A stretch of 64,000 nucleotides of DNA, taken from positions 1,612,001 to 1,676,000 of the forward strand of contig CADCXA010000055.1 of the NCBI GenBank assembly GCA_902806565.1. Reading direction: 5' to 3'. The notes beneath the pieces are model-generated. The model worked only from the letters and a program-made list of their open reading frames with translations, had not been told where the DNA came from and did no database searches. The stretch's first letter is position 1; every line of letters begins with the position of its first letter. The stretch comes from Hypoxylon rubiginosum. Its lineage: Eukaryota; Ascomycota; Sordariomycetes; Xylariales; Hypoxylaceae. Both the position numbers and the translations under genes were made by a program. Below are positions 1 to 64,000 of this stretch, in pieces.

Positions 1-82
1 AGTGTGTCTAATGTTACCGAGAGACCCTAGGGACACGGGTATCAACAAGAAGCTGCTAACTCGGGTTATCGGAGATCTCCAT

Positions 83-1210
83 CTAAACCTCTACATCATC
101 ATCGGGTTCCGCAGCTGTATCGTCCGAGGCATCAGGGTCGATTAGCGACAGGACGGTCGGTAGACGCTCAAATATGCAGTAACTTTTTGCCTCGTCGATG
201 AGCTTCTGCATTTCCCGAACCCATGCACCGCCGTCCAAGGTCTTGAGCTTGCGACGTTGCGCCATTGTCAGCTTTTCCACCGCCCAGATCAGGTTGTCGT
301 CGTATTGGTATGCGCTATTGCGCACCTCGGACCCTACGCGTGATCCTTCGGTCTGCAGCACGGCCATCAGCATCTCCCGCATGATGGTGAGGATGTGCAC
401 GCGATTGCCGAAAGACCGGTGCTTGTCCATGTGCCCGCGAAGCTTCTCTAGCGTCGTCTCTATCTGAGATGCGACATTCATGCCTGCGGTTTGCTCGCGC
501 GCGTCCGAATACTTGTCGTATTTGCCGTACCATCCAAGATCCTTCTCTACTTTCTGGAGGAGTTTCGAGTAATCAGCAGCTTTCTCCTTCGGCTCCGGCT
601 CCTCTTCATCGGCTTCGGAATTGGCAGTGTTACCGCTGCGACGTGTTTGCGCCTGGGGCTGGGGGATCTGAAGTTGAGCTGCCGACTTAGGGGGTCTGGG
701 GCACTGTGGTATGGTGCGCGGGTCCTTGATGGAACGAATATCTACCAATCTAGACTCTTTGAGATTGGCAGAGTAACAGCGGATCATACCATCAGGAGTC
801 TCGGAGCGTCTTTGCCGCTTCGAGCCTCTCTGGATATCCGCGCTCTGAATATCCGCGCTGGGACGAATGGGCGCCATCAACGATCGACCGCGGGCCGTCT
901 CAACGGGTTGAGCATGTGCTGCGTTAGGCTGTGCATATGCAGACGTTGAGTTGTAACCAGTCGCGTTTCCTGCTGAAGGTTGAGGAATTGGAAGCTGCAT
1001 GAGCACTGCAGGTTGACGAAAGTCAGTTTGCGCAGGTGCATGCATTTGCTGGTGACGTTGATAGATCTGGTTAATGTCGTTACTGATGTCGGGATCTCTC
1101 ATTGCGGCCTTGGCGAGCGTGTGAATAAGTTCCGGGGGGCATGCTCGATTGCCATCAATGGCGGCGAGTTTGTGATAAACATTTTCCATCGGATTCGTTC
1201 CCTGGTCCAT
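83..1210 (-). CDS. Conserved fungal protein of unknown function
   Basis: A single uninterrupted frame of 375 codons begins with ATG at 1210 and ends with TAG at 83-85. The N-terminal ~70 residues are helical in character and look conserved. Residues ~75-210 are low-complexity, rich in Pro, Gln, Ala and Ser, with a basic stretch (GSKRQRR) that could act as a nuclear localisation signal. The C-terminal ~140 residues form a charged, helix-rich block with aromatic positions (LGWYGKYDKY, then helices to the end), followed by an acidic tail. No enzyme motif is visible. A disordered centre between two ordered ends suggests a nuclear scaffold or regulatory protein, but that is inference. I do not recognise the family by name. 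Confidence 0.75.
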   Translation of the reverse strand: MDQGTNPMENVYHKLAAIDGNRACPPELIHTLAKAAMRDPDISNDINQIYQRHQQMHAPAQTDFRQPAVLMQLPIPQPSAGNATGYNSTSAYAQPNAAHAQPVETARGRSLMAPIRPSADIQSADIQRGSKRQRRSETPDGMIRCYSANLKESRLVDIRSIKDPRTIPQCPRPPKSAAQLQIPQPQAQTRRSGNTANSEADEEEPEPKEKAADYSKLLQKVEKDLGWYGKYDKYSDAREQTAGMNVASQIETTLEKLRGHMDKHRSFGNRVHILTIMREMLMAVLQTEGSRVGSEVRNSAYQYDDNLIWAVEKLTMAQRRKLKTLDGGAWVREMQKLIDEAKSYCIFERLPTVLSLIDPDASDDTAAEPDDDVEV

Positions 1211-1689
1211 GGCTAAGAAGCGAAGCTTGTCGAAGACGGATAGAATTAGACACTGGTTACTGGTGTGGAAGTGTGGTGGTGTTGAGACGATAGCATAGGT
1301 ATTGTGATATGCAAGGAATCGCGAAATCTAGGGTCGACCACTAGACCTAAAAGCTTCATACACTCAGCTGGCACGATTAGGTATCCAGGTTAAGAGAAGA
1401 AGAAAAAAACGCGTCTTTGAAAGCTTAGGTAAACGCGTAAAGTTGACCGAAACCGCCAACCCGGGTGCCCCGCCAATTTCGTATTTTATTCCAAGCTACT
1501 GTGGTTTTAGTACAGGATCTTCCCTATAATTGCAGGGGTTATATCTCTAAGCTCTCTGGAGTTACAGTGGGCAACAGCGCACACCCCTTATAGTTTTTTT
1601 TCCTTAATTCTTTAAATCAACTCCTAGCAATCACCAAGCCAGCAAGTGCAATTCTTTGACAACACGTACCTTTTAGTACAAAATTCTGG

Positions 1690-2270
1690 ATGGAAAACTC
1701 GCAGTACCTTGGATGAAGAGCAAAGATACCGGATCGAGCAGCTCATCACGAAGCGCTCCAGCCGACCATGGCGCCGCAGATAATGCCCTCCTCCGTCAGC
1801 TTCTCGCCTCCAGCTAGAAGGACGATGTCGTCAATATGACAACGCTGAACCAGCGCTTATTTCTCAACCTTTCAATTTTAGTTGTATAACTTTCTACTTC
1901 ATCATTATGCGGCACCAGACCGAGCCAATATTCATAGCCATCCAAGCTAAAAGAGGCGACACCATTCCCAAGATATCAAAGGTATCTACATCGCCTGTCT
2001 ATTTCTTCAAGTCCGAGCTACAAACCGGGCGATCTCGAGATGTTCAACCAGTCCAAGTGGAGACAAAATTGCCCATAAAGAAGCCGAGACGCAGCACAGT
2101 CTAGCGTGCGAAGCCGCCATCGATGAGGGCTTGCTCGACTCCCATCTTGCTTCTTACATGGGCGTCAAAGAAGGGGCCGGGCTGAATAGGTGGCACGAAG
2201 CCTGGCTCGACCAAGAGAGAGCCGACGCGATGGTGTGGCTGACGCCAACCTCCCTCCCTACCTAAGGCAG
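1690..2270 (+). pseudogene. Decayed protein-coding remnant, identity unknown
   Basis: Short stretches read as plausible protein in different frames. At about 1710 there is DEEQRYRIEQLI followed by stops. At about 2095-2260, after a frame change, a block reads SLACEAAIDEGLLDSHLASY and continues with a Trp-His-Glu-Ala-Trp run before a stop. The frames are linked by stops and shifts with no convincing introns. This fits an old broken gene or transposon relic. I could not identify the family, and the coding appearance may be chance. Confidence 0.3.
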
Positions 2271-3479
2271 GTGATGAGCGCTGCCCGCCCGGCGCCTAGT
2301 AAAATTCGGTAAGGCTAGGGAGCGAGCATAGAAAAGGCTTTTCATAGCCCTCGAGCCCTCTATGTAGTAAGTCCTCGTCATCCCAACTACCAAGGGTGAG
2401 ATATAGGCCCGCGATGCTTAGTGCCCTGGGGATGAGGTTCCAAGGACCCGTTAGTCTTTTCACGTAAAGGTCGAACGACCGAACTATTCATTATTAATTG
2501 TCAGATGTCATGCAGGTACAGGCCCCAACAACCTCAGGACGTATTCATTTATAAAATAGTGGTTTGTCAAGCTTCACTTCCCACCTGCTTATTGGTACGT
2601 TGAAAATTAAGCATCGCGGCTTACCTCCACATTTAAGGTAAGCCGCTGATCGACCCTTATTATTCCCGCATATCCCCAGACTTTTCATCTAGGATGTAAC
2701 GCTATGAGGCTGAGGTTTGCGAAGCTAGTCTTCTCTCAACTTCGCCGTGCATTACAGATAGAGTCATCAACACGGCCTAGCCGAGATATTGAACAGGTAG
2801 TAATTCAGTTACACCGCTATTGCGGGATGACAGATCATAAGAGCTCGTAGGACTACCTTAGGTAGATGGATAAGCCGTTTTATCTGGGCTTACATAAGAT
2901 GTAGGTCTAGACTTCTCGCACAAAGTACCTAAATAGGCTACTCGAGTGAGCCTCAAGGGTGACATAATTGCTGACGTTAAGCTAATATTCCAATATTTCA
3001 ACTACGTAAGATGTTCTAGCTTCTAGGTAAGATTTAACCCGAGTCTGGCAAGACGAAGGCAATAAATTCTGGGAATAAAATATCATATGGTTCTATTATT
3101 GAGCTAGTCAGCAATATTGCGGTCGATTCTCAAGAGTCCGCCGACTTAGGTTAAAGTGTACCTAGGTAGTCAGCGAACGAGGTATCGCGGAGTTCATTCT
3201 GGAAGAAAATTGGCCTTCAAGAGAATATTTCTTACCGGCTAGAGACATCAAGGGACAGGGAAGAAGAGAAATAGAGGGAGCCTACCTAGGTAAACAACAT
3301 GTGGCGATCTAATCTCATCAATACAGACTACGAGGTGATGTAGTCACGCAGCTTCTCATCCTAGCAATATTGACATTAGCTCTCACTATCACATTCATGA
3401 TGACTAGACGGACAACCTCAGAAGTCTGTCGAAGGAACCCACGAACGGTGATAACTGAGATAATAGGGGTCGAAGAAAA

Positions 3480-3487
3480 TATATAAA
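3480..3487 (+). promoter_or_regulatory. TATA box of the lysozyme-like gene
   Basis: TATATAAA lies 126 bases upstream of the ATG at 3613. It is followed by a CA-rich leader (repeated CATCATCAAC / CACTACCAACACTCACAC) typical of well-expressed fungal genes. Confidence 0.6.
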
Positions 3488-3612
3488 GGGACGGCGTCAC
3501 AACCACCAGAGTCAAAATATTCATCACTCACAACATCCATCATCATCAACAAGCTTGAACACTACCAACACTCACACTTTATATATTCTCTATCATCAAC
3601 AAAACAATCACA

Positions 3613-4305
3613 ATGGGTTTCACTCACTACTCCGGCCCTTCCTCCAGCTTCCCTCCCATGAGCCAATGGAAGTCGTTCGAGGATATCTTCAACGCCAACA
3701 AGTCCGCCATGCAGCAGACTGGTGACACCGGTGAGGACATCGGCCGCATCTGGAACGCCGTCGTCGAGTGTGCCAAGCTCGGTGTCGAGGAGCGGTAAGT
3801 TTCGCGCACCGATTCTGATAGGATCGCATCACGGAAGCAAGACTGACTCCGTACCAGCGTCATCTTCGCCATCATCATGCAGGAGAGCACCGGCAACGTC
3901 GGTGTCCAGACCACCTACAACAACGACGGCCACTCCACCGCCGGCCTGATGCAGTGCGACGGCAGCCCCGGCTTCCCCGGCCAGCACGGTCTCTCCCAGG
4001 TAAATATCTCCCGGTTCCACTTTTAACCCCTAGCCCCTGACCCCTAACCCCTATTCATAATTCGACCCATACTGACAATATGTGTGGTAAAGGACCAAAT
4101 CACCTCGATGGTGCGCGCCGGCACCAACCACTTCAAGCAGAACCTGAAGGACTTTGGCAACGCCGACACCGCGGACTGCATCTACAAGGCGCTGCGCGAG
4201 TACAACTCGGGCTCCGTCAACCAGAACGACCTCAGCGACGGCCGCGGCGCCACCGCCAGCTACGTCTCCGACGTCGCCAACCGCCTCCTCGGCCGCACCA
4301 ACTAA
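3613..4305 (+). CDS. Lysozyme-fold (lytic transglycosylase-like) protein
   Basis: Three exons, 3613-3794, 3858-3999 and 4093-4305, with consensus GT-AG introns, give 178 residues. The middle exon holds the signature: VIFAIIMQESTGN, where the Glu of the E-S-x-G element matches the catalytic acid of soluble lytic transglycosylases and goose-type lysozymes, then a Gly/Gln-rich GLMQCDGSPG loop that resembles the second motif of that superfamily. The C-terminus has the ALREYNSGS helix expected in this fold. The family cleaves beta-1,4 glycosidic bonds in peptidoglycan. No signal peptide is visible, so it is either cytosolic or exported unconventionally. A TATA box and a CA-rich leader suggest strong or inducible expression. 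Its target (bacterial wall or chitin) cannot be told from sequence. Confidence 0.8.
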
Positions 4306-4607
4306 GCTTGCCACTCGCCGCCGCTGTAAGCGCCAAAAAGGGGGGGAGAAATGCTGGGAGTAGATGGGAACGGGTTGGATAGAATTTGAGGAGTAATCAC
4401 TTGCTTGCACGGGGTAGAGATTGGGATTAAAACACGTTCATTTTGATATAGTTTCATACACACCTCATTACTAAAATCCTCCGTGACGAACGTTTGACTT
4501 GAAGTTCCAAATATCCTTTAAAGCGTGAGATATGATGATGGTAGAAGGCAGATTGAACCGTTGATGGTCATAGCATAGATTGATAGCTCGGGCATGTAAT
4601 GGATGTA
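4306..4607. terminator. Convergent 3' region
   Basis: About 300 bases between the stop codons of the lysozyme-like gene (+) and the NLR gene (-). It must carry both polyadenylation regions. It is AT-rich, and nothing else is seen. Confidence 0.4.
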
Positions 4608-7600
4608 TTACCCTTGTTTGTCTTCCCAATCCCCATCTTCTATGTATTGAGAACTCGTGCCTATATTCATGATAGAATCTGTCGTCTGGCTTGCAACTTG
4701 TCGATATGACCAGATGCGGGCTCTTCCATCCCTAGAACTAGTGGCAAAGTAATTCCCTGTCGGACTTGTTGCTATAGAGAAAACAGAGTTGGTACCACTC
4801 TGAAGCACCAGCTGCTTAGTACCAGTTCGCCGGTCCCAGAACCGTATAGTGCAGTCACTAGAGCCTGACAGAATCCAATTTCCGTCGCGCGTAATAGCGA
4901 CGCTCGTAACAAGGTCCTATAGTTGTTAACTCAAGTTGGATCGGGTAACCTTTTAGAGTGAAAGACTTACTTCATGTCCACGAAATATTCCCACGCAACT
5001 ACCTTCTCCAGAATGATCCCATGTCTTGATCTTATTGTCTAGACCGCAACTGGCAAGCAAACTACTATCAGGGGTGAAAGCAATACAGTAAATGCTCCCC
5101 TCATTGTCTCCAGGTTCCTTTAGGTAGCTTAAAGCTTGTCTGGTAAGAACATCCCAGACAATAATTACACATCTTTCAGAACCGGTGGCCACCAGCCGGC
5201 TGTTTGGAGATATGGCAACAGAAGTAACACCACTGATAGCAAATGTGAATATGCTGTTATCCTGCCCGACGTCCCAGAGCTGAGCGATATTAACGTTGTT
5301 AATAGACGCAATTAACCGTCCGTCCCGGGAGAAGTCGAGTGAACAGAAAAAGTGTCGGTCATCCCGAAAACTTTTACAGGTCTCTTGGGTCTCGAGATCC
5401 CAAACCTAAAATAATCAAGTCAGTATGAAGATGAAGCAACTACCGGAGAATCCTTCCAATAAATATCTCGTAAAATTAGCTTACCTTAAGAAACCCATCT
5501 TGAGTCCCGGTAGCAAGGTGCCTTCCATTTGGACCAAATGACATGCTACAAATATTGCTCACGAGCTGTAGCGCACAGATCGTCTCGCCGGAGCGTACTT
5601 CGTAAACACGAACAACCATGCCATGCACAGTGGCAAGAAATTCACCGCAATGACTAAATTTGACATACCCGACTGCACTCTCATGGTTTAATGTGTGAAC
5701 TATTTCAGTATCAAGTACCGGTATGCGGGGATCATGCTGGTCAAAGATCGCGAGCCAGTCACCCTTCACCTTGACATGAGCCGGGAGGCGAATATTGCGC
5801 ATCAGCATAGGTGACTTCACAATCACTGGAAGAAACTCTTCTAGTAACTCCTGAATTGCCGGTAGCAATAGCGCAGATGACCTCTCAATTGCTGGCAGTA
5901 ATGTAACAGGCGATTTCTTAATTGCGGAAAGCAACAATGATGTTAATTGCTGCAATAAGTCAGGCATTTTCGCAATTGCTAACAACAGCATGTCGACGCA
6001 TTTCGCAATCGTTGGTAGTAGTAAGTTGGGAAATCGTTCCATCTCGTGATGCAATGAATCGGGCGATTCTTTAGCTACAAAAAGCAAGGTATTAGGTATC
6101 TTCATCATTGCTTCCGGTGGTAGCACCTCCGGTGGCAATAAGCCATGTGACGAATGGATCGTGAGTCCTATCATGCTAATAGAAGATGCTGCAGTCTCAA
6201 CAAGCAGCATATCAACGATAGTTGAATGGCCCTGATAAGCAGCTCTTGCCAGAATTCCTCCATCAAACAAGATCTGGGGTTGATTCTGTTGCAAGAGATA
6301 TTGAACAACGGCAACATGCCCTTCAATGCAAGCGTAACCAAAGGGCGTTGTTGGCCGCATAGAGTTTGTATTCTTACAGCCCTGTGGATGGTATCCCAAA
6401 AGCCAATTAGTTTCGACCTTTCCCGTTTCAAATAGCAACTTGACAATGTCCAAATGGCCAAGCGCACATGCCTCACCAAATGGCGATACCCTCAAAGGGC
6501 CGGTGGTATCAGGGGAACATCGTTCCTCGCTAACAAAAAGACGAACGATGTCTAGGTCGCCAACTCGCACCGCTGCGTGTACCTAGTGCCGTTTCGCCAC
6601 ACCCTTCAATGCTATTGATAGAAGCACCTCTTTCTATAAAAAACTTGCAAATATCGAAGCAACCAGATTTTGCTGCCTCATAAAGTGGAGTGTATCCATG
6701 AACTGGAGGGTATCGGGATATAGATCTCTGTTTTTCAATGGGAAATCCGGAATCGACTAGCGTTCTGACTGTAGCTAAATCACCATTCTCGATGGCAGCC
6801 CAGATAGATATTTTCTTTTTGCTGTTGGCGATTTTGGGGAATTCCAATCCGTCATCTGGTTCAGGATGATGATGTTTCATGTGCTTGTGCAGTTTTAACT
6901 GATTGTCGTACCCCAGCTTGAACGCAAAGCAATCATCTTTGGGGCAAGAGAAAGGAAGATCATGTTGGTCAGCATGCCGCTTACGATTTTCAATGCTCTC
7001 AAATCCGGCTGTGAAAAACTCGCACCATGGCTTAGAGCATTTGAAAAGCGCGGTTGTTCCGTGTAGGCAGGTGATAACCTCTTGGACTGCGGGATCTAGA
7101 ACATCTTCTTTAATAGCCTCTATTCTCTTTCGAATTGCGGCTGTTCGAAATTCAATACTGAAATACGCGTTTCGCTCGTTTCCGTTTTGTGGAAGATCAT
7201 TGAGAATACGTGCAACCTCGTCGTGTTTCCTAACACAATCAAGCTGTTTTACTTTTGACGCAAGGCCATATGATATCAAGAAATCTCGTGCCGATTCCAT
7301 TGCTTCCTTAAATAGGTTTGGGTCTAATGCTGTCGCTTCGTCGAGACACTTTCGAAAATGGTCGAACCAATACTGGACAGCGTAGTCTTGGAGAGCATAG
7401 TATCCCTTGATTGCATATGCGATGATGTCTTTATCGTCTATTACCAATGCAAATGGGTTTGATGTTAGATATCTCGAACAAAAAATAGCAAGTCTGGCAT
7501 GGCTGTGACAGGTGTTGAGCCAACTTCTCCGGATTAGATATCTTCATAAGTTAGCCAATGTCTAATTGCTATGTACGAGAACTTACTCTCGAGCAGTCTC

Positions 7601-9813
7601 ATGGACAATTTTGATGATGTCTTCGGGGCCGGCCTTTTGAATGTTCGCCTGGTGCACATCGACAAGAGAACCGCATAGATGTTTGCAAGTAACCACAAGC
7701 TTACTCCCCTCATAGTCAACATTCCCGGTAACTGGGTCGATGCAGAAAAGGGACTGGATCTCGCGCCACCGCAGAAGCCGCCTGGCACAGGTGATCCAAC
7801 CTAAAATCTTCGTTGCATCATCGCGTTCGTCAGGCGACGAGTTTTCAAATACTCGCACAGCAACTCTTTCATATCTGGAGCAGTGAATTAGTAAAGCCAT
7901 GCATCTAACACCAACGATTCTGAGGTTAGCTACACTTACGCCTTTTCGATCCCTTGCGGGAATGTACCAGGCTCAATCTCTTGCCTCAAGCGGGACAACT
8001 TCGTCTGGCCTAACAGATTTCTCAGGACAACACGGGCGTAGAGGAACATGCCTATGATAGTATCAGCATCGTCCGAGAGCATATAGAGACTTCCTAGATA
8101 CCTTGTGCTCCATTTGTAACACGGGAAACGATATCCTCCTTCATTTCTACCGGAATGTCGAATTTTTCTCTTATTTGTTCGCATAAATTTCGACAGTATC
8201 GGTTGATATCCTCAACGTGACCAGACGTTTCCAAAGAGATTGAAGGTCGGTCTGCAAGCATCTTGTCTAAAACACCATCTCGTTGACCGCAGAATAATAC
8301 ACGTAGTGTAGCAGTGGTGTTATCAAAGCCTCCATCTACGAGAGATAAGAACCATTTGATTGACTTCGAGGCTTCCCCTGGAGCGCACTCGTCCAAGCCA
8401 TCAAGTATGACATATGAGAAACGATAGCTCTCTAAAGCAAGCTTTACCAGCTTCTGAAGGGTTCCCGTTGACCGTAATCCTGTTCCTTCAACGGGCGACA
8501 TGTCGGGGAAGAGGTGGTCGGATATATCGGGGTCCTGGTTGACGAGTTGGTCTAGTATTGCTCGGAGAAAACCATTGAATGTTTCCTTGTCTTGCTGCTT
8601 ATGCTTGAAGTAGAAATAAGCTACGCAATGCCTATCCACCCAAGAGCGATTCTCATCCAGTAGTTTCTCAATGACGGCAGACATTAAGGTCGTCTTGCCT
8701 AAATCGCTGTGAGCTTCTCATCACCCGTGCCAGAAGATACCTAACCTACCTGCACCTGGTATTCCGTTAATATATAGGACGCTGTGGTCGGTTGTGTCAT
8801 TTCTAGACCAAGCTTGGAAGTCGGAACGTTCAAATATCCACGTCCCTGAATTGTAACCTTGCCTATCCTCCGTAGCGATTTCTTGGTCAATCTGATAATT
8901 CGGAGCCTGCAACTTTTCCCTGATTAAAGATACCCGTGCCTTGTGTTTCTCTAGGTTTACTTGAGCCATCAATTGCTTTTGCTCTGTCCGCATAGCCGAA
9001 ACGTCCCGGCGAAGTTTATGGATCTCATAGAGTGTTGCCGAGCCTTTCTCACTTTCTAGTAACTCACGTCGGCTTCTCAGACTGTGCATAATCGGTTTGA
9101 ACTTGCTGTCAAAAGTTTTCCAGGTCGAATGAAACATCTCTTTCCATTCTACAGAATTTCAGCATCTGCATCCACCAGCGTATGAGATTAGTCAGGGAAA
9201 GGAGGAGGGTTGCCTACTAGGTCGTTTGAAGACGGAGAGTGCTGCTTGATGGAACTCCAATATGTCGGAATAGTAGTCCTCGAGGACAGTAGCTAGAGGA
9301 GGGTGCTCCTCGAATGTGGTCTGGTACCGCAGAAGGCCGGGAACGGCTTCTCCCACTTGCGCATAGACATCGAGCAGCTTATCAAAGGAATCCAGATATG
9401 TTCTCGCAATCTAAACCAAAAAAAAATTGTTAGATGCTCGGTACCAGAGATGAAGATACTATCGTATCTACTCACATTAAGTACGAACTTGATCGGTCCC
9501 TTGTGTCTATCAGCAGCTGTTGCTAGTGACGAATATAGTGATTGTCACTTACCCATATGAAACATACGAACTCATTTGCATTCACGAACACTTCAACCAC
9601 CTTGCCGAGCTGATCCATGGCCTCGATAAAAGCTTGAAGCCGCCGCATGTTCCGCAGCTTTCCTTCCTGTCCGTGCCTCTTTTGAATGTCTCCACAGGCA
9701 TTGCGGACATCTTCCAACGTGCAGAGCGAGAATTGATAGGCTATACCTGGGGAAATAGATTGCTTGAATCGCTCGAGAGCCCGCTGGAAGGCATCTACAT
9801 TTGGACCTGCCAT
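4608..9813 (-). CDS. NACHT-ankyrin-WD40 NLR with Tup1-like propeller (frame broken)
   Basis: Ten exons: 9813-9553, 9499-9476, 9410-9218, 9148-8750, 8698-8102, 8051-7940, 7874-7587, 7526-5485, 5405-4971, 4916-4608. Discounting four extra bases at 6580-6583 gives 1551 residues. Order: DUF7708-like N-terminal region (about 1-290, including FKRPKWKEMF); NACHT with Walker A GIPGAGKTT split by an intron (about 290) and Walker B VILDGLDEC (about 390); two C2H2-like fingers (about 780-850); ankyrin repeats (about 860-1045); 11-residue LLLPAI-type repeats (about 1110-1200); WD40 propeller to the end. The propeller, its leading linker (GDWLAIFDQ) and its end (RARIWSYR) resemble the Tup1/RCO-1 corepressor. 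Fungal STAND proteins of this kind act in non-self recognition and programmed cell death; the role here is inferred. The four-base shift in the ankyrin region would truncate the protein before the repeats and propeller. Confidence 0.85.
5800..6065 (-). repeat. Degenerate 33-bp (11-residue) coding repeat in the NLR
   Basis: Successive units read NLLLPTIAKCV, DMLLLAIAKMP, a shortened DLLQQLT, SLLLSAIKKSP, VTLLPAIERSS, ALLLPAIQELL and EEFLPVIVKSP. The period is 11 residues with conserved L-L-L-x-A/T-I-x-K. This is a hendecad-like amphipathic pattern between the ankyrin repeats and the propeller. Confidence 0.75.
6580..6583 (-). other. Four-base frameshift in the NLR ankyrin region
   Basis: On the coding strand the frame reads G-C-G-E-T-A-L, and four bases (GGTA) later resumes in another frame as H-A-A-V-R-V-G-D-L-D-I-V-R, the expected ankyrin continuation. 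Without these bases the ten-exon total is 4656, exactly divisible by three. The only GT-AG pair nearby would give a 10-base intron, which is not credible. This is either a real null allele or a sequence error. Confidence 0.8.
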
Positions 9814-10355
9814 CTTAAAGGCGTTGATAAATAGCTCCTTGGATTTTTCGACATGTCTTGATGAATATTAAGTGATATCCATATTTGTACAGCACAGATA
9901 CGACAATAGTTGTGAAAATATTGTCATGAGAATAAAATGGCGTTAATGACTGAGGGGTTTACGGAGTCACGTCGTACTGGGAGATAATGCCGTAAGTTTC
10001 TACCTCCTACGTGGCGGCGGCTTAGCTGCATACATGTACCTCCTGATATGTAGCAAGGCGCTCTTGCATGTAACCTGCTGCGGAATTTCCCCTTGCGAGG
10101 CACTTCAGCCACCATCTGCGGGTTCTCGCTGAACTAGCCGTTAAGGCAGCCTTGAGGAGTAAACCAGTGAATCTCGCACGGTTCTTGATTTAGCGAATAC
10201 CTACGCACAAATACTGGCCCATGCTAAGATGAATGACCGTTGGTAGGTACCTAGGTAGACTGCCTTCTCGGTTATCTTAGCCGCCCAAAATCGCGGTTCA
10301 TTTCGAGGCCTAGGCTGGCGGGAACACTTCAACTAATAAGATTTCTGACATCACA
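9814..10355. promoter_or_regulatory. Bidirectional promoter between NLR and SNF2 genes
   Basis: The two start codons face away from each other across 542 bases. The stretch must hold both promoters. It includes a strong TAGGTACCTAGGTA palindrome cluster at about 10242-10260. No clear TATA box is seen on either side. Confidence 0.55.
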
Positions 10356-13309
10356 ATGGCTAATCATGAAATCTGTTATGGTGCAGTAAGTCATTCTATA
10401 TTTCAGAAAAATCTTTCTCGTCTCTCATACCTTTACTATCTATAGCTATATGATGCGTCGGCCAAGGTCATAAGCAAAGCTAGATTGTCAGATTTATCTG
10501 GTACTGAAAGCTTCGAGTCGTTCACCACATTCTGCCTCGAATCCCGAGATGATTTCTTTATGCTCAGCTCCGACACTGGTACCGAACTTGCAATCTTAGA
10601 TACACAGACCGCTTCAAAATTGAGTGCCCTTGGAAACATATCAACGGTGCGATTTGCAGCCATCGTCCAGTCTAATATTCTTACGAAGCGTCAGAAGCGA
10701 AGCAACCCTGGGTTGCAAGTATTTTCACTGTCCATTAATATCTTAGGGGTAAAATCAGCTGCAGATGCTGTTAGCCGCCAACTCTCAAAACTTTCAGCCT
10801 ATCTCCAACATCCCGAGTCGTTGCAGATAGGTATCGAATATCACAACCCACAGTTTCTCACATTTGGCGACGAGAATATAAATATGAATGAACTTATTGG
10901 CATGGGAAATAACTACCACTGGAATTCGAAAAATAAGATATCAGAAGAGATTGGGAACATATTTGAGTCGCTTGGAAATGTGACAGTAGGGAAAAGCTCG
11001 CTACCATTCGAAGGGCTGACTTCGATACTGAAAAGGTAAGTATTAAATGAACAAGTGGTATAATGACTATGCTGATGAAAAGCAGGCATCAAGAGGATGG
11101 TTTGCATTTTATTCTCCAACGGGAAGACGAAGAGTTTGGCAAGCAACTCTCAGCACGATTAAGTCAAGCTATTGCAGTTCAGTACGCAACACTAGCTATT
11201 TCTTGCACTGGAGATTTTGGCTGATAGGTATACAGAGTCGACCAGCTCCACCCAACGTCTCTTGGTGGGTTTGTCGCAGACGTGATGGGGCTTGGGAAGA
11301 CACTCACCATGCTCTCGGCCATTTTGCATTCCGCGCCAAATGCAGAACTCTTCGGTACCTTTTACAAGAGGTTCGAAAATGACAACGTAGAAAGGTTTCG
11401 GACAAAAGCAACTTTAGTAGTTGTATCGTCAGCACGTAAGTCGGAAGAAGTCATGCATCTGATGATGTTCTGACCGCATGCAGAACTTATTGAAAGCTGG
11501 GAATCCGAGATACAGGCGTGAGTCATCTTTATTTTATCTCTCACCTCTTTAAGAACAAATCACTGATTTTAATAGTCATTTTGTCCCAGGAGCCCTAAGA
11601 TTCATACGTTTTCATGGCACTGGTCGGCCTCGAGACCCGGAAGTTTTGAGGTCGGTTGACCTAATCTTGACTACCTACGCGACACTAGCCGCGGATCATG
11701 CCGGTCAAGATATCCTCCGCCAGGTGGAATGGTATCGCGTAGTACTAGATGAAGGTATATGTTACATGATGTCTTATGTTAGAGGAGCTAACAGAATATA
11801 GCCCACTGGATCCGCAACTCTAGTTCTAAGCAATTCCAGGCGGCAGCGAGCCTTCACTGTAGGAGGAGATGGTGCCTGACAGGCACTCCAATTCAGAATA
11901 GATTAGAGGACCTGGTGTCTCTGGTTCAATTCCTCCAACTCCCCTTTTCGGCTAAACCAGCCTTCCAGAAACATATCTTAGGCCCGCTTTCTGGTGGAGG
12001 ACAGAACTTCGCGAAGCCTCTCCGAACCTACCTTGAGGCTTACTGTCTAAGGAGAAGCGAGAGGTGCCTTACTTTACCTGCTTCCAGGCAAACATGCGTG
12101 TCACTCCAGCTTTCATCCGAAGAGCAACGCCTGTACGATGCGGTACTGGACAATACGAGGCGGCAGGTTGATTCCCTCGTCAGTAAAGGGAATAAAATCA
12201 AGTGCAGCACACTTTTCACAGCAATGATCAAGATGCGCATGTTATGCAATCAGGGAACATTCTCAGGAGTCAAAGACAGCGTAGCTTCTCCAGGGCGGTC
12301 ACATTCGGAAATCAGATGTGAACGCTGTTCAACTACGGACGAAGACAACATCATGCTTCTGGATAGCTGTGCTTTTTGCCCAGACTGTGGGCGTCCATTA
12401 CAGGCACCTAACCCCTCCTCATACACTATCAATACTCAGGCATATTCAGCAAGTGGCCAAAGAAGCGATGCAAGTCCCAGTGATGATGGCCCTATGAGTG
12501 GCACTAACGACACTTTTCAAACCCTGGTAGATGCAAGGAATCCAATTCCACCAAGCCGCGTTTCGACAAAGCTCTCTGCCGTGGTTGAAAACGTGATACA
12601 TGGTGGTTTCAAAGCGAAGAGGTAGGTAATCTATCTATGCTTGGAGCGGACCCAGCTAATTTGGCTAGTATAATATTTTCCTACTGGACATCAACATTAG
12701 ACATCCTCTCCCAGCTTCTCGAAGAGGCAGGCGTTCCATACCTCCAGGTGGATGGGCGGGTAAACTACAAGGACAGATCTACACGCCTCAAGGACTTTAA
12801 GGAAGACGCGCAGGTCCTTGTCCTGCTTATGTCTATCGAAACTGGTGCAGTCGGGTATGCTTATTCCTTGACACATCTCCTTTTGCCTAGATAACTACCT
12901 AACCATCGCACGCCAGACTTAACCTCACAGTTGCGAATCAAGTGCACATCGTCGAGCCCCAGTGGAACCCGTCGGTGGAAGAACAAGCCGTTGCGCGAGC
13001 CCTGAGAATGGGCCAGATTAGAGAAGTCACAATTTTTCGCTACGTTATGGAGAAGACGGTAGAGCGGGTGAGACCTAAACTTGACGTCCCCCTTGCGGTT
13101 TCGATCACGGCTAATCCCTAATAGAATATCATAGATCTCCAGCAGAGGAAGAAAAAGCTCGCGAAGTTCACCTTTGACACAGGGGCTAGGGACGGTGTTT
13201 CCGAGACGCTAAAGGTAAGGTATCAATCACTAACTTTTAATATTCCATCCATGTCTTTCTAACAACGACGCAGGATCTCAAAACTGTTCTAGATCTAAGT
13301 TCCAAATAG
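10356..13309 (+). CDS. SNF2-family ATPase, Rad5/HLTF-like
   Basis: Eleven exons: 10356-10385, 10446-11035, 11086-11181, 11236-11435, 11484-11517, 11576-11754, 11802-12621, 12669-12854, 12917-13067, 13125-13214, 13274-13309. They total 2412 bases (803 residues). Helicase motifs in order: I GLGKTLTM, II LDEAH, III LTGTPIQN, then in the second lobe FSYWTSTLD, VDGRV, TGAVGLNLT and VI QAVARALRMGQ. Between the lobes is a Cys cluster (CERC ... CAFCPDC) where Rad5/HLTF/Rad16 proteins usually have a RING finger; here it looks reduced to a zinc-knuckle-like element, so ubiquitin-ligase activity is doubtful. The ~240-residue N-terminus (CYGALYDASAKV...) is typical of fungal HLTF-like proteins. The family remodels chromatin or stalled forks using ATP. 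Motif VI has Ala-Leu-Arg where His-Arg is usual. Confidence 0.85.
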
Positions 13310-14836
13310 AGCGTATCAGGGGAATGGTGGATGACAAGCTACGAATCAGCGCATCTCGTAAATACATGCCTCCTACTCAAATAAAAATAATTCTCAAAGC
13401 ACTTTAAAAGGACTTGGTCACTCTAGGTCGACATAAGCTAAGCTGTTACTAAATCAAATCAAATCAATCTAATTCAATTCCCACGACACAGACCCTAAGG
13501 CCAGGAGATCTATTCGGGGATAAGAAGAGGAATACGTAGCATGGACCGGAATGAACTCGAAAGAAGGGGCTGAGCTACGGGGAGGCGGTGTTACTGCGGA
13601 CGCCAAACACCGAACACAGCCGCTTTTCTTGATTGAATGAAGCGGGCTACGAGGTTGAATGCCTGCCAACATGATCGCCCGAATTCGGCACAGCCTTGAT
13701 CATTGACAAAGGGGCTTTGCCTTAGCTACATATGTACAGGTCTAATAAGGCGCAGCAAAACCGCCCAAGTGGAGCGCATTTGCTCCGCTGTGGGACACAC
13801 CGCTCTTTGTAAGACGAGCATAATTGTGCCGCGTTGCGGGGTTCGGCACCCACACCCCTTAAACAAGTCCAGGGTAGGTCCTCAAATTACAATGACCGCC
13901 ATCGCACGCGCGACCTGCAAGACATCGCAGCAGTGGCTGCGCGCAGCGGCTGGTCCTTACCTAGGCATTCTTCGAAGACAGCAAGCCATTCTGCAACTAT
14001 TGGCGGTGCAGGAGGCGGTGACGGAAGCTAGGTAGACAGCCGGTGACTTTGCCGTGTGCCTTAGGTACCTAGACCAAACCGTAGGCGTACTTGAACGAGG
14101 CTCCCGCTATCCGGCCCGCGACCCTGGGCTGAGTTTAGGGAAAAGGACTCGCTCGCTGCGACGACGCGAGGAGAAATAAATTAGAGAAGTACAAGACATC
14201 ACCAGGCGAACGTAGATAGGCTCTATTGAATACATCTTACTGTGAAAAATGCACGACAGCGTTAAATAGGAGCAGTTGATATACGAAGCGCGCGAGCATC
14301 CGATCCGATTTTTGTATTTGCTGTTAGATTTGATTGGCGTCTGTAAATGCCATAGTATACCCGGGCGCTAAATGCAGCAATGTATCTAGAACCTGGGGGT
14401 CATTTCAGACATCAAGCAAATAGCCCGTGAAGTGTAGGAAATAACTCACCACTGGCCGGTGGCATCGTATAACAATATCGTAGCAGTCGATACTACTTGG
14501 TGTCAAGTAGAAATTGAGTCATAGCAGCATTAGCAAAACATTAAATAAGACACCATAGCAAGAGCTACGGCGATGCTAATTCATTCCGTTTCTATTCTGT
14601 CTTTTTCTTGCTACTCTAGCCTTTATCAAGCCTGCCTCGCGTTGAAATAATAGACGGCGAGGAGTCTATCAACGCCACTGGTCAACACTATGGTGGTTTG
14701 TCTCCTATATAATAATTGACCGAGAATTTACTCGTATAATAGGTGCGTGCAAACCCTTGCATGAAAGTCCTAAAATGGCTCCTGATCACGCGAGCCTCCA
14801 AAAAGATCATGGCCTTGATCTTTCGATAGCATCTTC
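13310..14836. other. Gene-free 1.5 kb
   Basis: No supportable gene. A short GC-richer part (about 13700-14040) has open frames on the plus strand without recognisable protein character. Both flanking genes end into this stretch. TAGGTACCTAG occurs near 14064. Confidence 0.5.
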
Positions 14837-17334
14837 TCATGCGGCGCTAGTAAGGGCGATGGCGGTCAGGCCGAGTTCGGCGTAGAATGCATCGCTGCTG
14901 GGCTTCCTGCCCAAGAATTGCTCGAGCGTCACCATCTCGTCCTGGCTGCCACCCCGCTCGAGGACAGTGTGGCGATATCTACGTCCTTCTTTTCCGTTCA
15001 TCGGATCTTTCTTGAAAGCTGAGTAGAACATATCCGTACTGTAGACCTCCGAAGATAGGTAGCCATAGTAGCCAGCGTCATAACCTCCCATGAGATGGCC
15101 GAAAGTCGCTTGGCCATGGCCCCAAGTACTATTGCCCATCTAGTCAGTACACGAATCTTGTATTGGCTCATGCCTGGTATAAATAAACTCACCTTGGCTG
15201 GCCGAGGGCCTCGGGGCCCTTGATGACGGCAATCTGGACTCGGAGGTCATTATAAAGCGCACTAAAGTCTAGCTTCTCTAGCTCTTCATGAGTAGTAGGC
15301 GAGTGCACCGCCATATCGAAGATGCCGAAATGCAATTGCCTAAGGTTGAATAACGCATCGTTGACGTGCTTGGTAGAGATCTGCTTCTCAATCAACTCAT
15401 CAGGAATCTTCTCACCAGTCTCGTAGTGATTCGAGAGTGCCTTTAGCTGACTAGGCGTCCAGCACCAGTTCTCGAGCATTTGACTGGGGGCCTCGACAAA
15501 GTCCCTAACAGTCGATGTCCCGTGGAATCTGCTGTACGCACATCGGCCGGCCAAATCGTGAATACCGTGTCCGAGTTCGTGGAACAGAGTGACCACTTCA
15601 TCGTGTTTCAATAGAGATGGCTTCTTTTCCGTAGGTTTGGAGAAGTTGCACACTAGGGCCGTGGCAGGATACCTGCGCGAGCCATCCTTGTTCAAGAACC
15701 CAGGTTGAAGGTTGAAGTTGGCAGCATGGCCATACTTCCCTTGCCGTGGGTGCAAGTCTAGATAGAGATATCCAACGAAGCCGTCACCTTCGGAGCTATC
15801 ATCCCAGACCGAGAAGATAGTGACATCCTCGTGCCAAGCAATATCTTCGGCTTTGCCAGTCGGAGATAGTCTTTTTCGTTCGCCAGCGTCCAATTCGACG
15901 AACACTAAGCCGAAAAGCTCTTCGAAGATGTGCAACATGCCCCGAACGGTACTCTGTAGCGGGAAGTACTCGGCAATCTTGGTCTCGTCGATGCTGTATT
16001 CCTGTTCCACCATCATGCGGCCATAGAAGCGATGATCCCAAAGATAGTAATTCCCGTCAGGCTTTAGACCTCGGGATTCCTCGTCCTTCTTCTTCAGCTC
16101 AAGTAGGTGATCTATCTCTTTCTTGCCGCCTGCCGCAAGACGTGATCGAAGGTCCGACAAGAAGGTATTAACCGTAGCTGGCTCCTTGGCCATCTTCTCT
16201 TCTATACGGAAAGCAGCATGGTTAGGGTAACCTAGGAGTCTAGCAGCTTCATCGCGCAGTAGAACAGTCTCCTTGAACAGGGGCGCGTTTTGATTGGTCT
16301 ATAGTACCAAGCTTGTTAGCTAAGCCTCAAGGAATGGGGGATCATAGTGCATATACCTTATTTTCATTAGCAATGAAGACCTTCTTCCTCGTCTCCGGGT
16401 TTTTTGCAAACTTCAGCGTAGGGAAGAGGTCGGGGTACTTGAAGCTGAGCTTTATCTTTCCCTCATTCTCCCCTGTGCCCTTTTCTAGGCCATCAATTAC
16501 GTCGCTCGGAACACCATCCAACTCCTCCTTGGTAAACCACAAGCCTCCATTTTCCTCGTTGAGATTCTTCTGGAACTGGATAGAGATCTGACTAAGTCGC
16601 TTCTTGATTTCCTTGAAACGGTCTCGCTGAGGGCCTTTGGGTATTCCTAGCCCGTATCTTATATAGCCTTTACGCTCCTTCTCGAGCAATCGCAAGCTCT
16701 CAGCATCGAGGTCGGGCTCCTTGCTCTTTTGCGCCTGGAAGGCAGCATCGACAAGTTTGAAGACGTCCTCGCGCATGTTACATTCGATGGAGAAATCGTC
16801 CATGAGCTTCTCGGCTTCGGTGGAGGCATTTCGTAGATCGGCGTCGGCGGATACGTACTGGTAGAAGCCGAGAATTCGAGTGCTCAGCTGAGACTGGTTC
16901 TCATCTTCTACCACGGGTGCTAGAAGTGAGGCAAAGGTAGCCTTGTCAGCAGGTACCTCGGCAACGAGCTTGTCTAGCAGAGACCGGGTAGTGTCGCAGA
17001 TAGTCTTAGCATCGCTGACTATAGACTCATTCGTGCCCGTGAAGGTCGGCGGGGCCTGTGGAGGGTTCTTGTACTTGTCGGGAGCCATGCTGGCGGTTAC
17101 GATGGACCTAGCAGCAGTAGGAGGGCGGGCAAAGGGTAGAGTCGACGAGGGAATAGGCCTCGGTCGTATATGGTTGAGGTATGAAATTAGGCGAGGGACG
17201 GCTCGTGGGGTGGCCAGATTGGTGGCAATGGCAAGTAGAAGGATAAGAAGGGAGGTTATGACCAAGGTGAGGGAAGTGAGGGGCGTGAGGGGTCGATGAT
17301 GACTCCTTATAGTTCTTGATTTCGCCAGTATCAC
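14837..17334 (-). CDS. M3-family metallopeptidase (thimet oligopeptidase-like)
   Basis: Exons 17334-16357, 16298-15193 and 15128-14837 give 791 residues. The zinc-binding HExxH motif is clear in TLFHELGHGIH, with the downstream Glu region FVEAPSQMLENW and the C-terminal FGHLMGGYDAGYYGYL block typical of thimet oligopeptidase and yeast saccharolysin (Prd1). These enzymes cut short peptides of about 6-17 residues after proteasome or mitochondrial degradation. The third exon's acceptor was set by frame; an upstream AG at an in-frame ATG would break the reading. The protein has about 80 extra N-terminal residues with a hydrophobic segment (LTLVITSLLILLLAIATNL) and a basic stretch, before a second Met (MAPDKYKNPP) that resembles the normal start. 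Either start is possible: the long form may be membrane-anchored or mitochondrial, the short form cytosolic. Confidence 0.9.
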
Positions 17335-18138
17335 GAGGGGTCTAATGGCCTAATAGTACGGGTACGGCGAATGGCGCAAGAAATTAAAATGTGTATGGGT
17401 GAGCACAGCACAGCGGGGCTTTCTCCTGACAAGTAGAATGCTACCTGGTGGGTTAATGCAGGGCGCGTGTTTCGGAAGCTTGGGAGAAGGTTTGGTTTGT
17501 CGAATGTCGAATACAGATGCTTCTGCGCCTATCCACCTCAGGTACGGGATAAAGGTGTGACGAAGCCAAGACGCCTATAGGCTACAGCCTTACAGCTACC
17601 AAACCCCCCAGACCCCCTTAAATGCGGGGGATGTGCCTCTAAGTGGTGCCCAACGTATCCGCCCCCGCCATGAAAGATTGTTAGGGTACTTCGTACTCCT
17701 TACCTGGTACCTAACAAATCCCACCTCCTTATTGTGAGGCAGCTCTAGTGTAGGAATTTGAATGATTCAGGAACAGCATTCTACTATTCTATACGAATCC
17801 GGAAATCACCTAGCGACGAGTCTAAACAGCAAGCGACAAGACATGTAACGAGGAGTCACAAAAGACACAAACATGCCTCTTCCACAACAAGTCGTGCCGT
17901 CTTAATTCGTGTATATTCCACGTCACCTATGACTACCTATAGACGGGTATTATCATAAGAGGCCTAACCCAGGCCTACCCAATTCGCATAATTCCATCAA
18001 TCAGTGAGCAAACGCCAGTGTCATCCTCCCAACCGTGCCATGTGATGCGAGTGTCGATGCCTTTTCTCGTATTGCGGGTGTATGTAACAATTTCTACGCC
18101 TCCAAACTCCAGCTCCCATCGACGCGCGAGAAGAGATT
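17335..18138. other. Gene-free 0.8 kb
   Basis: Promoter side of the oligopeptidase gene and 3' side of the myosin light chain gene. A CCCCC-rich stretch lies near 17605-17660. No gene is seen. Confidence 0.5.
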
Positions 18139-18785
18139 TTAGTTGGCAAGGATAGTTCGGACAAGATCTGTGCCATGTTAGCCCCTATTAGCAATAACAA
18201 AGCCGTGCCAGACATGTACGTACCCGTGTAGTTGACTTGTCCTGAGCTGGTGTCGACGGCCTTGAGCAGCTCGTCCACCTCCTCATCCGTCATCTTCTCG
18301 CCCAAATTCGTCAGGATGTACTTGAGCTGTCCGACACCAATAAACCCCGTCATGTCCTTATCGAAGACTTGGAAGCCGCGGCAGTACTCGTCAGGCTCGC
18401 CAGGGTCGCGGAAGCCGCCTGGTCGGTTTAGGATCTTGGAGAAGGTTTCGAAGTCGACTAAGATGCCACAATGATATTAATAAACTGGGGTCCAATCTCG
18501 AATAGTAACATTGGAGCACATTGAGGGCTCGGTCCAATAGTGTTTAAAATACGCTTGCGGCAGGCTGGCTGGTGTGGGGATTTGCGAAGTAAACAACAGG
18601 GGCTACTCACAGTCACCACCAACATTGCGCTCCAAATCTCGGATCTCGGCTAGGGTAGGGTTTTGTCCGCAGGCGCGCAGGAGGTCACCAAGGCTGTCGA
18701 GAGCAACACGGCCGTTGCCACGCTTGTCGAATAAGGAGAAAGCTTCCTTGTAGTTGGTAGAAGCCTGAGCATCGTTAGCGGCCAT
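18139..18785 (-). CDS. cdc4: Myosin light chain, Cdc4-like EF-hand protein
   Basis: Exons 18785-18611, 18457-18224 and 18167-18139 give 145 residues, a normal length for this family. The last exon codes only for the final nine residues (LVRTILAN end) and was found by frame and splice signals. Four EF-hand units are recognisable but most are degenerate: EAFSLFDKRGNGRV at the start, FDFETFSKIL, FQVFDKDMTGFI, and a final helix pair with GQVNYTDL. Degenerate loops are typical of essential myosin light chains, which bind the IQ motif of type II myosin in the cytokinetic ring. The order and the DKDMTGFIGVGQLKYILTNLGEKMTDEEVDELL segment character fit Cdc4/Mlc1 rather than calmodulin. Confidence 0.88.
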
Positions 18786-19712
18786 GTTGGCAAATTTTAT
18801 GTTTGTGCTTTTCTTTCGCAAATATATCGAAAACACCAGTATACGATGGGCAGTAAAAGAAATAGATGTCCAAATGCGAATCTCAAGTCGGATTTGTTGA
18901 TTCAGGTTTGTCGAAGTTTCTGTTTTCGATTTGTCGGGGGATTGGGAAGATTCGGAGTTCAGGCGAAGCAAAGCCGATAGTAAGACAATCGATAGCCCCT
19001 AAGGGATGCGCCGTCGCTGCTCGTTGCTACCAGCGCCATTGTAACCACTGCGAAAGGACCGTTGCTGACTGGCTGTTCCTGATCGCGTAACACCAGCACT
19101 AAACCAGCCAGGATTTAGGGGGTAGCGAGGGGCAGTCCCTTTGTTTACTTTTGGAAGGATTAAGGGTGAAGAAGGGAATAGGAACTCACCATTTTGGGGA
19201 TCTTCAATCGCTGAAAATGGTGTAAGAGGTTGCGAATAATCAGAGAGTGTTCGTGACGATATTTCTTGGAGGAGTAAAAACGGTGAAGTGATGAGAAAGT
19301 CAATGGGAATGAAACAATTGAAATTGGTAAAATTGAGTGTGCCCCCCCTAGCTTAGCGTCTTCAGAGTCAATGCGTCCGCGCTTGTGGATCAGGTGTGGC
19401 CATTGACGGGGCAACGGCGTAACCAGTTGAGTTGAAGAACCTTGCTGTTGTTTTCTTTGGATAACTCAAAAGCGGGGCCGCTAAGCAACACACCGCCGAA
19501 ACTTTGGAACCTTTTTGTTTCATTCACTCTAACTTTCATAAATGTCTACATTGACATAGTAGATGCCGGCCAGCTTGTGTTAAGGATAAATAAGACTCAC
19601 AAAGGAAAGCCTCTTCTCAAATACGAAGTCACTTACCTTTACTTTTCCTACCGTATCTCCAATATTCCACGAGAGTATAGGATATATGAGGTACATACAT
19701 GTAGTATCAACA
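18786..19712. other. Gene-free 0.9 kb, myosin light chain 5' region
   Basis: This is the 5' side of the myosin light chain gene and the 3' side of the methyltransferase gene, both on the minus strand. An ATG immediately followed by a GT donor (minus strand, 19192-19190, then GTGAGT) suggests a spliced leader, but no coding continuation was found. Confidence 0.45.
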
Positions 19713-20661
19713 TCACCGTCGCCTAGCCATCAAGACATATGTACCCCAATCATTCACTACTTCGGCCTCTCGCCAACCCTCACCCATAGCCTTCCACTCC
19801 GGCACCGCATCCACCATCCGATCCCACATGATATCAAGTATATCCCCCTCTCCGCCATCCGATCTGCTCTTCGTCTGAGGATGCGCCTCCTTCCACCCGT
19901 TGAAGCAGCTGAACGTCCGCAGGTAGCTCTCTACCTCGCCCAGCTTCATCTTCTTTTTCAACCAGCATGTTTCTTCCGTCCCCTCCTCGCCAGGCTCGTG
20001 CTCCAATTTGGTAAAGTCCGTCCAGTCTTCTTCGGGAGGCCGCACGCTACGTAGCAGGTCCCGTAGGATATTCCGTCCGGGTTGCTCCCAGTACGGACCC
20101 ATCCCCTGTACACCCGGTGCCACTTCGCCGAATCCGTAGACGAACTCCTCCATAATGTGGGTGGCCTGTTCGGCGCCGAGCAGCACATTATCCTTATATC
20201 CCCAGAAGGCTACGGTGCCGCCGGGGCTCACCACACGTGCCAGATTCGGCCATACTTTACCGTAGTTGAACCAATGCGCGGCTTGGCCCGCCACGGCCAT
20301 TTCTACGGACCCGTCGGGTAAGAAATCCAGGTCCTCGGCGCTGCCTTGGCGAAACGTGATAGCAGGGTCAGTCGTGGTTTGCTGGGCTTGCGCTATCATG
20401 CCGGCCGACGGGTCGATGGCGATTACTGATTTGAAATGGAGCCTTAGAGATCGCGCGATGAGGCCATGTCCGCACCCGAGATCCAGCAACGTGCCACTGG
20501 GAGCGGGCAGCTGATGGTAGTTCAGAACGGTTCGGAATAGTGATGGTGGGTAAGCCGGGCGAAAAGCTGCGTAGGCCTTGGCTGAAAATGTTGATCGGCT
20601 GTATTTCTGTTAGCGAGATAGCTCTGAAAGGGAAGGTAACAACTAACGCGAATGTCGCCAT
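19713..20661 (-). CDS. Class I SAM-dependent methyltransferase
   Basis: A 14-base first exon (20661-20648, coding M-A-T-F plus two bases) joins the main exon 20598-19713 to give 299 residues. The junction restores the block FSAKAYAAFRPAYPPSLF that fungal members of this group carry before the catalytic core. Motif I is LLDLGCGHGLIARSL, the SAM-binding glycine loop; the acidic residue after beta-2 is in VIAIDPS; SAEDLDFLPDGSVEMA and WPNLARVVSPGGTVAFWGY are motifs II-III. It resembles the trans-aconitate methyltransferase/Crg1-type group of small-molecule methyltransferases. The substrate cannot be told. The donor GTTAGT is slightly weak, so the tiny first exon is less certain than the rest. 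Confidence 0.85.
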
Positions 20662-21130
20662 CTTGCTGTGACTAAGCTAGCAAGAGTAAGTTGAGATCTG
20701 AATCTCAGCATACCCTAGCATGAGGCGGATTTGTTGGTGTTATAGGCGTCAGGGGTGCGATCTACTGTGTAAGGCGAGATAAAAGTACACTCAGCCGCCG
20801 TTATCATGCGTTATCATGTTGCATCTGGTGTGACCCCCTGAAGCGAAGACGCAATCGATCAGCGCCGGTGGTGCCAAGGCCTGGCAGTAGTGGTGTAAAA
20901 GACCTGATGTGAGTGAGTCTCGGGGGGTGAGCTCAACCTTCTTTTTCAAATGGCATAGAACAATTCCAATCTGTACATCCCAACGGATTCAACGTAATAT
21001 TACTCAGCCCATACAAAGCAGTTGATTCTCATTTAACAGTAGTAAATAGGCGCAATTCCTCTTCTTCATTATTCTTCCACCAAACATACCACATCAGACC
21101 ACAATTTTCTCCTAACTATTTGGCTCGTCG
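20662..21130. promoter_or_regulatory. Divergent promoter, methyltransferase / CoA-binding gene
   Basis: 469 bases between two divergent start codons. No clear TATA box. The stretch directly upstream of the plus-strand gene is CA/CT-rich and leader-like. Confidence 0.45.
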
Positions 21131-21882
21131 ATGTTCAAGATGGCTACTGAATCTGTTAAAACTTTCTTCAACTCTCCTCAGTTCGCTGTGGTTGGCGCGA
21201 GCACGAACCCCGCCAAGTTCGGACACAAGGGTAAGGTCCCCCTGCTATCTCGGCACTCACTTCACCTATTTCTATTTCTACTCTGCTATCCATCACGATC
21301 TGTCCCCTGATCTCGGCTGCAAGCGGGCCCAAACGAAAGTGCACACACAGCGTCCCGAGTACCAAGTGGCCGGTTCATGCACGAGGAATACAACATGTCA
21401 TATCACAGAGACGAGACATGTAATATATAATTCCACACAAGGGACAACACACATATTACATATTTATGGAAGAAACACTAACTCACCAAGTCTTCACCTG
21501 GTACCACGCGCACTCGCTGCCCGTGACCCCGATCAACCCGGCCAGCGCCAGCATCGAGACCCCGTTCGGCGTGCACCCGACGGTGAAGTCGCTCGCGGAC
21601 CTGCCGGACCCGGAGCACACGTCGCTGTCGGTGATCACGCCCGCGCCCGTGACGCTGAACGTGCTGCGGGAGGCCAAGAAGCTCGGCATCCCCGCCGTCT
21701 GGCTGCAGCCCGGCACCTGGGACGAGGCCGTCATCAAGTACGCGCGCGGCGGCGAGGACGAGGCCGACGAGGAGGGCGGCTACGAGGGCGCCGTCGTCGC
21801 GGGCGACGGCGGGGACGGCCACGGCGGCTGGTGTGTGCTTGTCGACGGCGAGAGGGGCCTGAAGGCGGCGGGAAAACTGTGA
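21131..21882 (+). CDS. CoA-binding (YccU-like) Rossmann protein
   Basis: Exons 21131-21230 and 21491-21882 give 163 residues; a second in-frame ATG at 21140 would remove three. The start has the fold's signature FAVVGASTNPAKFGHKVFTWY, a Rossmann beta-alpha-beta with a Gly-Ala-Ser loop; it continues with VTPINP, LSVITPAPVTLNVLREAKKLG and VWLQPGTWDEAV, all typical of the CoA-binding domain. These small proteins bind CoA or a nucleotide; their cellular role is poorly known. Unusual here is a Gly/Glu/Asp-rich insertion of about 25 residues (EDEADEEGG ... GDGGDGHGG) before the conserved C-terminal CVLVDGERGLK strand. The intron is long for this window (260 bases), and exon 2 is very GC-rich. Confidence 0.85.
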
Positions 21883-22336
21883 GTTCCCGTCGTTGCCCTA
21901 TACCATACCTCATCATGAAAGTGAAAAAGGAAAGAAAAAAATATCCTGCTTTTGAAGCGAAGAACAGAGGCTTAAATTGCTAGGAAGAGGCATGTGCTGG
22001 GACGACCTGTGGGAGCATGTGCGCTGATGTGAAACGGGATACGATGGCGGCGGTTTACCGGTGATATCACCGATGATCGGAATTTACGAGATATAACTTA
22101 TTCGCGATAGACATTTTCAATTGCCAAATTCATTAAGCGAAATGTGTTTTAGCTTGTTGCTCTAAACTCTGCGCTTTACTAAACCATCATCATACTTATA
22201 AAAAAAAAAGGGGGGGGGGGGGACTGTAAGGAAGCAAGTCAGAGGACTACCCCCTAGCTGGTTTGCTGTTAAAACTCCGTACCGCCTAGCCAAAGTTCGG
22301 ACCATATTCACGAAACCCTACTCAACTACCTAGTTT
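21883..22336. terminator. Convergent 3' region with poly-A/poly-G tract
   Basis: A 454-base convergent intergenic stretch. An A-run followed by a run of about 13 G lies at about 22199-22222. Nothing else is seen. Confidence 0.45.
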
Positions 22337-23726
22337 TCAAGCAGTAGCCTTCTTCCCGAAGTAGTTCATCAAAGTATTCGACTGTCTCGGAGCAGCGTCC
22401 TTCCTAGCCTTTTTGGGACTACCACCCTCAGGCTTCTTCCCAATCTCCAGGATATCCATAAACTCCTCAAACTCCGCCTTCGGTACGACGCCCCCGCTAG
22501 CCTCCTTATGTCCCCTCGCGAAGGACTCGCCGAGCCGCTCCCGCAACGTCGGGTCCGGCGCCCGCGCGGCGATCCCCTTCAGGACCTCGATGATATTCAC
22601 GGGAGGGTGGTTCCTCGCGCGCGCGCTCCTGGGGATCCGGCACGAGAAGTTGACCACCCCGGGCAGATACCCCTCGTTGGCCACCAGGATGACTTCCAAC
22701 TTCGGCGACCGCAGGTGTCCCGCCCACCGCGTCGCTATCACCGGGTGGACCTGCGCCGCGGAGCTGATGCGGAACACCGCGATCTTGGCGTCGCCCGAGA
22801 ACTTCGGCGCGGTGTGCGTGCAGCGCTCCACCTCGGCGTTGACTTCGGCCCTGGCGGCCAGGAGGCTGTCATTTTTGAGCAGGTCGGAGGGCGACGCCGC
22901 AGCCGCCAGAGCAGCCCACGCAGCGGAGACATCGTAGGTGGCCGTTCGACGAGGGGCGTTGATGAGTGACACGGCGTCGTTTACGGCCTTTTTCGTATAC
23001 GTCTTGAAGGTCGCCTTCATATCCGGGAAAGGCGGCTCCCACTTCAACGTATTGCCCAGGTCGCCATGTGTGCCTATTGCGCACAACCAATCGCAGCTCA
23101 TGTGTACCTGCTCATGCAGCTCATTGCATATGTGGTAGGTAAGCAGTGAGCTCGTGGCTACTGGCGGGGAGTTGCACGCCGTGACGTGCTCTGAGCCTGC
23201 GGGGAAATCGTCTTCCAATGCCCAGTGATGGTCGATTACTAGGGCCTTGTGAGGAGAGTCAATGACTGCAGGCGACTTTCGCGAACCTTGATCTAGAACG
23301 AAGATATACGCAGGCTCATGTGCGGCCATAGCGACACGCTCTCTTTTGTCGTGGATATTGCTGCCCTTCTGGAGCAAGTGAGCCGATATGAGATCGGGCT
23401 CTAATCCAAGCAATACAAGAGTCTTCTGCAAGATCGCACCTGAAGTCAGCCCATCGGCATCTTTATCAGGTACAATCAACGTCTTCTTCTTCGCCGAGGC
23501 GCTACGGGGAGAACATTAGCTTCAAGGGCTTGATTGGTTTGTGTTCCCAAACGTGCCACTCTAGGATGAACTTGCGCGCAAGCTCGATCTGCTCTCTAGG
23601 AGCCGGCCAAATGGCCTCGCCTGATTCATCTCTTACTGATGGTGTCAGGTGATACTCGGGTACTTCTGGCCGAGGCTTCTTAGCTCTCGAGGTTGCCTTC
23701 GATATCGACGATGCACTACGTTTCAT
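22337..23726 (-). CDS. DHH-family phosphoesterase with C-terminal PIP-like box
   Basis: Exons 23726-23560 and 23501-22337 give 443 residues; the donor (GTGGCA) is weak but is the nearby choice that keeps the frame. DHH motifs appear in order: I PDKDADGLTSG, II FVLDQG, III LVIDHH, IV IGTHGDLG, all metal-binding Asp/His positions of RecJ-like enzymes. The C-terminal half fits the DHHA1 substrate-binding domain (NFSCRIPRSARAR ... SFARGHKEASGGVVPKAEF). Members hydrolyse phosphodiesters in nucleic acids or small nucleotides; the N-terminal basic segment (SRAKKPRP) suggests the nucleus. The last residues, SNTLMNYFGKK, resemble a PCNA-interacting peptide although the leading Gln is displaced by one position. 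That points to a DNA replication or repair role, which is inference. Confidence 0.85.
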
Positions 23727-24911
23727 CTCAATGTGGTAGGTTGCTAATGCTTTGGACGTGGTTGGGTTTCCCGTTTTGAGTAAGCCACGGGTTATGAACC
23801 AGCGTGGTCCTTGCGTAATAATATCTGAACTTCTATGAGTTGAAATTTTCAAATGCCTTTAGTGACCTAGCATAACCAATATTGAGCCTCATCAGGTCCG
23901 ATATTGATGATATGGGATGTGCTGAATGATGCTGACCGTTTGCTTTAGTTCGGCCTTAGGCGGTCGAACCGCTAATGACGTCAACCATAGCGAATTCATC
24001 CCCTAAATCGGCGCTACCTCCCGAACCCCTTATTCACTAACATTAGGAATGAAATGTCTTACAACTGTCTAATTTTCCAAACAGGCGTTGTCGGATTGAA
24101 GATATCTTTCATTAAAAGCGGCGAAGCTATGGTCTCATAAGTAAAGGAGAAATGATACTTAATCTCAATGCTTTTTACAGCCAGGCCAGAAAACTATCGT
24201 CTTATGGACGTCGATGTTACGAGTCACACTGTGTATCGTCGCGACAACTCTTAGTTATTGATCACAGAAGAGACTCAAAGCTACCTCCAAATCATGTAAC
24301 CACTTTATACGCAAGACTACTAAATAAATTAGCAGAAAACCGTTCCTTCCTCTCTCTGAGGTTACTACGATCCATATCAGAAATACTCTCAATACTCTCA
24401 ATTCAATTCATAGCATCTTACTATATTCCGTGACCTCATACATTTTCCCAGTTACCTGCATACCTCTATGCAGCTAACTTTGTATCAAAGAGGTAACAAT
24501 AGTCTTTGTCTCGCTGGAATGGAATTATGGCCTTGTTATGATTTCCTGTTTCCATCTTTACCGACAAGCACTTAATATTGCGCCTCATGCCATTTTCCAC
24601 ATTGGCAACAGGTAGCTTTGAAGCGACTCATGGCAGGCGATTTAAAAGCCAGGCCTCGGACAATTATACAACACCTTATTATTCACGGAGGTGATACGGA
24701 TAAGCGACTTCAAGGCATTCTCGGCCCAGCGAGTCTACGAGAACTATTTAAACATAAACCATGCAGCACCAGTATTTAAAGAGGTAGTCGTTTCGCTCGA
24801 AGGAGCAGCTCTGTAACCAGCACTCAGAGCACTATCAGCTTCGGCAAGGCAGCAAAGTGTCATACTTCACCATACTACTGGTCAGAACCGAACTGAAGAT
24901 CGAAAAGCAAC
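23727..24911. other. Gene-free 1.2 kb
   Basis: Upstream of the DHH gene and of the small Cys-rich gene. It is AT-rich. Two TATTTAAA boxes lie near its right end; the one at 24773-24780 is 132 bases before the ATG at 24912. No gene is seen. Confidence 0.45.
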
Positions 24912-25148
24912 ATGTGTCGAATAATACAGCATCGCTGCGCCGTCTGCAGTGACCCTCAAGGCGCACCCCGCTATGAATCTTTCTGCCCGTCGATGAGCAA
25001 TAATGGTTGCAATTCCGAAGTGCAGGACAACCACGACGAACTCTGTTTGGAACATAAGTCCTCGCCAAACCCATCGAAGAGGAATATACCAACAGATGTA
25101 GAAATAATGGCAATGAAATTCGAACACAAATTTAAACTCGGCAACTAA
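24912..25148 (+). CDS. Small cysteine-rich protein, unknown
   Basis: A 78-residue frame opens with MCRIIQHRCAVCSDP and has six Cys, several in C-x2-C or spaced arrangements (CAVC, then FCP, GC and LC). There is no signal peptide, so a small intracellular zinc-binding protein is more likely than a secreted effector. Support for its being real: a TATA box about 130 bases upstream, an AT-rich leader, and a beginning that resembles small fungal 'MC...C' proteins I have seen. I do not recognise a named family. It could be a chance ORF. Confidence 0.45.
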   Translation: MCRIIQHRCAVCSDPQGAPRYESFCPSMSNNGCNSEVQDNHDELCLEHKSSPNPSKRNIPTDVEIMAMKFEHKFKLGN

Positions 25149-25630
25149 GCTTCTCGTAGGTTTCTTATGTTTTTACTTCTCTATTTTAAGAATGCGATAA
25201 TAACCAGGCATCAAGGTCGGACACACTTTCTAAGATGAGAGAAACTGGGAATTCCCAGGTACCGAAGATACATGAGATTCTCACCACAAGAGAGGATATG
25301 AGTTTCACAGCGGATTAAATAACAAGGGGATTGCTAGCTTATTCGACATGACTCTGAAGGTGAACACTTTCTTGACAACAACTATCGCTGATCAGACTCC
25401 CCTTTACTTGGACTCGTTATTAGAAGACTGAAACTTAGATTAAGGTAATTACTGAAACTTAATACAATCTACCAGAAGTATTATATCCATTGATCGTCAA
25501 TATGCTTGCTCTATGTGTTGAATCAAAGTCCAGTCCTATAGGATAGGAGTACGACCATAACACCTTGAGTCTCGTGTGACCAGTTCGCGAATAAAATCCA
25601 ACTTCAAACCGCTTTCCATCGCAGTCGGTC
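25149..25630. other. Gene-free 0.5 kb, AT-rich
   Basis: AT-rich spacer between the small Cys-rich gene and the GC-rich Rhs-like fragment. No gene or motif is seen. Confidence 0.45.
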
Positions 25631-26500
25631 TTACTGCCAGTCCATCGCCTCGAGGGGATCGAACCTCCGCGAGGGCAGCTGCCCGTAGATCCTCTCGAAG
25701 CCGCCCGGCGTCTCGAGCGCGTTGTACACGGTGGTGCGCTGGATGCCCGCGCGGAGCGGCTGGACCTCGCCGTAGAACGCCACGACGGGCCGCTTTAGCG
25801 CGTCCGCGAACCGCTGCCCAGCGCCCGAATTCGCGCCGTAGCACGCGATCAGGTGGAACGGCCGCCCCTCCGCACGGATCGCCGCCAGCGCCGGGTTCGC
25901 CGCCGCCGCCTCGCGCATGAGGGGCCGCACCGTGCCCAGGACCACCGAGTCCGCGCCGAGCATGGCGATCTCGCCCGGCCGGGCCGTCAGCCCGAGCAGC
26001 TGGCCGCCTGGGTTGCCGTGCGTCAGAAGCCCCTCGTTACCCAGCACGCCCCCGAGGGAGTCGAAGTAGGCGATCTCGTCCACGTGGTGCTGCACCGCGC
26101 CCAGCAGCGTGCCGCTGCGGACCCTGTACGCCAGGCTGCCCATGGTGCCGGAGGAGGAGGCAGCCCCGGCCGTGGTCTCCGCCGCCACCGCCGCCGTCAC
26201 GGCCCGGGCGCCGGACCGGCTAGCCGCGCCTCTGCTAAGGCTCTTCACGGCGGTCTTGATGCCCTTACCTATGATCCGCCCGCCCGCCTCGCCGACCACG
26301 CCGCCGATCAGCCCGTACGCGGCGTCCTCGCCGACGCTCTCCCAGGTGGGCGTCTTGCCGCTAGCGGCGTCATAGATGGCGCCCGTGGCCACGTCGGAGG
26401 CGACGCCGGCGCTTATGGCCAGGCCCGCCGAGATGGCGAAGCCGGCGCCGCCCGTCAGCACGCCGACCGCGATCCCCACGCCGACGCCGACGAGCGTCAT
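25631..26500 (-). CDS. Rhs-type C-terminal fragment, polymorphic-toxin-like
   Basis: A very GC-rich frame of 289 codons starts at an ATG at 26500. It is open further upstream, back to a TAA at 26581-26579, and that extension encodes ANPINRIDPGGH, the end motif of the Rhs/YD-repeat core found in bacterial Rhs and Tc-type proteins. After it comes a Gly/Ala-rich hydrophobic segment (VGVGVGIAVGVLTGGAG) and DAASGKTPTWESVGEDAAYG, usual in the variable tips of such proteins. The end has FHLIACYGANSGAGQRFADAL, resembling a domain seen in bacterial polymorphic toxins. The large repeat-bearing N-terminal part is absent, so this is a truncated, probably horizontally acquired relic or a reused fragment. 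Whether it is expressed or active is unknown. Confidence 0.6.
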   Translation of the reverse strand: MTLVGVGVGIAVGVLTGGAGFAISAGLAISAGVASDVATGAIYDAASGKTPTWESVGEDAAYGLIGGVVGEAGGRIIGKGIKTAVKSLSRGAASRSGARAVTAAVAAETTAGAASSSGTMGSLAYRVRSGTLLGAVQHHVDEIAYFDSLGGVLGNEGLLTHGNPGGQLLGLTARPGEIAMLGADSVVLGTVRPLMREAAAANPALAAIRAEGRPFHLIACYGANSGAGQRFADALKRPVVAFYGEVQPLRAGIQRTTVYNALETPGGFERIYGQLPSRRFDPLEAMDWQ

Positions 26501-26578
26501 GGCTAGGTCGCGCCAGCTGAGCTCGACGCCGAAGATGCTCAGGTGCCCGCCCGGGTCGATCCGGTTGATCGGGTTAGC

Positions 26579-27795
26579 TTAGGCTCGTCGCGATCATAAC
26601 AATTCCGAAATTCGCAATTCCAACGTATGCACACCGTCTTATGATCAGATAACATGACAAATTAGATTCTGTCGATCGTGTCTAGTACAGTCTCGCAATG
26701 GACGTATGATCTCTGTGTTGGCCGGGGGTCCTCGCTGCGATCCTTGAGAAAAGCTGAATCGACGTAAACATTGACGGCCTGTAAATAGATACGGGTCAAT
26801 GACTAATAGTCTATTCAGCATACAATACTTGCATTGTCTTTGAGTCACCCGAAGGGCACGGGGAGACGAAAGGCAGTGCAAGTACTGGGCTGCATAACTC
26901 CCTATTGATTTCAAAGAGGTAATGAGAACTTACAGATTTCTTAATCAAAGATACCTAGTATATGATTATTAACAGGGTGGAAAGTATCAAAAATGGTAGA
27001 GCACTTCAGCGTTAGGTCTATCTAACTAGCTCTATATAAGAGAATTCTCCGGACTAGGTACGGCGCAGAAGCCATGGAGATGAGCCACGATACAAAGGTG
27101 TCCAAACATTTATCAGAAGCGGAATTGGCTTCTCGTGTCAAGGTAAACCAGAATACCTTGGCTATGAACTCTACGTGTCGTGCATCACCTTTAATAAATC
27201 TTTTGGGGAAAAAATACACAATGATTTAGAGGTCTGAAAAAGAATCAAACCCCTCGAATGATATTGTGATTACAAAATAGGGGTATATCCCATGAGGACC
27301 TAGATTTAGGTAATATTTCCCCCCCAGCGAGTCTAGCAAGAAGAGCTTCAACATATTGGATAAAGAACAATCAAGCTACTTTATAAGATCTCATAAACTT
27401 CGTCATGATTTAGTGCATTGAAATAGATCTAGCATTAGCGGCTTCTTACCGTTAAAAGAGTATTGGCCTGGGTCTCTATGGGTTACCTAGGCTAAATTCA
27501 CCCATGGTCACATCTTTGAGCCGACTATCCACGCCCTTCCTACCCGACAAGGCAACACGGAGGTTCTATCCATCCTGGACCAGCTCCATCCACCGGGCCA
27601 TGTTGGGCTGTTCTCGGCAAGTGGAGTGCAAGGCAACAGTCGCGCGAAATAAATACTCATACAAACAGCGCTTTGGCAATGTAACTCTGAATATCCTTGT
27701 CCTTTATCTATCCATAGATCCCTCTCTTTACGTCTGGCTCATAGGTACCTATCATTTGAAGATCACCACGATAAGCAAGCATTTATACTCCAAAT
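26579..27795. other. Gene-free 1.2 kb
   Basis: AT-rich DNA beyond the Rhs-like fragment. If a longer Rhs gene once existed, its 5' part would lie here, but no Rhs-like coding is readable. The right end is the promoter of the small secreted protein gene. Confidence 0.5.
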
Positions 27796-28326
27796 ATGTT
27801 TGTCCAACCTTTCGCTATAACAGTCCTGGCGGCTGTTGCCTCGGCCAGCCCTCTGGCTTCTCGGCAATCAGCAGGGCCTGGCGACACGTTGCAATCGGGA
27901 TGGTACTGGATCCGCGCGGTGGCCTCGCCCAACTTCCACAAGTACCTGCAGACGAAGCCGACTTACGCGCCGGGGACCGCCATCCTCGAGAACTACAAGA
28001 CGGCGGGACAATTCAACGTCATCGACGGGCAGCTCGTAGCCAACACGGGCTCCGGCGGCACGCCGCTGTATCTGCACGTCGAGAAGCCGGCCGACCTGGC
28101 CAGCCCGCCGCGGACGCTGGGCACCTCGTTCAACGCTACCAAGAACACCTTCGGCACTTTCATCTTCCAGGGCGACGCCCTCACCTGGAGCGTCCCGGAC
28201 ATCCAGCGTCAGAACCTGGCCGCCTGGCTCGTGTGCGCCAACCAGGCGCTGTTCATCAATACTGGCGCCTACGGCTACCAGACCCCAAGTGGTTGCGCCG
28301 ACCAGACTGTGAGCCAAGTCTTTTAG
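27796..28326 (+). CDS. Small secreted protein, effector-like candidate
   Basis: A single exon of 176 codons. Residues 1-18 (MFVQPFAITVLAAVASAS) form a clear signal peptide, followed by a short pro-like stretch ending in SRQ. The mature part (about 155 residues) has two Cys (WLVCANQ and SGCADQ) and the motif WYWIRAVASPNFHKYLQTKP near its start, with one N-glycosylation site (NAT). The layout, a beta-rich globular secreted domain of about 16 kDa, is common among fungal secreted proteins of unknown function. No catalytic motif is visible. It could act on the cell surface or toward a host; the sequence does not decide. Confidence 0.75.
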   Translation: MFVQPFAITVLAAVASASPLASRQSAGPGDTLQSGWYWIRAVASPNFHKYLQTKPTYAPGTAILENYKTAGQFNVIDGQLVANTGSGGTPLYLHVEKPADLASPPRTLGTSFNATKNTFGTFIFQGDALTWSVPDIQRQNLAAWLVCANQALFINTGAYGYQTPSGCADQTVSQVF

Positions 28327-29605
28327 CTCGTTCTCATGAAATATTGCGGCCAGTCTCGGGGTTTAGAAGGGATATGCTAACGAAGCTGCAGATTCACTAT
28401 TATAACGATGCACATGCCAATGAGTAGAGTTAAAGCCGTTGAGTTATGATGGGATAAATTCTTTGTATATACCTAGGTACTTTACTTAGTGGTTTATCGA
28501 GGACATAAATCATATTTAAGTCACCTTCTCGCATAAATCTATTTATAGGGCACTGTTTTGTTTAAGACTTGGGAAAGGGGCTTGATTCGTGAACAATAAC
28601 TAAAAAAAGACAGAGCTCCTTTCTACTATGCAAAAGTAAATTTTACTTTCATCACATTGTTATGCTGTCCTCAAAGCAATTGCGGATCTATGATAGAACG
28701 GCAAATATCCGAGGCAGATAGGAGTAATATTAATTCCTAGGACTTAGCCGTAGGATAATTCTTGTAGTTCGATGTATAAGTTCTTGATTTGCGTAAGACG
28801 AAGACGTCTAAGGTCTTCCTAAACATACCTCCGTATTAGATTTGTGTAGTCACACTACCACGTGGACGTATTGAAATCAGTCCTATGCACTAGGCTCATT
28901 ATCCATTTCATCTGATGGTATGAGCACCACAAACCGGTGAGATGCCAACACTTACCTTCGTAATATATTCTAGTTCTTCAAGAGGGTTACGACAAAGACC
29001 ATAGAACATTAGATAGGTACCTAAGTAGTAAAACAATAGATGGTCAAAGAGAAGAATGCTAATATTGTCACATCCAACAACAAAGCCGACGCACGCTTTT
29101 TGCAAGTAACTGATAAATAAGACCCAGGGAAGCAAACAATCGTGACGCATAGGAGCTCGGTATTCTAGTCACTCGAGTAACAGGAACAGCAAGTTGAGAT
29201 TAAAAACACGCCTAGGAGGTATAGAACAGATGAAGTAGTTCTGAACTGAAGGCAAACATCACCTCGAATTCACCGTTCAACTCCACAACTCGAAATTGTG
29301 TTGTTAAAAAAACTTACTTACTCACGAATATTTCCTTTTTATCTAAACTATACTTTTGCTTAGTTGTAAAGAAGAACTCGGCTCAGATCGTCAACAGTCG
29401 CATCTCCAGATTCATATCTAGACAGACATCATCCCGCTATCCCCGGGCCAGAAGATCTTTAGCACTATAAACGGCCTCTAAGAAGGGATATAACCGATCT
29501 CGAAGTCGGTATATTTTGGCACATCCTTAGTCGTGCCAATAGAGATATGCGAGACGTGTCAAGCCAACCGATAGAACCAGACTCTGACATACAAAGACGG
29601 ACGAG
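28327..29605. other. Gene-free 1.3 kb, AT-rich
   Basis: AT-rich spacer with ACCTAGGTAC at 28471-28480 and TAGGTACCTAAG near 29014. No gene is seen. Confidence 0.5.
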
Positions 29606-30709
29606 ATGTTCGCACGCAAGATGGAGAGGATGTTTGCGCAGGCTGCGCGGAGATATGCGGAACGATATGGCGAACCCGACCCTTTACTCGCACCCGCACC
29701 CGCACCCGAACCTATATATGCGCCTATAGAGCGCCTACCGCCGGTGGCACGGCAATGGCCAGAGCCAGAGCCAGAACCAGAACGGCAAAGGCCAGAACCA
29801 GAACGGCAAAGGCCAGAACCAGAACGACGGTGGCCAGAGCCAGAACGACGGTGGCCAGAGCCCATACCACAGCCCGCCGCGCAGCAACTGAGACCGCAAC
29901 CCGCACCGCAGCCTATAGGACCTCGCCTAGGGGACACTCGACAGTGGCCGGAGGAGCAGGTCGCATACCAACAACCCGCGTACCAATACCAACCCGAGGA
30001 CCAATACCAACCCGAGGACCAATACCAACCCCCATACCAATACCACCCCGCAGACCACCCCGCGTACGACCCCTCGTACCCGCAAGTCGTCTACGCGCCC
30101 GGCCGCATGATCCCCATCTGGCCGCCCGTCCCGCCCGAGGCCGGCCCGCGGGGCCCGCCGCCCGAGGAGTGGTCGTACTGGGGTTCCGTATGGATGTTCT
30201 TCACGCGCTGGCTCTGGATCCTGATCGCGGCGTACGCCCGCATATTCGCGCGGCTGCTGCTCGTCACGCCCGCGCTCTGGCTCGCCGACGTCGCGCCGGG
30301 CGTCGCTGCCGCGCTCTGGCGGGCCCTACGCAGCCCCAGGGAGACGCTGCGGCGGCTGCTCTCGTACCGGCGCTTCGCCTCCGCGGCGCGGTTCCTCGGC
30401 TCGGCCGCGCGGAGCACCGCCGTCGCCGTGCTCCGCGCCGCCGTCCGCGACGCGCGCGTCGGGGTCTCAGTTCTACTGGGCGTGTGGGCGCTCGTCGTGC
30501 CGGTCGCGTCGTGGGCGCTGTGGCTGTACTTCACGTTCCATAGGGACCACCGCCACCACCACCCTGAGCTGCGGGAGAAGCTGATCGGTTGGAACGAGGA
30601 GTACGCGGTGAACCGGTACTTTGAGGACGCGTCGCTGTGGACGAAGCCGCGGTGGAGGCACACGGCCGGGGGCGAGATGGTTAGGTTGGCTGACTGGAGC
30701 ATGATCTGA
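29606..30709 (+). CDS. Repeat-bearing membrane protein, lineage-specific
   Basis: A single exon of 367 codons. The first 35 residues are basic and amphipathic. Residues about 50-85 are a tandem heptad PEPERQR/PEPERRW (four units), followed by Pro/Gln-rich sequence and YQPEDQ repeats (about 120-150). The C-terminal half is GC-rich and has two hydrophobic segments: MFFTRWLWILIAAYARIFARLLLV (about 193-216), and VSVLLGVWALVVPVASWALWLYF (about 285-308), which ends in FHRDHRHHHPE. The likely topology is a two-pass membrane protein with a disordered N-terminal arm. No known domain is recognised. Repeat number may vary between strains. Confidence 0.65.
   Translation: MFARKMERMFAQAARRYAERYGEPDPLLAPAPAPEPIYAPIERLPPVARQWPEPEPEPERQRPEPERQRPEPERRWPEPERRWPEPIPQPAAQQLRPQPAPQPIGPRLGDTRQWPEEQVAYQQPAYQYQPEDQYQPEDQYQPPYQYHPADHPAYDPSYPQVVYAPGRMIPIWPPVPPEAGPRGPPPEEWSYWGSVWMFFTRWLWILIAAYARIFARLLLVTPALWLADVAPGVAAALWRALRSPRETLRRLLSYRRFASAARFLGSAARSTAVAVLRAAVRDARVGVSVLLGVWALVVPVASWALWLYFTFHRDHRHHHPELREKLIGWNEEYAVNRYFEDASLWTKPRWRHTAGGEMVRLADWSMI
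29759..29865 (+). repeat. 21-bp coding minisatellite (PEPERQR/PEPERRW)
   Basis: Four near-identical 21-base units code for PEPERQR twice, then PEPERRW twice. The units differ mainly in the last codons. Confidence 0.8.
29982..30035 (+). repeat. 18-bp coding repeat (YQPEDQ)
   Basis: Units of CAATACCAACCCGAGGAC are repeated two to three times in the same gene, coding for YQPEDQ. Confidence 0.7.
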
Positions 30710-31035
30710 TACCAGTAAGGCGGTACGTGTGTATGTAGGGGACTTGTTATAGGGTATGGGACAGTGTAGAAACAGTATAAGGTATATATATAGAAAGAGG
30801 GAAAAGATTAACAAGGGAAGTTGATTTCCAGATGCTCTATGCTCGTCGAAGTGATGTAACGCCAGTCTCATGCTATACCTCATGCTCCGTGCTGTAGTAG
30901 TCTCGATCTTCTAATTCGGGTTGGACGTAAGCTCGTGATTCCGACACAATCTATCGAGTCATGCCGTGACGTGTCTTCGTAATGCGTCTTCGCGTCCGTA
31001 CGTTCGTATTTCCTCCTTCTCTTTATTTCATTTTT
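30710..31035. terminator. Convergent 3' region
   Basis: 326 bases between convergent genes, AT-rich and consistent with 3' ends. Nothing else is seen. Confidence 0.4.
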
Positions 31036-31934
31036 CTAAAACCCCATCTCCTCGTCACTCGCATCACCATCACCCCCGCCGCCGTTCCTCCTCTCCTCCT
31101 CCTCCTCCTCGCGCCGGCCCGCCTCGGCGCTGGCGCCCAGCCGGCGCACGCCCTCGACGACGCCGAGCACGAACCCGCGGCTCTCGGCGAGCTCCATGGC
31201 GCCGACGCCGCGCAGGTTGAGGACGCCGCCGGCCCCCGCGCCGAGGTGCGCCGTGCTGCCGCGCATCTTCGCGGCGCGCACCTCCTGCAGGTCCCGCAGC
31301 AGCGCCCGCACCTCGGCCGCGTTCGGCACGTCGTCCGCCGCGTGCGCCAGCAGCGTCTCGGCCAGCTCCAGCCAGTGGTACGGCAGGTACCCCGACGGCG
31401 CGTCCCCCGTGCACGACGGCAGGAACGGCGGCGACAGCACGGTTTCCCCTGGTCTCGGCTCGGATGACGCTTGTGCGTACGGCCGCGCGCTACCTCGCCC
31501 GTCGGATCGCATCGGTGGTGGGGGCGGTAGCGAGAACGCTTCGGGGTCGACGTTGGTCTCTTGGTTTACGATATCCTTGAGCGAGTCGGCCAGCAGCCAG
31601 GGCGGCGCGACGATGTTGGCGCGGCGTTGCTTTTTCAGTAGGAGCGCGAGCCACAGAGGGAGCTGGGCTCGGTGTGGTGGGCGCAGAGCCGGTGTTTTGC
31701 CCTGGAATACGATTGTGCGGGTTAGTTTTTTGGAGGATCACAACACGACACGAAACTACACGATGCGACTCGGTACTGAAATTGGTGGTGATGGCGGGGT
31801 GGTGGGGTTCGGGTCTTTACACTGAGGAGCGGAATGGACTCGAGTCTTTGCCGCGGAACTACTGTGACCATTTCCATTTCGCAGAGGAAGGCCACCTCGG
31901 TCGGCACGAGGCCGGGTGGGAGCGGCAACGCCAT
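31036..31934 (-). CDS. psf2: GINS complex subunit PSF2
   Basis: Exons 31934-31821 and 31701-31036 give 259 residues. The N-terminal [35 protein letters not shown] and the following [31 protein letters not shown] with APPWL are the hallmarks of PSF2. [15 protein letters not shown] and [17 protein letters not shown] complete the helical domain. PSF2 is one of four GINS subunits that, with Cdc45 and Mcm2-7, form the replicative helicase. The loop between these blocks is longer than in yeast. The C-terminal tail is Glu- and Gly-rich ([13 protein letters not shown]). Exon 2 is strongly GC-rich. Confidence 0.92.
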
Positions 31935-32269
31935 TTTGGTTGCTCAATTGAGGAATTGGCGAAGTTATGTCTCGAGGGTGAAATTTAAGAAAGATACGCG
32001 ACAACAATATCGATCGGCGACAATGGCGACGCGCCGTACCGAGTAGATGGTTGTGGCGGTGCAAAGTGTGGCTGTATTAGTGAATCTTGAATTTTAATGT
32101 ATTTCTCCAACTTCTTTTGGTAGGTACCTAAGACAGCAATTCCATTTCTTCACAAGCACAAGACGACTCGTTTACATTGTGTACTTGACATGTAGCAACG
32201 CCTCGAGTCTATTAATTCTTCGGTGACTTATAATTATCTACATGAATTTCTTTTAATTCCATTCCACCT
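31935..32269. other. Short intergenic spacer
   Basis: 335 bases between the PSF2 start and the aldo-keto reductase stop, both on the minus strand; it holds the PSF2 promoter. TAGGTACCTAAG occurs near 32120. Confidence 0.4.
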
Positions 32270-33375
32270 CTACGTGAAGATTCGGATAGGTGTTTGCAAG
32301 CTTGCGGGGTTGTTGAAGCGCAGGTTAATATTCAAGTTTGAGATCTGCTTGATGTCATCATCGGTGAGGTCGAACGAGCAGCACTCCAGGTTCTGCTTGA
32401 GTCGGTCGACACTGTTTGACTTGGGGATGACGATGATATTTCGCTGGGTGCACCATCGAAGTAGCACTTGACCGGCCGTCTTGCCGTGCTTTGCCGCGAT
32501 GCTCTTCACCACGTCCGTCTCGAACAGCGGCTTGACTTCCTTGGCCACAGCATGGTCCATCTCAATGAAGCTCAGAGGGCCGAATGTCGAGTAGCCGGTA
32601 ACAGCAATGTTGTTTTCTTGAGCCATAGAGATCAAGTCAGGTTGAGTCAGGTAGGGATGGTGTTCAACCTGCAAGACGCTGGGGTGAATCTTCGCATACG
32701 ACAGCAGGTCGTATATCAGCTGGGTGTGGAAGTTGGAGATTCCAATACTCTTAACGAATCCGTTAGGGTTCTCTTTGGTTTGGACCAGATCCTCCAAGGC
32801 CTTCCAGGTCTCGGAGATGGGTACCTTTGACAGAGGAGTGACTTTGGTCTGTTCTTTATCGCTCCAGAAGCAAGGGTATCTCATCTTGTCGAAGGGGATA
32901 AACTCGAGAGAGATGGGGAAGTGGATGAGGAACAGGTCCAAATATCCCAGACCCCACGCCTCGTTCTCCAGCTTGGCCATCTCGTGCGCATGCTCACGAG
33001 CGTGGTAGTTGTTCCACAGTTTCGAGGTAATGAACATGTCTTCTCGCTTCACGATTCCTTCCTCGATCGCGCGTCGAACACCTTGGCCCGCCTCGGCGCT
33101 GTTGGTGTAGTCCCAGGCACCGTCGATGTGCCTGTAACCTAACTTGATGGCATTGTAAACTATCGAATGGGGTCACGTTAGTGAAAAATAACCAGTTCTG
33201 AGCCTCAATTACATACCTTGATCGGCACAGACATCGCGCGGAACCTTCCAGATGCCGAAACCCACGATGGGCATTTCCTGTTACTATTAGCTCGTTGCCT
33301 CTTCTCCCGAAGGATCTGTCTTAGGTCACGTACAAAGCCAGAGGCCAGCTTCACGGTGGGTGTCTTGGTTGCCAT
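32270..33375 (-). CDS. Aldo-keto reductase, xylose reductase-like
   Basis: Exons 33375-33334, 33277-33217 and 33159-32270 give 330 residues, the usual length. Catalytic tetrad positions are visible: Asp and Tyr in GYRHIDGAWDYTN, Lys in ITSKLWNN, His in LIHFP. The cofactor motif IPKSN near the C-terminus fits NAD(P)H binding of the AKR2 group. The family reduces aldoses such as xylose to sugar alcohols in the cytosol. The usual Asn-Glu after the catalytic Tyr is replaced by Thr-Asn-Ser, a mild deviation that may alter substrate preference. Short first and second exons are supported by consensus splice sites and continuous homologous sequence ([26 protein letters not shown] spans two junctions). 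Confidence 0.9.
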
Positions 33376-34712
33376 ATTTGCTTCTGTGTCTGGGAAAGTG
33401 TCGAACAGAGTTGAAGATGGTTTGGGGCGAGTGCGTAAGAAGAACGAGGGCTGCGAGGATGCTAATATTTATTTAGCTAAAGCAACAAGTCCACTTTAAC
33501 ACCTTCCACACCTTCCCCCAGCAATGAGGGGTCGATGGAGATTTCGAGCTCAGCTCTATCACTTCCTGCACTTCATGACGTTAGCTCTATAGTCTAAGAG
33601 CCACAGCGGGGCCGAACGCTTCTAGTTTACTATTTGGGGGTGGCTCCCCGTGTCGTAGTATCCTTCGTGGGCCTCGTGCAGCTTGCCCTTGCGGTGAACA
33701 TGCGAGGTTCCCCTATCATCACGAGCCGTGGCTGAAAGAAGCTGATGTATCGTATTGGTAAACCGGTGGGGTACAGGAAGGATTTGCAGGAGACTTGGCA
33801 CTGATGTTAAGTTAATAGCTGGATAGTCGAACCACTACTGTACTATATGTTAGGTACATGGTAGGTAAGCTGCGAAGTTAAGAAGGATACAGTTCAAGAT
33901 ACTAACATGTCTAATAGTACCAAGAAGATGCTAATATAGAGAACACCTATTAGGCAAGTAGTCAATGCTGTGCAACTAATATCACACGCCGTACTTCGTA
34001 TACCAGGTACAGACCGTAAAGACAAATCCAACAAGGCCAAATTAGGATGTACCCTTCAATGTCATTGGCCAGTCTCCTATTAGCGCGCCAATGAGCTCAC
34101 TTTACGAGTAGCACTACCGAGTCCGCGTGTGATACAGCATCACACTAAAAATATATGCAGGTACTCGAACCTACTAGAGAAACAAGATCACAACGTCCTG
34201 TTAAACATTGGGTAGGCGAGCCAATGATACAACAACGCTAGGAGCTTGTCCTCCTTGAAAGTACAGTGTTAGTATCGCTCAGTTTGACTCGATGCTGACT
34301 TGCCAGTGCTTGCTTAATGCGATGTTATAGATAGACAAGACCCAATACTATCTTCGCTTTGGACCATTGAAGGTGCCTCGGTCTGGTATTGCGTGCCGCA
34401 GAAGCTTCATCCCGAATGGTAAAGCTACGTCCTACCCACGTATCCAAAGTGAGATGCAGCAAGTCGTTCGAGTACCTTGGGTAGGTAGTCATGAAGACAC
34501 TGAAAATGATGGCGAGGTATTACCATGAATTAGAGTATATGACTTGCAATGTTGTTAGCGCACAGCTGTTAGTACAAGCCCATGCGCTTCCTGGACCTTA
34601 CCTTGCTGCAAGGCCGTGCTCAAGTTCAAGATTGAGGCCTTTAAAAGCTCAAAAGCCACCCACCTACCGAGGAAAAGAGACATCATAGTTAGAACTTCAC
34701 TATACGGTTAAA
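33376..34712. other. Gene-free 1.3 kb
   Basis: A divergent intergenic stretch holding promoters of the aldo-keto reductase and of the following unknown gene. AT-rich. No gene is seen. Confidence 0.5.
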
Positions 34713-35540
34713 ATGGCTCCGAGATGCTTCGGACATTCTCATCACTACCACACTCATTACCACTACCCCTGCCAGCCCTGTATGTATTCTCAACTTACTC
34801 AACACGACCAAGTCCGGCCATTCTGGTGGGAGTTGAACGTATATTCGAACGGAGAATGCGACACGGAGTTTGCAGCACAGGCAGTGGACACTAATACGCC
34901 AGGGGACGACTTGGGCGCTGGATATGGAGTTCTATACAGAGCCGAAGGCACCGAGGCCGAAGGAAGGGAAACCCGACATGACGAGACGGGATTTGATGCT
35001 CGGCATGGACAGTATAGAACCGGTAGCCGGGGTTTCTGGGTCGTATTCCTCGATGGTATGCGTTGGTATCCCGGCGCACCCGAAGGACCCAGACTCCTCG
35101 ATTTCGGCGCCGAGACTAGGCGTACTCCATTATTTATCACCAGTCAGGGCGATCCTCTATACAACGCCATGCTCCGACCCGAATTATACGCCGGACCTCT
35201 ATTCTCTTTCATCCCGAGGGATAGACGGGCCTGGGACGAGAATCAGGGACCCTACCCCTTCCCCGACGAGCCCCTCATCACGCGGGTTTGTATCAGAGAC
35301 GCTCATATCCGAGACAACCAAGACGGGCTTATGGTGATCCCCAACGGGCGGTTGATGATCTGGGTCACGGGAGACAGGGATGACGTGCCCTGGCGTTACT
35401 TCAACATGCTTCGGCAGCGCGCGGGAAGAATCAATATCCCGGACGCCCAAGAGAGCCAACCTCCCGCCGAACGAGCGCATGGCCCCCAAGTTCCAGAGAC
35501 AATTAAACAGGTAGTGAGGGAGATAGGAGGCGAGGTTTAA
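34713..35540 (+). CDS. Unknown protein, 275 residues
   Basis: A single exon. The first 25 residues are rich in His, Tyr and Cys (HSHHYHTHYHYPCQPCMY), a possible metal-binding stretch. The remainder is acidic and aromatic, without membrane segments: GYGVLYRAEGTE, RGFWVVFLDGMRWYPG, LFSFIPRDRRAWDENQGPYPFPDEP. No family recognised. A consensus-like donor within the early His-rich part (GTATGT at about 34779) raises the possibility of an intron, but no acceptor giving a normal-length intron in frame stands out, so the unspliced frame is preferred. Confidence 0.6.
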   Translation: MAPRCFGHSHHYHTHYHYPCQPCMYSQLTQHDQVRPFWWELNVYSNGECDTEFAAQAVDTNTPGDDLGAGYGVLYRAEGTEAEGRETRHDETGFDARHGQYRTGSRGFWVVFLDGMRWYPGAPEGPRLLDFGAETRRTPLFITSQGDPLYNAMLRPELYAGPLFSFIPRDRRAWDENQGPYPFPDEPLITRVCIRDAHIRDNQDGLMVIPNGRLMIWVTGDRDDVPWRYFNMLRQRAGRINIPDAQESQPPAERAHGPQVPETIKQVVREIGGEV

Positions 35541-37158
35541 GAGATGTCGACGATTAAGTAGGCAGTAGTTTCTATCCCGAGATGATTAGCTTTCTCGTCT
35601 TAACTATCGTCTCGGTATAGACTACTAGAGAAGCCTCACCCCCTAACACTTGATGGATGTCCCGAAGTAGTACTGCGGTAATGGAAAGGGTTGTTTACAG
35701 TATATAACTGCTTGGGTGGGTGCATTATGGAGCTTCCACAGCCTTCCACTGGAAGGGAACAGCTTCTTCTAGCGAATTGAGTTTATTTTTCTCCTGCCCT
35801 TCAATAATCTCGTTCTAGTGAGGCTCTACTAAACGATATGGCCCCGACTCGGTACAGCGGGTTGAAAGGTATACTCCATCTTCAACATTTCGTCTCGGTG
35901 ATGCTCGTGTCTTATCTCGTGAGAATTTAGTTCGAAATGCCGGCCATTAATTCCGGAGGAACAAGAGCTCTGTAGTATCTCGCGTACTGGCGGTAATATT
36001 ACGCAATGAGATTCGGTCTTGTTCTTCAAAAAGACTTCAACTAATTTCTTAGGGGCCCAATGAACAACCTAAAGTTGGGGGTGATGGTGCCGGACTGCCG
36101 GGTCTATCGCTACCAACACAAGGTGAAATAGAAATAGAGGAATACCTCCTGAAGGTAGAGAAGATATCTGAACAGGACATGAGAACTTGGATTTTGCACT
36201 GACGAAAAGCGCTAGAACTCATTTGCTGTGACGTAGAAAGCGATGATCTGACAATTCGATATTGACTTGTGGGTTCTCGATATTACGGCACGGTCGAAGA
36301 TCGAATGTCCCATAGAACTTACATAGGACTGACTTTCTTGACTTTCTTCGAGAAGCCGAGGAGAAGACGTTCAAACTGTCCACGCAGGTACGTCGTAAGC
36401 CGCGTAAGGTCCTTTCACCCAGCCACGACCCAAGAGATGTCTACACCAACCAGGCTTCCCGCGTTCTAATGCCAGCAATAACAGCCGATGTGTTCGTCGA
36501 CGGTTTTGGACCACATAAATTAGATGTTAATATACGAGGCGAGTGAGGCCTTTACTATACCACTTGCTTTTACCCTGAATTCCCATCTTAGGTTAGCGGT
36601 GATCCGGCCGGACAGGCTATTATCCAGTTGTGACGGTTCGCGTCTGGGGGGACCATCGTTCGAGCTCTGTGCTTTTTGCTGACATTATTGCTGACAGCAT
36701 CGCTGAACAATTGTGCCGGCCGTCGTACCTAATATTTCTCCTAAACCGAACGGGTCCGATAGGAAAAGAGTTTCTTTTTTAAAACCAAACATCATTCTTG
36801 GTTGAGTGAGATTTTGGAATAACGCAACTCGCTCGCGGGTTTACCGTTTACGCCTTGTTGATTTGAACATTTGACATTTGAAGAATTGCGACCATCTCGT
36901 CTTTCTTCCAGTTCCCCCATTTTCCCATTTTCATTTTCAGACACACCCCCCCTATACCCCTGTCCTTTAAACCCCCCCGCAGACCAGGATCCCGGGTAGC
37001 TACCCAGCTACCCTCCGCCTGTTACGGCTCTGTACGGCCTGTTACGCGCACTACTGTAAGGCCCTGGCCCTGCCGCCTTCGATCCACACCAGCTACCAGC
37101 TCGAGCTACCTGCCAACCTGCTACCTTAGCAGAGACTAGAGACTTGGTCGACCTCATA
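35541..37158. other. Gene-free 1.6 kb
   Basis: No supportable gene. The right part (about 36900-37100) is a pyrimidine- and C-rich leader typical of a long fungal 5' UTR for the next gene. Confidence 0.5.
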
Positions 37159-38340
37159 ATGCCAACGTACCTCTGCCACGGTTTCCGCTGGCATCGCCGA
37201 AGCATTCGGTATTTTGTCGTCATCCAGAACGTCGACGACGCTGCCTCGGAATGGATTGTCGCGCGCGGGAGCGCCGACGCCCTCCTTGATCAGTTCTACG
37301 AGCTGTTCGACTTCCTGCCGCCCTGCAACCGTCCGACGCGAAACGCGAGCACTTCTCCCCAACGCATCCATTCCCGCCCCTCGACAACAACGAGCAACGG
37401 CCACGCCCACTCGCGCAATTCCTCCTACGCCGGTCAGGAGAAGGGTCAAAAGGAGAAGCAACCCATTCTGGAGAATGGCCACAGCAGGAGTAGCAGCGGT
37501 CAGCACAGCCAATACGGCTCGCCGCCCAATGGCGGCAAATCGTTGGGGCAACTCGCGAAGAGCAAAGGACGCGACAATAAGAATGTAATACCACCGTCAT
37601 CAGACCCGCCGGAACCCGACGACAGTATACCATTCAATAATTGGTCTGTGGTGAAGTTTCTGGAAGAATTCGACCCGACGGACCTAACCGTCGTCAGCGG
37701 AGAGTGGGCATATGTGGCGGATTATGTGGTGCGCATAGATACGTCGGTTTCGGTCGCGGACGAGATAAGCCGCTACGAGGCACGAATGAAGACGGACCCT
37801 AATAAAGCCATGAACGGCCCTAGCGACGAGGTCAGTCGCAGGGTCAATACGCTTGGTAACAAGAACGCCGGGTGGTTTGAACAGCTCCGCGACAAGCTGC
37901 AAAGGACGGAGAATATTCGGTGGTACGTCGTCGTATGCGGCGACGAGGAACGTATTACCCCCGAGCTCGGAGATGAGGAATACGACGGGCAAGATGGAGG
38001 CAGCAGGGCCGCAGGCCAAGGACGCCGGTCGTCGCGCCCGTACTCCATCCGGGGAATTGTTGAGAATGGGTTCGAGTTCCGACTACCCGAGTTCCTCTCG
38101 CCATCACGGGCATCGGAACAGGCGCTAAGACGTCGGAGGGCCGAGAGGAGGATGGCCAGGCAGGGCTCAGCATCTAACCCCTTGCCAGATAATGGCCAGC
38201 CGGCCATCCCCCCTCCGCCCGCTCCTATCCAGGTTGCTCACAAGATGCCGTCGGACAACGCCGTCAAACCTAAGGCTTCCAAGTCTAGTGGCGGTCTCAG
38301 GAGATTATTTTTAAGACGGAGAGCCGACGGCCCGACATGA
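37159..38340 (+). CDS. Conserved Pezizomycotina protein of unknown function
   Basis: A single exon of 393 residues from the ATG at 37159. It opens with MPTYLCHGFRWHRRSIRYFVV, a strongly conserved-looking beta-rich start with a DDAASEWI helix, then a Ser/Asn/Gln-rich disordered stretch (about 60-150), then an ordered core containing FLEEFDPTDLTVVSGEWAYVADYVVRID and GWFEQLRDKLQR ... RWYVVVCGDEER. The C-terminus is basic and disordered, ending with GGLRRLFLRRRADG. The core resembles a fungal protein often listed as a developmental regulator, but I cannot name a function with confidence. A basic C-terminal tail could bind membrane or nucleic acid. Confidence 0.75.
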   Translation: MPTYLCHGFRWHRRSIRYFVVIQNVDDAASEWIVARGSADALLDQFYELFDFLPPCNRPTRNASTSPQRIHSRPSTTTSNGHAHSRNSSYAGQEKGQKEKQPILENGHSRSSSGQHSQYGSPPNGGKSLGQLAKSKGRDNKNVIPPSSDPPEPDDSIPFNNWSVVKFLEEFDPTDLTVVSGEWAYVADYVVRIDTSVSVADEISRYEARMKTDPNKAMNGPSDEVSRRVNTLGNKNAGWFEQLRDKLQRTENIRWYVVVCGDEERITPELGDEEYDGQDGGSRAAGQGRRSSRPYSIRGIVENGFEFRLPEFLSPSRASEQALRRRRAERRMARQGSASNPLPDNGQPAIPPPPAPIQVAHKMPSDNAVKPKASKSSGGLRRLFLRRRADGPT

Positions 38341-39136
38341 GGTGTACCGTCGAGGGGTGCTTAATAGTTACCTACCTACATGTAGGTACCTTGTCCTTGA
38401 GATGTCTCAAGTCCATTTATTTTCAATAATGCACATTCAAGAGTACATGGTACCGGAGGAGACGCGCCATGAACACATGATTGGCAAACAGGATCGTCTC
38501 CTGTACATGTCTACCCTCTAGGTAGTACCTATTCTTTCCCGGGTCCGGTTTTGGTGGTACTGTTGCCTAACTCCACTGCTAGCCACGTTGTAAAGAGGTA
38601 TACGAGCAGTTAGGAGAGGCGACAGCGTCGACTCCCGGAGATGACCAAGATATTTCTAGGTCGTATTCAACCTCTGCAGTCATAAGCATTTGACTAGAGG
38701 ATTCGGAAAATTGAGGCGCATTAAAATTAAACGACAGCGCTTATGTACTTATATTATATCATTACGCCGACATCACAAAATACACGAGGGTACAAACTTC
38801 CCCGTTCACCTGGCTACATTTTATTAGGGGCTACTTCCTCACCATACCTTACCTACCCCTTACCTACCTCCTAACACGACTACCTCCACTACTGAACGTA
38901 CTTGCTATCCATGACGAACTAGGATGGTAGCTACCTCTCGCTTTCCAACTTCTACGAAGCAATATCTGGGAAGGTGAAAATTATTTGAGTTTCTTACGCA
39001 TTAATGCAATTTTCTTTTTCCAACCTCGCCTCAACTTCCTCCAACTTCGACATCGCCAATCATCTCCCTTTACCCCTTTCACTGTACCTATCTGTACCAC
39101 CACACAAATTCCAATTACGACATTTTATAGCGCCGA
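38341..39136. other. Gene-free 0.8 kb with perfect palindrome
   Basis: TACCTACATGTAGGTA at 38373-38388 is a perfect 16-base palindrome just after the stop codon at 38340. The rest shows short CTACCTACC tracts (about 38845-38890) and a CT-rich leader before 39137. Confidence 0.5.
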
Positions 39137-40898
39137 TGGACGAACAATCAAATTCGTCCTCTGGAGGCCAGCAGATTGGAGAGAGATGTGGCAATGCCGT
39201 GGACATGCTTAAGGCGTAGTCCCGTCAGCAACGGCGGCGACACCTCTTCCCCAATGAGGTCTTGCAAATGATCATCGAATCGGTCGAACTCCCAATAAGC
39301 GACGTAACCACCACAAAAGTTCCGGAAGATTACCTCCAGACCCGAAATCTGCTCTACAACCTTTGTCTGACATGCAAGTGGGTTTGCATGCGCGCTCGCC
39401 CACTGCTTTACCGTACGGTCATCTTTTCCCTGGATCATCGATTAGGGGACGAAATGCAGATCCAACGTAACAGGTCTCACCGCGATATCCAGGCACTGGT
39501 TCTACTGATCCGCACTCTGCTGGAGAAACCTGAAATTCGCGGGCTCGTCAAGAATATTCTCTGTCCTTCGGAGTTGTTTCCTGATCCATGGTGGTGTTGG
39601 AAAGAGAACATTGTCGAAGCGGCAGAATGGCCTTTCGCCGCTTATGACTATCCAACCTGGGATAAATGCTCAATGCGCGATATGGTGATATTTAAATACG
39701 CTCATCTCTACCCATGGTTCACCAGAATCAAATCGGAATGGACACTTGGTCAAAGATTGATAGCCGTACTTCTTTGGTATACACCCAATCTGGAGCTTCT
39801 TCTCCTACACAGTGCCATTGAGGCCCCGAACAACCCGAGCAACTCGTACACAGAGCTAAGCAAGATCATGGGGGAAATATCCGACTTGCTAAATGAACCT
39901 CCGCTCCCCAACCTTTCGGCACTGTATATTCAACGACATATACTATTCAAACAGAACTCTCGTGTCACAGACCTTGTCATAGAACCCGCCTTTTTGGGCA
40001 GGCTAAACCTCACTCGGCTTCATTTCTGGCGCAATATCAGGTATCTTACCTTCGACGACTTCACGTTTTCGATCGTAAGACTCAAGGAGTTGAAGTTTGT
40101 TGGCGCCAGTAAGTAGCATCTGAAGTTACTTTGTTTCCCTTTCCAATGTATCACCAGGAACTCTTTACTAGGGGATACTTTCTCCTACAACATGGCCTTA
40201 CTCGATCACTTCGTTATCCGAAGAAGTTGCTGCTGACTCCTAATGTTGCAGTTCTCGCTGAGGACTTGGATCGTATTTTACAAGTCGCCGTACAACTAGA
40301 AACTTTGTCGGTCGTTATCTCCCATAGGGAATCAGTACATAGACCAGTTCACGTTCTAGCAGCAGGCTTGGATGTCAATGACGTGCTGGAGCAGCGGAAA
40401 GACACTCTGAAAGAGCTAGAGTTCAGGATCTGCGGCCATGATTGGTATCTACCTCAACTCGGGCCTGACCGGCGCCTGGAGTGCCTCCCTAGGCTCGAGA
40501 AGCTGGAGCGTTTAACAACCGAGCCGCTCCTCATTATGGAGCGCTACTCTTCACGGGTAGAAGAATTGCTACCACCGAATCTCATCTCGTTGACAGTAGT
40601 CGAATCGAGGCGGTGTTGGCCGATGTACTCCATATCCCAGCTGCCAGCAAATGTATCGAACTTCTGGATCGCATTGGCTCTTGTGGAGCTGATCACACCG
40701 CCGCTCGCCAACATGGAGAAACTCAAACACGTTCGTCTTCTGCGCAGCAAACATAAGCCCCATCTCACGCCTGCCTGGTTAGAATGGGTCGCAGTGAGAT
40801 TCCGGGAAGAACAAGCCACGCTGGAATTCTCGTATGGAGATGATGATACGCCGCCCGACTTTTTTCCCCCATCACAATCCGCACCCATAGAGGAGTAG
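39137..40898 (+). pseudogene. F-box-like protein locus, frame damaged or model unresolved
   Basis: Three in-order pieces: 39137-39219 (MDEQSNSSS ... MLKA then TAG), 39220-40116 (starting RRRHLFPNEVLQMIIESVELP, an F-box-like beginning, then a long Leu-rich region with LCLTCKWVCMRARPLLYRTV) and 40131-40898 (LEELLPPNLISLTV-like Leu-rich repeats). The TAG at 39217-39219 lies in the same frame as the F-box, and no good intron removes it. At 40112 a consensus donor (GTAAGT) would leave one base, but the best acceptor (CACCAG) needs none; a weaker donor/acceptor pair can rescue the frame. F-box proteins recruit substrates to SCF ubiquitin ligases. A decayed gene is the simplest reading; unusual splicing remains possible. 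Confidence 0.55.
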
Positions 40899-43814
40899 AT
40901 TGTTTTGAGGCAGAACATGTATATATCCTGCAGCGCTTCTGGTTTCTTTTTCTCATTTTGACGTACGTCTACTACCTTAGGGGCCTGGGTACGTAGAGCG
41001 TATATAGTAATACCATTCAGAGCGACAAATTCATATTCCCCCTTTCTTCTATCGAAAGGTTCTCAAGCAAGCTCGAGTAACTGCTTTTCTGGTGGTACAT
41101 CAGGATGCATGCCTAACCTACATATGAAGAGGTATCTACCTCTAACCCACATACTACCTTACCTTACCCAATCGCCTCCGTATCAGTCATAGTAACGCGA
41201 TATCCGTACAAGTTGCCAGTCCAAGCCGTTCCGTATCCAACTGAAACCCCGACCGACGGGACCAACCCCAATGCTCGCAGAGCCAAGCCGCCCCAGCTAC
41301 TAAGCCCGCATTTTTGTTTTTTTGCACGTACCTATAAGAAATGAGAGAAATCTCCGAAAAGGCCAACGTGAAAAAGGGCGGCTAGGTTAGGTAGATAGGT
41401 AGATTAGATGCTTGCATTTACATGCCTACATGCCTACATACCTAGAAAGCAGGGTACTGTACATCCTGCGACCTTTTTGTTGAATACCTCCACCCCCCCT
41501 CTGTCCCGCTGCTATTCAAACTGCCGCTGCAGCTTGGGGGGGGGGGGGGGGGTGGGCTGGCTGGCTTAGCCTCTGGCGTGCGTGTGTTGCCGCCGGGGAG
41601 GGGAACCCGGGGGAAGAAACGACAACTTTGTTATGCCGTGTTATGCGTATATGTCGGTAGCGGGTTCGCAAAAAAAAAAAAAAAAAAAAAGTGCGGAGCC
41701 CCGCAGAGTTCTCTCGAACACGGTAGGATTCTTGATTCCTGGGCTTTCTCTTGGTCCCTCGGTCTATGTACTAGGTAGGTAGGTGGGTAAGTAAGTAGGT
41801 AGGTAGGTAGGAAGGAAGGCGATGGGAGTAAGTAAGTGGTAAGTAATAGAAATTGGTAAATTTTAACATTAATCAGGTTCCTTATTTGTTGTTAGTCTCT
41901 TGCGCATCATTGTCGGCGGAATGCTCTAAAGGACCACCTCCGGGTGCATGTAAGAAGGAGGTACTTAAGCCAGTAGGCTCTTTTCTAGCTGAACAGGTAT
42001 TTGGAAGAAGTTTAAAGGGGTTCTAGACTTTTGCCTTTCATCTAAGGTATGAAGTCATATTCCAATTCCACCTCGCTTAATCTCTATCCCACGTGCAGAA
42101 ATGACAGTAATTTAGTTGCCCACGACACGGACATGCGCAAGTCTCACTTCAAAAATAGAACAGGTGGGCTACTAGTACGTACATAGTTTTAACGAAGCCG
42201 AGTGGAACAGATGTATAAATAGAAGTCTCTTCATATATATATTATATATATATTTTATATCAAAAAGGAAGAAGCGCCATCGGGGGTATACTGTAAGGTA
42301 GGTATAGGTAGGTTAAAATGACCAACTATAAGCTGTCACAACTTTCATTAAAATAATTTTTCGTGTCATTGCCTCGTAACCTTCCCCTTCCACCGTCCGT
42401 TATGCGTCGTTCAGTTGCAGTGTAAGTGTAAGTTGAGCCAACCTCCCGAGGTATCGAGTTACTTCGGCTTGTTAGTCGAATCCTCGCCTCCCCAAAACCC
42501 CTTAGGATTAACCGTGATGACGATATGCAGATCGCCTAGGAAAGAAGAAGAAAAATAATGCCGACAGCGCCGAACAGAAACAAGAACTGAGATTGCATCC
42601 CCTGGATATATCGCGAGATAGTACACTTTGGTGATGCTCAGACCAAGAGATGACATATAACCCCCCCCCTTGCCATGTGTGAAAGTGTATGTAGGTAGGT
42701 TAGGTATACAACGGAATACGGATGGATGACGAACTTTTGGGGGTTAGCTAAGCCAGCCAGCTGGCTTGCTTGTTTTTTCCCCCCTTTACCCTGAGGTCTT
42801 TTTCCCTTTGCGTGTGACCTCATCGACCCTCATAATGACATCGTGAACGGTGGTGGAGTTGTGTGAGTTAATGCATTGCATCGCGGTGCAGCAACGAAGA
42901 GATGATGAGAATTAGCCGCGCAATTCCCTGGATCGGTGTTGCAACGTATAGGCGTATAGGGAAAACGTCAGTAGGCTCCCAATGCCTGCCCCCAAGTTTG
43001 CTAAAAACATGCAAAAGAAAGACTTGGTAGCGCTGTTCGTCAACACTGACCCTGCCCCCCTCCTCCGCATTGAGTAATAGGGGACGATGTTGTCAACAGG
43101 GGTTGGTCGGCGTGACGGGCCGCAATGCCTAGCCGTCCCCAGACCAAGAGATTTCCCCGCCAACCACGGCTGGGCCAGTTCATCCCCAGGATGCAACCCC
43201 AGGATACGCTGCAGTGCTTCCAAAGGCGCAGGAAGTGTCACTGCTTCTTGCTGGTCGGTTGTCCCCAGGCCCTCTTTTTCGACGGCCTTGTTCCTGGGGG
43301 TATTTCGTTTTCTAGCTTGGTCAATCATCCTGAGAAATCAGCCACGGAGGGACTTGATCCCTAGAGACCCGACAAGGCTGAAAAGGAATCCGGTGGCTAG
43401 TCGCCCACTACCTTTACTTTTCTTATAACCTCCCCAATTGAGCGTCGCATCGCAGCAGTACATGTGGCCGGGAGAACTCCTCGTGCAATAGAGACGGGGC
43501 ATTTGGCGCATAGCCGAGAACCCTCAGCACCCATCCTGCTGCAAGTGCCTGCACTGGTTCCTAGATACGCGAACAGGCCGGCCCAGACAACGGGTAGATA
43601 TGACATCTGAAGAAAAAGAAAAAGAAACTTGACACCTCCATTGCGGCCGTAGAGGTTGGTTGGATTGTTCGGGTCAAGAATACAGAATCCGATCGGTGGG
43701 GGAATCTGAAGCCCATTCGGTCCGGAGATCTCGACCACCATGTTTTAGCTGTATGTGTTGATCACTCTGCGTCATTGTCATTGTCGTTATCCTTCTTTTT
43801 TTTTTTCAGGCACG
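40899..43814. other. Gene desert 2.9 kb with homopolymers and GGTA repeats
   Basis: No supportable gene. It holds a run of 17 G (41536-41552), a run of 21 A (41670-41690), a GGTA/GTAA/GGAA tetranucleotide tract (about 41769-41818) and an AT-dinucleotide tract (about 42232-42258). Two minus-strand open frames (42912-43328 and 43397-43741) were considered and not accepted. Confidence 0.55.
41769..41818. repeat. Tetranucleotide microsatellite (GGTA)n
   Basis: Imperfect GGTA, GTAA and GGAA units in tandem over about 50 bases. Confidence 0.8.
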
Positions 43815-46077
43815 TCAACCGTTCAAAAATGTTCGCCTGCGGACCTCAGCCTCCTTGATAATTTCGGCGGCCAAACTCAGGCTAGGTGCTAGTATCGCCA
43901 TCCTCTCGATGTCCATAATTACGTCATTGATGATCTGATCGATGACTTCACGGTGAGGCACCAGCGTCAATAGGATGTTGGACAGAGACGGTGACATTGT
44001 AGCGCCCATTACCAGTAGCGTCTGCGAGACGATAGAGAGCGCGCCTTGCCAGAGGTAGGGCATATGGCCGGCGTGACTACGGCCAAATCGTTAAATTGGA
44101 TTCAAGACTTTTGAAGAGCCGGGAACAGAGCATGAGGCTAGGGGAAATTGACCAATCAGAAAGGGGGGATTTTACTTACTGTGCAGATATGTGCTCCAAT
44201 TGCCTGATTGAGGCTTCGAGGCATTTGTGACAGCTCTCCCGCACTGAGGGGTCCAAAACGGCCTGTTCGTTGTCCAGCACCGCCAAGATGTACGGACGGT
44301 AGATAATGGTTCGGCAAGCAAAGAAACGTAGACGTAGAACCGTTTGCACCGGGTCCGGTAGAGTCGTGCGGGTGAACGGGAACTGAAGGGCCAAAGGGAG
44401 GCTCTCGTACCATTGCGTGAGCTGGAAGTCCAGCTCAGCAACGACAGGCTCGAGGCTAGTGGTCGACGCCATAGAATCCTTCGAGTAGATGAGTTGGCTG
44501 ACTCGATTGAGCAACCTCCTTAAAGCGATCTCAGCTAGGAAATACCAGAGATCGTCTCGGCCGACCGCTTCGGACTCCTCTCCTTGAAAGCCGCCGGGGA
44601 GTCCGACATTCTCCTCAAATTGGACTACTCCGGAATGGGGTAAATCTAGCTCCGCAAGAAGGTCGCTCTCGAAAAGAAGGGCGTTCCAGTAGATGCGTTC
44701 TAGTAGTTCCCTCTGGTCCTCGGGTACGCGGGTCGGGGTCATGAGCAAGAGTTGTAGTTTGCTGCTCACCGTGCACAACAAGTTCCAGGCTTCCAACGGC
44801 CGCACTAGGTAAAATAGATATGCCGCCGCTAGCAGATGGCATTGCGCAGCGAGAACGCTGTTGGCGGTCATCATGCCGGGTAAGAGTGACCACGCAGCCG
44901 TAAAGTATTGCAGACCCGGAGGGTCTTCCTGAGGTACGATCCTCGATATACTGCCCCGCAAGCTTGCTTGTCCTAAAGAGAGCACTAGTAGCACGATGCA
45001 GCTCTCCGGGCCTTCGCGAAACCCAGTCGATAGTGCCGTTCGATAGTGACTCCTCCAAGTAAAAGGGTTGACACAAGCATACCACACATTCACTCTCTCG
45101 AAATAGGCCTCGATGTAGGCATTAGTATTCGATAAATCGACGCAGGGAGTCTTGGCCAGAGAGTGAAGGGGCTCTCGCGCCATCTCGAGCTGTAGGATGA
45201 TTTGCGGGTCGTACGGGCGCCCGATGAGATCTCGAATCAGTGGCCACTGAAGTAGATGCAATGCGGCGTTGGTATGAACTTTCGGCATCGTAGAAATGTT
45301 AGTTCCTTGGGGATGGCTGGTCCATGTGCCTAACCCACCGCTCGGTATGATGGAGACAAAGCTCCCGGACGAATTCTGAATCATGACATTGTCGCCGCTG
45401 AGAGCCGTCCCGTTGCTGATGGGCGGAGAATCGTGCGTGATCTGCATAGCATTCGGATGGCCGTTTGCTAAGTTGATCTGAAGAAGACTCTCGATACGAT
45501 TCAGTCGCTCGAGGATAAGCTTGTCGCCAGCGTCAAGCTTGATCCCGGGCTCTCGATATATGCACTCAGCGCCCAGTTCCGTGCATAGCTTGCACTTCGG
45601 TTTGGTGCCGTCACACCTCGATTTCCGGGACCGGCATACTTCGCACTGTCAAAATTCGTCAACGACAAAGCTCACTCAGATAACCTTCGTTGCCTCCCAA
45701 CCTACCGCAATCGTAGCTCGTCTCCGGGGATAGTCCACAGTTGCGTCCGTGTTCCGCCTCTTCAAGGGGTTTCCTCCTTCGTCGCTCGGTGCCTTCGCCA
45801 TGCCATTGGAGATGGAATCTACGCGGATTTCAGACGTCTGAGAAAGGTTTCTTGCCTTCTGGGCCGAGCCTAGTATTCCCTCCCGACTGAAACTTGCGGT
45901 GCGCTGAGCCTTAATGGCCGTTGGGGACTTCAGCGCTGAGCCGTTAGTGGCCGGGTTGAGTTGCGGCGACGGGACCTCGATCGAGAAACCCTCCCTCGAC
46001 GGCAGGGGAAAAGGCCGTCCCGAATTGCTCACAGCCCCGGCGGAAAGAGGCGAGTCCCCCGTCGACGACGGCGACAT
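43815..46077 (-). CDS. Zn(II)2Cys6 transcription factor
   Basis: Exons 46077-45706, 45645-44180 and 44076-43815 give 699 residues. Splicing exactly after the 124th codon creates the zinc cluster ACEVCRSRKSRCDGTKPKC followed by KLCTELGAEC, spacing C-x2-C-x6-C-x6-C-x2-C-x6-C. It is followed by a linker and a coiled-coil heptad (LERLNRIESLLQ). The C-terminal ~500 residues fit the fungal-specific middle homology region (YIEAYFERVNVWYACVNP, LVLSLGQASLRG, FYLVRPLEAWNLLCTVSSKLQLLL, FARRTIIYRPYIL-like FACRTIIYRPYIL). The N-terminal ~120 residues are Ser/Pro-rich. Such proteins bind CGG half-sites as dimers and act in the nucleus; the target pathway is unknown. It stands alone with very long gene-free DNA on both sides, as seen for some developmental regulators. 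Confidence 0.9.
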
Positions 46078-49000
46078 CTTCCAAGCCAGCTGGGTCACCG
46101 GCACCCGCTACGGTCAAGACGACGACAGCCTCGCTTAAGTTTGTGTCAGATGACGGTATGGATATGCTACTGTTCTGTATGAAGCCGTGTAACCAGGACC
46201 AAGACAAGTATGCAACTTCGGCGAGGAAGTATTTACCCAGGAACGCCTCGCAGGGACGAGATTCGGATAGAAATGACGAAGAGACAGTATCCGGTCTGCA
46301 AGGCACGGGCAGCAAGCTTATCATGTATTAAAGACGGGAAACCGTGGGAAAGATGGAGGATTTGACGGTGGTGTCTTCCCTCCACATGGTTGGAATACAA
46401 CCTGCAGAAGCGGCGCAGAAACCGTTGAGCCCTAGTAAATAATCCCAGCTCGCCTAGAGGTCGAGGAGGGTCCAGCATGTCCAGCGTGTCCAGCATAGGT
46501 CAGCCAGCCATAAACCCCAGAAATTGCTTCCCATCGCGGTTTAGGCGCGGTGCCGTCAAAAATAAAAAGGGTACTAAAATACAGCCATTAGTATGACCCG
46601 TGGTATAGGTATGGTACAGATGGTACAGTACGTAGCAGCAGGGCAAGGGATCGAAGTCGACCCCCCTGCCCGTCACCCTCGCCTTGATTGGAGCCCATCT
46701 TCTGGAAGCTCGCGGTACAATACTGTATACTACACCATTTGACGGTTCAGAGCACTACATAGCTGTGAGCCCAGTCGTAATGAACTTTCGTCTTCCGTGC
46801 GAACGGTCTATTCCAAGTTATGGTGATATAGTTGGCATCAACTCGAGGACTGGGCGTCATGCGTCGCACATTACACGCTATGATGCTTCTACGTATGGTT
46901 AACACGTATAGAGTCTCAAAGATGATAGAGCTTCTACCGCTGCTGATACTTGACGCCAACCCGAAGCGCTCATATCAACGGGGTAGATGGTACTTGGAAA
47001 TAAGCAGATTCTCGAATCCCCGCTCCTGGAACTACCAAGAGCCCGCGAACCTCGTACAGATCAGCCCAGCGCATTGGCTAAGCCGGGGCCGTGGACGGTT
47101 TAAAACACATGGGACGATTTGCGAATACGGGAGGGCCCTTCTGGTTGGGATCTAGGATCAGCTGCCGCGCGCTGAAATTTCGAGGCCCCCTCGAATATTA
47201 ACCACACCAAGTCTATATGCATTATATCGTAAGAAATCAGGGTATACGATACGCTCGTATGTATACCGAGGTGCTCTCTGCCTGATGGAGGGGGGCAAAG
47301 GGAAACAGGTAATCCCAATAATGATATAATGATACCAACGATGACGGAGGAGGATGATGATGAGTGATCAGTATACATGCCATGGCTATGGCCATGCCCT
47401 TAAGACGCGAGTTCAAGGCATGGGCTACTCGCGACGTAGATGAAATAAAATAAATAAAGTGATTGGTACAAAGTACGTAGGATGCAGTTTGGAGATGGAA
47501 TCTGGGGTCCTGTGGGTGCGGACAAGGGCTCGGATGAAAGGGAATATGAAAATTTCCGTAGTTAAGGTAGGATTCTCGATAGCAATTGACGATGGAACGA
47601 CACGTAAATTGTTAACTCTGGGGTGTGTCTTGGTGCTGTCTGGGTGCTTGAGAAGAAGAGCAAATGGAGTCTTGAAAGTGGACTCTCGGTTAACATGTAA
47701 GTGGTAATATGTAAGTGGTATTAGCTGGTAACGACTCTACGGATTATACTTCTGTGCACGTAGTGACGTTTAGAGGTGAAAAAGAAGTGAATGACCTAAA
47801 GATCTTATCACCTAATACAAGCTTAATTCCAGTGAGCCCATAGCACTGGTTGGCACTGCTAGCCCTAAACAAGAGGCTGGAGCCGGAAGCTAAAAGTCGT
47901 CAAGGTCGCCAGGTACCTACCTCCTAGGCTGCTAGGCTGCTAGGCTAGGTTAGGTACCTACTAATGAGACTAATAAGGCTAACACCTTTTACTTTGTACA
48001 CCTGCATTTTTAGGAATCTAACAAGGTAATGTGGCAGGTCTGGTCTGGTGCCTGCGTTAAAGAGACCAAAAAGAGACCAACAGTTCATGTCGGCATTTGG
48101 CTGGCAGCATTTTCACCTGCTACTAATTTCCCTACAGGCCACATCAAGGCAGGTCGGTTTATGCGCTCTGGCGCTCAGCATGTCGAATTACCTAAAGTTA
48201 GCATAGTCGCAAGACCCTCCAGCTGATTTGGAGTGCCGTGCATATTGCCCTGTGCAGGTACATCTCGGATAAGGGATAAGGCGTTACAAGGTACGTTTAT
48301 TAAGTACATATGTACATATGTACCCAAGGGGGGCCCTTGTCTGACCCCATCTTTAGACTGGATGCGGCACATGGGGCATGGATAGTGGATAACAAAAGAT
48401 ATCTTGAAGCTTGAACAGTTACGGTTTTGATACTTACCTCGAAAATATGCCTACCTTTTACCTTTCTATGCTACCTCTGTCTATGGACTCGCTACGATAC
48501 ACAATATATCCATCATCATCGAAATGCACGTAGTTAAATCGCATTTTGGCTTTATTGGTCTTTCATCTTTTTGGCCACATATTCATGGTCGATCATAGCA
48601 TTTGTTCGGCCAAGTACCTGGGTAACTTGAAAAGAAAAGAAGAAAAAAAAACCTGATATCTCCACTTCCTTCGAGGGGTTCAACTTTGGACATGTTCTCG
48701 AAGGGAACAAGACGAATAAGACACATCACATGCAATGCGTACAGTCGACTAAGGTGGTAGGTATACAAGACCATAGCCTACTAGATACTATATTCCATTC
48801 CAAAACCCCAATATCCTCCAAGAGCCAGTCAGCCACCGAAATTGACCATGCCTCCCTTGCTCATGTAATATACATGACAGATGATTGGATATCCAAGGTC
48901 GTGGCCAAACCCGACAGCTTCTCAGCCTGCTCACTTAATATCTTGACTGCGAACACGTGAAGAGATACTCCAACCTCTATATAACGGAGCCTGAGGGACA

Positions 49001-52000
49001 AGGTCTTGGTTGTCATTTAGCGAGCCGAACCGACTTGCTTATATGGTCTCGCTTGAGTCACGAGAACCCGTCTGCCGCAGCTCTTCTGCGACATCAATAT
49101 ATAAGCGGATGACTATCTCTATTCGCGGAGCTAGCTGACCTTCCTTTCTGGAAGGCCACTCTCTTTTTCTACTCTTTACGGACCCCCGAACCCCCTACTT
49201 GGGTACCGAGAGAAGAAGAAAAAAGGAGGCCCCCCTTCGTTGTTCACGTCCAGCACGTCCCGCTAGCGTAGGACGAACGAGACGATCGCATCTCGCTACC
49301 GGACAAAAGTCCCCTTCTGCTTCTTCAACCCCTCTCTTACAAAGACGAAGGATGCTAAGAAAGAGAGCTGCGAGGCTGACCGAGCGAAAAAAAAAAAAAG
49401 ACATCCCCAAGATTGCCCCTTTGGGTTTTACACGGCACGGATTCATCTAAACAGTGGATCGCGCCGTTCAGGCAGTCTGCGGATTACTACAGCGGACGTG
49501 ACGATCGAAGCAGTGTTCTGGAAGTCTCGCGAAATGAAGCCCGGTTTTTCCCCCAGCGCAGAAGCACGGATTTGATCAAACTGAAACTTATCACCTATCA
49601 TATTATTTAGTTAATCTCCCTCGCCACAGGGTGTTCTCTATCCTACCTATACACCTAGGTACAGTATCTGTCTATTTTTCCTCCCATAGCACCAAGACTT
49701 GGGTGCGTGGGAGGATTAATAACAGCTATCGGCGACTGCTGCTTCCTCGGCTGTTGGCGTCTGGTGGTGACTTGCATAACCATAGCCTTTTTGTCTCAAC
49801 GGGCCGAATACTGAGTGACACCCAGTGATGAAGGTGGTCGAAAACGTGGCAACCTTGCGCTAAAAGCACACCGGTCGCCCGATTCCTGGAAGGATAGCTA
49901 TATAATATATCCTTACGCTATATCCTCACAGTGAATCCTTACCTAGGTACACTATAATCTTTGGCTGGTAAGATCGAACTGGGCTTAGCATCGTCCTGAC
50001 TCGTGCCGTAGATCATTTCTGCGGGGGAACGAATTTCTCAGGACTCAGACGGCTTTTCCCGTTGAGTTGATTGAGCTACCAGGCTACATAGTAGAGCCGG
50101 CAAGCTGGGAAGGGGAACTTGAACAAATTAACATTGATAACTTTTGCCTTAGATGATATTATCAACCTACATCCGACTTACAATCTTTCGACCAATACCC
50201 GTTTTTCTTTCTCCGGCACTTTATGATGTTCCTTCCAGTCAGATGATAATTAAGGGTCTCGTGGTATGAGGGAGGGAACAACTGCACATAATCCATCCCT
50301 CATGCGTACTATGTAACAAGTCGCACCACTTCGTTGCAATCATCAATGCCAGCTAATAAACCCTTGAACCTGATCAGGGTAACGCCCGGCTATCTCCTAA
50401 TTGTGAGTTTAAGAGTAGATCATGATGGGGTTGTATCAGTATACCGCAACCCACAAAGCTCAACCAGATATATTTGTGTCAGAACTTTGCCAGAGTTGGG
50501 GTCACGAGCCTAGACCAAGACGAGCCAGTCTGCCGGCTTTTAGGAATTAAACGAGAGGCCCGTCTCTTTTCTTAGCAGCTCCGCTATTGCTGCCGTGGCC
50601 CCGGCCCGCTTGACAGACCGACTACCTACTAGTCTGCCCTGTATAGTAGTATAGCACTGCTACTAATATCACAGACTCTCTTCTCCTCACCTGTCTGATA
50701 CGCTTTCTCTCATTATCATCCCAACCTCTAGACTTATAACGCCAAGATGAACGCTAATCTAGTCGAGTGGATGCTTCGTCGCAACTCCCGGCATCGTCAG
50801 CCTATAGCGGAGGGTCGTACGAGTTAGGTTTACCAAATGTGTCTTGCCATAGCTAACCGTCTCTCTAAACTAAGCCCCAGCCGGTCGGAGCTGTTCCGTA
50901 GTCGAGAGACACATCGTAAATCTCTAGGTAGGTTCAGGTAACCAGGCACTGCGCGAAGCTCAAACGCTCCCAAGCACAGGCTCGGCACACTACCGAGAGG
51001 AGGTGCATCACGATGATCCCGATCGTTGTTCTCATGACGTTCGGACGGACACGCCGCATACACAAGGCCAACAACTCCTTTTTTCAAGATCCGCCGACAG
51101 GATCTCCTATGCATGAAGTCTGCTTTCAGGCCAGCCGCTCAGACTCTGCGCTAGCTAGCCCCATGCCCGCCCGGCTCTGCTTGCCTGCCTGCCCTACCCC
51201 CAGACCCCGCATGCACGAGCGCGAAGAGATGCTTTCATATAGGTAGCTATCATGTAACAGGTAGCTTACCTACATAACCTGACATGGGCGAACGACTCGC
51301 TTGGGAGTGTGGCATCTATTAGAGTTTAGGGTCTAGACAAGGGACCCTCTTCTCTCTCTCTCTATCCCTCCCTCTCCCTGAACTAAGATAGTTTCTACCT
51401 ATGAGGCTACGTACCATGACCTCGACTCTCTCGGGTCGGCCAACCAGCTCTCGAGGGAGGGGAGCCGGGCCTTGGGACTTTTCCGCGAATAGTACCTCGA
51501 GCGATCGCGATAGCTGCCGCCCCCGGCTCCCCTCCTCTCCCCTCCCCAGACTGTACATTACATTACATACGTCTAGATATGCAATGTACGCCTGGCCTGC
51601 AAAGAAGACGTGCAAGAGAAAATTTACGAAAGAGACTACCGTGCGCCTCCTCCTCTTAGGGATAGACTACTAAACGAGTGCAACGTCGGTATAGTATCAC
51701 GACATTCAACAAATTTTTATTTTCATATCCTTCTTCTTCGTCAATGATTTCTCGTCTTAGAAGAACCAACTAAGATACCTACCTCATACCTACATACATA
51801 CTACTAGGTGGAGATAGAAAACCCCAAGGCCCAGCCCAGCGAGCGGCAGGGTCCTTTCTGCCAAGTGACTCTTCGTTTTGGGGTTCTCATCCGTCCCGAT
51901 GCGGTAACCCGTACCCTATATCGAGCACTTCTCCTTTCCTCTTCTTCCCTTTTTTTTTCTTCTCGCTCTTGCTTTGTGCGACTTTGTGGCCTGGCCCTAC

Positions 52001-53257
52001 CGGATTTTTTGAACGAAACGTCGTAGCGGAACCGCTGTCAACCTACATGTCAAGCTTTTCTGGTACTGTTACCGAGCCGCCGCCGCAGTCTGCCATCCTG
52101 ATGTGACCAGGTCACCAGCCAGCCAACCAGCCAAACAGACAGCCCAGAACGCTGCCGTACCAGGCTGTAGGTCCATCCCCAGGGTATACGTATGCCAGAA
52201 GTTATTAATGTCTCTGAGCGGTTCCAAGTTTTCCAGGTTCAGCTGGGCTTTGTCTGTGCCCTTCTTCTTGTAGAACGAAATGACTTGGGGTATGGCGTAT
52301 GCTCATGCAACGGAGACGTGGATCTCATCTATCTGACCTACCTGCCTGTCAACCCTGTACGTTGCCTGCCTGCCCTGTCTGCCAGACCTTTCCCATTCCT
52401 GTCGATCTCCCGTGTCCTGCTCCGCGGTTGGCCTTGTCGTTCAAAAAGCATCTTCCGTCATCATCTCCCTCGCCACTCTATATGCGTCGATGGGCTGGCT
52501 AGTTCGACGAACGGATGAACACATCGTGAACTACGCGGGGCACTTTGCCCCTGATCAACAGTCTCCCCCTACGTAGACCATAGATTAATCTCTGTTCCAA
52601 GTACCAATTTATTCGTACTGGCGGAGGTAACTATTCTCCGCGATCATTCCTGGCCGGCTTCCGAGAACTGCTATGTTCTAAGGGGGGGCGAAAAGGGGGA
52701 GGGGTTCTATTTTTGTCACACCATACCATCTCACCAGTCCAGTGGCGACACTCCTTATATTGACCTACGTACACCTGGCTCACCCCCAATCTCTAGCCTA
52801 CCATGCTTTTCAAGAAGGGCTTTACTGACGTGTCTATATTAAAATCCACCTTGCCCCCGCACCGTACTATTTCGCTCCTGTCAATCTATATTGTAGGCGC
52901 TACCTAAATACGAACCCCGCAGGAGGTCTCTAGCACATGTCTCTGCGTTCGTGAATGAGGCTCTGGGGTTCGTTGGGGTAAGCTTGGAGTGTTGCCGTAG
53001 AAATGACTAACGAGACCTCTTTTCAATTAGCGGCATCGTCAGATGACCTCAAATGACAAGAGTAAATTAATTGGGTTTTCTTCCTCTTCGCTTAGGCATT
53101 GTCATCGGTAGAATCAAGGTAAACCATGGCTACTACTGCATGGAGTTTGATTAGGGGTACTGTAGAATTGCAACTACTCTATAGATCACACGATGCCCCT
53201 ATCCAGCCCATTGCCAGTTTGGGAAATCTAGACTTGTACAGTGCCCGTGTTTCGTCC
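46078..53257. other. Gene desert 7.2 kb upstream of the Zn2Cys6 factor
   Basis: No open frame here looks like a protein over more than short stretches. Visible contents: a GCTAGGCT tandem with TAGGTACCTA (about 47924-47962), ACCTAGGTAC at 49941-49950 and CACCTAGGTA at about 49653, CT-rich tracts (about 51342-51375 and 51920-51965), A-runs in purine tracts, and a CT-rich leader-like stretch before a 26-codon ORF at 50747-50827. A long regulatory region, a long 5' leader or non-coding RNA are all possible. Confidence 0.55.
47924..47962. repeat. CTAGGCTG tandem joined to TAGGTACCTA motif
   Basis: Tandem GCTAGGCT units run straight into a TAGGTACCTA palindrome. Confidence 0.6.
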
Positions 53258-54918
53258 CTAGATGGTATGATAGTCCTCGCGGAAGATGGCGGCAGTGACC
53301 TCGCCTTCGATGTTGGTGTAGGCCACGTAGTCCTTCAGCTCTCCCGTCTCGACGTCGCGGTCGATGATGACGACGCGGCCGTCTGCTTGGAGGGACACGG
53401 CCAACAAGTCGCCGTCCGCATTGATCGAGAAGTGCCTCGGGCCACTACCGCCGGCGGGGAATTCTTGGACTTTGGTGAGGTCACCCGTCGCACGGTCGAT
53501 CGAGAACTATGGTAAGTTCGGAGTTAGAAATTACTTGCATTGCATGGCAGGTTTTACCGGGTCCCTCTTATAGCTGCTACCGCCAGAGAAATTTCTCGCA
53601 AAAAAATTACGCTTCTCACAACTAGAAAAAAAGGGGAGATAGTAAACAGTTCTACTATGTAAACTTACAGTTATGATTGGATCCGAAGGGATCTCGGTGC
53701 TGTTATTAGGGTCGAAGTTGGTGATATTGAACGAGTTCTCCCAGCGAGATGATGCAATCAGATACTTGCCGTCGGGCTTTCACGTGGAATATTAGCAAAG
53801 CCCATGGTAAGCAGCGGCTTAAGGTCTGGGAAGGGCTGGGAGGGAGGGATGGATGGATGGATCTACGCTGCACTCACCGACACCAGAATCTCCGCTGCAC
53901 CCGTGCCCTCAGGCAGTACCGTCTCCTCGCCATGCGTAGGGATGACAAATAGCTCGGTAAACCCAAGAGTTTTGTTGTCATTATAGATGACTTCGTAGCC
54001 CGTGATCAGATTGCCCAGCTCGGAGATTAAGTAGAAGTACGTCTTCGCTGGAGTTACCGTGAATGCACCGTGCCTCGGTCCAGACCCGGGCCGTACAGTA
54101 AGGGGCGCCACGGGCGTCAGCTCGAGGGTGCTGGCATCGGCTTGGTAGATGCGTACGATGTCGGCGCCGAGATCTGGCACGAGAACGTACGACGCCGTAG
54201 GATCCAGGATGGCCTCGTGCGGGTGTGGCGCCTCCTGTCGCTCTGGGTTGGGCCCGGGGCCCGCGAGGGCATACGTCTCATTCAGGACCAGAGTGAGGTC
54301 CCCCTCGGGAGTGAAGCCGACCACGCTGACGCTAGAACCCGAACTGGATGGATTGGTCAGAGATGACGAGAAGTTCTGTTATCTTGGAAACCGCGCTTCA
54401 TGATTTGCCCGTGATTTGATATCGGGAAGCGGAGGGCCAAGAAAAAAGGTGTGGACCGCGAACCACGAAAGCGAACTTCGCCGCATGCGGAGGGAAAGAC
54501 GAGACGAGTTGTTGGCTTACTAGTGTGCTATAGCGAGTCCGTGCCCACCAACGCCGAATTCAGCGATACTGACGGGGCCTTGAATTACATCGAGCTTATT
54601 CAGAGTGGTCAGTGTGCCGTCATCGTTGGTGTAGAAGGAGGTCACGCCCCCGTAGGGACCGTTGAAACCCTCGTCTAAGCAGAAGAGCAAATTCTTGGAG
54701 TAGTCAAGCGAGAGCCAGGACGGATTCGGCCCACAATCCGTCGAGTTGGAGATAGTCTCAAGGGTAGCAGCAGTTGTGGCGGCCGAGTCGTCGTCGGGCA
54801 GGGTTAGACTCAGAGTCGTGACAGTGCCAGCATAAGAGGTCACGTAAAGGAGGGTAGCCGAAGCAGAGCCAGCTAATCCTAGGGACAGCAGCCCTGCGGG
54901 GAAGATACCTTTCCACAT
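53258..54918 (-). CDS. Secreted seven-bladed propeller lactonase-like protein
   Basis: Exons 54918-54521, 54343-53878, 53776-53669 and 53506-53258 give 406 residues. The N-terminus (MWKGIFPAGLLSLGLAGSASA) is a signal peptide; earlier in-frame ATGs upstream encode another hydrophobic stretch but are less likely. Family marks of the 6-phosphogluconolactonase/carboxymuconate cyclase group are visible: NPSWLSLDYSKNLLFCLDE, EAPHPHEAILDPTASYVLVPDLGADIVRIY, GSGPRHGAFTVTP, ELGNLITGYEV, ILVSPDGKYLIASSRWENSF and GSGPRHFSINADGDLLAV. Intracellular members open lactone rings in sugar or aromatic metabolism; a secreted one could act on extracellular lactones. Exon joins fall between blades and preserve the motifs exactly. 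Confidence 0.88.
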
Positions 54919-57900
54919 GGTTGGATGCTTCAATTCGTCGATCGACTGACAGGTCTGAAGAATCTGAGTCCACTGACGGGTGAGGAGAAAGGAGGCGAGG
55001 AGAAAAACGACCACCACGACGGTGGCTATTAAGCCAACGCCACGGGCCCTCGCCATACGGCTAGTGTCTGGCATCATGAATAGTGTCCTCTCCGCCGGAG
55101 GTGAATAATATCTATCCACCTGAACTAGCAATCTACCATCGTCAGTATCCTTGCCTCCTCTCGCTATCTTGGGTTTACCCGGAAGGACCCTGCACCATTA
55201 CCCTAGTCCGGTACTACGTGAAATCCGGAAAAATTGGCTAGCCGGCCGAGTCTACGAGCTTAGGGTCGAGCCCATTTGTGGTGGCCAAAGGCCAAGGGGG
55301 CTGTATCAAGAGGGACCCTTTTGTTATGATACTATGGTACTAGGATCCTTTCTTAAGAATGACGACTTCTAGTCTGCTGCAGGGGTATGGGTCAAGAAAT
55401 TTGGAGGAGATGAGTTCAGCGCGAGCATATCACGTCGAGTCCAATGAGCAACGACGAGGAGGTTGGAGTAAGAAATCTAGGCTGGTGACACACGGGAGAT
55501 GGCGTTGCAATGCGGAGGAGGAAAGGTGGAGAAAAGAGACGGGACCTTTTTAATAGGGAACGCAGAAGATTTCCGGTACAGACGGACAGGGGTAAGGACC
55601 TTTTTTGCCCTCCCCATGCCGGGGTAGATCCAGCATTCCCCCATTGATCATTTATGCCATTTCGTCTCATCTTCGAACTCTTTCCGGGGTCGACGTGGAA
55701 GATCTACGCCAATCTCAAACCTCGACCTCGGCAACGAATTAATAGAGACTCAATTATAATAACTCTTTCGCTGATGGATAGAAGGACCCCTTGCAGCAAC
55801 ATATATTACTCTAACTAACTGGGTTATGTAGAGAATAACACCTATATCGAACGCTGTCCGGAGTAGGGAGGGACCGAAAGAGCTAGGGGCTTGGTAGGGT
55901 GTCATCGCCCTGAAAGTCAATTAATCGTGTCGCATCGCTAAGTCCCGAGTGCGGAGATCACTTGAGCTGTCCATGATGTGACTTGGAAGCTTTAGTCGGG
56001 GTTGTAATGCTGCTGCTAGATTCCAATCCAGCGCATGTGCTGTCTTTGGTATCCCGCAGCTTGGTTGGACATCCTTCACTCTCTCTCACACCTCTCGGTA
56101 TCCTCCTATGCCGTGCCCAAGTCATACACTGCTACTCTCATGTAGGTTACCAGTCGACCAGTTTAACTTGCTACCCCTGCGTTGCTCTCAGAGGAACTCC
56201 CAGGAGAAGGCTACTGCAACTACTGCAAGAAAGTCAACATAGTCACAACTACCACCCTAACGTAGCATCAAGAGACGGGAATGGGCCTTGTTAATAATCA
56301 ATACCCCAACCTGGTAATCCAAGTACAAGAAGGGTAGAGTACAAAACCTAATAGGGTCGGAGGCGCCTTTTGTTACTTGCAGATATGGGACCAGAGAACC
56401 AATCAGCCGGCGCGTACGGCATACTAGCTGGGGCGTTATGCCTGCAAGCTTTGCCTCTATGCCAGATTATGTTATTCTCCGTCCCGGCCTTGGAATCGAC
56501 GGAGAACTTCGTCATGGCAGCCGTTCAGCAAGCAGCACACTAACACCGCGGAATTTTCGAAAACCCTGATCCATCCGGTACTCGGATCCCTATTGCTACT
56601 TCCGCCAGCCAACCTTGCATGCCTAACTTCGGGGGATGGCCGACGACATGGATAACGATGCCTAGTCAGAACTTGGCTTTCATATGACCGAATTTCTATG
56701 GAGACCGCCGGTGTGATACCGCACCAGTCCAGAAGTTCCGCCGAGATAGTGACACCATGGAACTTGGGCGATGCTGCCCAAACGATGCAGTGCGGCCCGC
56801 TCAGCCACGCTCTCCCTCTAGCTCTTCGACTTTGGCGAGGGCGACTCTGGAATTATGTGGCCAAGAGATAGTCCACATGGCTGGCAGCCATTCCCATCGT
56901 AAATCCCCATTTACCCTCATATATGCCCTGTAACGCTCGGTTTCACGATTTGCAATGCAGGTCTGCAGAAGCTTCCCTGCGCGCTTCGACTTCTTTCTCT
57001 CTCTCCTATTTCTCGACTGAAGGGTATAACCCGGCCGAGGTTTTGGAGATCGTTGGATTGTTATGGGCCAGATACCACAAGAATGGAACCTGCAATATAT
57101 CAGTTCCCGAATTAGGGTGATTGACAGTGTTACCTCGCCTCGTGGCCGTAGAGAAATAAGAGCTAATCGCGGCTAAAAAGAGCCTCACCAGAAATATCTT
57201 CAGTAGTAGCTTCTAGATGTCGTGTTGATCTTACTACCATGGTTCAAATCATGACAACTGTTCAGGTCATGGCAATTCGGCTGTTGATCTGACACCGAGA
57301 CAAGCTCTTGTCAGCATTTACATATCTTAAAAGCTAGACATAAGACCTTTGAATCGTTGGTAGCGAGTAGTGTAGGACGTCACGATCAGTACAGCTTGGC
57401 TTCCTAAAACTGAATCTGTTTGAGTTGCCACATGTTAATGACAGAAGATATCTAGAGAAGAGTGGGTAGCCCTCAATCGACCGCGGAGACTTCAAATGCC
57501 ATTGACTATCATTATAGCAGGTATTAGAGTGATTGGTACTGATTGGCACTATCTATCCCGGAAATATGCTCAGCCGATCTGCTAGGCATAGCTACAGAGG
57601 TCCTCCTTCGTAGCTGACGAGGGCGGTCGAGCATCTCTCGAGTCCGATGTGATCAAATATTCATTCATTTTGTGACTGCATACCAGCAGACAGACCAGAG
57701 GACCGTACTGGAGAGACCCTGGGCAGTGTTGCGATCGACCTGGCCGCCACATCGATATCTTTTGATATCCCCTTAATTGGGTAATTGGAGTTGAAGAGGA
57801 CTGAAAAGGTTGAAAAGGGATCTGATGTTTAATAGTTTCATTAAATCACTGACGGTCATCAAAACCGCGTTCATATAGTGCTTCTCCCACAAATTTGAAT

Positions 57901-58436
57901 ATTCAGCGTAAACTGGTATGTTTGGTGAGACTCGTGAGGCAATCACGAGAATGCCAAAGTACCCTAGACATATGTCTTAGGAGGTAGGGATCGTAATGTG
58001 GTGAATGACAGCTAGTCTCTCGCCATCTTCGTAGTGTCTCTTCTTGGACTCATTCCCAACCGCTATCTGTCTATGTTTCAAGTTTTTCAAAAGTCTCCTT
58101 GTCGATTTTCCGAGACAGGCTGTTGCTTGTGTTTGGATTCAATATTAGTATTCCGCAATTCGCTTCATATTCTCTCCAGAACATTGGGTATCTCAATGAA
58201 TCATCCGCCTTTATCGAGAAAGCTCTGCTTTCTATATCATCAGTCTGTATCCATTTCTCTATCCAGAAGCATATCGAAGTTTGCCTAAAAGCTCCGTATA
58301 GGCTGGATCACTCCAAGCCGAGAGTAGACCACGAATGGTACCTATCGAGAGTTTGAGTGATATCGAATAGTTCGGGTTGTGTATAAAAACACACGCTTTA
58401 TGGAGTTTCCTCGTAGCGAGTAACCTGGCTCAGGGC
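54919..58436. other. Gene desert 3.5 kb
   Basis: Holds the promoter of the lactonase-like gene on its left and the CLP1 3' end on its right. Several short open frames lack protein character. No repeat or RNA gene is recognised. Confidence 0.5.
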
Positions 58437-59945
58437 CTAGCCAAGCAAACTAACCATCGGCTCCGGCCAGCTACCCCAAATAAGAGGTCTGTCTCCCAAG
58501 CGAGCGCTGACCGGGGCGAGGATCTTGAGCTTTCGTCGCTTCTCGTCGACTTCTGACACGTATACATAGCCCATGAGGTTCGAATCGCGAATTGTGTCTG
58601 CCGAATCGTATATCGATGCGTACACGACAGCTAGGATGCAATTTTGTATCATGAGGGAGGGCTCGATCTTCTCGAGCATAGTGTCGCTATATATGTCGTC
58701 TTCAAGTGTGGATGGCGTAGATGCTATGCTTTTATTAATATTACTACTTCATTATGCAAGGAAGACTAGGACAACTCATACCTTCGTTAACTCTCCAGAG
58801 TGAAAGAGCCGAGAAGTCAACTTGCTGGGTGAAGGGACTTAACGTCGCATTTGCGGACCCGAAAAAGTATTCCCTGATGGCGGACTCGCTAACTTGTTGT
58901 AGGAATCCCGAATCCCTTTCCACAACACCACCAGACTTGTCTAGACCGACCACGGTGATTGCCTCATCTAGGCTGGTTTTCTGTCCGGCAAACTTCTTCT
59001 GCATTTCACTGCTCATTCGTTCCGACCCGATCACGAGCACGATATTAACAGAGAACTCTGAAACTATATGTGCTATATGATCGTAACTCCCTTTTGAAAC
59101 ACTAATACCTCCCGTATCGATTAATAGTCCCGATGTCTTTACATCTGGGTCCTCAGCTAATCGCGAGGTTACCGCCACAGCTAGCCGACTCAGCAACATC
59201 TTGTAAAGTCGCGTGTTCTTTTCTGGATGCTCTAGACCGTAGCAATACGCGATCGGTAGCTTGACTGGAACGGCACTTGGACCGCTGCTCGGCGTGTTGC
59301 CCCAATCTGTTGTGATGTTGATGATGCTTGGGAACACGGCCGCGCTCAGTGACCCTGGCAGAACGAGCATGCCCTCACGACAGTCCGTGTTTACCACAAG
59401 CGGTTGGCGGCCCATGCGCGTCGCCCATCCCGTAAGCATCTTTACCAAGCTCGTCTTGCCGGCGTTTGGCGGTCCCACAACTAGTACTCGCGGTCCCATC
59501 TGTCCCGATCTCTGGGCAGCTGCGCGGAACGCTTCAAGCTTGAAGTGCAGATTCAGATAGCTCACCATAGGTGTCTCGTCTGCTGTCGGTTCCGAGATGT
59601 AGGCGTCGTAGTTTCCAGTAGAAGATATCTCCAGTGTACATCCATACCAGGTATTAATTTTAGACTTGGTCGCTGAAAAGGTATATGGAGTATTCGGGGC
59701 AAGCTCGGTTCCGTCTTTCTCGGCAAACCCTGAGGTCAGCTTGATGTCTAGAGTCGAGGCGTGGGGAACCTCGAATCGGTATTCCCAAAAAGGCTCGAGA
59801 GTTTCGGTCGTAGTAGGCGCCACAGTTGAGGAAGTCGTCGCGGTTGGGTCAGCCTATCACAAGTTAGCTGGTTATTCGACTACTAGAGACATAGGATGTG
59901 ACTAACAGCCGGTAGAGGCTCTCCAAGCCCAGGTATAGAAGCCAT
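58437..59945 (-). CDS. clp1: mRNA 3'-end processing factor CLP1
   Basis: Exons 59945-59907, 59853-58782 and 58723-58437 give 465 residues, the family's length. The order of blocks matches Clp1: N-terminal beta-sandwich (EYRFEVPHASTLDIKLTSG and TWYGCTLEISS), P-loop GPPNAGKTSLVKMLTGWA, VNTDCREGMLVLPGSLSAAVF, GLLIDTGG, and the C-terminal beta-barrel (GYVYVSEVDEKRRKLKILAP ending PLIWGSWPEP). Clp1 belongs to cleavage factor IA with Pcf11 and acts in pre-mRNA cleavage and polyadenylation in the nucleus; fungal versions bind ATP but are thought not to phosphorylate RNA, unlike the human enzyme. A 39-base first exon with the weak donor GTTAGT is supported by exact frame. Confidence 0.92.
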
Positions 59946-60575
59946 AGCTGAGTTGATTGGTGTGAGAAGAAGAAAAGAAAAAGGCTGTGTACTACGGAGG
60001 GACGGGGATGTTGAAAGCAGTTGTCAAAAAGTTTAAAGCTCCAAGCTATTGAAGTTGAAATGTACGAAGTACCGAATGCTAAGCTACGATTTAAAAAGGT
60101 GGACCCAGGCATTCCTTGCATCTTCTACGGCGGGCAGGGCGGGGCTATGCAGGTACCTAATGGAAGCGTGGAAGCGTGGGGTAAATCACTATTAAATCTA
60201 TAAATGCGCGTATGCCGTCTTCACTATTCAATACCTCGAAAGGGGGATCTTAGCCCGCTATATTTTATATATAATTCTCACATGCTCAGAGTTGATATAT
60301 AATAGTGATAGTAAGTTTTATTTCATCGTAATCATAAACATAAGTCCATCGAGGACTAGTTTTCTATAGAACCTAATGCTGGAGCACGTGTGTAATGGGT
60401 ATCTTGAGGCAAAACTCCAGCCATCTCCCCCCCTGAGACGTTTATAGGAACTTTTTCTATCCATTCCATACAGTTCATAAGCAATACGCATGCTGGATAC
60501 GGCCTGTGGTAGTCGTAATACTTTTATGCCGGGCCTTTCAATCGCCTCTTCTCCATGCTGTATTCTCGATACGCT
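59946..60575. other. Short intergenic stretch
   Basis: 630 bases between CLP1 and the inositol polyphosphate kinase gene, same orientation. The right part (about 60260-60310) is AT-rich with TATATATAAT runs. No gene is seen. Confidence 0.45.
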
Positions 60576-61885
60576 TTACTCCGCCATATCTTCGAACAGC
60601 TTCAACAGACTTCTAACGCCGAGCAGCACGTTTTCGTCTGGCCCCTTTCCGGGTTTCCATGCTGCGTGCGCAAAGTCGATAAGCTTCAGAGTATATATGT
60701 GCGGAAAGCTCGATTCGTCGTCCGAGTCGTCCCCTATGTCACACTCTAGGTCGCCAAAGTCTTCCGCCGACTCGCATTCGCAAAGCTCATCTTCTTCGAT
60801 ACCAATGCCACTATCCACTCTATGGCTAGCGACAAGGGTCCGTGTTGAGCCTCGCTTATGTTGTGGTACGAAGGCGGCATCGGCCTTTGCTTCCTCGATG
60901 GCCGCTCTAAGTGCCGCTCCATCGCCCTCGAAAACGAAAAGCAGGCTAGCAGAGTACATCCGACTTTCCTCCTTCTCGAGCACTTCTTGTACCCTTCGGA
61001 GATCCTGGGCGAAACATCCGGCGAGCGTCTTGCCCAAGTTCTCGTCGATACCAGCCGCCTCGTTAAAGATGAATTTATTGAACGACTCGACGATATTCGT
61101 CTCGTTTACTGCGACTCGTCCCCAGTCCTTGTCGTAAATCTTGAATCTTTCCTCGTCTAGCTCTGACTCGTCTGTGGAGCCCTTGTATACTCTCATTCCC
61201 GCGATGCGAAACCCATATTTCTGATGAGTCGTTTCTTGAGTGATCTTGTTGAATCGTTCCTTCTTCTCCGCAGGCGCGTCATCAGCCCATAGTCGAATAC
61301 CTAACTTGGCGTCCATAATGTTTGGCTTCTTAAAGCCGAAGGAGGCATTCTCTAACACCACAGCTCGGTCTGTTGTAATTTTTCTAGTTTTGTTGGGAAT
61401 CCATTTGATATCATCGGACAGAATTTCCTTTTCAGTAGGTGCTTCGAGTACGGGTGTGCGGTCGTCGAGGTGTAGATGAGACTGGATTTCCTCTTTTAAA
61501 GAGAAAGGGATGTCTGCATGCTCGACGAGGCCAGGTATTTGCGCATGTATCGAAGCCTGATCGGTAGATTCGTTCAAAGACAGAGTCCCTATGTATAGGG
61601 GCATGAGTTCTGCGAAGTCGGGGTGGAGCATATGCGCGGACTCGTAGAATTCAACCTCGGACTGTGTACACGGCTTGATGAACAGCTCGCCGTCTGCGTC
61701 GCACATCGTTCCAGCGCTGCCAAGATAGTTAGATCCATAACTTAGAAGTAGCCTTATTAGACGAGTCGTCCAAAGAAAACTTACTGTCCGGCGACTGCGT
61801 AATTGTAGTTTTTTAAATCATCCCGCTTGGGTATTTCTCGGTCTTTACTTACGGCATTCTTGCCAGCGTCTCGAGTGGGTAGCAT
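60576..61885 (-). CDS. Inositol polyphosphate multikinase (Arg82/IPMK-like)
   Basis: Exons 61885-61785 and 61716-60576 give 413 residues. The join restores NYAVAGHAGTMCDADGELF, the N-lobe start with its Gly-rich loop. The inositol-binding signature PxxxDxKxG appears as PNIMDAKLG, the SSLL-type motif as SASLLFVFEGD, and the metal-binding IDF as LIDFAHA, with the closing GPDENVLLGVRSLLKLF. IPMK phosphorylates inositol trisphosphate to IP4/IP5, feeding nuclear export, phosphate signalling and transcription control (yeast Arg82). An acidic loop (EEDELCECESAEDFGDLECDIGDD) before the IDF motif is longer than usual. A consensus donor inside exon 1 (GTAAGTAAAG) was tested and breaks the frame. Confidence 0.9.
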
Positions 61886-64000
61886 CTTTCTGATGTAGTT
61901 GTAATAGTGGTCAATGGTTTGTCCTGTTGCTCCGCATACCCCAACGTAAGACAAGTCCTGCGGCAAACCTGGGATTTATTGTTGGCTGGCAAATGACAAA
62001 GGCAGAAAGTGGGCTTTGGTTGGCTGGAAGATACCCAAGTAATGGTATAATCAACAATTTGCTCTAAGAGACTGAAGAATGAGATTGTATGTCGGTCAAA
62101 GACAATCGGGTTTATGGTACATGATTGCTTGAGGTCCACGTGCGCGTGAGAGCGTGAGAGTTGATTCAGTCGCAGTATGCAAAAAAGAAGAGAAAATAAA
62201 AGAGAGAGTAGGAAGGTTAATATCGTCGATGTGGGACAATAGCGATACAAAGGAGTCGGAAAGGATCAGACAGCATTAACGCCAGAATTGGAAAGTTCAA
62301 GGTTTCGACTAAGGTGCTTTAGGTCCCTTTAGGTCCTGGGGGTGCCGGTAAGATCAGGGCTCCGTTATCCTGCGGCGACTATCAGGGCCCTACGTCAGCT
62401 GTGTATTTGTTGCACCTTAATTGGCACGGGAGGTACTTATATGGCCTGGAATTGGTGTCGTACATACCAGCGTAACGCCTAGAAGCTGGGCCACTGCTGC
62501 ATAATTGCGCAAGCCTCACCCAACCACACCCCAACCATAGCCCGCTCTGCCCGTTGCGACTTGCGATTCCGAGCTGCGCACCTTTAAGGCGATGCGCTAA
62601 ACCCAGCAGCTGCAGCCAGTAATAGAGCTAATAATCAGCTCTGCCCTATACGGATGGCACGGCATTTCGCCCCCCGTCCTTTCGCTGTGGCGGAATCACG
62701 TAAGGCTAGCCTCTAGTAGGTATAGGTAAGTACATATATGTAGGAACATGCACGTATCACTCTATCAGTGCAAATTCTGCTGGGCTCAGCCACACGAATC
62801 GTCCCTCTTTCTTCCTAGGTACCTACCAGGTAAGCTTGCAACCAATCTGCCTTGGAGTTTTTCCCGTTTGCCGTATCATTTGACTCATTCAGGAACAGGA
62901 GATAGGTCCCTTTGGCTTGCGGCAGGACACAACATCCAACGACATCCATCTCAGGGGGCCGCAGTCAGGAGATCAATCACCCGCGTATTCGCTTGTGTAC
63001 CCCCTCGTCTTCGGCTATTCCATCTCATTTCTAGAAGACGAAGATTCCAGCCTGGCAGTGTTGAATGCTGTTCACCGTAAAAATAAAATTTAATCAGATT
63101 CTGTCTGAAATCAGCTGAATAGATCTGTCATGAAATCCGATATACGTCTCTCTTGCTAGCCCCTTTTAAATCCCATTGCAGGAAGTGTAAGACGGACTGC
63201 CGCAGAAAACCTGCACGATGGAGATCAGCCATTCATTCTTGGCCCCAAGATGGCGTCATGGGATATGCCGTTAAAGGATTACGGGAGGACGCGCTTGGTG
63301 TGCTGGCGTGCTGGCGTGCTGGTGTGCTGGTGTGTTGGTGTCTAACTTGCATGATACGCTAAATACGCAAGGTGTTCTTGATGTCGTTTGTCTTACATGT
63401 AGAGCATCTTCCCGTCTCACTCTCATATACCCAGGACACCTAATGATATCTATTCCCAAACCTGCTGTATGATACCTGTCGACTATACCTGTCAACTACC
63501 CAGGTATCTTAGGTAGGTAAACTACAAACGGTGCTCGTTTGACAGTGTTCGTTTGTTTCTACTAGCAATTTGTTTTTTATAATGGAAGTTTGTCCTATGA
63601 TCAGGTATGTCCCTAGTTACTATAGAGCAAGGTAGGAAAATGGCACATCTATGGACCAACTCTCTGAAATTCTGAAAATACTTGTACACGGCATCTACCC
63701 AAGTAACAATAACGACATCATGACCAACTTGAGAACCTTTCGAGATCCTGGTTGGCGGGTGGGAGGTCAATAAAAATTGCAGCCTTACAACCCGCAGCAC
63801 CTGTCGAAGCTGAGGCTGTCACATTCTATCGACTTTTTTGTAGATGTGATATCCTAAACCTCTTTACCTGGGTAACCGATAACGACTTCCAGTTCCAAGG
63901 TTCTTTCTACTTTTTAACTGCAACGCCCGGGTTATTCCTTGCCTCTTCTGCACCTTGCATTTTATTGCCCACCAAACAAGAAGAAGAAAAAAAATAACAG
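61886..64000. other. Gene-free 2.1 kb at the window edge
   Basis: Upstream DNA of the IPMK-like gene. Contains an 8-base tandem repeat (63301-63340) and TAGGTAGGTA tracts (near 63511). Short open frames lack protein character. A gene may start beyond the edge. Confidence 0.5.
63301..63340 (+). repeat. 8-bp minisatellite (TGCTGGYG) x5
   Basis: Five units: TGCTGGCG twice, TGCTGGTG twice, then TGTTGGTG. Confidence 0.85.

Follow-up and report, generated by a model that had tools for sequence, protein, structure and literature searches.

The window analysed here is a stretch of 64,000 nucleotides from Hypoxylon rubiginosum. The NLR-type gene on its reverse strand raises the question of where the WD40 propeller at the C-terminal end of the encoded receptor came from and what it now does. 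The first-pass annotation took this propeller to be a captured Tup1/RCO-1 propeller serving as an integrated decoy. Tup1 is a global corepressor, and its Tup_N domain joins Cyc8. The following features were identified:

4608..9813, reverse strand: NLR-type gene with 10 exons, reading frame interrupted in exon 8
9553-9813, 9476-9499, 9218-9410, 8750-9148 and 8102-8698, reverse strand: exons 1-5
7940-8051, 7587-7874, 5485-7541, 4971-5405 and 4608-4916, reverse strand: exons 6-10
9045..9639, reverse strand: DUF7708 domain, residues 59-194 (Pfam PF24809, 52.3 bits, cut-off 25)
8289..8849, reverse strand: NACHT-type NTPase (Pfam NPHP3_N), residues 260-429 (116.3 bits)
7526..7816, reverse strand: winged-helix domain (GPIID_WHD), residues 549-630 (31.8 bits, cut-off 27)
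6866..7039, reverse strand: atypical zinc-finger pair of the C-x4-C-x15-H type (sequence and conservation)
6199..6817, reverse strand: ankyrin repeats (Pfam Ank families on both sides of a frameshift near 6580)
5791..6198, reverse strand: leucine-rich spacer with an 11-residue repeat of the type KSPxLLLPAIx (autocorrelation)
5677..5790, reverse strand: Tup1-type linker RLPAHVKVKGDWLAIFDQ...LNHES upstream of the propeller (linker profile, 27 bits)
4701..5706, reverse strand: seven-bladed Tup1/RCO-1-type propeller ending in RARIWSYR (alignment, profile, introns)
5406..5484, reverse strand: propeller intron 1, phase 0, positioned as in native rco-1
4917..4970, reverse strand: propeller intron 2, phase 0, positioned as in native rco-1
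4608..4700, reverse strand: C-terminal tail beyond the propeller, with the stop codon

All domains named in the first-pass annotation (DUF7708, NACHT, C2H2-like fingers, ankyrin repeats and WD40 propeller) were recovered, by Pfam except for the fingers, which were recognized by conserved Cys and His residues. The two finger motifs, C-x4-C-x15-H-x3-H and C-x4-C-x15-H-x4-H, had no match in the Pfam search, and across 35 aligned relatives each of their Cys and His residues was either invariant or at least 90% conserved. The leucine-rich spacer, likewise without a match in the Pfam search, displayed autocorrelation peaks at lags 11 and 22 that none of 2000 shuffles reached, and was also present in P0075 of H. 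cercidicola. The Walker A motif GIPGAGKTT is intact and is split by the intron 8699-8749. In the AlphaFold model of the Diaporthe relative P0165, DUF7708 was all-helical, and the NTPase filled the PDB matches of this model, supporting a NACHT-type fold in this relative. The linker GDWLAIFDQ and the terminal RARIWSYR were both encoded as described, and the blades were indeed strongly different from each other (mean blade-blade identity 25%, maximum 38%).

The earlier annotation overlooked that exon 8 switches reading frame within the ankyrin region. In the assembled allele translation ends at 961 residues, with the propeller left out of frame; the ankyrin and WD40 repeats are encoded, mostly out of frame here, and are continuous in P0001 and P0075. 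P0001, an annotated H. rubiginosum protein, is 99% identical and has no frame break (9 substitutions over 1376 aligned residues; some segments of our model are absent from its gene model). Because the reading frame 3' of the break remains open and can be spliced up to the stop codon and so few substitutions separate it from P0001, the break would be either a recent event or an assembly error. This strain would not produce the complete receptor unless the latter applies.

The propeller aligned over its full length, linker included, with the native rco-1 of the same genome. This is a separate intact gene (C25:994283-996390, 596 aa, Tup_N 55.7 bits), so the free copy that the first-pass annotation suggested looking for exists. 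No Tup_N match was found in the NLR pieces by Pfam; a Tup_N search of the whole genome was silent, as were its controls, the domain being split by introns. Another locus considered as native tup1, C65:393208-394180, was rejected, its ORFs resembling by eye an NLR with WD40 repeats. With native rco-1 as genome query, the window gene was the top non-self place (172 bits; next 108). A Tup1 profile gave 267 bits for the window propeller and covered positions 2-338 of 339. Generic WD40 proteins reached up to 200 bits with this profile, and the best eight controls listed started at position 83-87 (seven) or 42 (one). A profile of the linker only gave the window protein 27 bits; the highest score among 118 other WD40-rich proteins was 2.0, and that of the other WD40 ORFs searched in the genome 0.9. 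Both propeller introns matched native rco-1 in place and phase, with exon junctions between FLK and VWD and between GHE and DLV. Among the 60 PDB matches listed, the highest scores over a single stretch belonged to 5afu_3 (175 bits), which reads as yeast Tup1 with trimmed loops, and to yeast Tup1 itself (1erj, 160 bits); the top raw scores came from multi-stretch repeat proteins (2ymu, 277 bits; 7bie, 223 bits).

A propeller tree of 43 sequences was calculated from 26 NLR rows, C41, six other fusions, four native Tup1s (P0126 and P0127 being extended gene models) and six generic controls taken from 118. The window propeller grouped with the native Tup1s, and all these rows split from the controls at 100/99. 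Full-length alignment, linker, RIWSYR end, introns and tree thus agree with the proposed Tup1/RCO-1 type, and the native Tup1/rco-1 gene of the cell is the likely source of the captured propeller.

The same fusion was found in many related fungi. A propeller was present in 35 of the 120 listed relatives sharing the chassis, and was not found in the other 85, a group that includes short gene models. In a quick chassis tree of these relatives, 34 propeller-bearing members and the window protein formed one clade, with Monosporascus P0129 separate, and propeller presence required two state changes vs a shuffled mean of 31. The linker scored below 10 bits in 16 of the 35, so the Tup1 origin of these 16 is taken from their clade and propeller; with the Tup1 profile, Daldinia propellers reached only 62-121 bits. 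For the trees and the main face test, 25 of the 35 were picked by hand, three weak Daldinia rows among them. The ten omitted (P0140, P0141, P0152, P0154, P0155, P0159, P0162, P0166, P0173 and P0199) were mostly partial, P0159 being nearly complete. P0149 and P0158 branched outside all remaining rows, native Tup1s included (98/97, controls in the tree). A single clade was not rejected for the 22 main-clade rows (p-AU 0.33) or with P0129 added (0.30), in tests that omitted C41, the controls and three Daldinia rows. The number of captures cannot be read from the propeller tree, and the chassis tree gives two changes. Other WD40 proteins dominated the first homologue search, and a long-fusion bait search, which scored 13 candidates, missed P0001 and P0075 and was thus not exhaustive. 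The window protein shared 82% identity with H. cercidicola in NACHT, 56% in ankyrin and 47% in the propeller, the ankyrin region diverging nearly as fast as the propeller. Proteins of Xylaria and Orbilia combined a Tup1 propeller with zinc-finger-like motifs (by eye) and had no NACHT, and in Marasmius a kinase was fused to the same propeller type.

The predicted partner face was defined beforehand as offsets 7, 9, 25 and 27 of each blade, the repeat positions reported under positive selection in HET-E (PMC1805685, available in part). The top face was assigned by the motif register of the HET-E work, not from coordinates, and in blade 1 one column served offsets 24 and 25. Among the native Tup1s compared, 28 predicted top-face residues were conserved. 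The window propeller kept 6 of 27 vs 128 of 259 residues elsewhere. Across the 25 NLR propellers, at the protein level, the four offsets had the lowest NLR-to-native conservation ratio of 40,920 four-sets (rank 1). With per-sequence, uncorrected p values and P0001 excluded as the same allele, a significant face deficit (p<0.05) was detected in 20 of 35 NLR propellers, the window's included: 17 of the main 25 and 3 of the ten omitted, among which the face was lower in all ten. In the remaining 15 the deficit was not significant, with P0149 and P0158 leaning the opposite way. Most face residues were kept by P0149 (19/28 vs 139/273, p 0.11), P0158 (18/28 vs 124/273, p 0.07) and P0129; the kinase fusion P0121 kept 22/28 vs 148/267 (p 0.03).

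The six generic WD40 controls likewise differed from native Tup1 most at these hot spots; therefore, continuing divergence is argued from sister pairs only. In seven sister NLR pairs of the propeller tree, agreement was 57/185 at top positions vs 239/429 at bottom-loop positions (Fisher 1.4e-8), with four pairs significant alone. Four overlapping native Tup1 pairs showed the opposite pattern. The pairs P0123/P0125 (zinc-finger) and P0121/P0122 (kinase) were examined and kept out of the pool. In this protein-level comparison the face loss may reflect positive selection, and relaxed constraint is a possible explanation as well. The captured corepressor propeller has likely been rebuilt into a diversifying recognition face.

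We consider it reasonably probable that the locus is a frame-broken allele of an NLR whose Tup1-type propeller, a likely capture from the native corepressor gene, would act as the ligand-sensing end. The captured propeller would at first have been a Tup1-like bait that subsequently diverged into a recognition platform. The four varied positions per blade, placed by the HET-E register, would form its top face and may now recognize a ligand that is foreign or altered. Binding would release the NACHT switch, through which the helical DUF7708 domain may set off a defence or death response. A wider scenario is put forward only tentatively and at less than even confidence: the Tup1 propeller, captured as bait into an NLR by fungi of the Xylariales, once in this clade and again in Monosporascus, was converted from decoy to receptor through a hypervariable face at the HET-E positions, with Tup1 as the attacked hub. 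In this scenario Tup1 would be a hub attacked by parasites or viruses of fungi, as the same propeller has also been captured by kinases in Marasmius and by proteins of zinc-finger type in Xylaria and Orbilia. A decoy stage is possible, given that a few relatives keep the face.

The integrated decoy of the first-pass annotation thus stands as a host-derived domain with the free copy retained, and lacks support as a working corepressor copy in this protein, given the face count. In its strict form, a propeller still mimicking Tup1 would trip the receptor when bound by a parasite or virus factor directed at Tup1. The source of the capture, a global corepressor whose native gene persists, suits such a trap, P0149, P0158 and the kinase fusion P0121 preserve the native face at least as well as the scaffold, and in plants the corepressor TOPLESS is targeted by effectors (PMC7446885, available in part). 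We nevertheless regard it as unlikely, given the replaced face of the window protein and the deficit in 20 of 35 NLR propellers; moreover, among the papers on mycoviruses and Tup1 listed from the open-licence PMC literature, no title or abstract start described such a factor.

The protein might instead compete with the corepressor or regulate transcription, its fingers and propeller binding DNA-binding repressors and altering expression rather than sensing invaders. CRE1/CreA is a C2H2 protein. This fungal repressor was reported to interact with Tup1-Cyc8 (PMC8710005, available in part), the chassis fingers are conserved, and the Xylaria and Orbilia proteins join finger-like motifs to the propeller without NACHT. 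However, the predicted partner face is lost here, the Tup_N match of native rco-1 is missing from the NLR, and NACHT and winged helix are retained as in NLRs, making such a role quite improbable. Still less probable is a decaying gene, with a functionless, drifting propeller and the frame break as a further step. The break itself, the low Daldinia scores and face loss through relaxed constraint would fit decay, but the frame is open and the splice sites are intact downstream, only 9 substitutions separate the allele from P0001, and top positions outpace bottom loops in the seven NLR pairs. An unrelated, ordinary WD40 sensor merely resembling Tup1, to which the 200 bits of generic proteins might point, is extremely improbable, a generic WD40 origin being rejected on the linker profile (at most 2.0 bits in every control), the late starts of the best eight controls listed, the two shared intron positions and the propeller tree.

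The first-pass annotation knew of no described fungal example, a statement that does not hold, as integrated decoys have been proposed in fungal NLRs, with the CHK-2/PRD-4 kinase domain of Sordariales NLRs as the main candidate (PMC12258605, available in part). In the open-licence PMC literature we found no Tup1-derived decoy in fungal NLRs, nothing linking a fungal NLR with a corepressor, no mention of DUF7708, nothing on Xylariales NLRs with WD40 repeats and nothing on Tup1 Y445C; Tup1 together with fungal NACHT NLRs returned HET-E work alone. Since the survey in PMC12258605, in its available part, counts WD40 as a canonical repeat, captured regulatory propellers can escape notice. Here linker, introns and tree allow one such propeller to be assigned to a named source gene, and the relatives form a series from those keeping the corepressor's predicted face to those with the face replaced. 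Tup1 thereby emerges as a possible target in conflicts involving fungi, an idea amenable to direct testing, and propellers of fixed blade order may be able to diversify at the positions used by the shuffled repeats of HET-E.

In its chassis, the receptor resembles the DUF7708-NACHT-zinc finger-ankyrin NLRs of Fusarium, Colletotrichum, Neurospora and Diaporthe (34 aligned members, 33-59% identity to Diaporthe P0165) and differs by its propeller from the 85 listed relatives in which none was found. It shares linker and seven blades with Tup1/RCO-1 (native C25; yeast 1erj), and the RIWSYR end and both propeller intron positions with native rco-1. Unlike Tup1/RCO-1, it lacks a Tup_N match, carries the propeller behind NACHT and ankyrin, and has its predicted partner face largely replaced. 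Like the putative Sordariales CHK-2/PRD-4 decoys (PMC12258605), it bears a host regulatory domain at the C-terminal end with the free gene kept, the domain being a kinase there and a corepressor propeller here. HET-D and HET-E (HNWD) of Podospora anserina (PMC1805685) are also NACHT receptors with a WD40 end, and vary at the same four positions per blade. Their repeats, however, are up to 100% identical through concerted evolution, whereas the window propeller, behind a different N-terminal domain, consists of seven Tup1-type blades in fixed order.

The native Tup1-type corepressor gene, rco-1, was located as a separate gene by searching the genome (48.3 Mb, 70 contigs), which also encodes a second NLR related to the one in the window:

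Contig C25, 994283-996390: native rco-1, 595 residues plus stop, with a Tup_N domain and the end RARIWSYRAIS.
Contig C41, 457678-462110, + strand: second NLR, with a strongly decayed propeller of the Tup1 type.

The first-pass annotation had assigned the propeller of the window NLR to the Tup1/RCO-1 type, and this was borne out by linker, alignment, intron places and phylogeny. The alignment to native rco-1 spans RLPAHVK to RIWSYR. Two phase 0 introns lie between FLK and VWD and between GHE and DLV in the window propeller, versus LIR and VWD and GHR and DFV, again phase 0, in rco-1. When the native propeller was queried against its own genome, the window gene was the top non-self match (172 bits versus 108). 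A Tup1 profile of 339 positions, made from four native sequences, matched the window propeller with 267 bits over positions 2-338, while 118 other WD40-rich proteins reached at most 200 bits with the linker unmatched. The linker itself scored 27 bits in the window protein, at most 2.0 in these 118 controls and at most 0.9 in the other WD40 ORFs searched in the genome.

A tree of 43 propellers comprised 26 NLR rows, the C41 propeller, six other fusions (four zinc-finger type, two kinase), four native Tup1s and six controls. All others split from the six controls with support 100/99, and the branching order inside this group was mostly without resolution. The propellers of two relatives, P0149 and P0158, branched outside the other 35, including the native Tup1s (98/97), a placement absent from the tree made without controls. 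The C41 NLR has N-terminal and NACHT parts similar to those of the window protein and zinc-finger-like motifs, and no ankyrin was seen in it. Its propeller scored 94.8 bits over profile positions 22-337 with no linker score, and its introns lie at the native places or at most two residues away.

The window gene carries a reading-frame change in exon 8, within the ankyrin repeats, and the protein as assembled ends in a stop after 961 residues. Downstream, the frame is open up to the stop codon and the splice sites are intact. P0001, an annotated H. rubiginosum protein with nine substitutions in 1376 aligned residues, has a continuous frame across this point. Judged by this one protein, the window's genome probably belongs to H. 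rubiginosum (Xylariales, Hypoxylaceae) or to a very close fungus. The P0001 gene model is without some window segments, for example the following repeat:

Window, 5791-6198: spacer of leucine-rich 11-residue repeats that separates the ankyrin part from the propeller.

This spacer is common to the window and P0075 of H. cercidicola, and in ten other relatives only 0-35 of its 119 residues align. An SNF2-related domain adjoins the receptor gene (11792-12625, + strand; Pfam, 90.8 bits).

The receptor-half search listed 120 of 279 relatives. A propeller was present in 35 of these at a threshold of 40 bits, which is not specific for Tup1, and absent from 85, some of which have short gene models. 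The linker score was at least 10 bits in 19 of the 35 and lower in 16. The same fusion occurs in related genomes: on the tree of the receptor part without propeller, the window protein and 34 of the 35 propeller-bearing relatives formed one clade (SH-aLRT 99). Most are Xylariales by name (Hypoxylon, Xylaria, Daldinia, Annulohypoxylon, Biscogniauxia, Nemania, Ustulina, Astrocystis and Monosporascus), lineage having been looked up for four of these. Xylaria digitata P0201 and Nemania abortiva P0248 are examples of listed Xylariales relatives without propeller. Two propeller-bearing proteins come from outside the order by name, P0144 from Cosmosporella sp. VM-42 (Hypocreales) and P0173 from Lasiodiplodia mahajangana (Botryosphaeriales), the latter grouping with a Nemania; transfer, loss elsewhere or misnamed records are possible explanations. 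An ancestor of this clade probably had a receptor of NACHT, zinc finger and ankyrin parts that acquired a Tup1 propeller by capture. The remaining relative, P0129 (Monosporascus sp. mg162), was placed among propeller-less relatives and shares 38% identity with the window protein over the first 720 residues. Its propeller scored 519 bits with the Tup1 profile, and P0129 stems from a second capture or else from exchange of parts between receptors.

Among long proteins with a Tup1 linker and first blade, at least 13 candidates were found, of which 11 are reported. P0123, P0124, P0125, P0130 and P0131, from Xylaria, Xylariales sp. No.14919 and Orbilia, combine zinc-finger-like motifs (by eye) with a Tup1-type propeller and are without NACHT. 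In P0121 and P0122 of Marasmius, a protein kinase is followed by two tandem Tup1-type propellers. By eye, P0126, P0127 and P0128 resemble native Tup1s with merged or extended gene models. The sequence of PDB 5afu chain 3, labelled dynein tail, reads as a loop-shortened yeast Tup1.

In HET-E, positive selection acts on positions 7, 9, 25 and 27 of every WD40 unit, which a model places on top of the propeller (PMC1805685, excerpt). Transferred by motif onto native rco-1, they gave 28 predicted face positions. Native Tup1s keep this face better than the rest (yeast versus this fungus, 23/28 and 162/276 elsewhere). The window propeller has native residues at 6 of 27 face positions versus 128 of 259 elsewhere (p 0.008). 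Face conservation was lower than elsewhere in 33 of the 35 NLR propellers, with a deficit at p<0.05 in 20 (17/25 of the main set and 3/10 of the remaining rows), and these offsets had the lowest NLR-to-native conservation ratio among all 40,920 four-offset sets. The face is kept at 19/28 positions in P0129, 19/28 in P0149 and 18/28 in P0158, the last two leaning towards better conservation than the scaffold (p 0.11 and 0.07). In the Marasmius kinases, one of the tandem propellers retains the native face better than its partner (22/28 and 14/25; 14/28 and 10/28).

Six generic WD40 controls likewise diverge from native Tup1 at the face positions, thus comparison with the native protein alone does not establish continuing change. 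Continuing change does show between NLRs: seven pairs were identical at 57/185 top positions versus 239/429 in bottom loops (pooled Fisher 1.4e-8, positions not being independent), and four overlapping native Tup1 pairs displayed the opposite trend. NLR top positions thus outpace the loops that are least constrained in native Tup1s, which, at the protein level and with non-independent positions, speaks for more than drift.

The first-pass annotation had read the fusion as an integrated decoy, an NLR carrying a copy of a corepressor that a parasite might target. Since the predicted Tup1 face has been replaced in the window's lineage, the strict form of this reading fails for the window protein, but the idea retains some ground in relatives that keep the face (P0129, P0149, P0158), of which P0149 and P0158 are candidates for true decoys. 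If the propeller began as bait, such relatives may be remnants of that stage. A diversifying recognition surface fits the window propeller better; sensing, switching and response of this receptor are predicted from its family.

The remark that no fungal example had been described calls for correction. Among the literature matches listed (open-licence PMC), none dealt with an NLR propeller derived from Tup1, but integrated decoys in fungal NLRs had been proposed before, with the CHK-2/PRD-4 kinase domain as main candidate, in the excerpted PMC12258605, which classes WD40 as a canonical repeat in these receptors. PMC5658179 is a further source on this. High internal repeat conservation is found in part of fungal NLR repeats, including 21.6% of WD repeats, according to an extract of PMC4986451.
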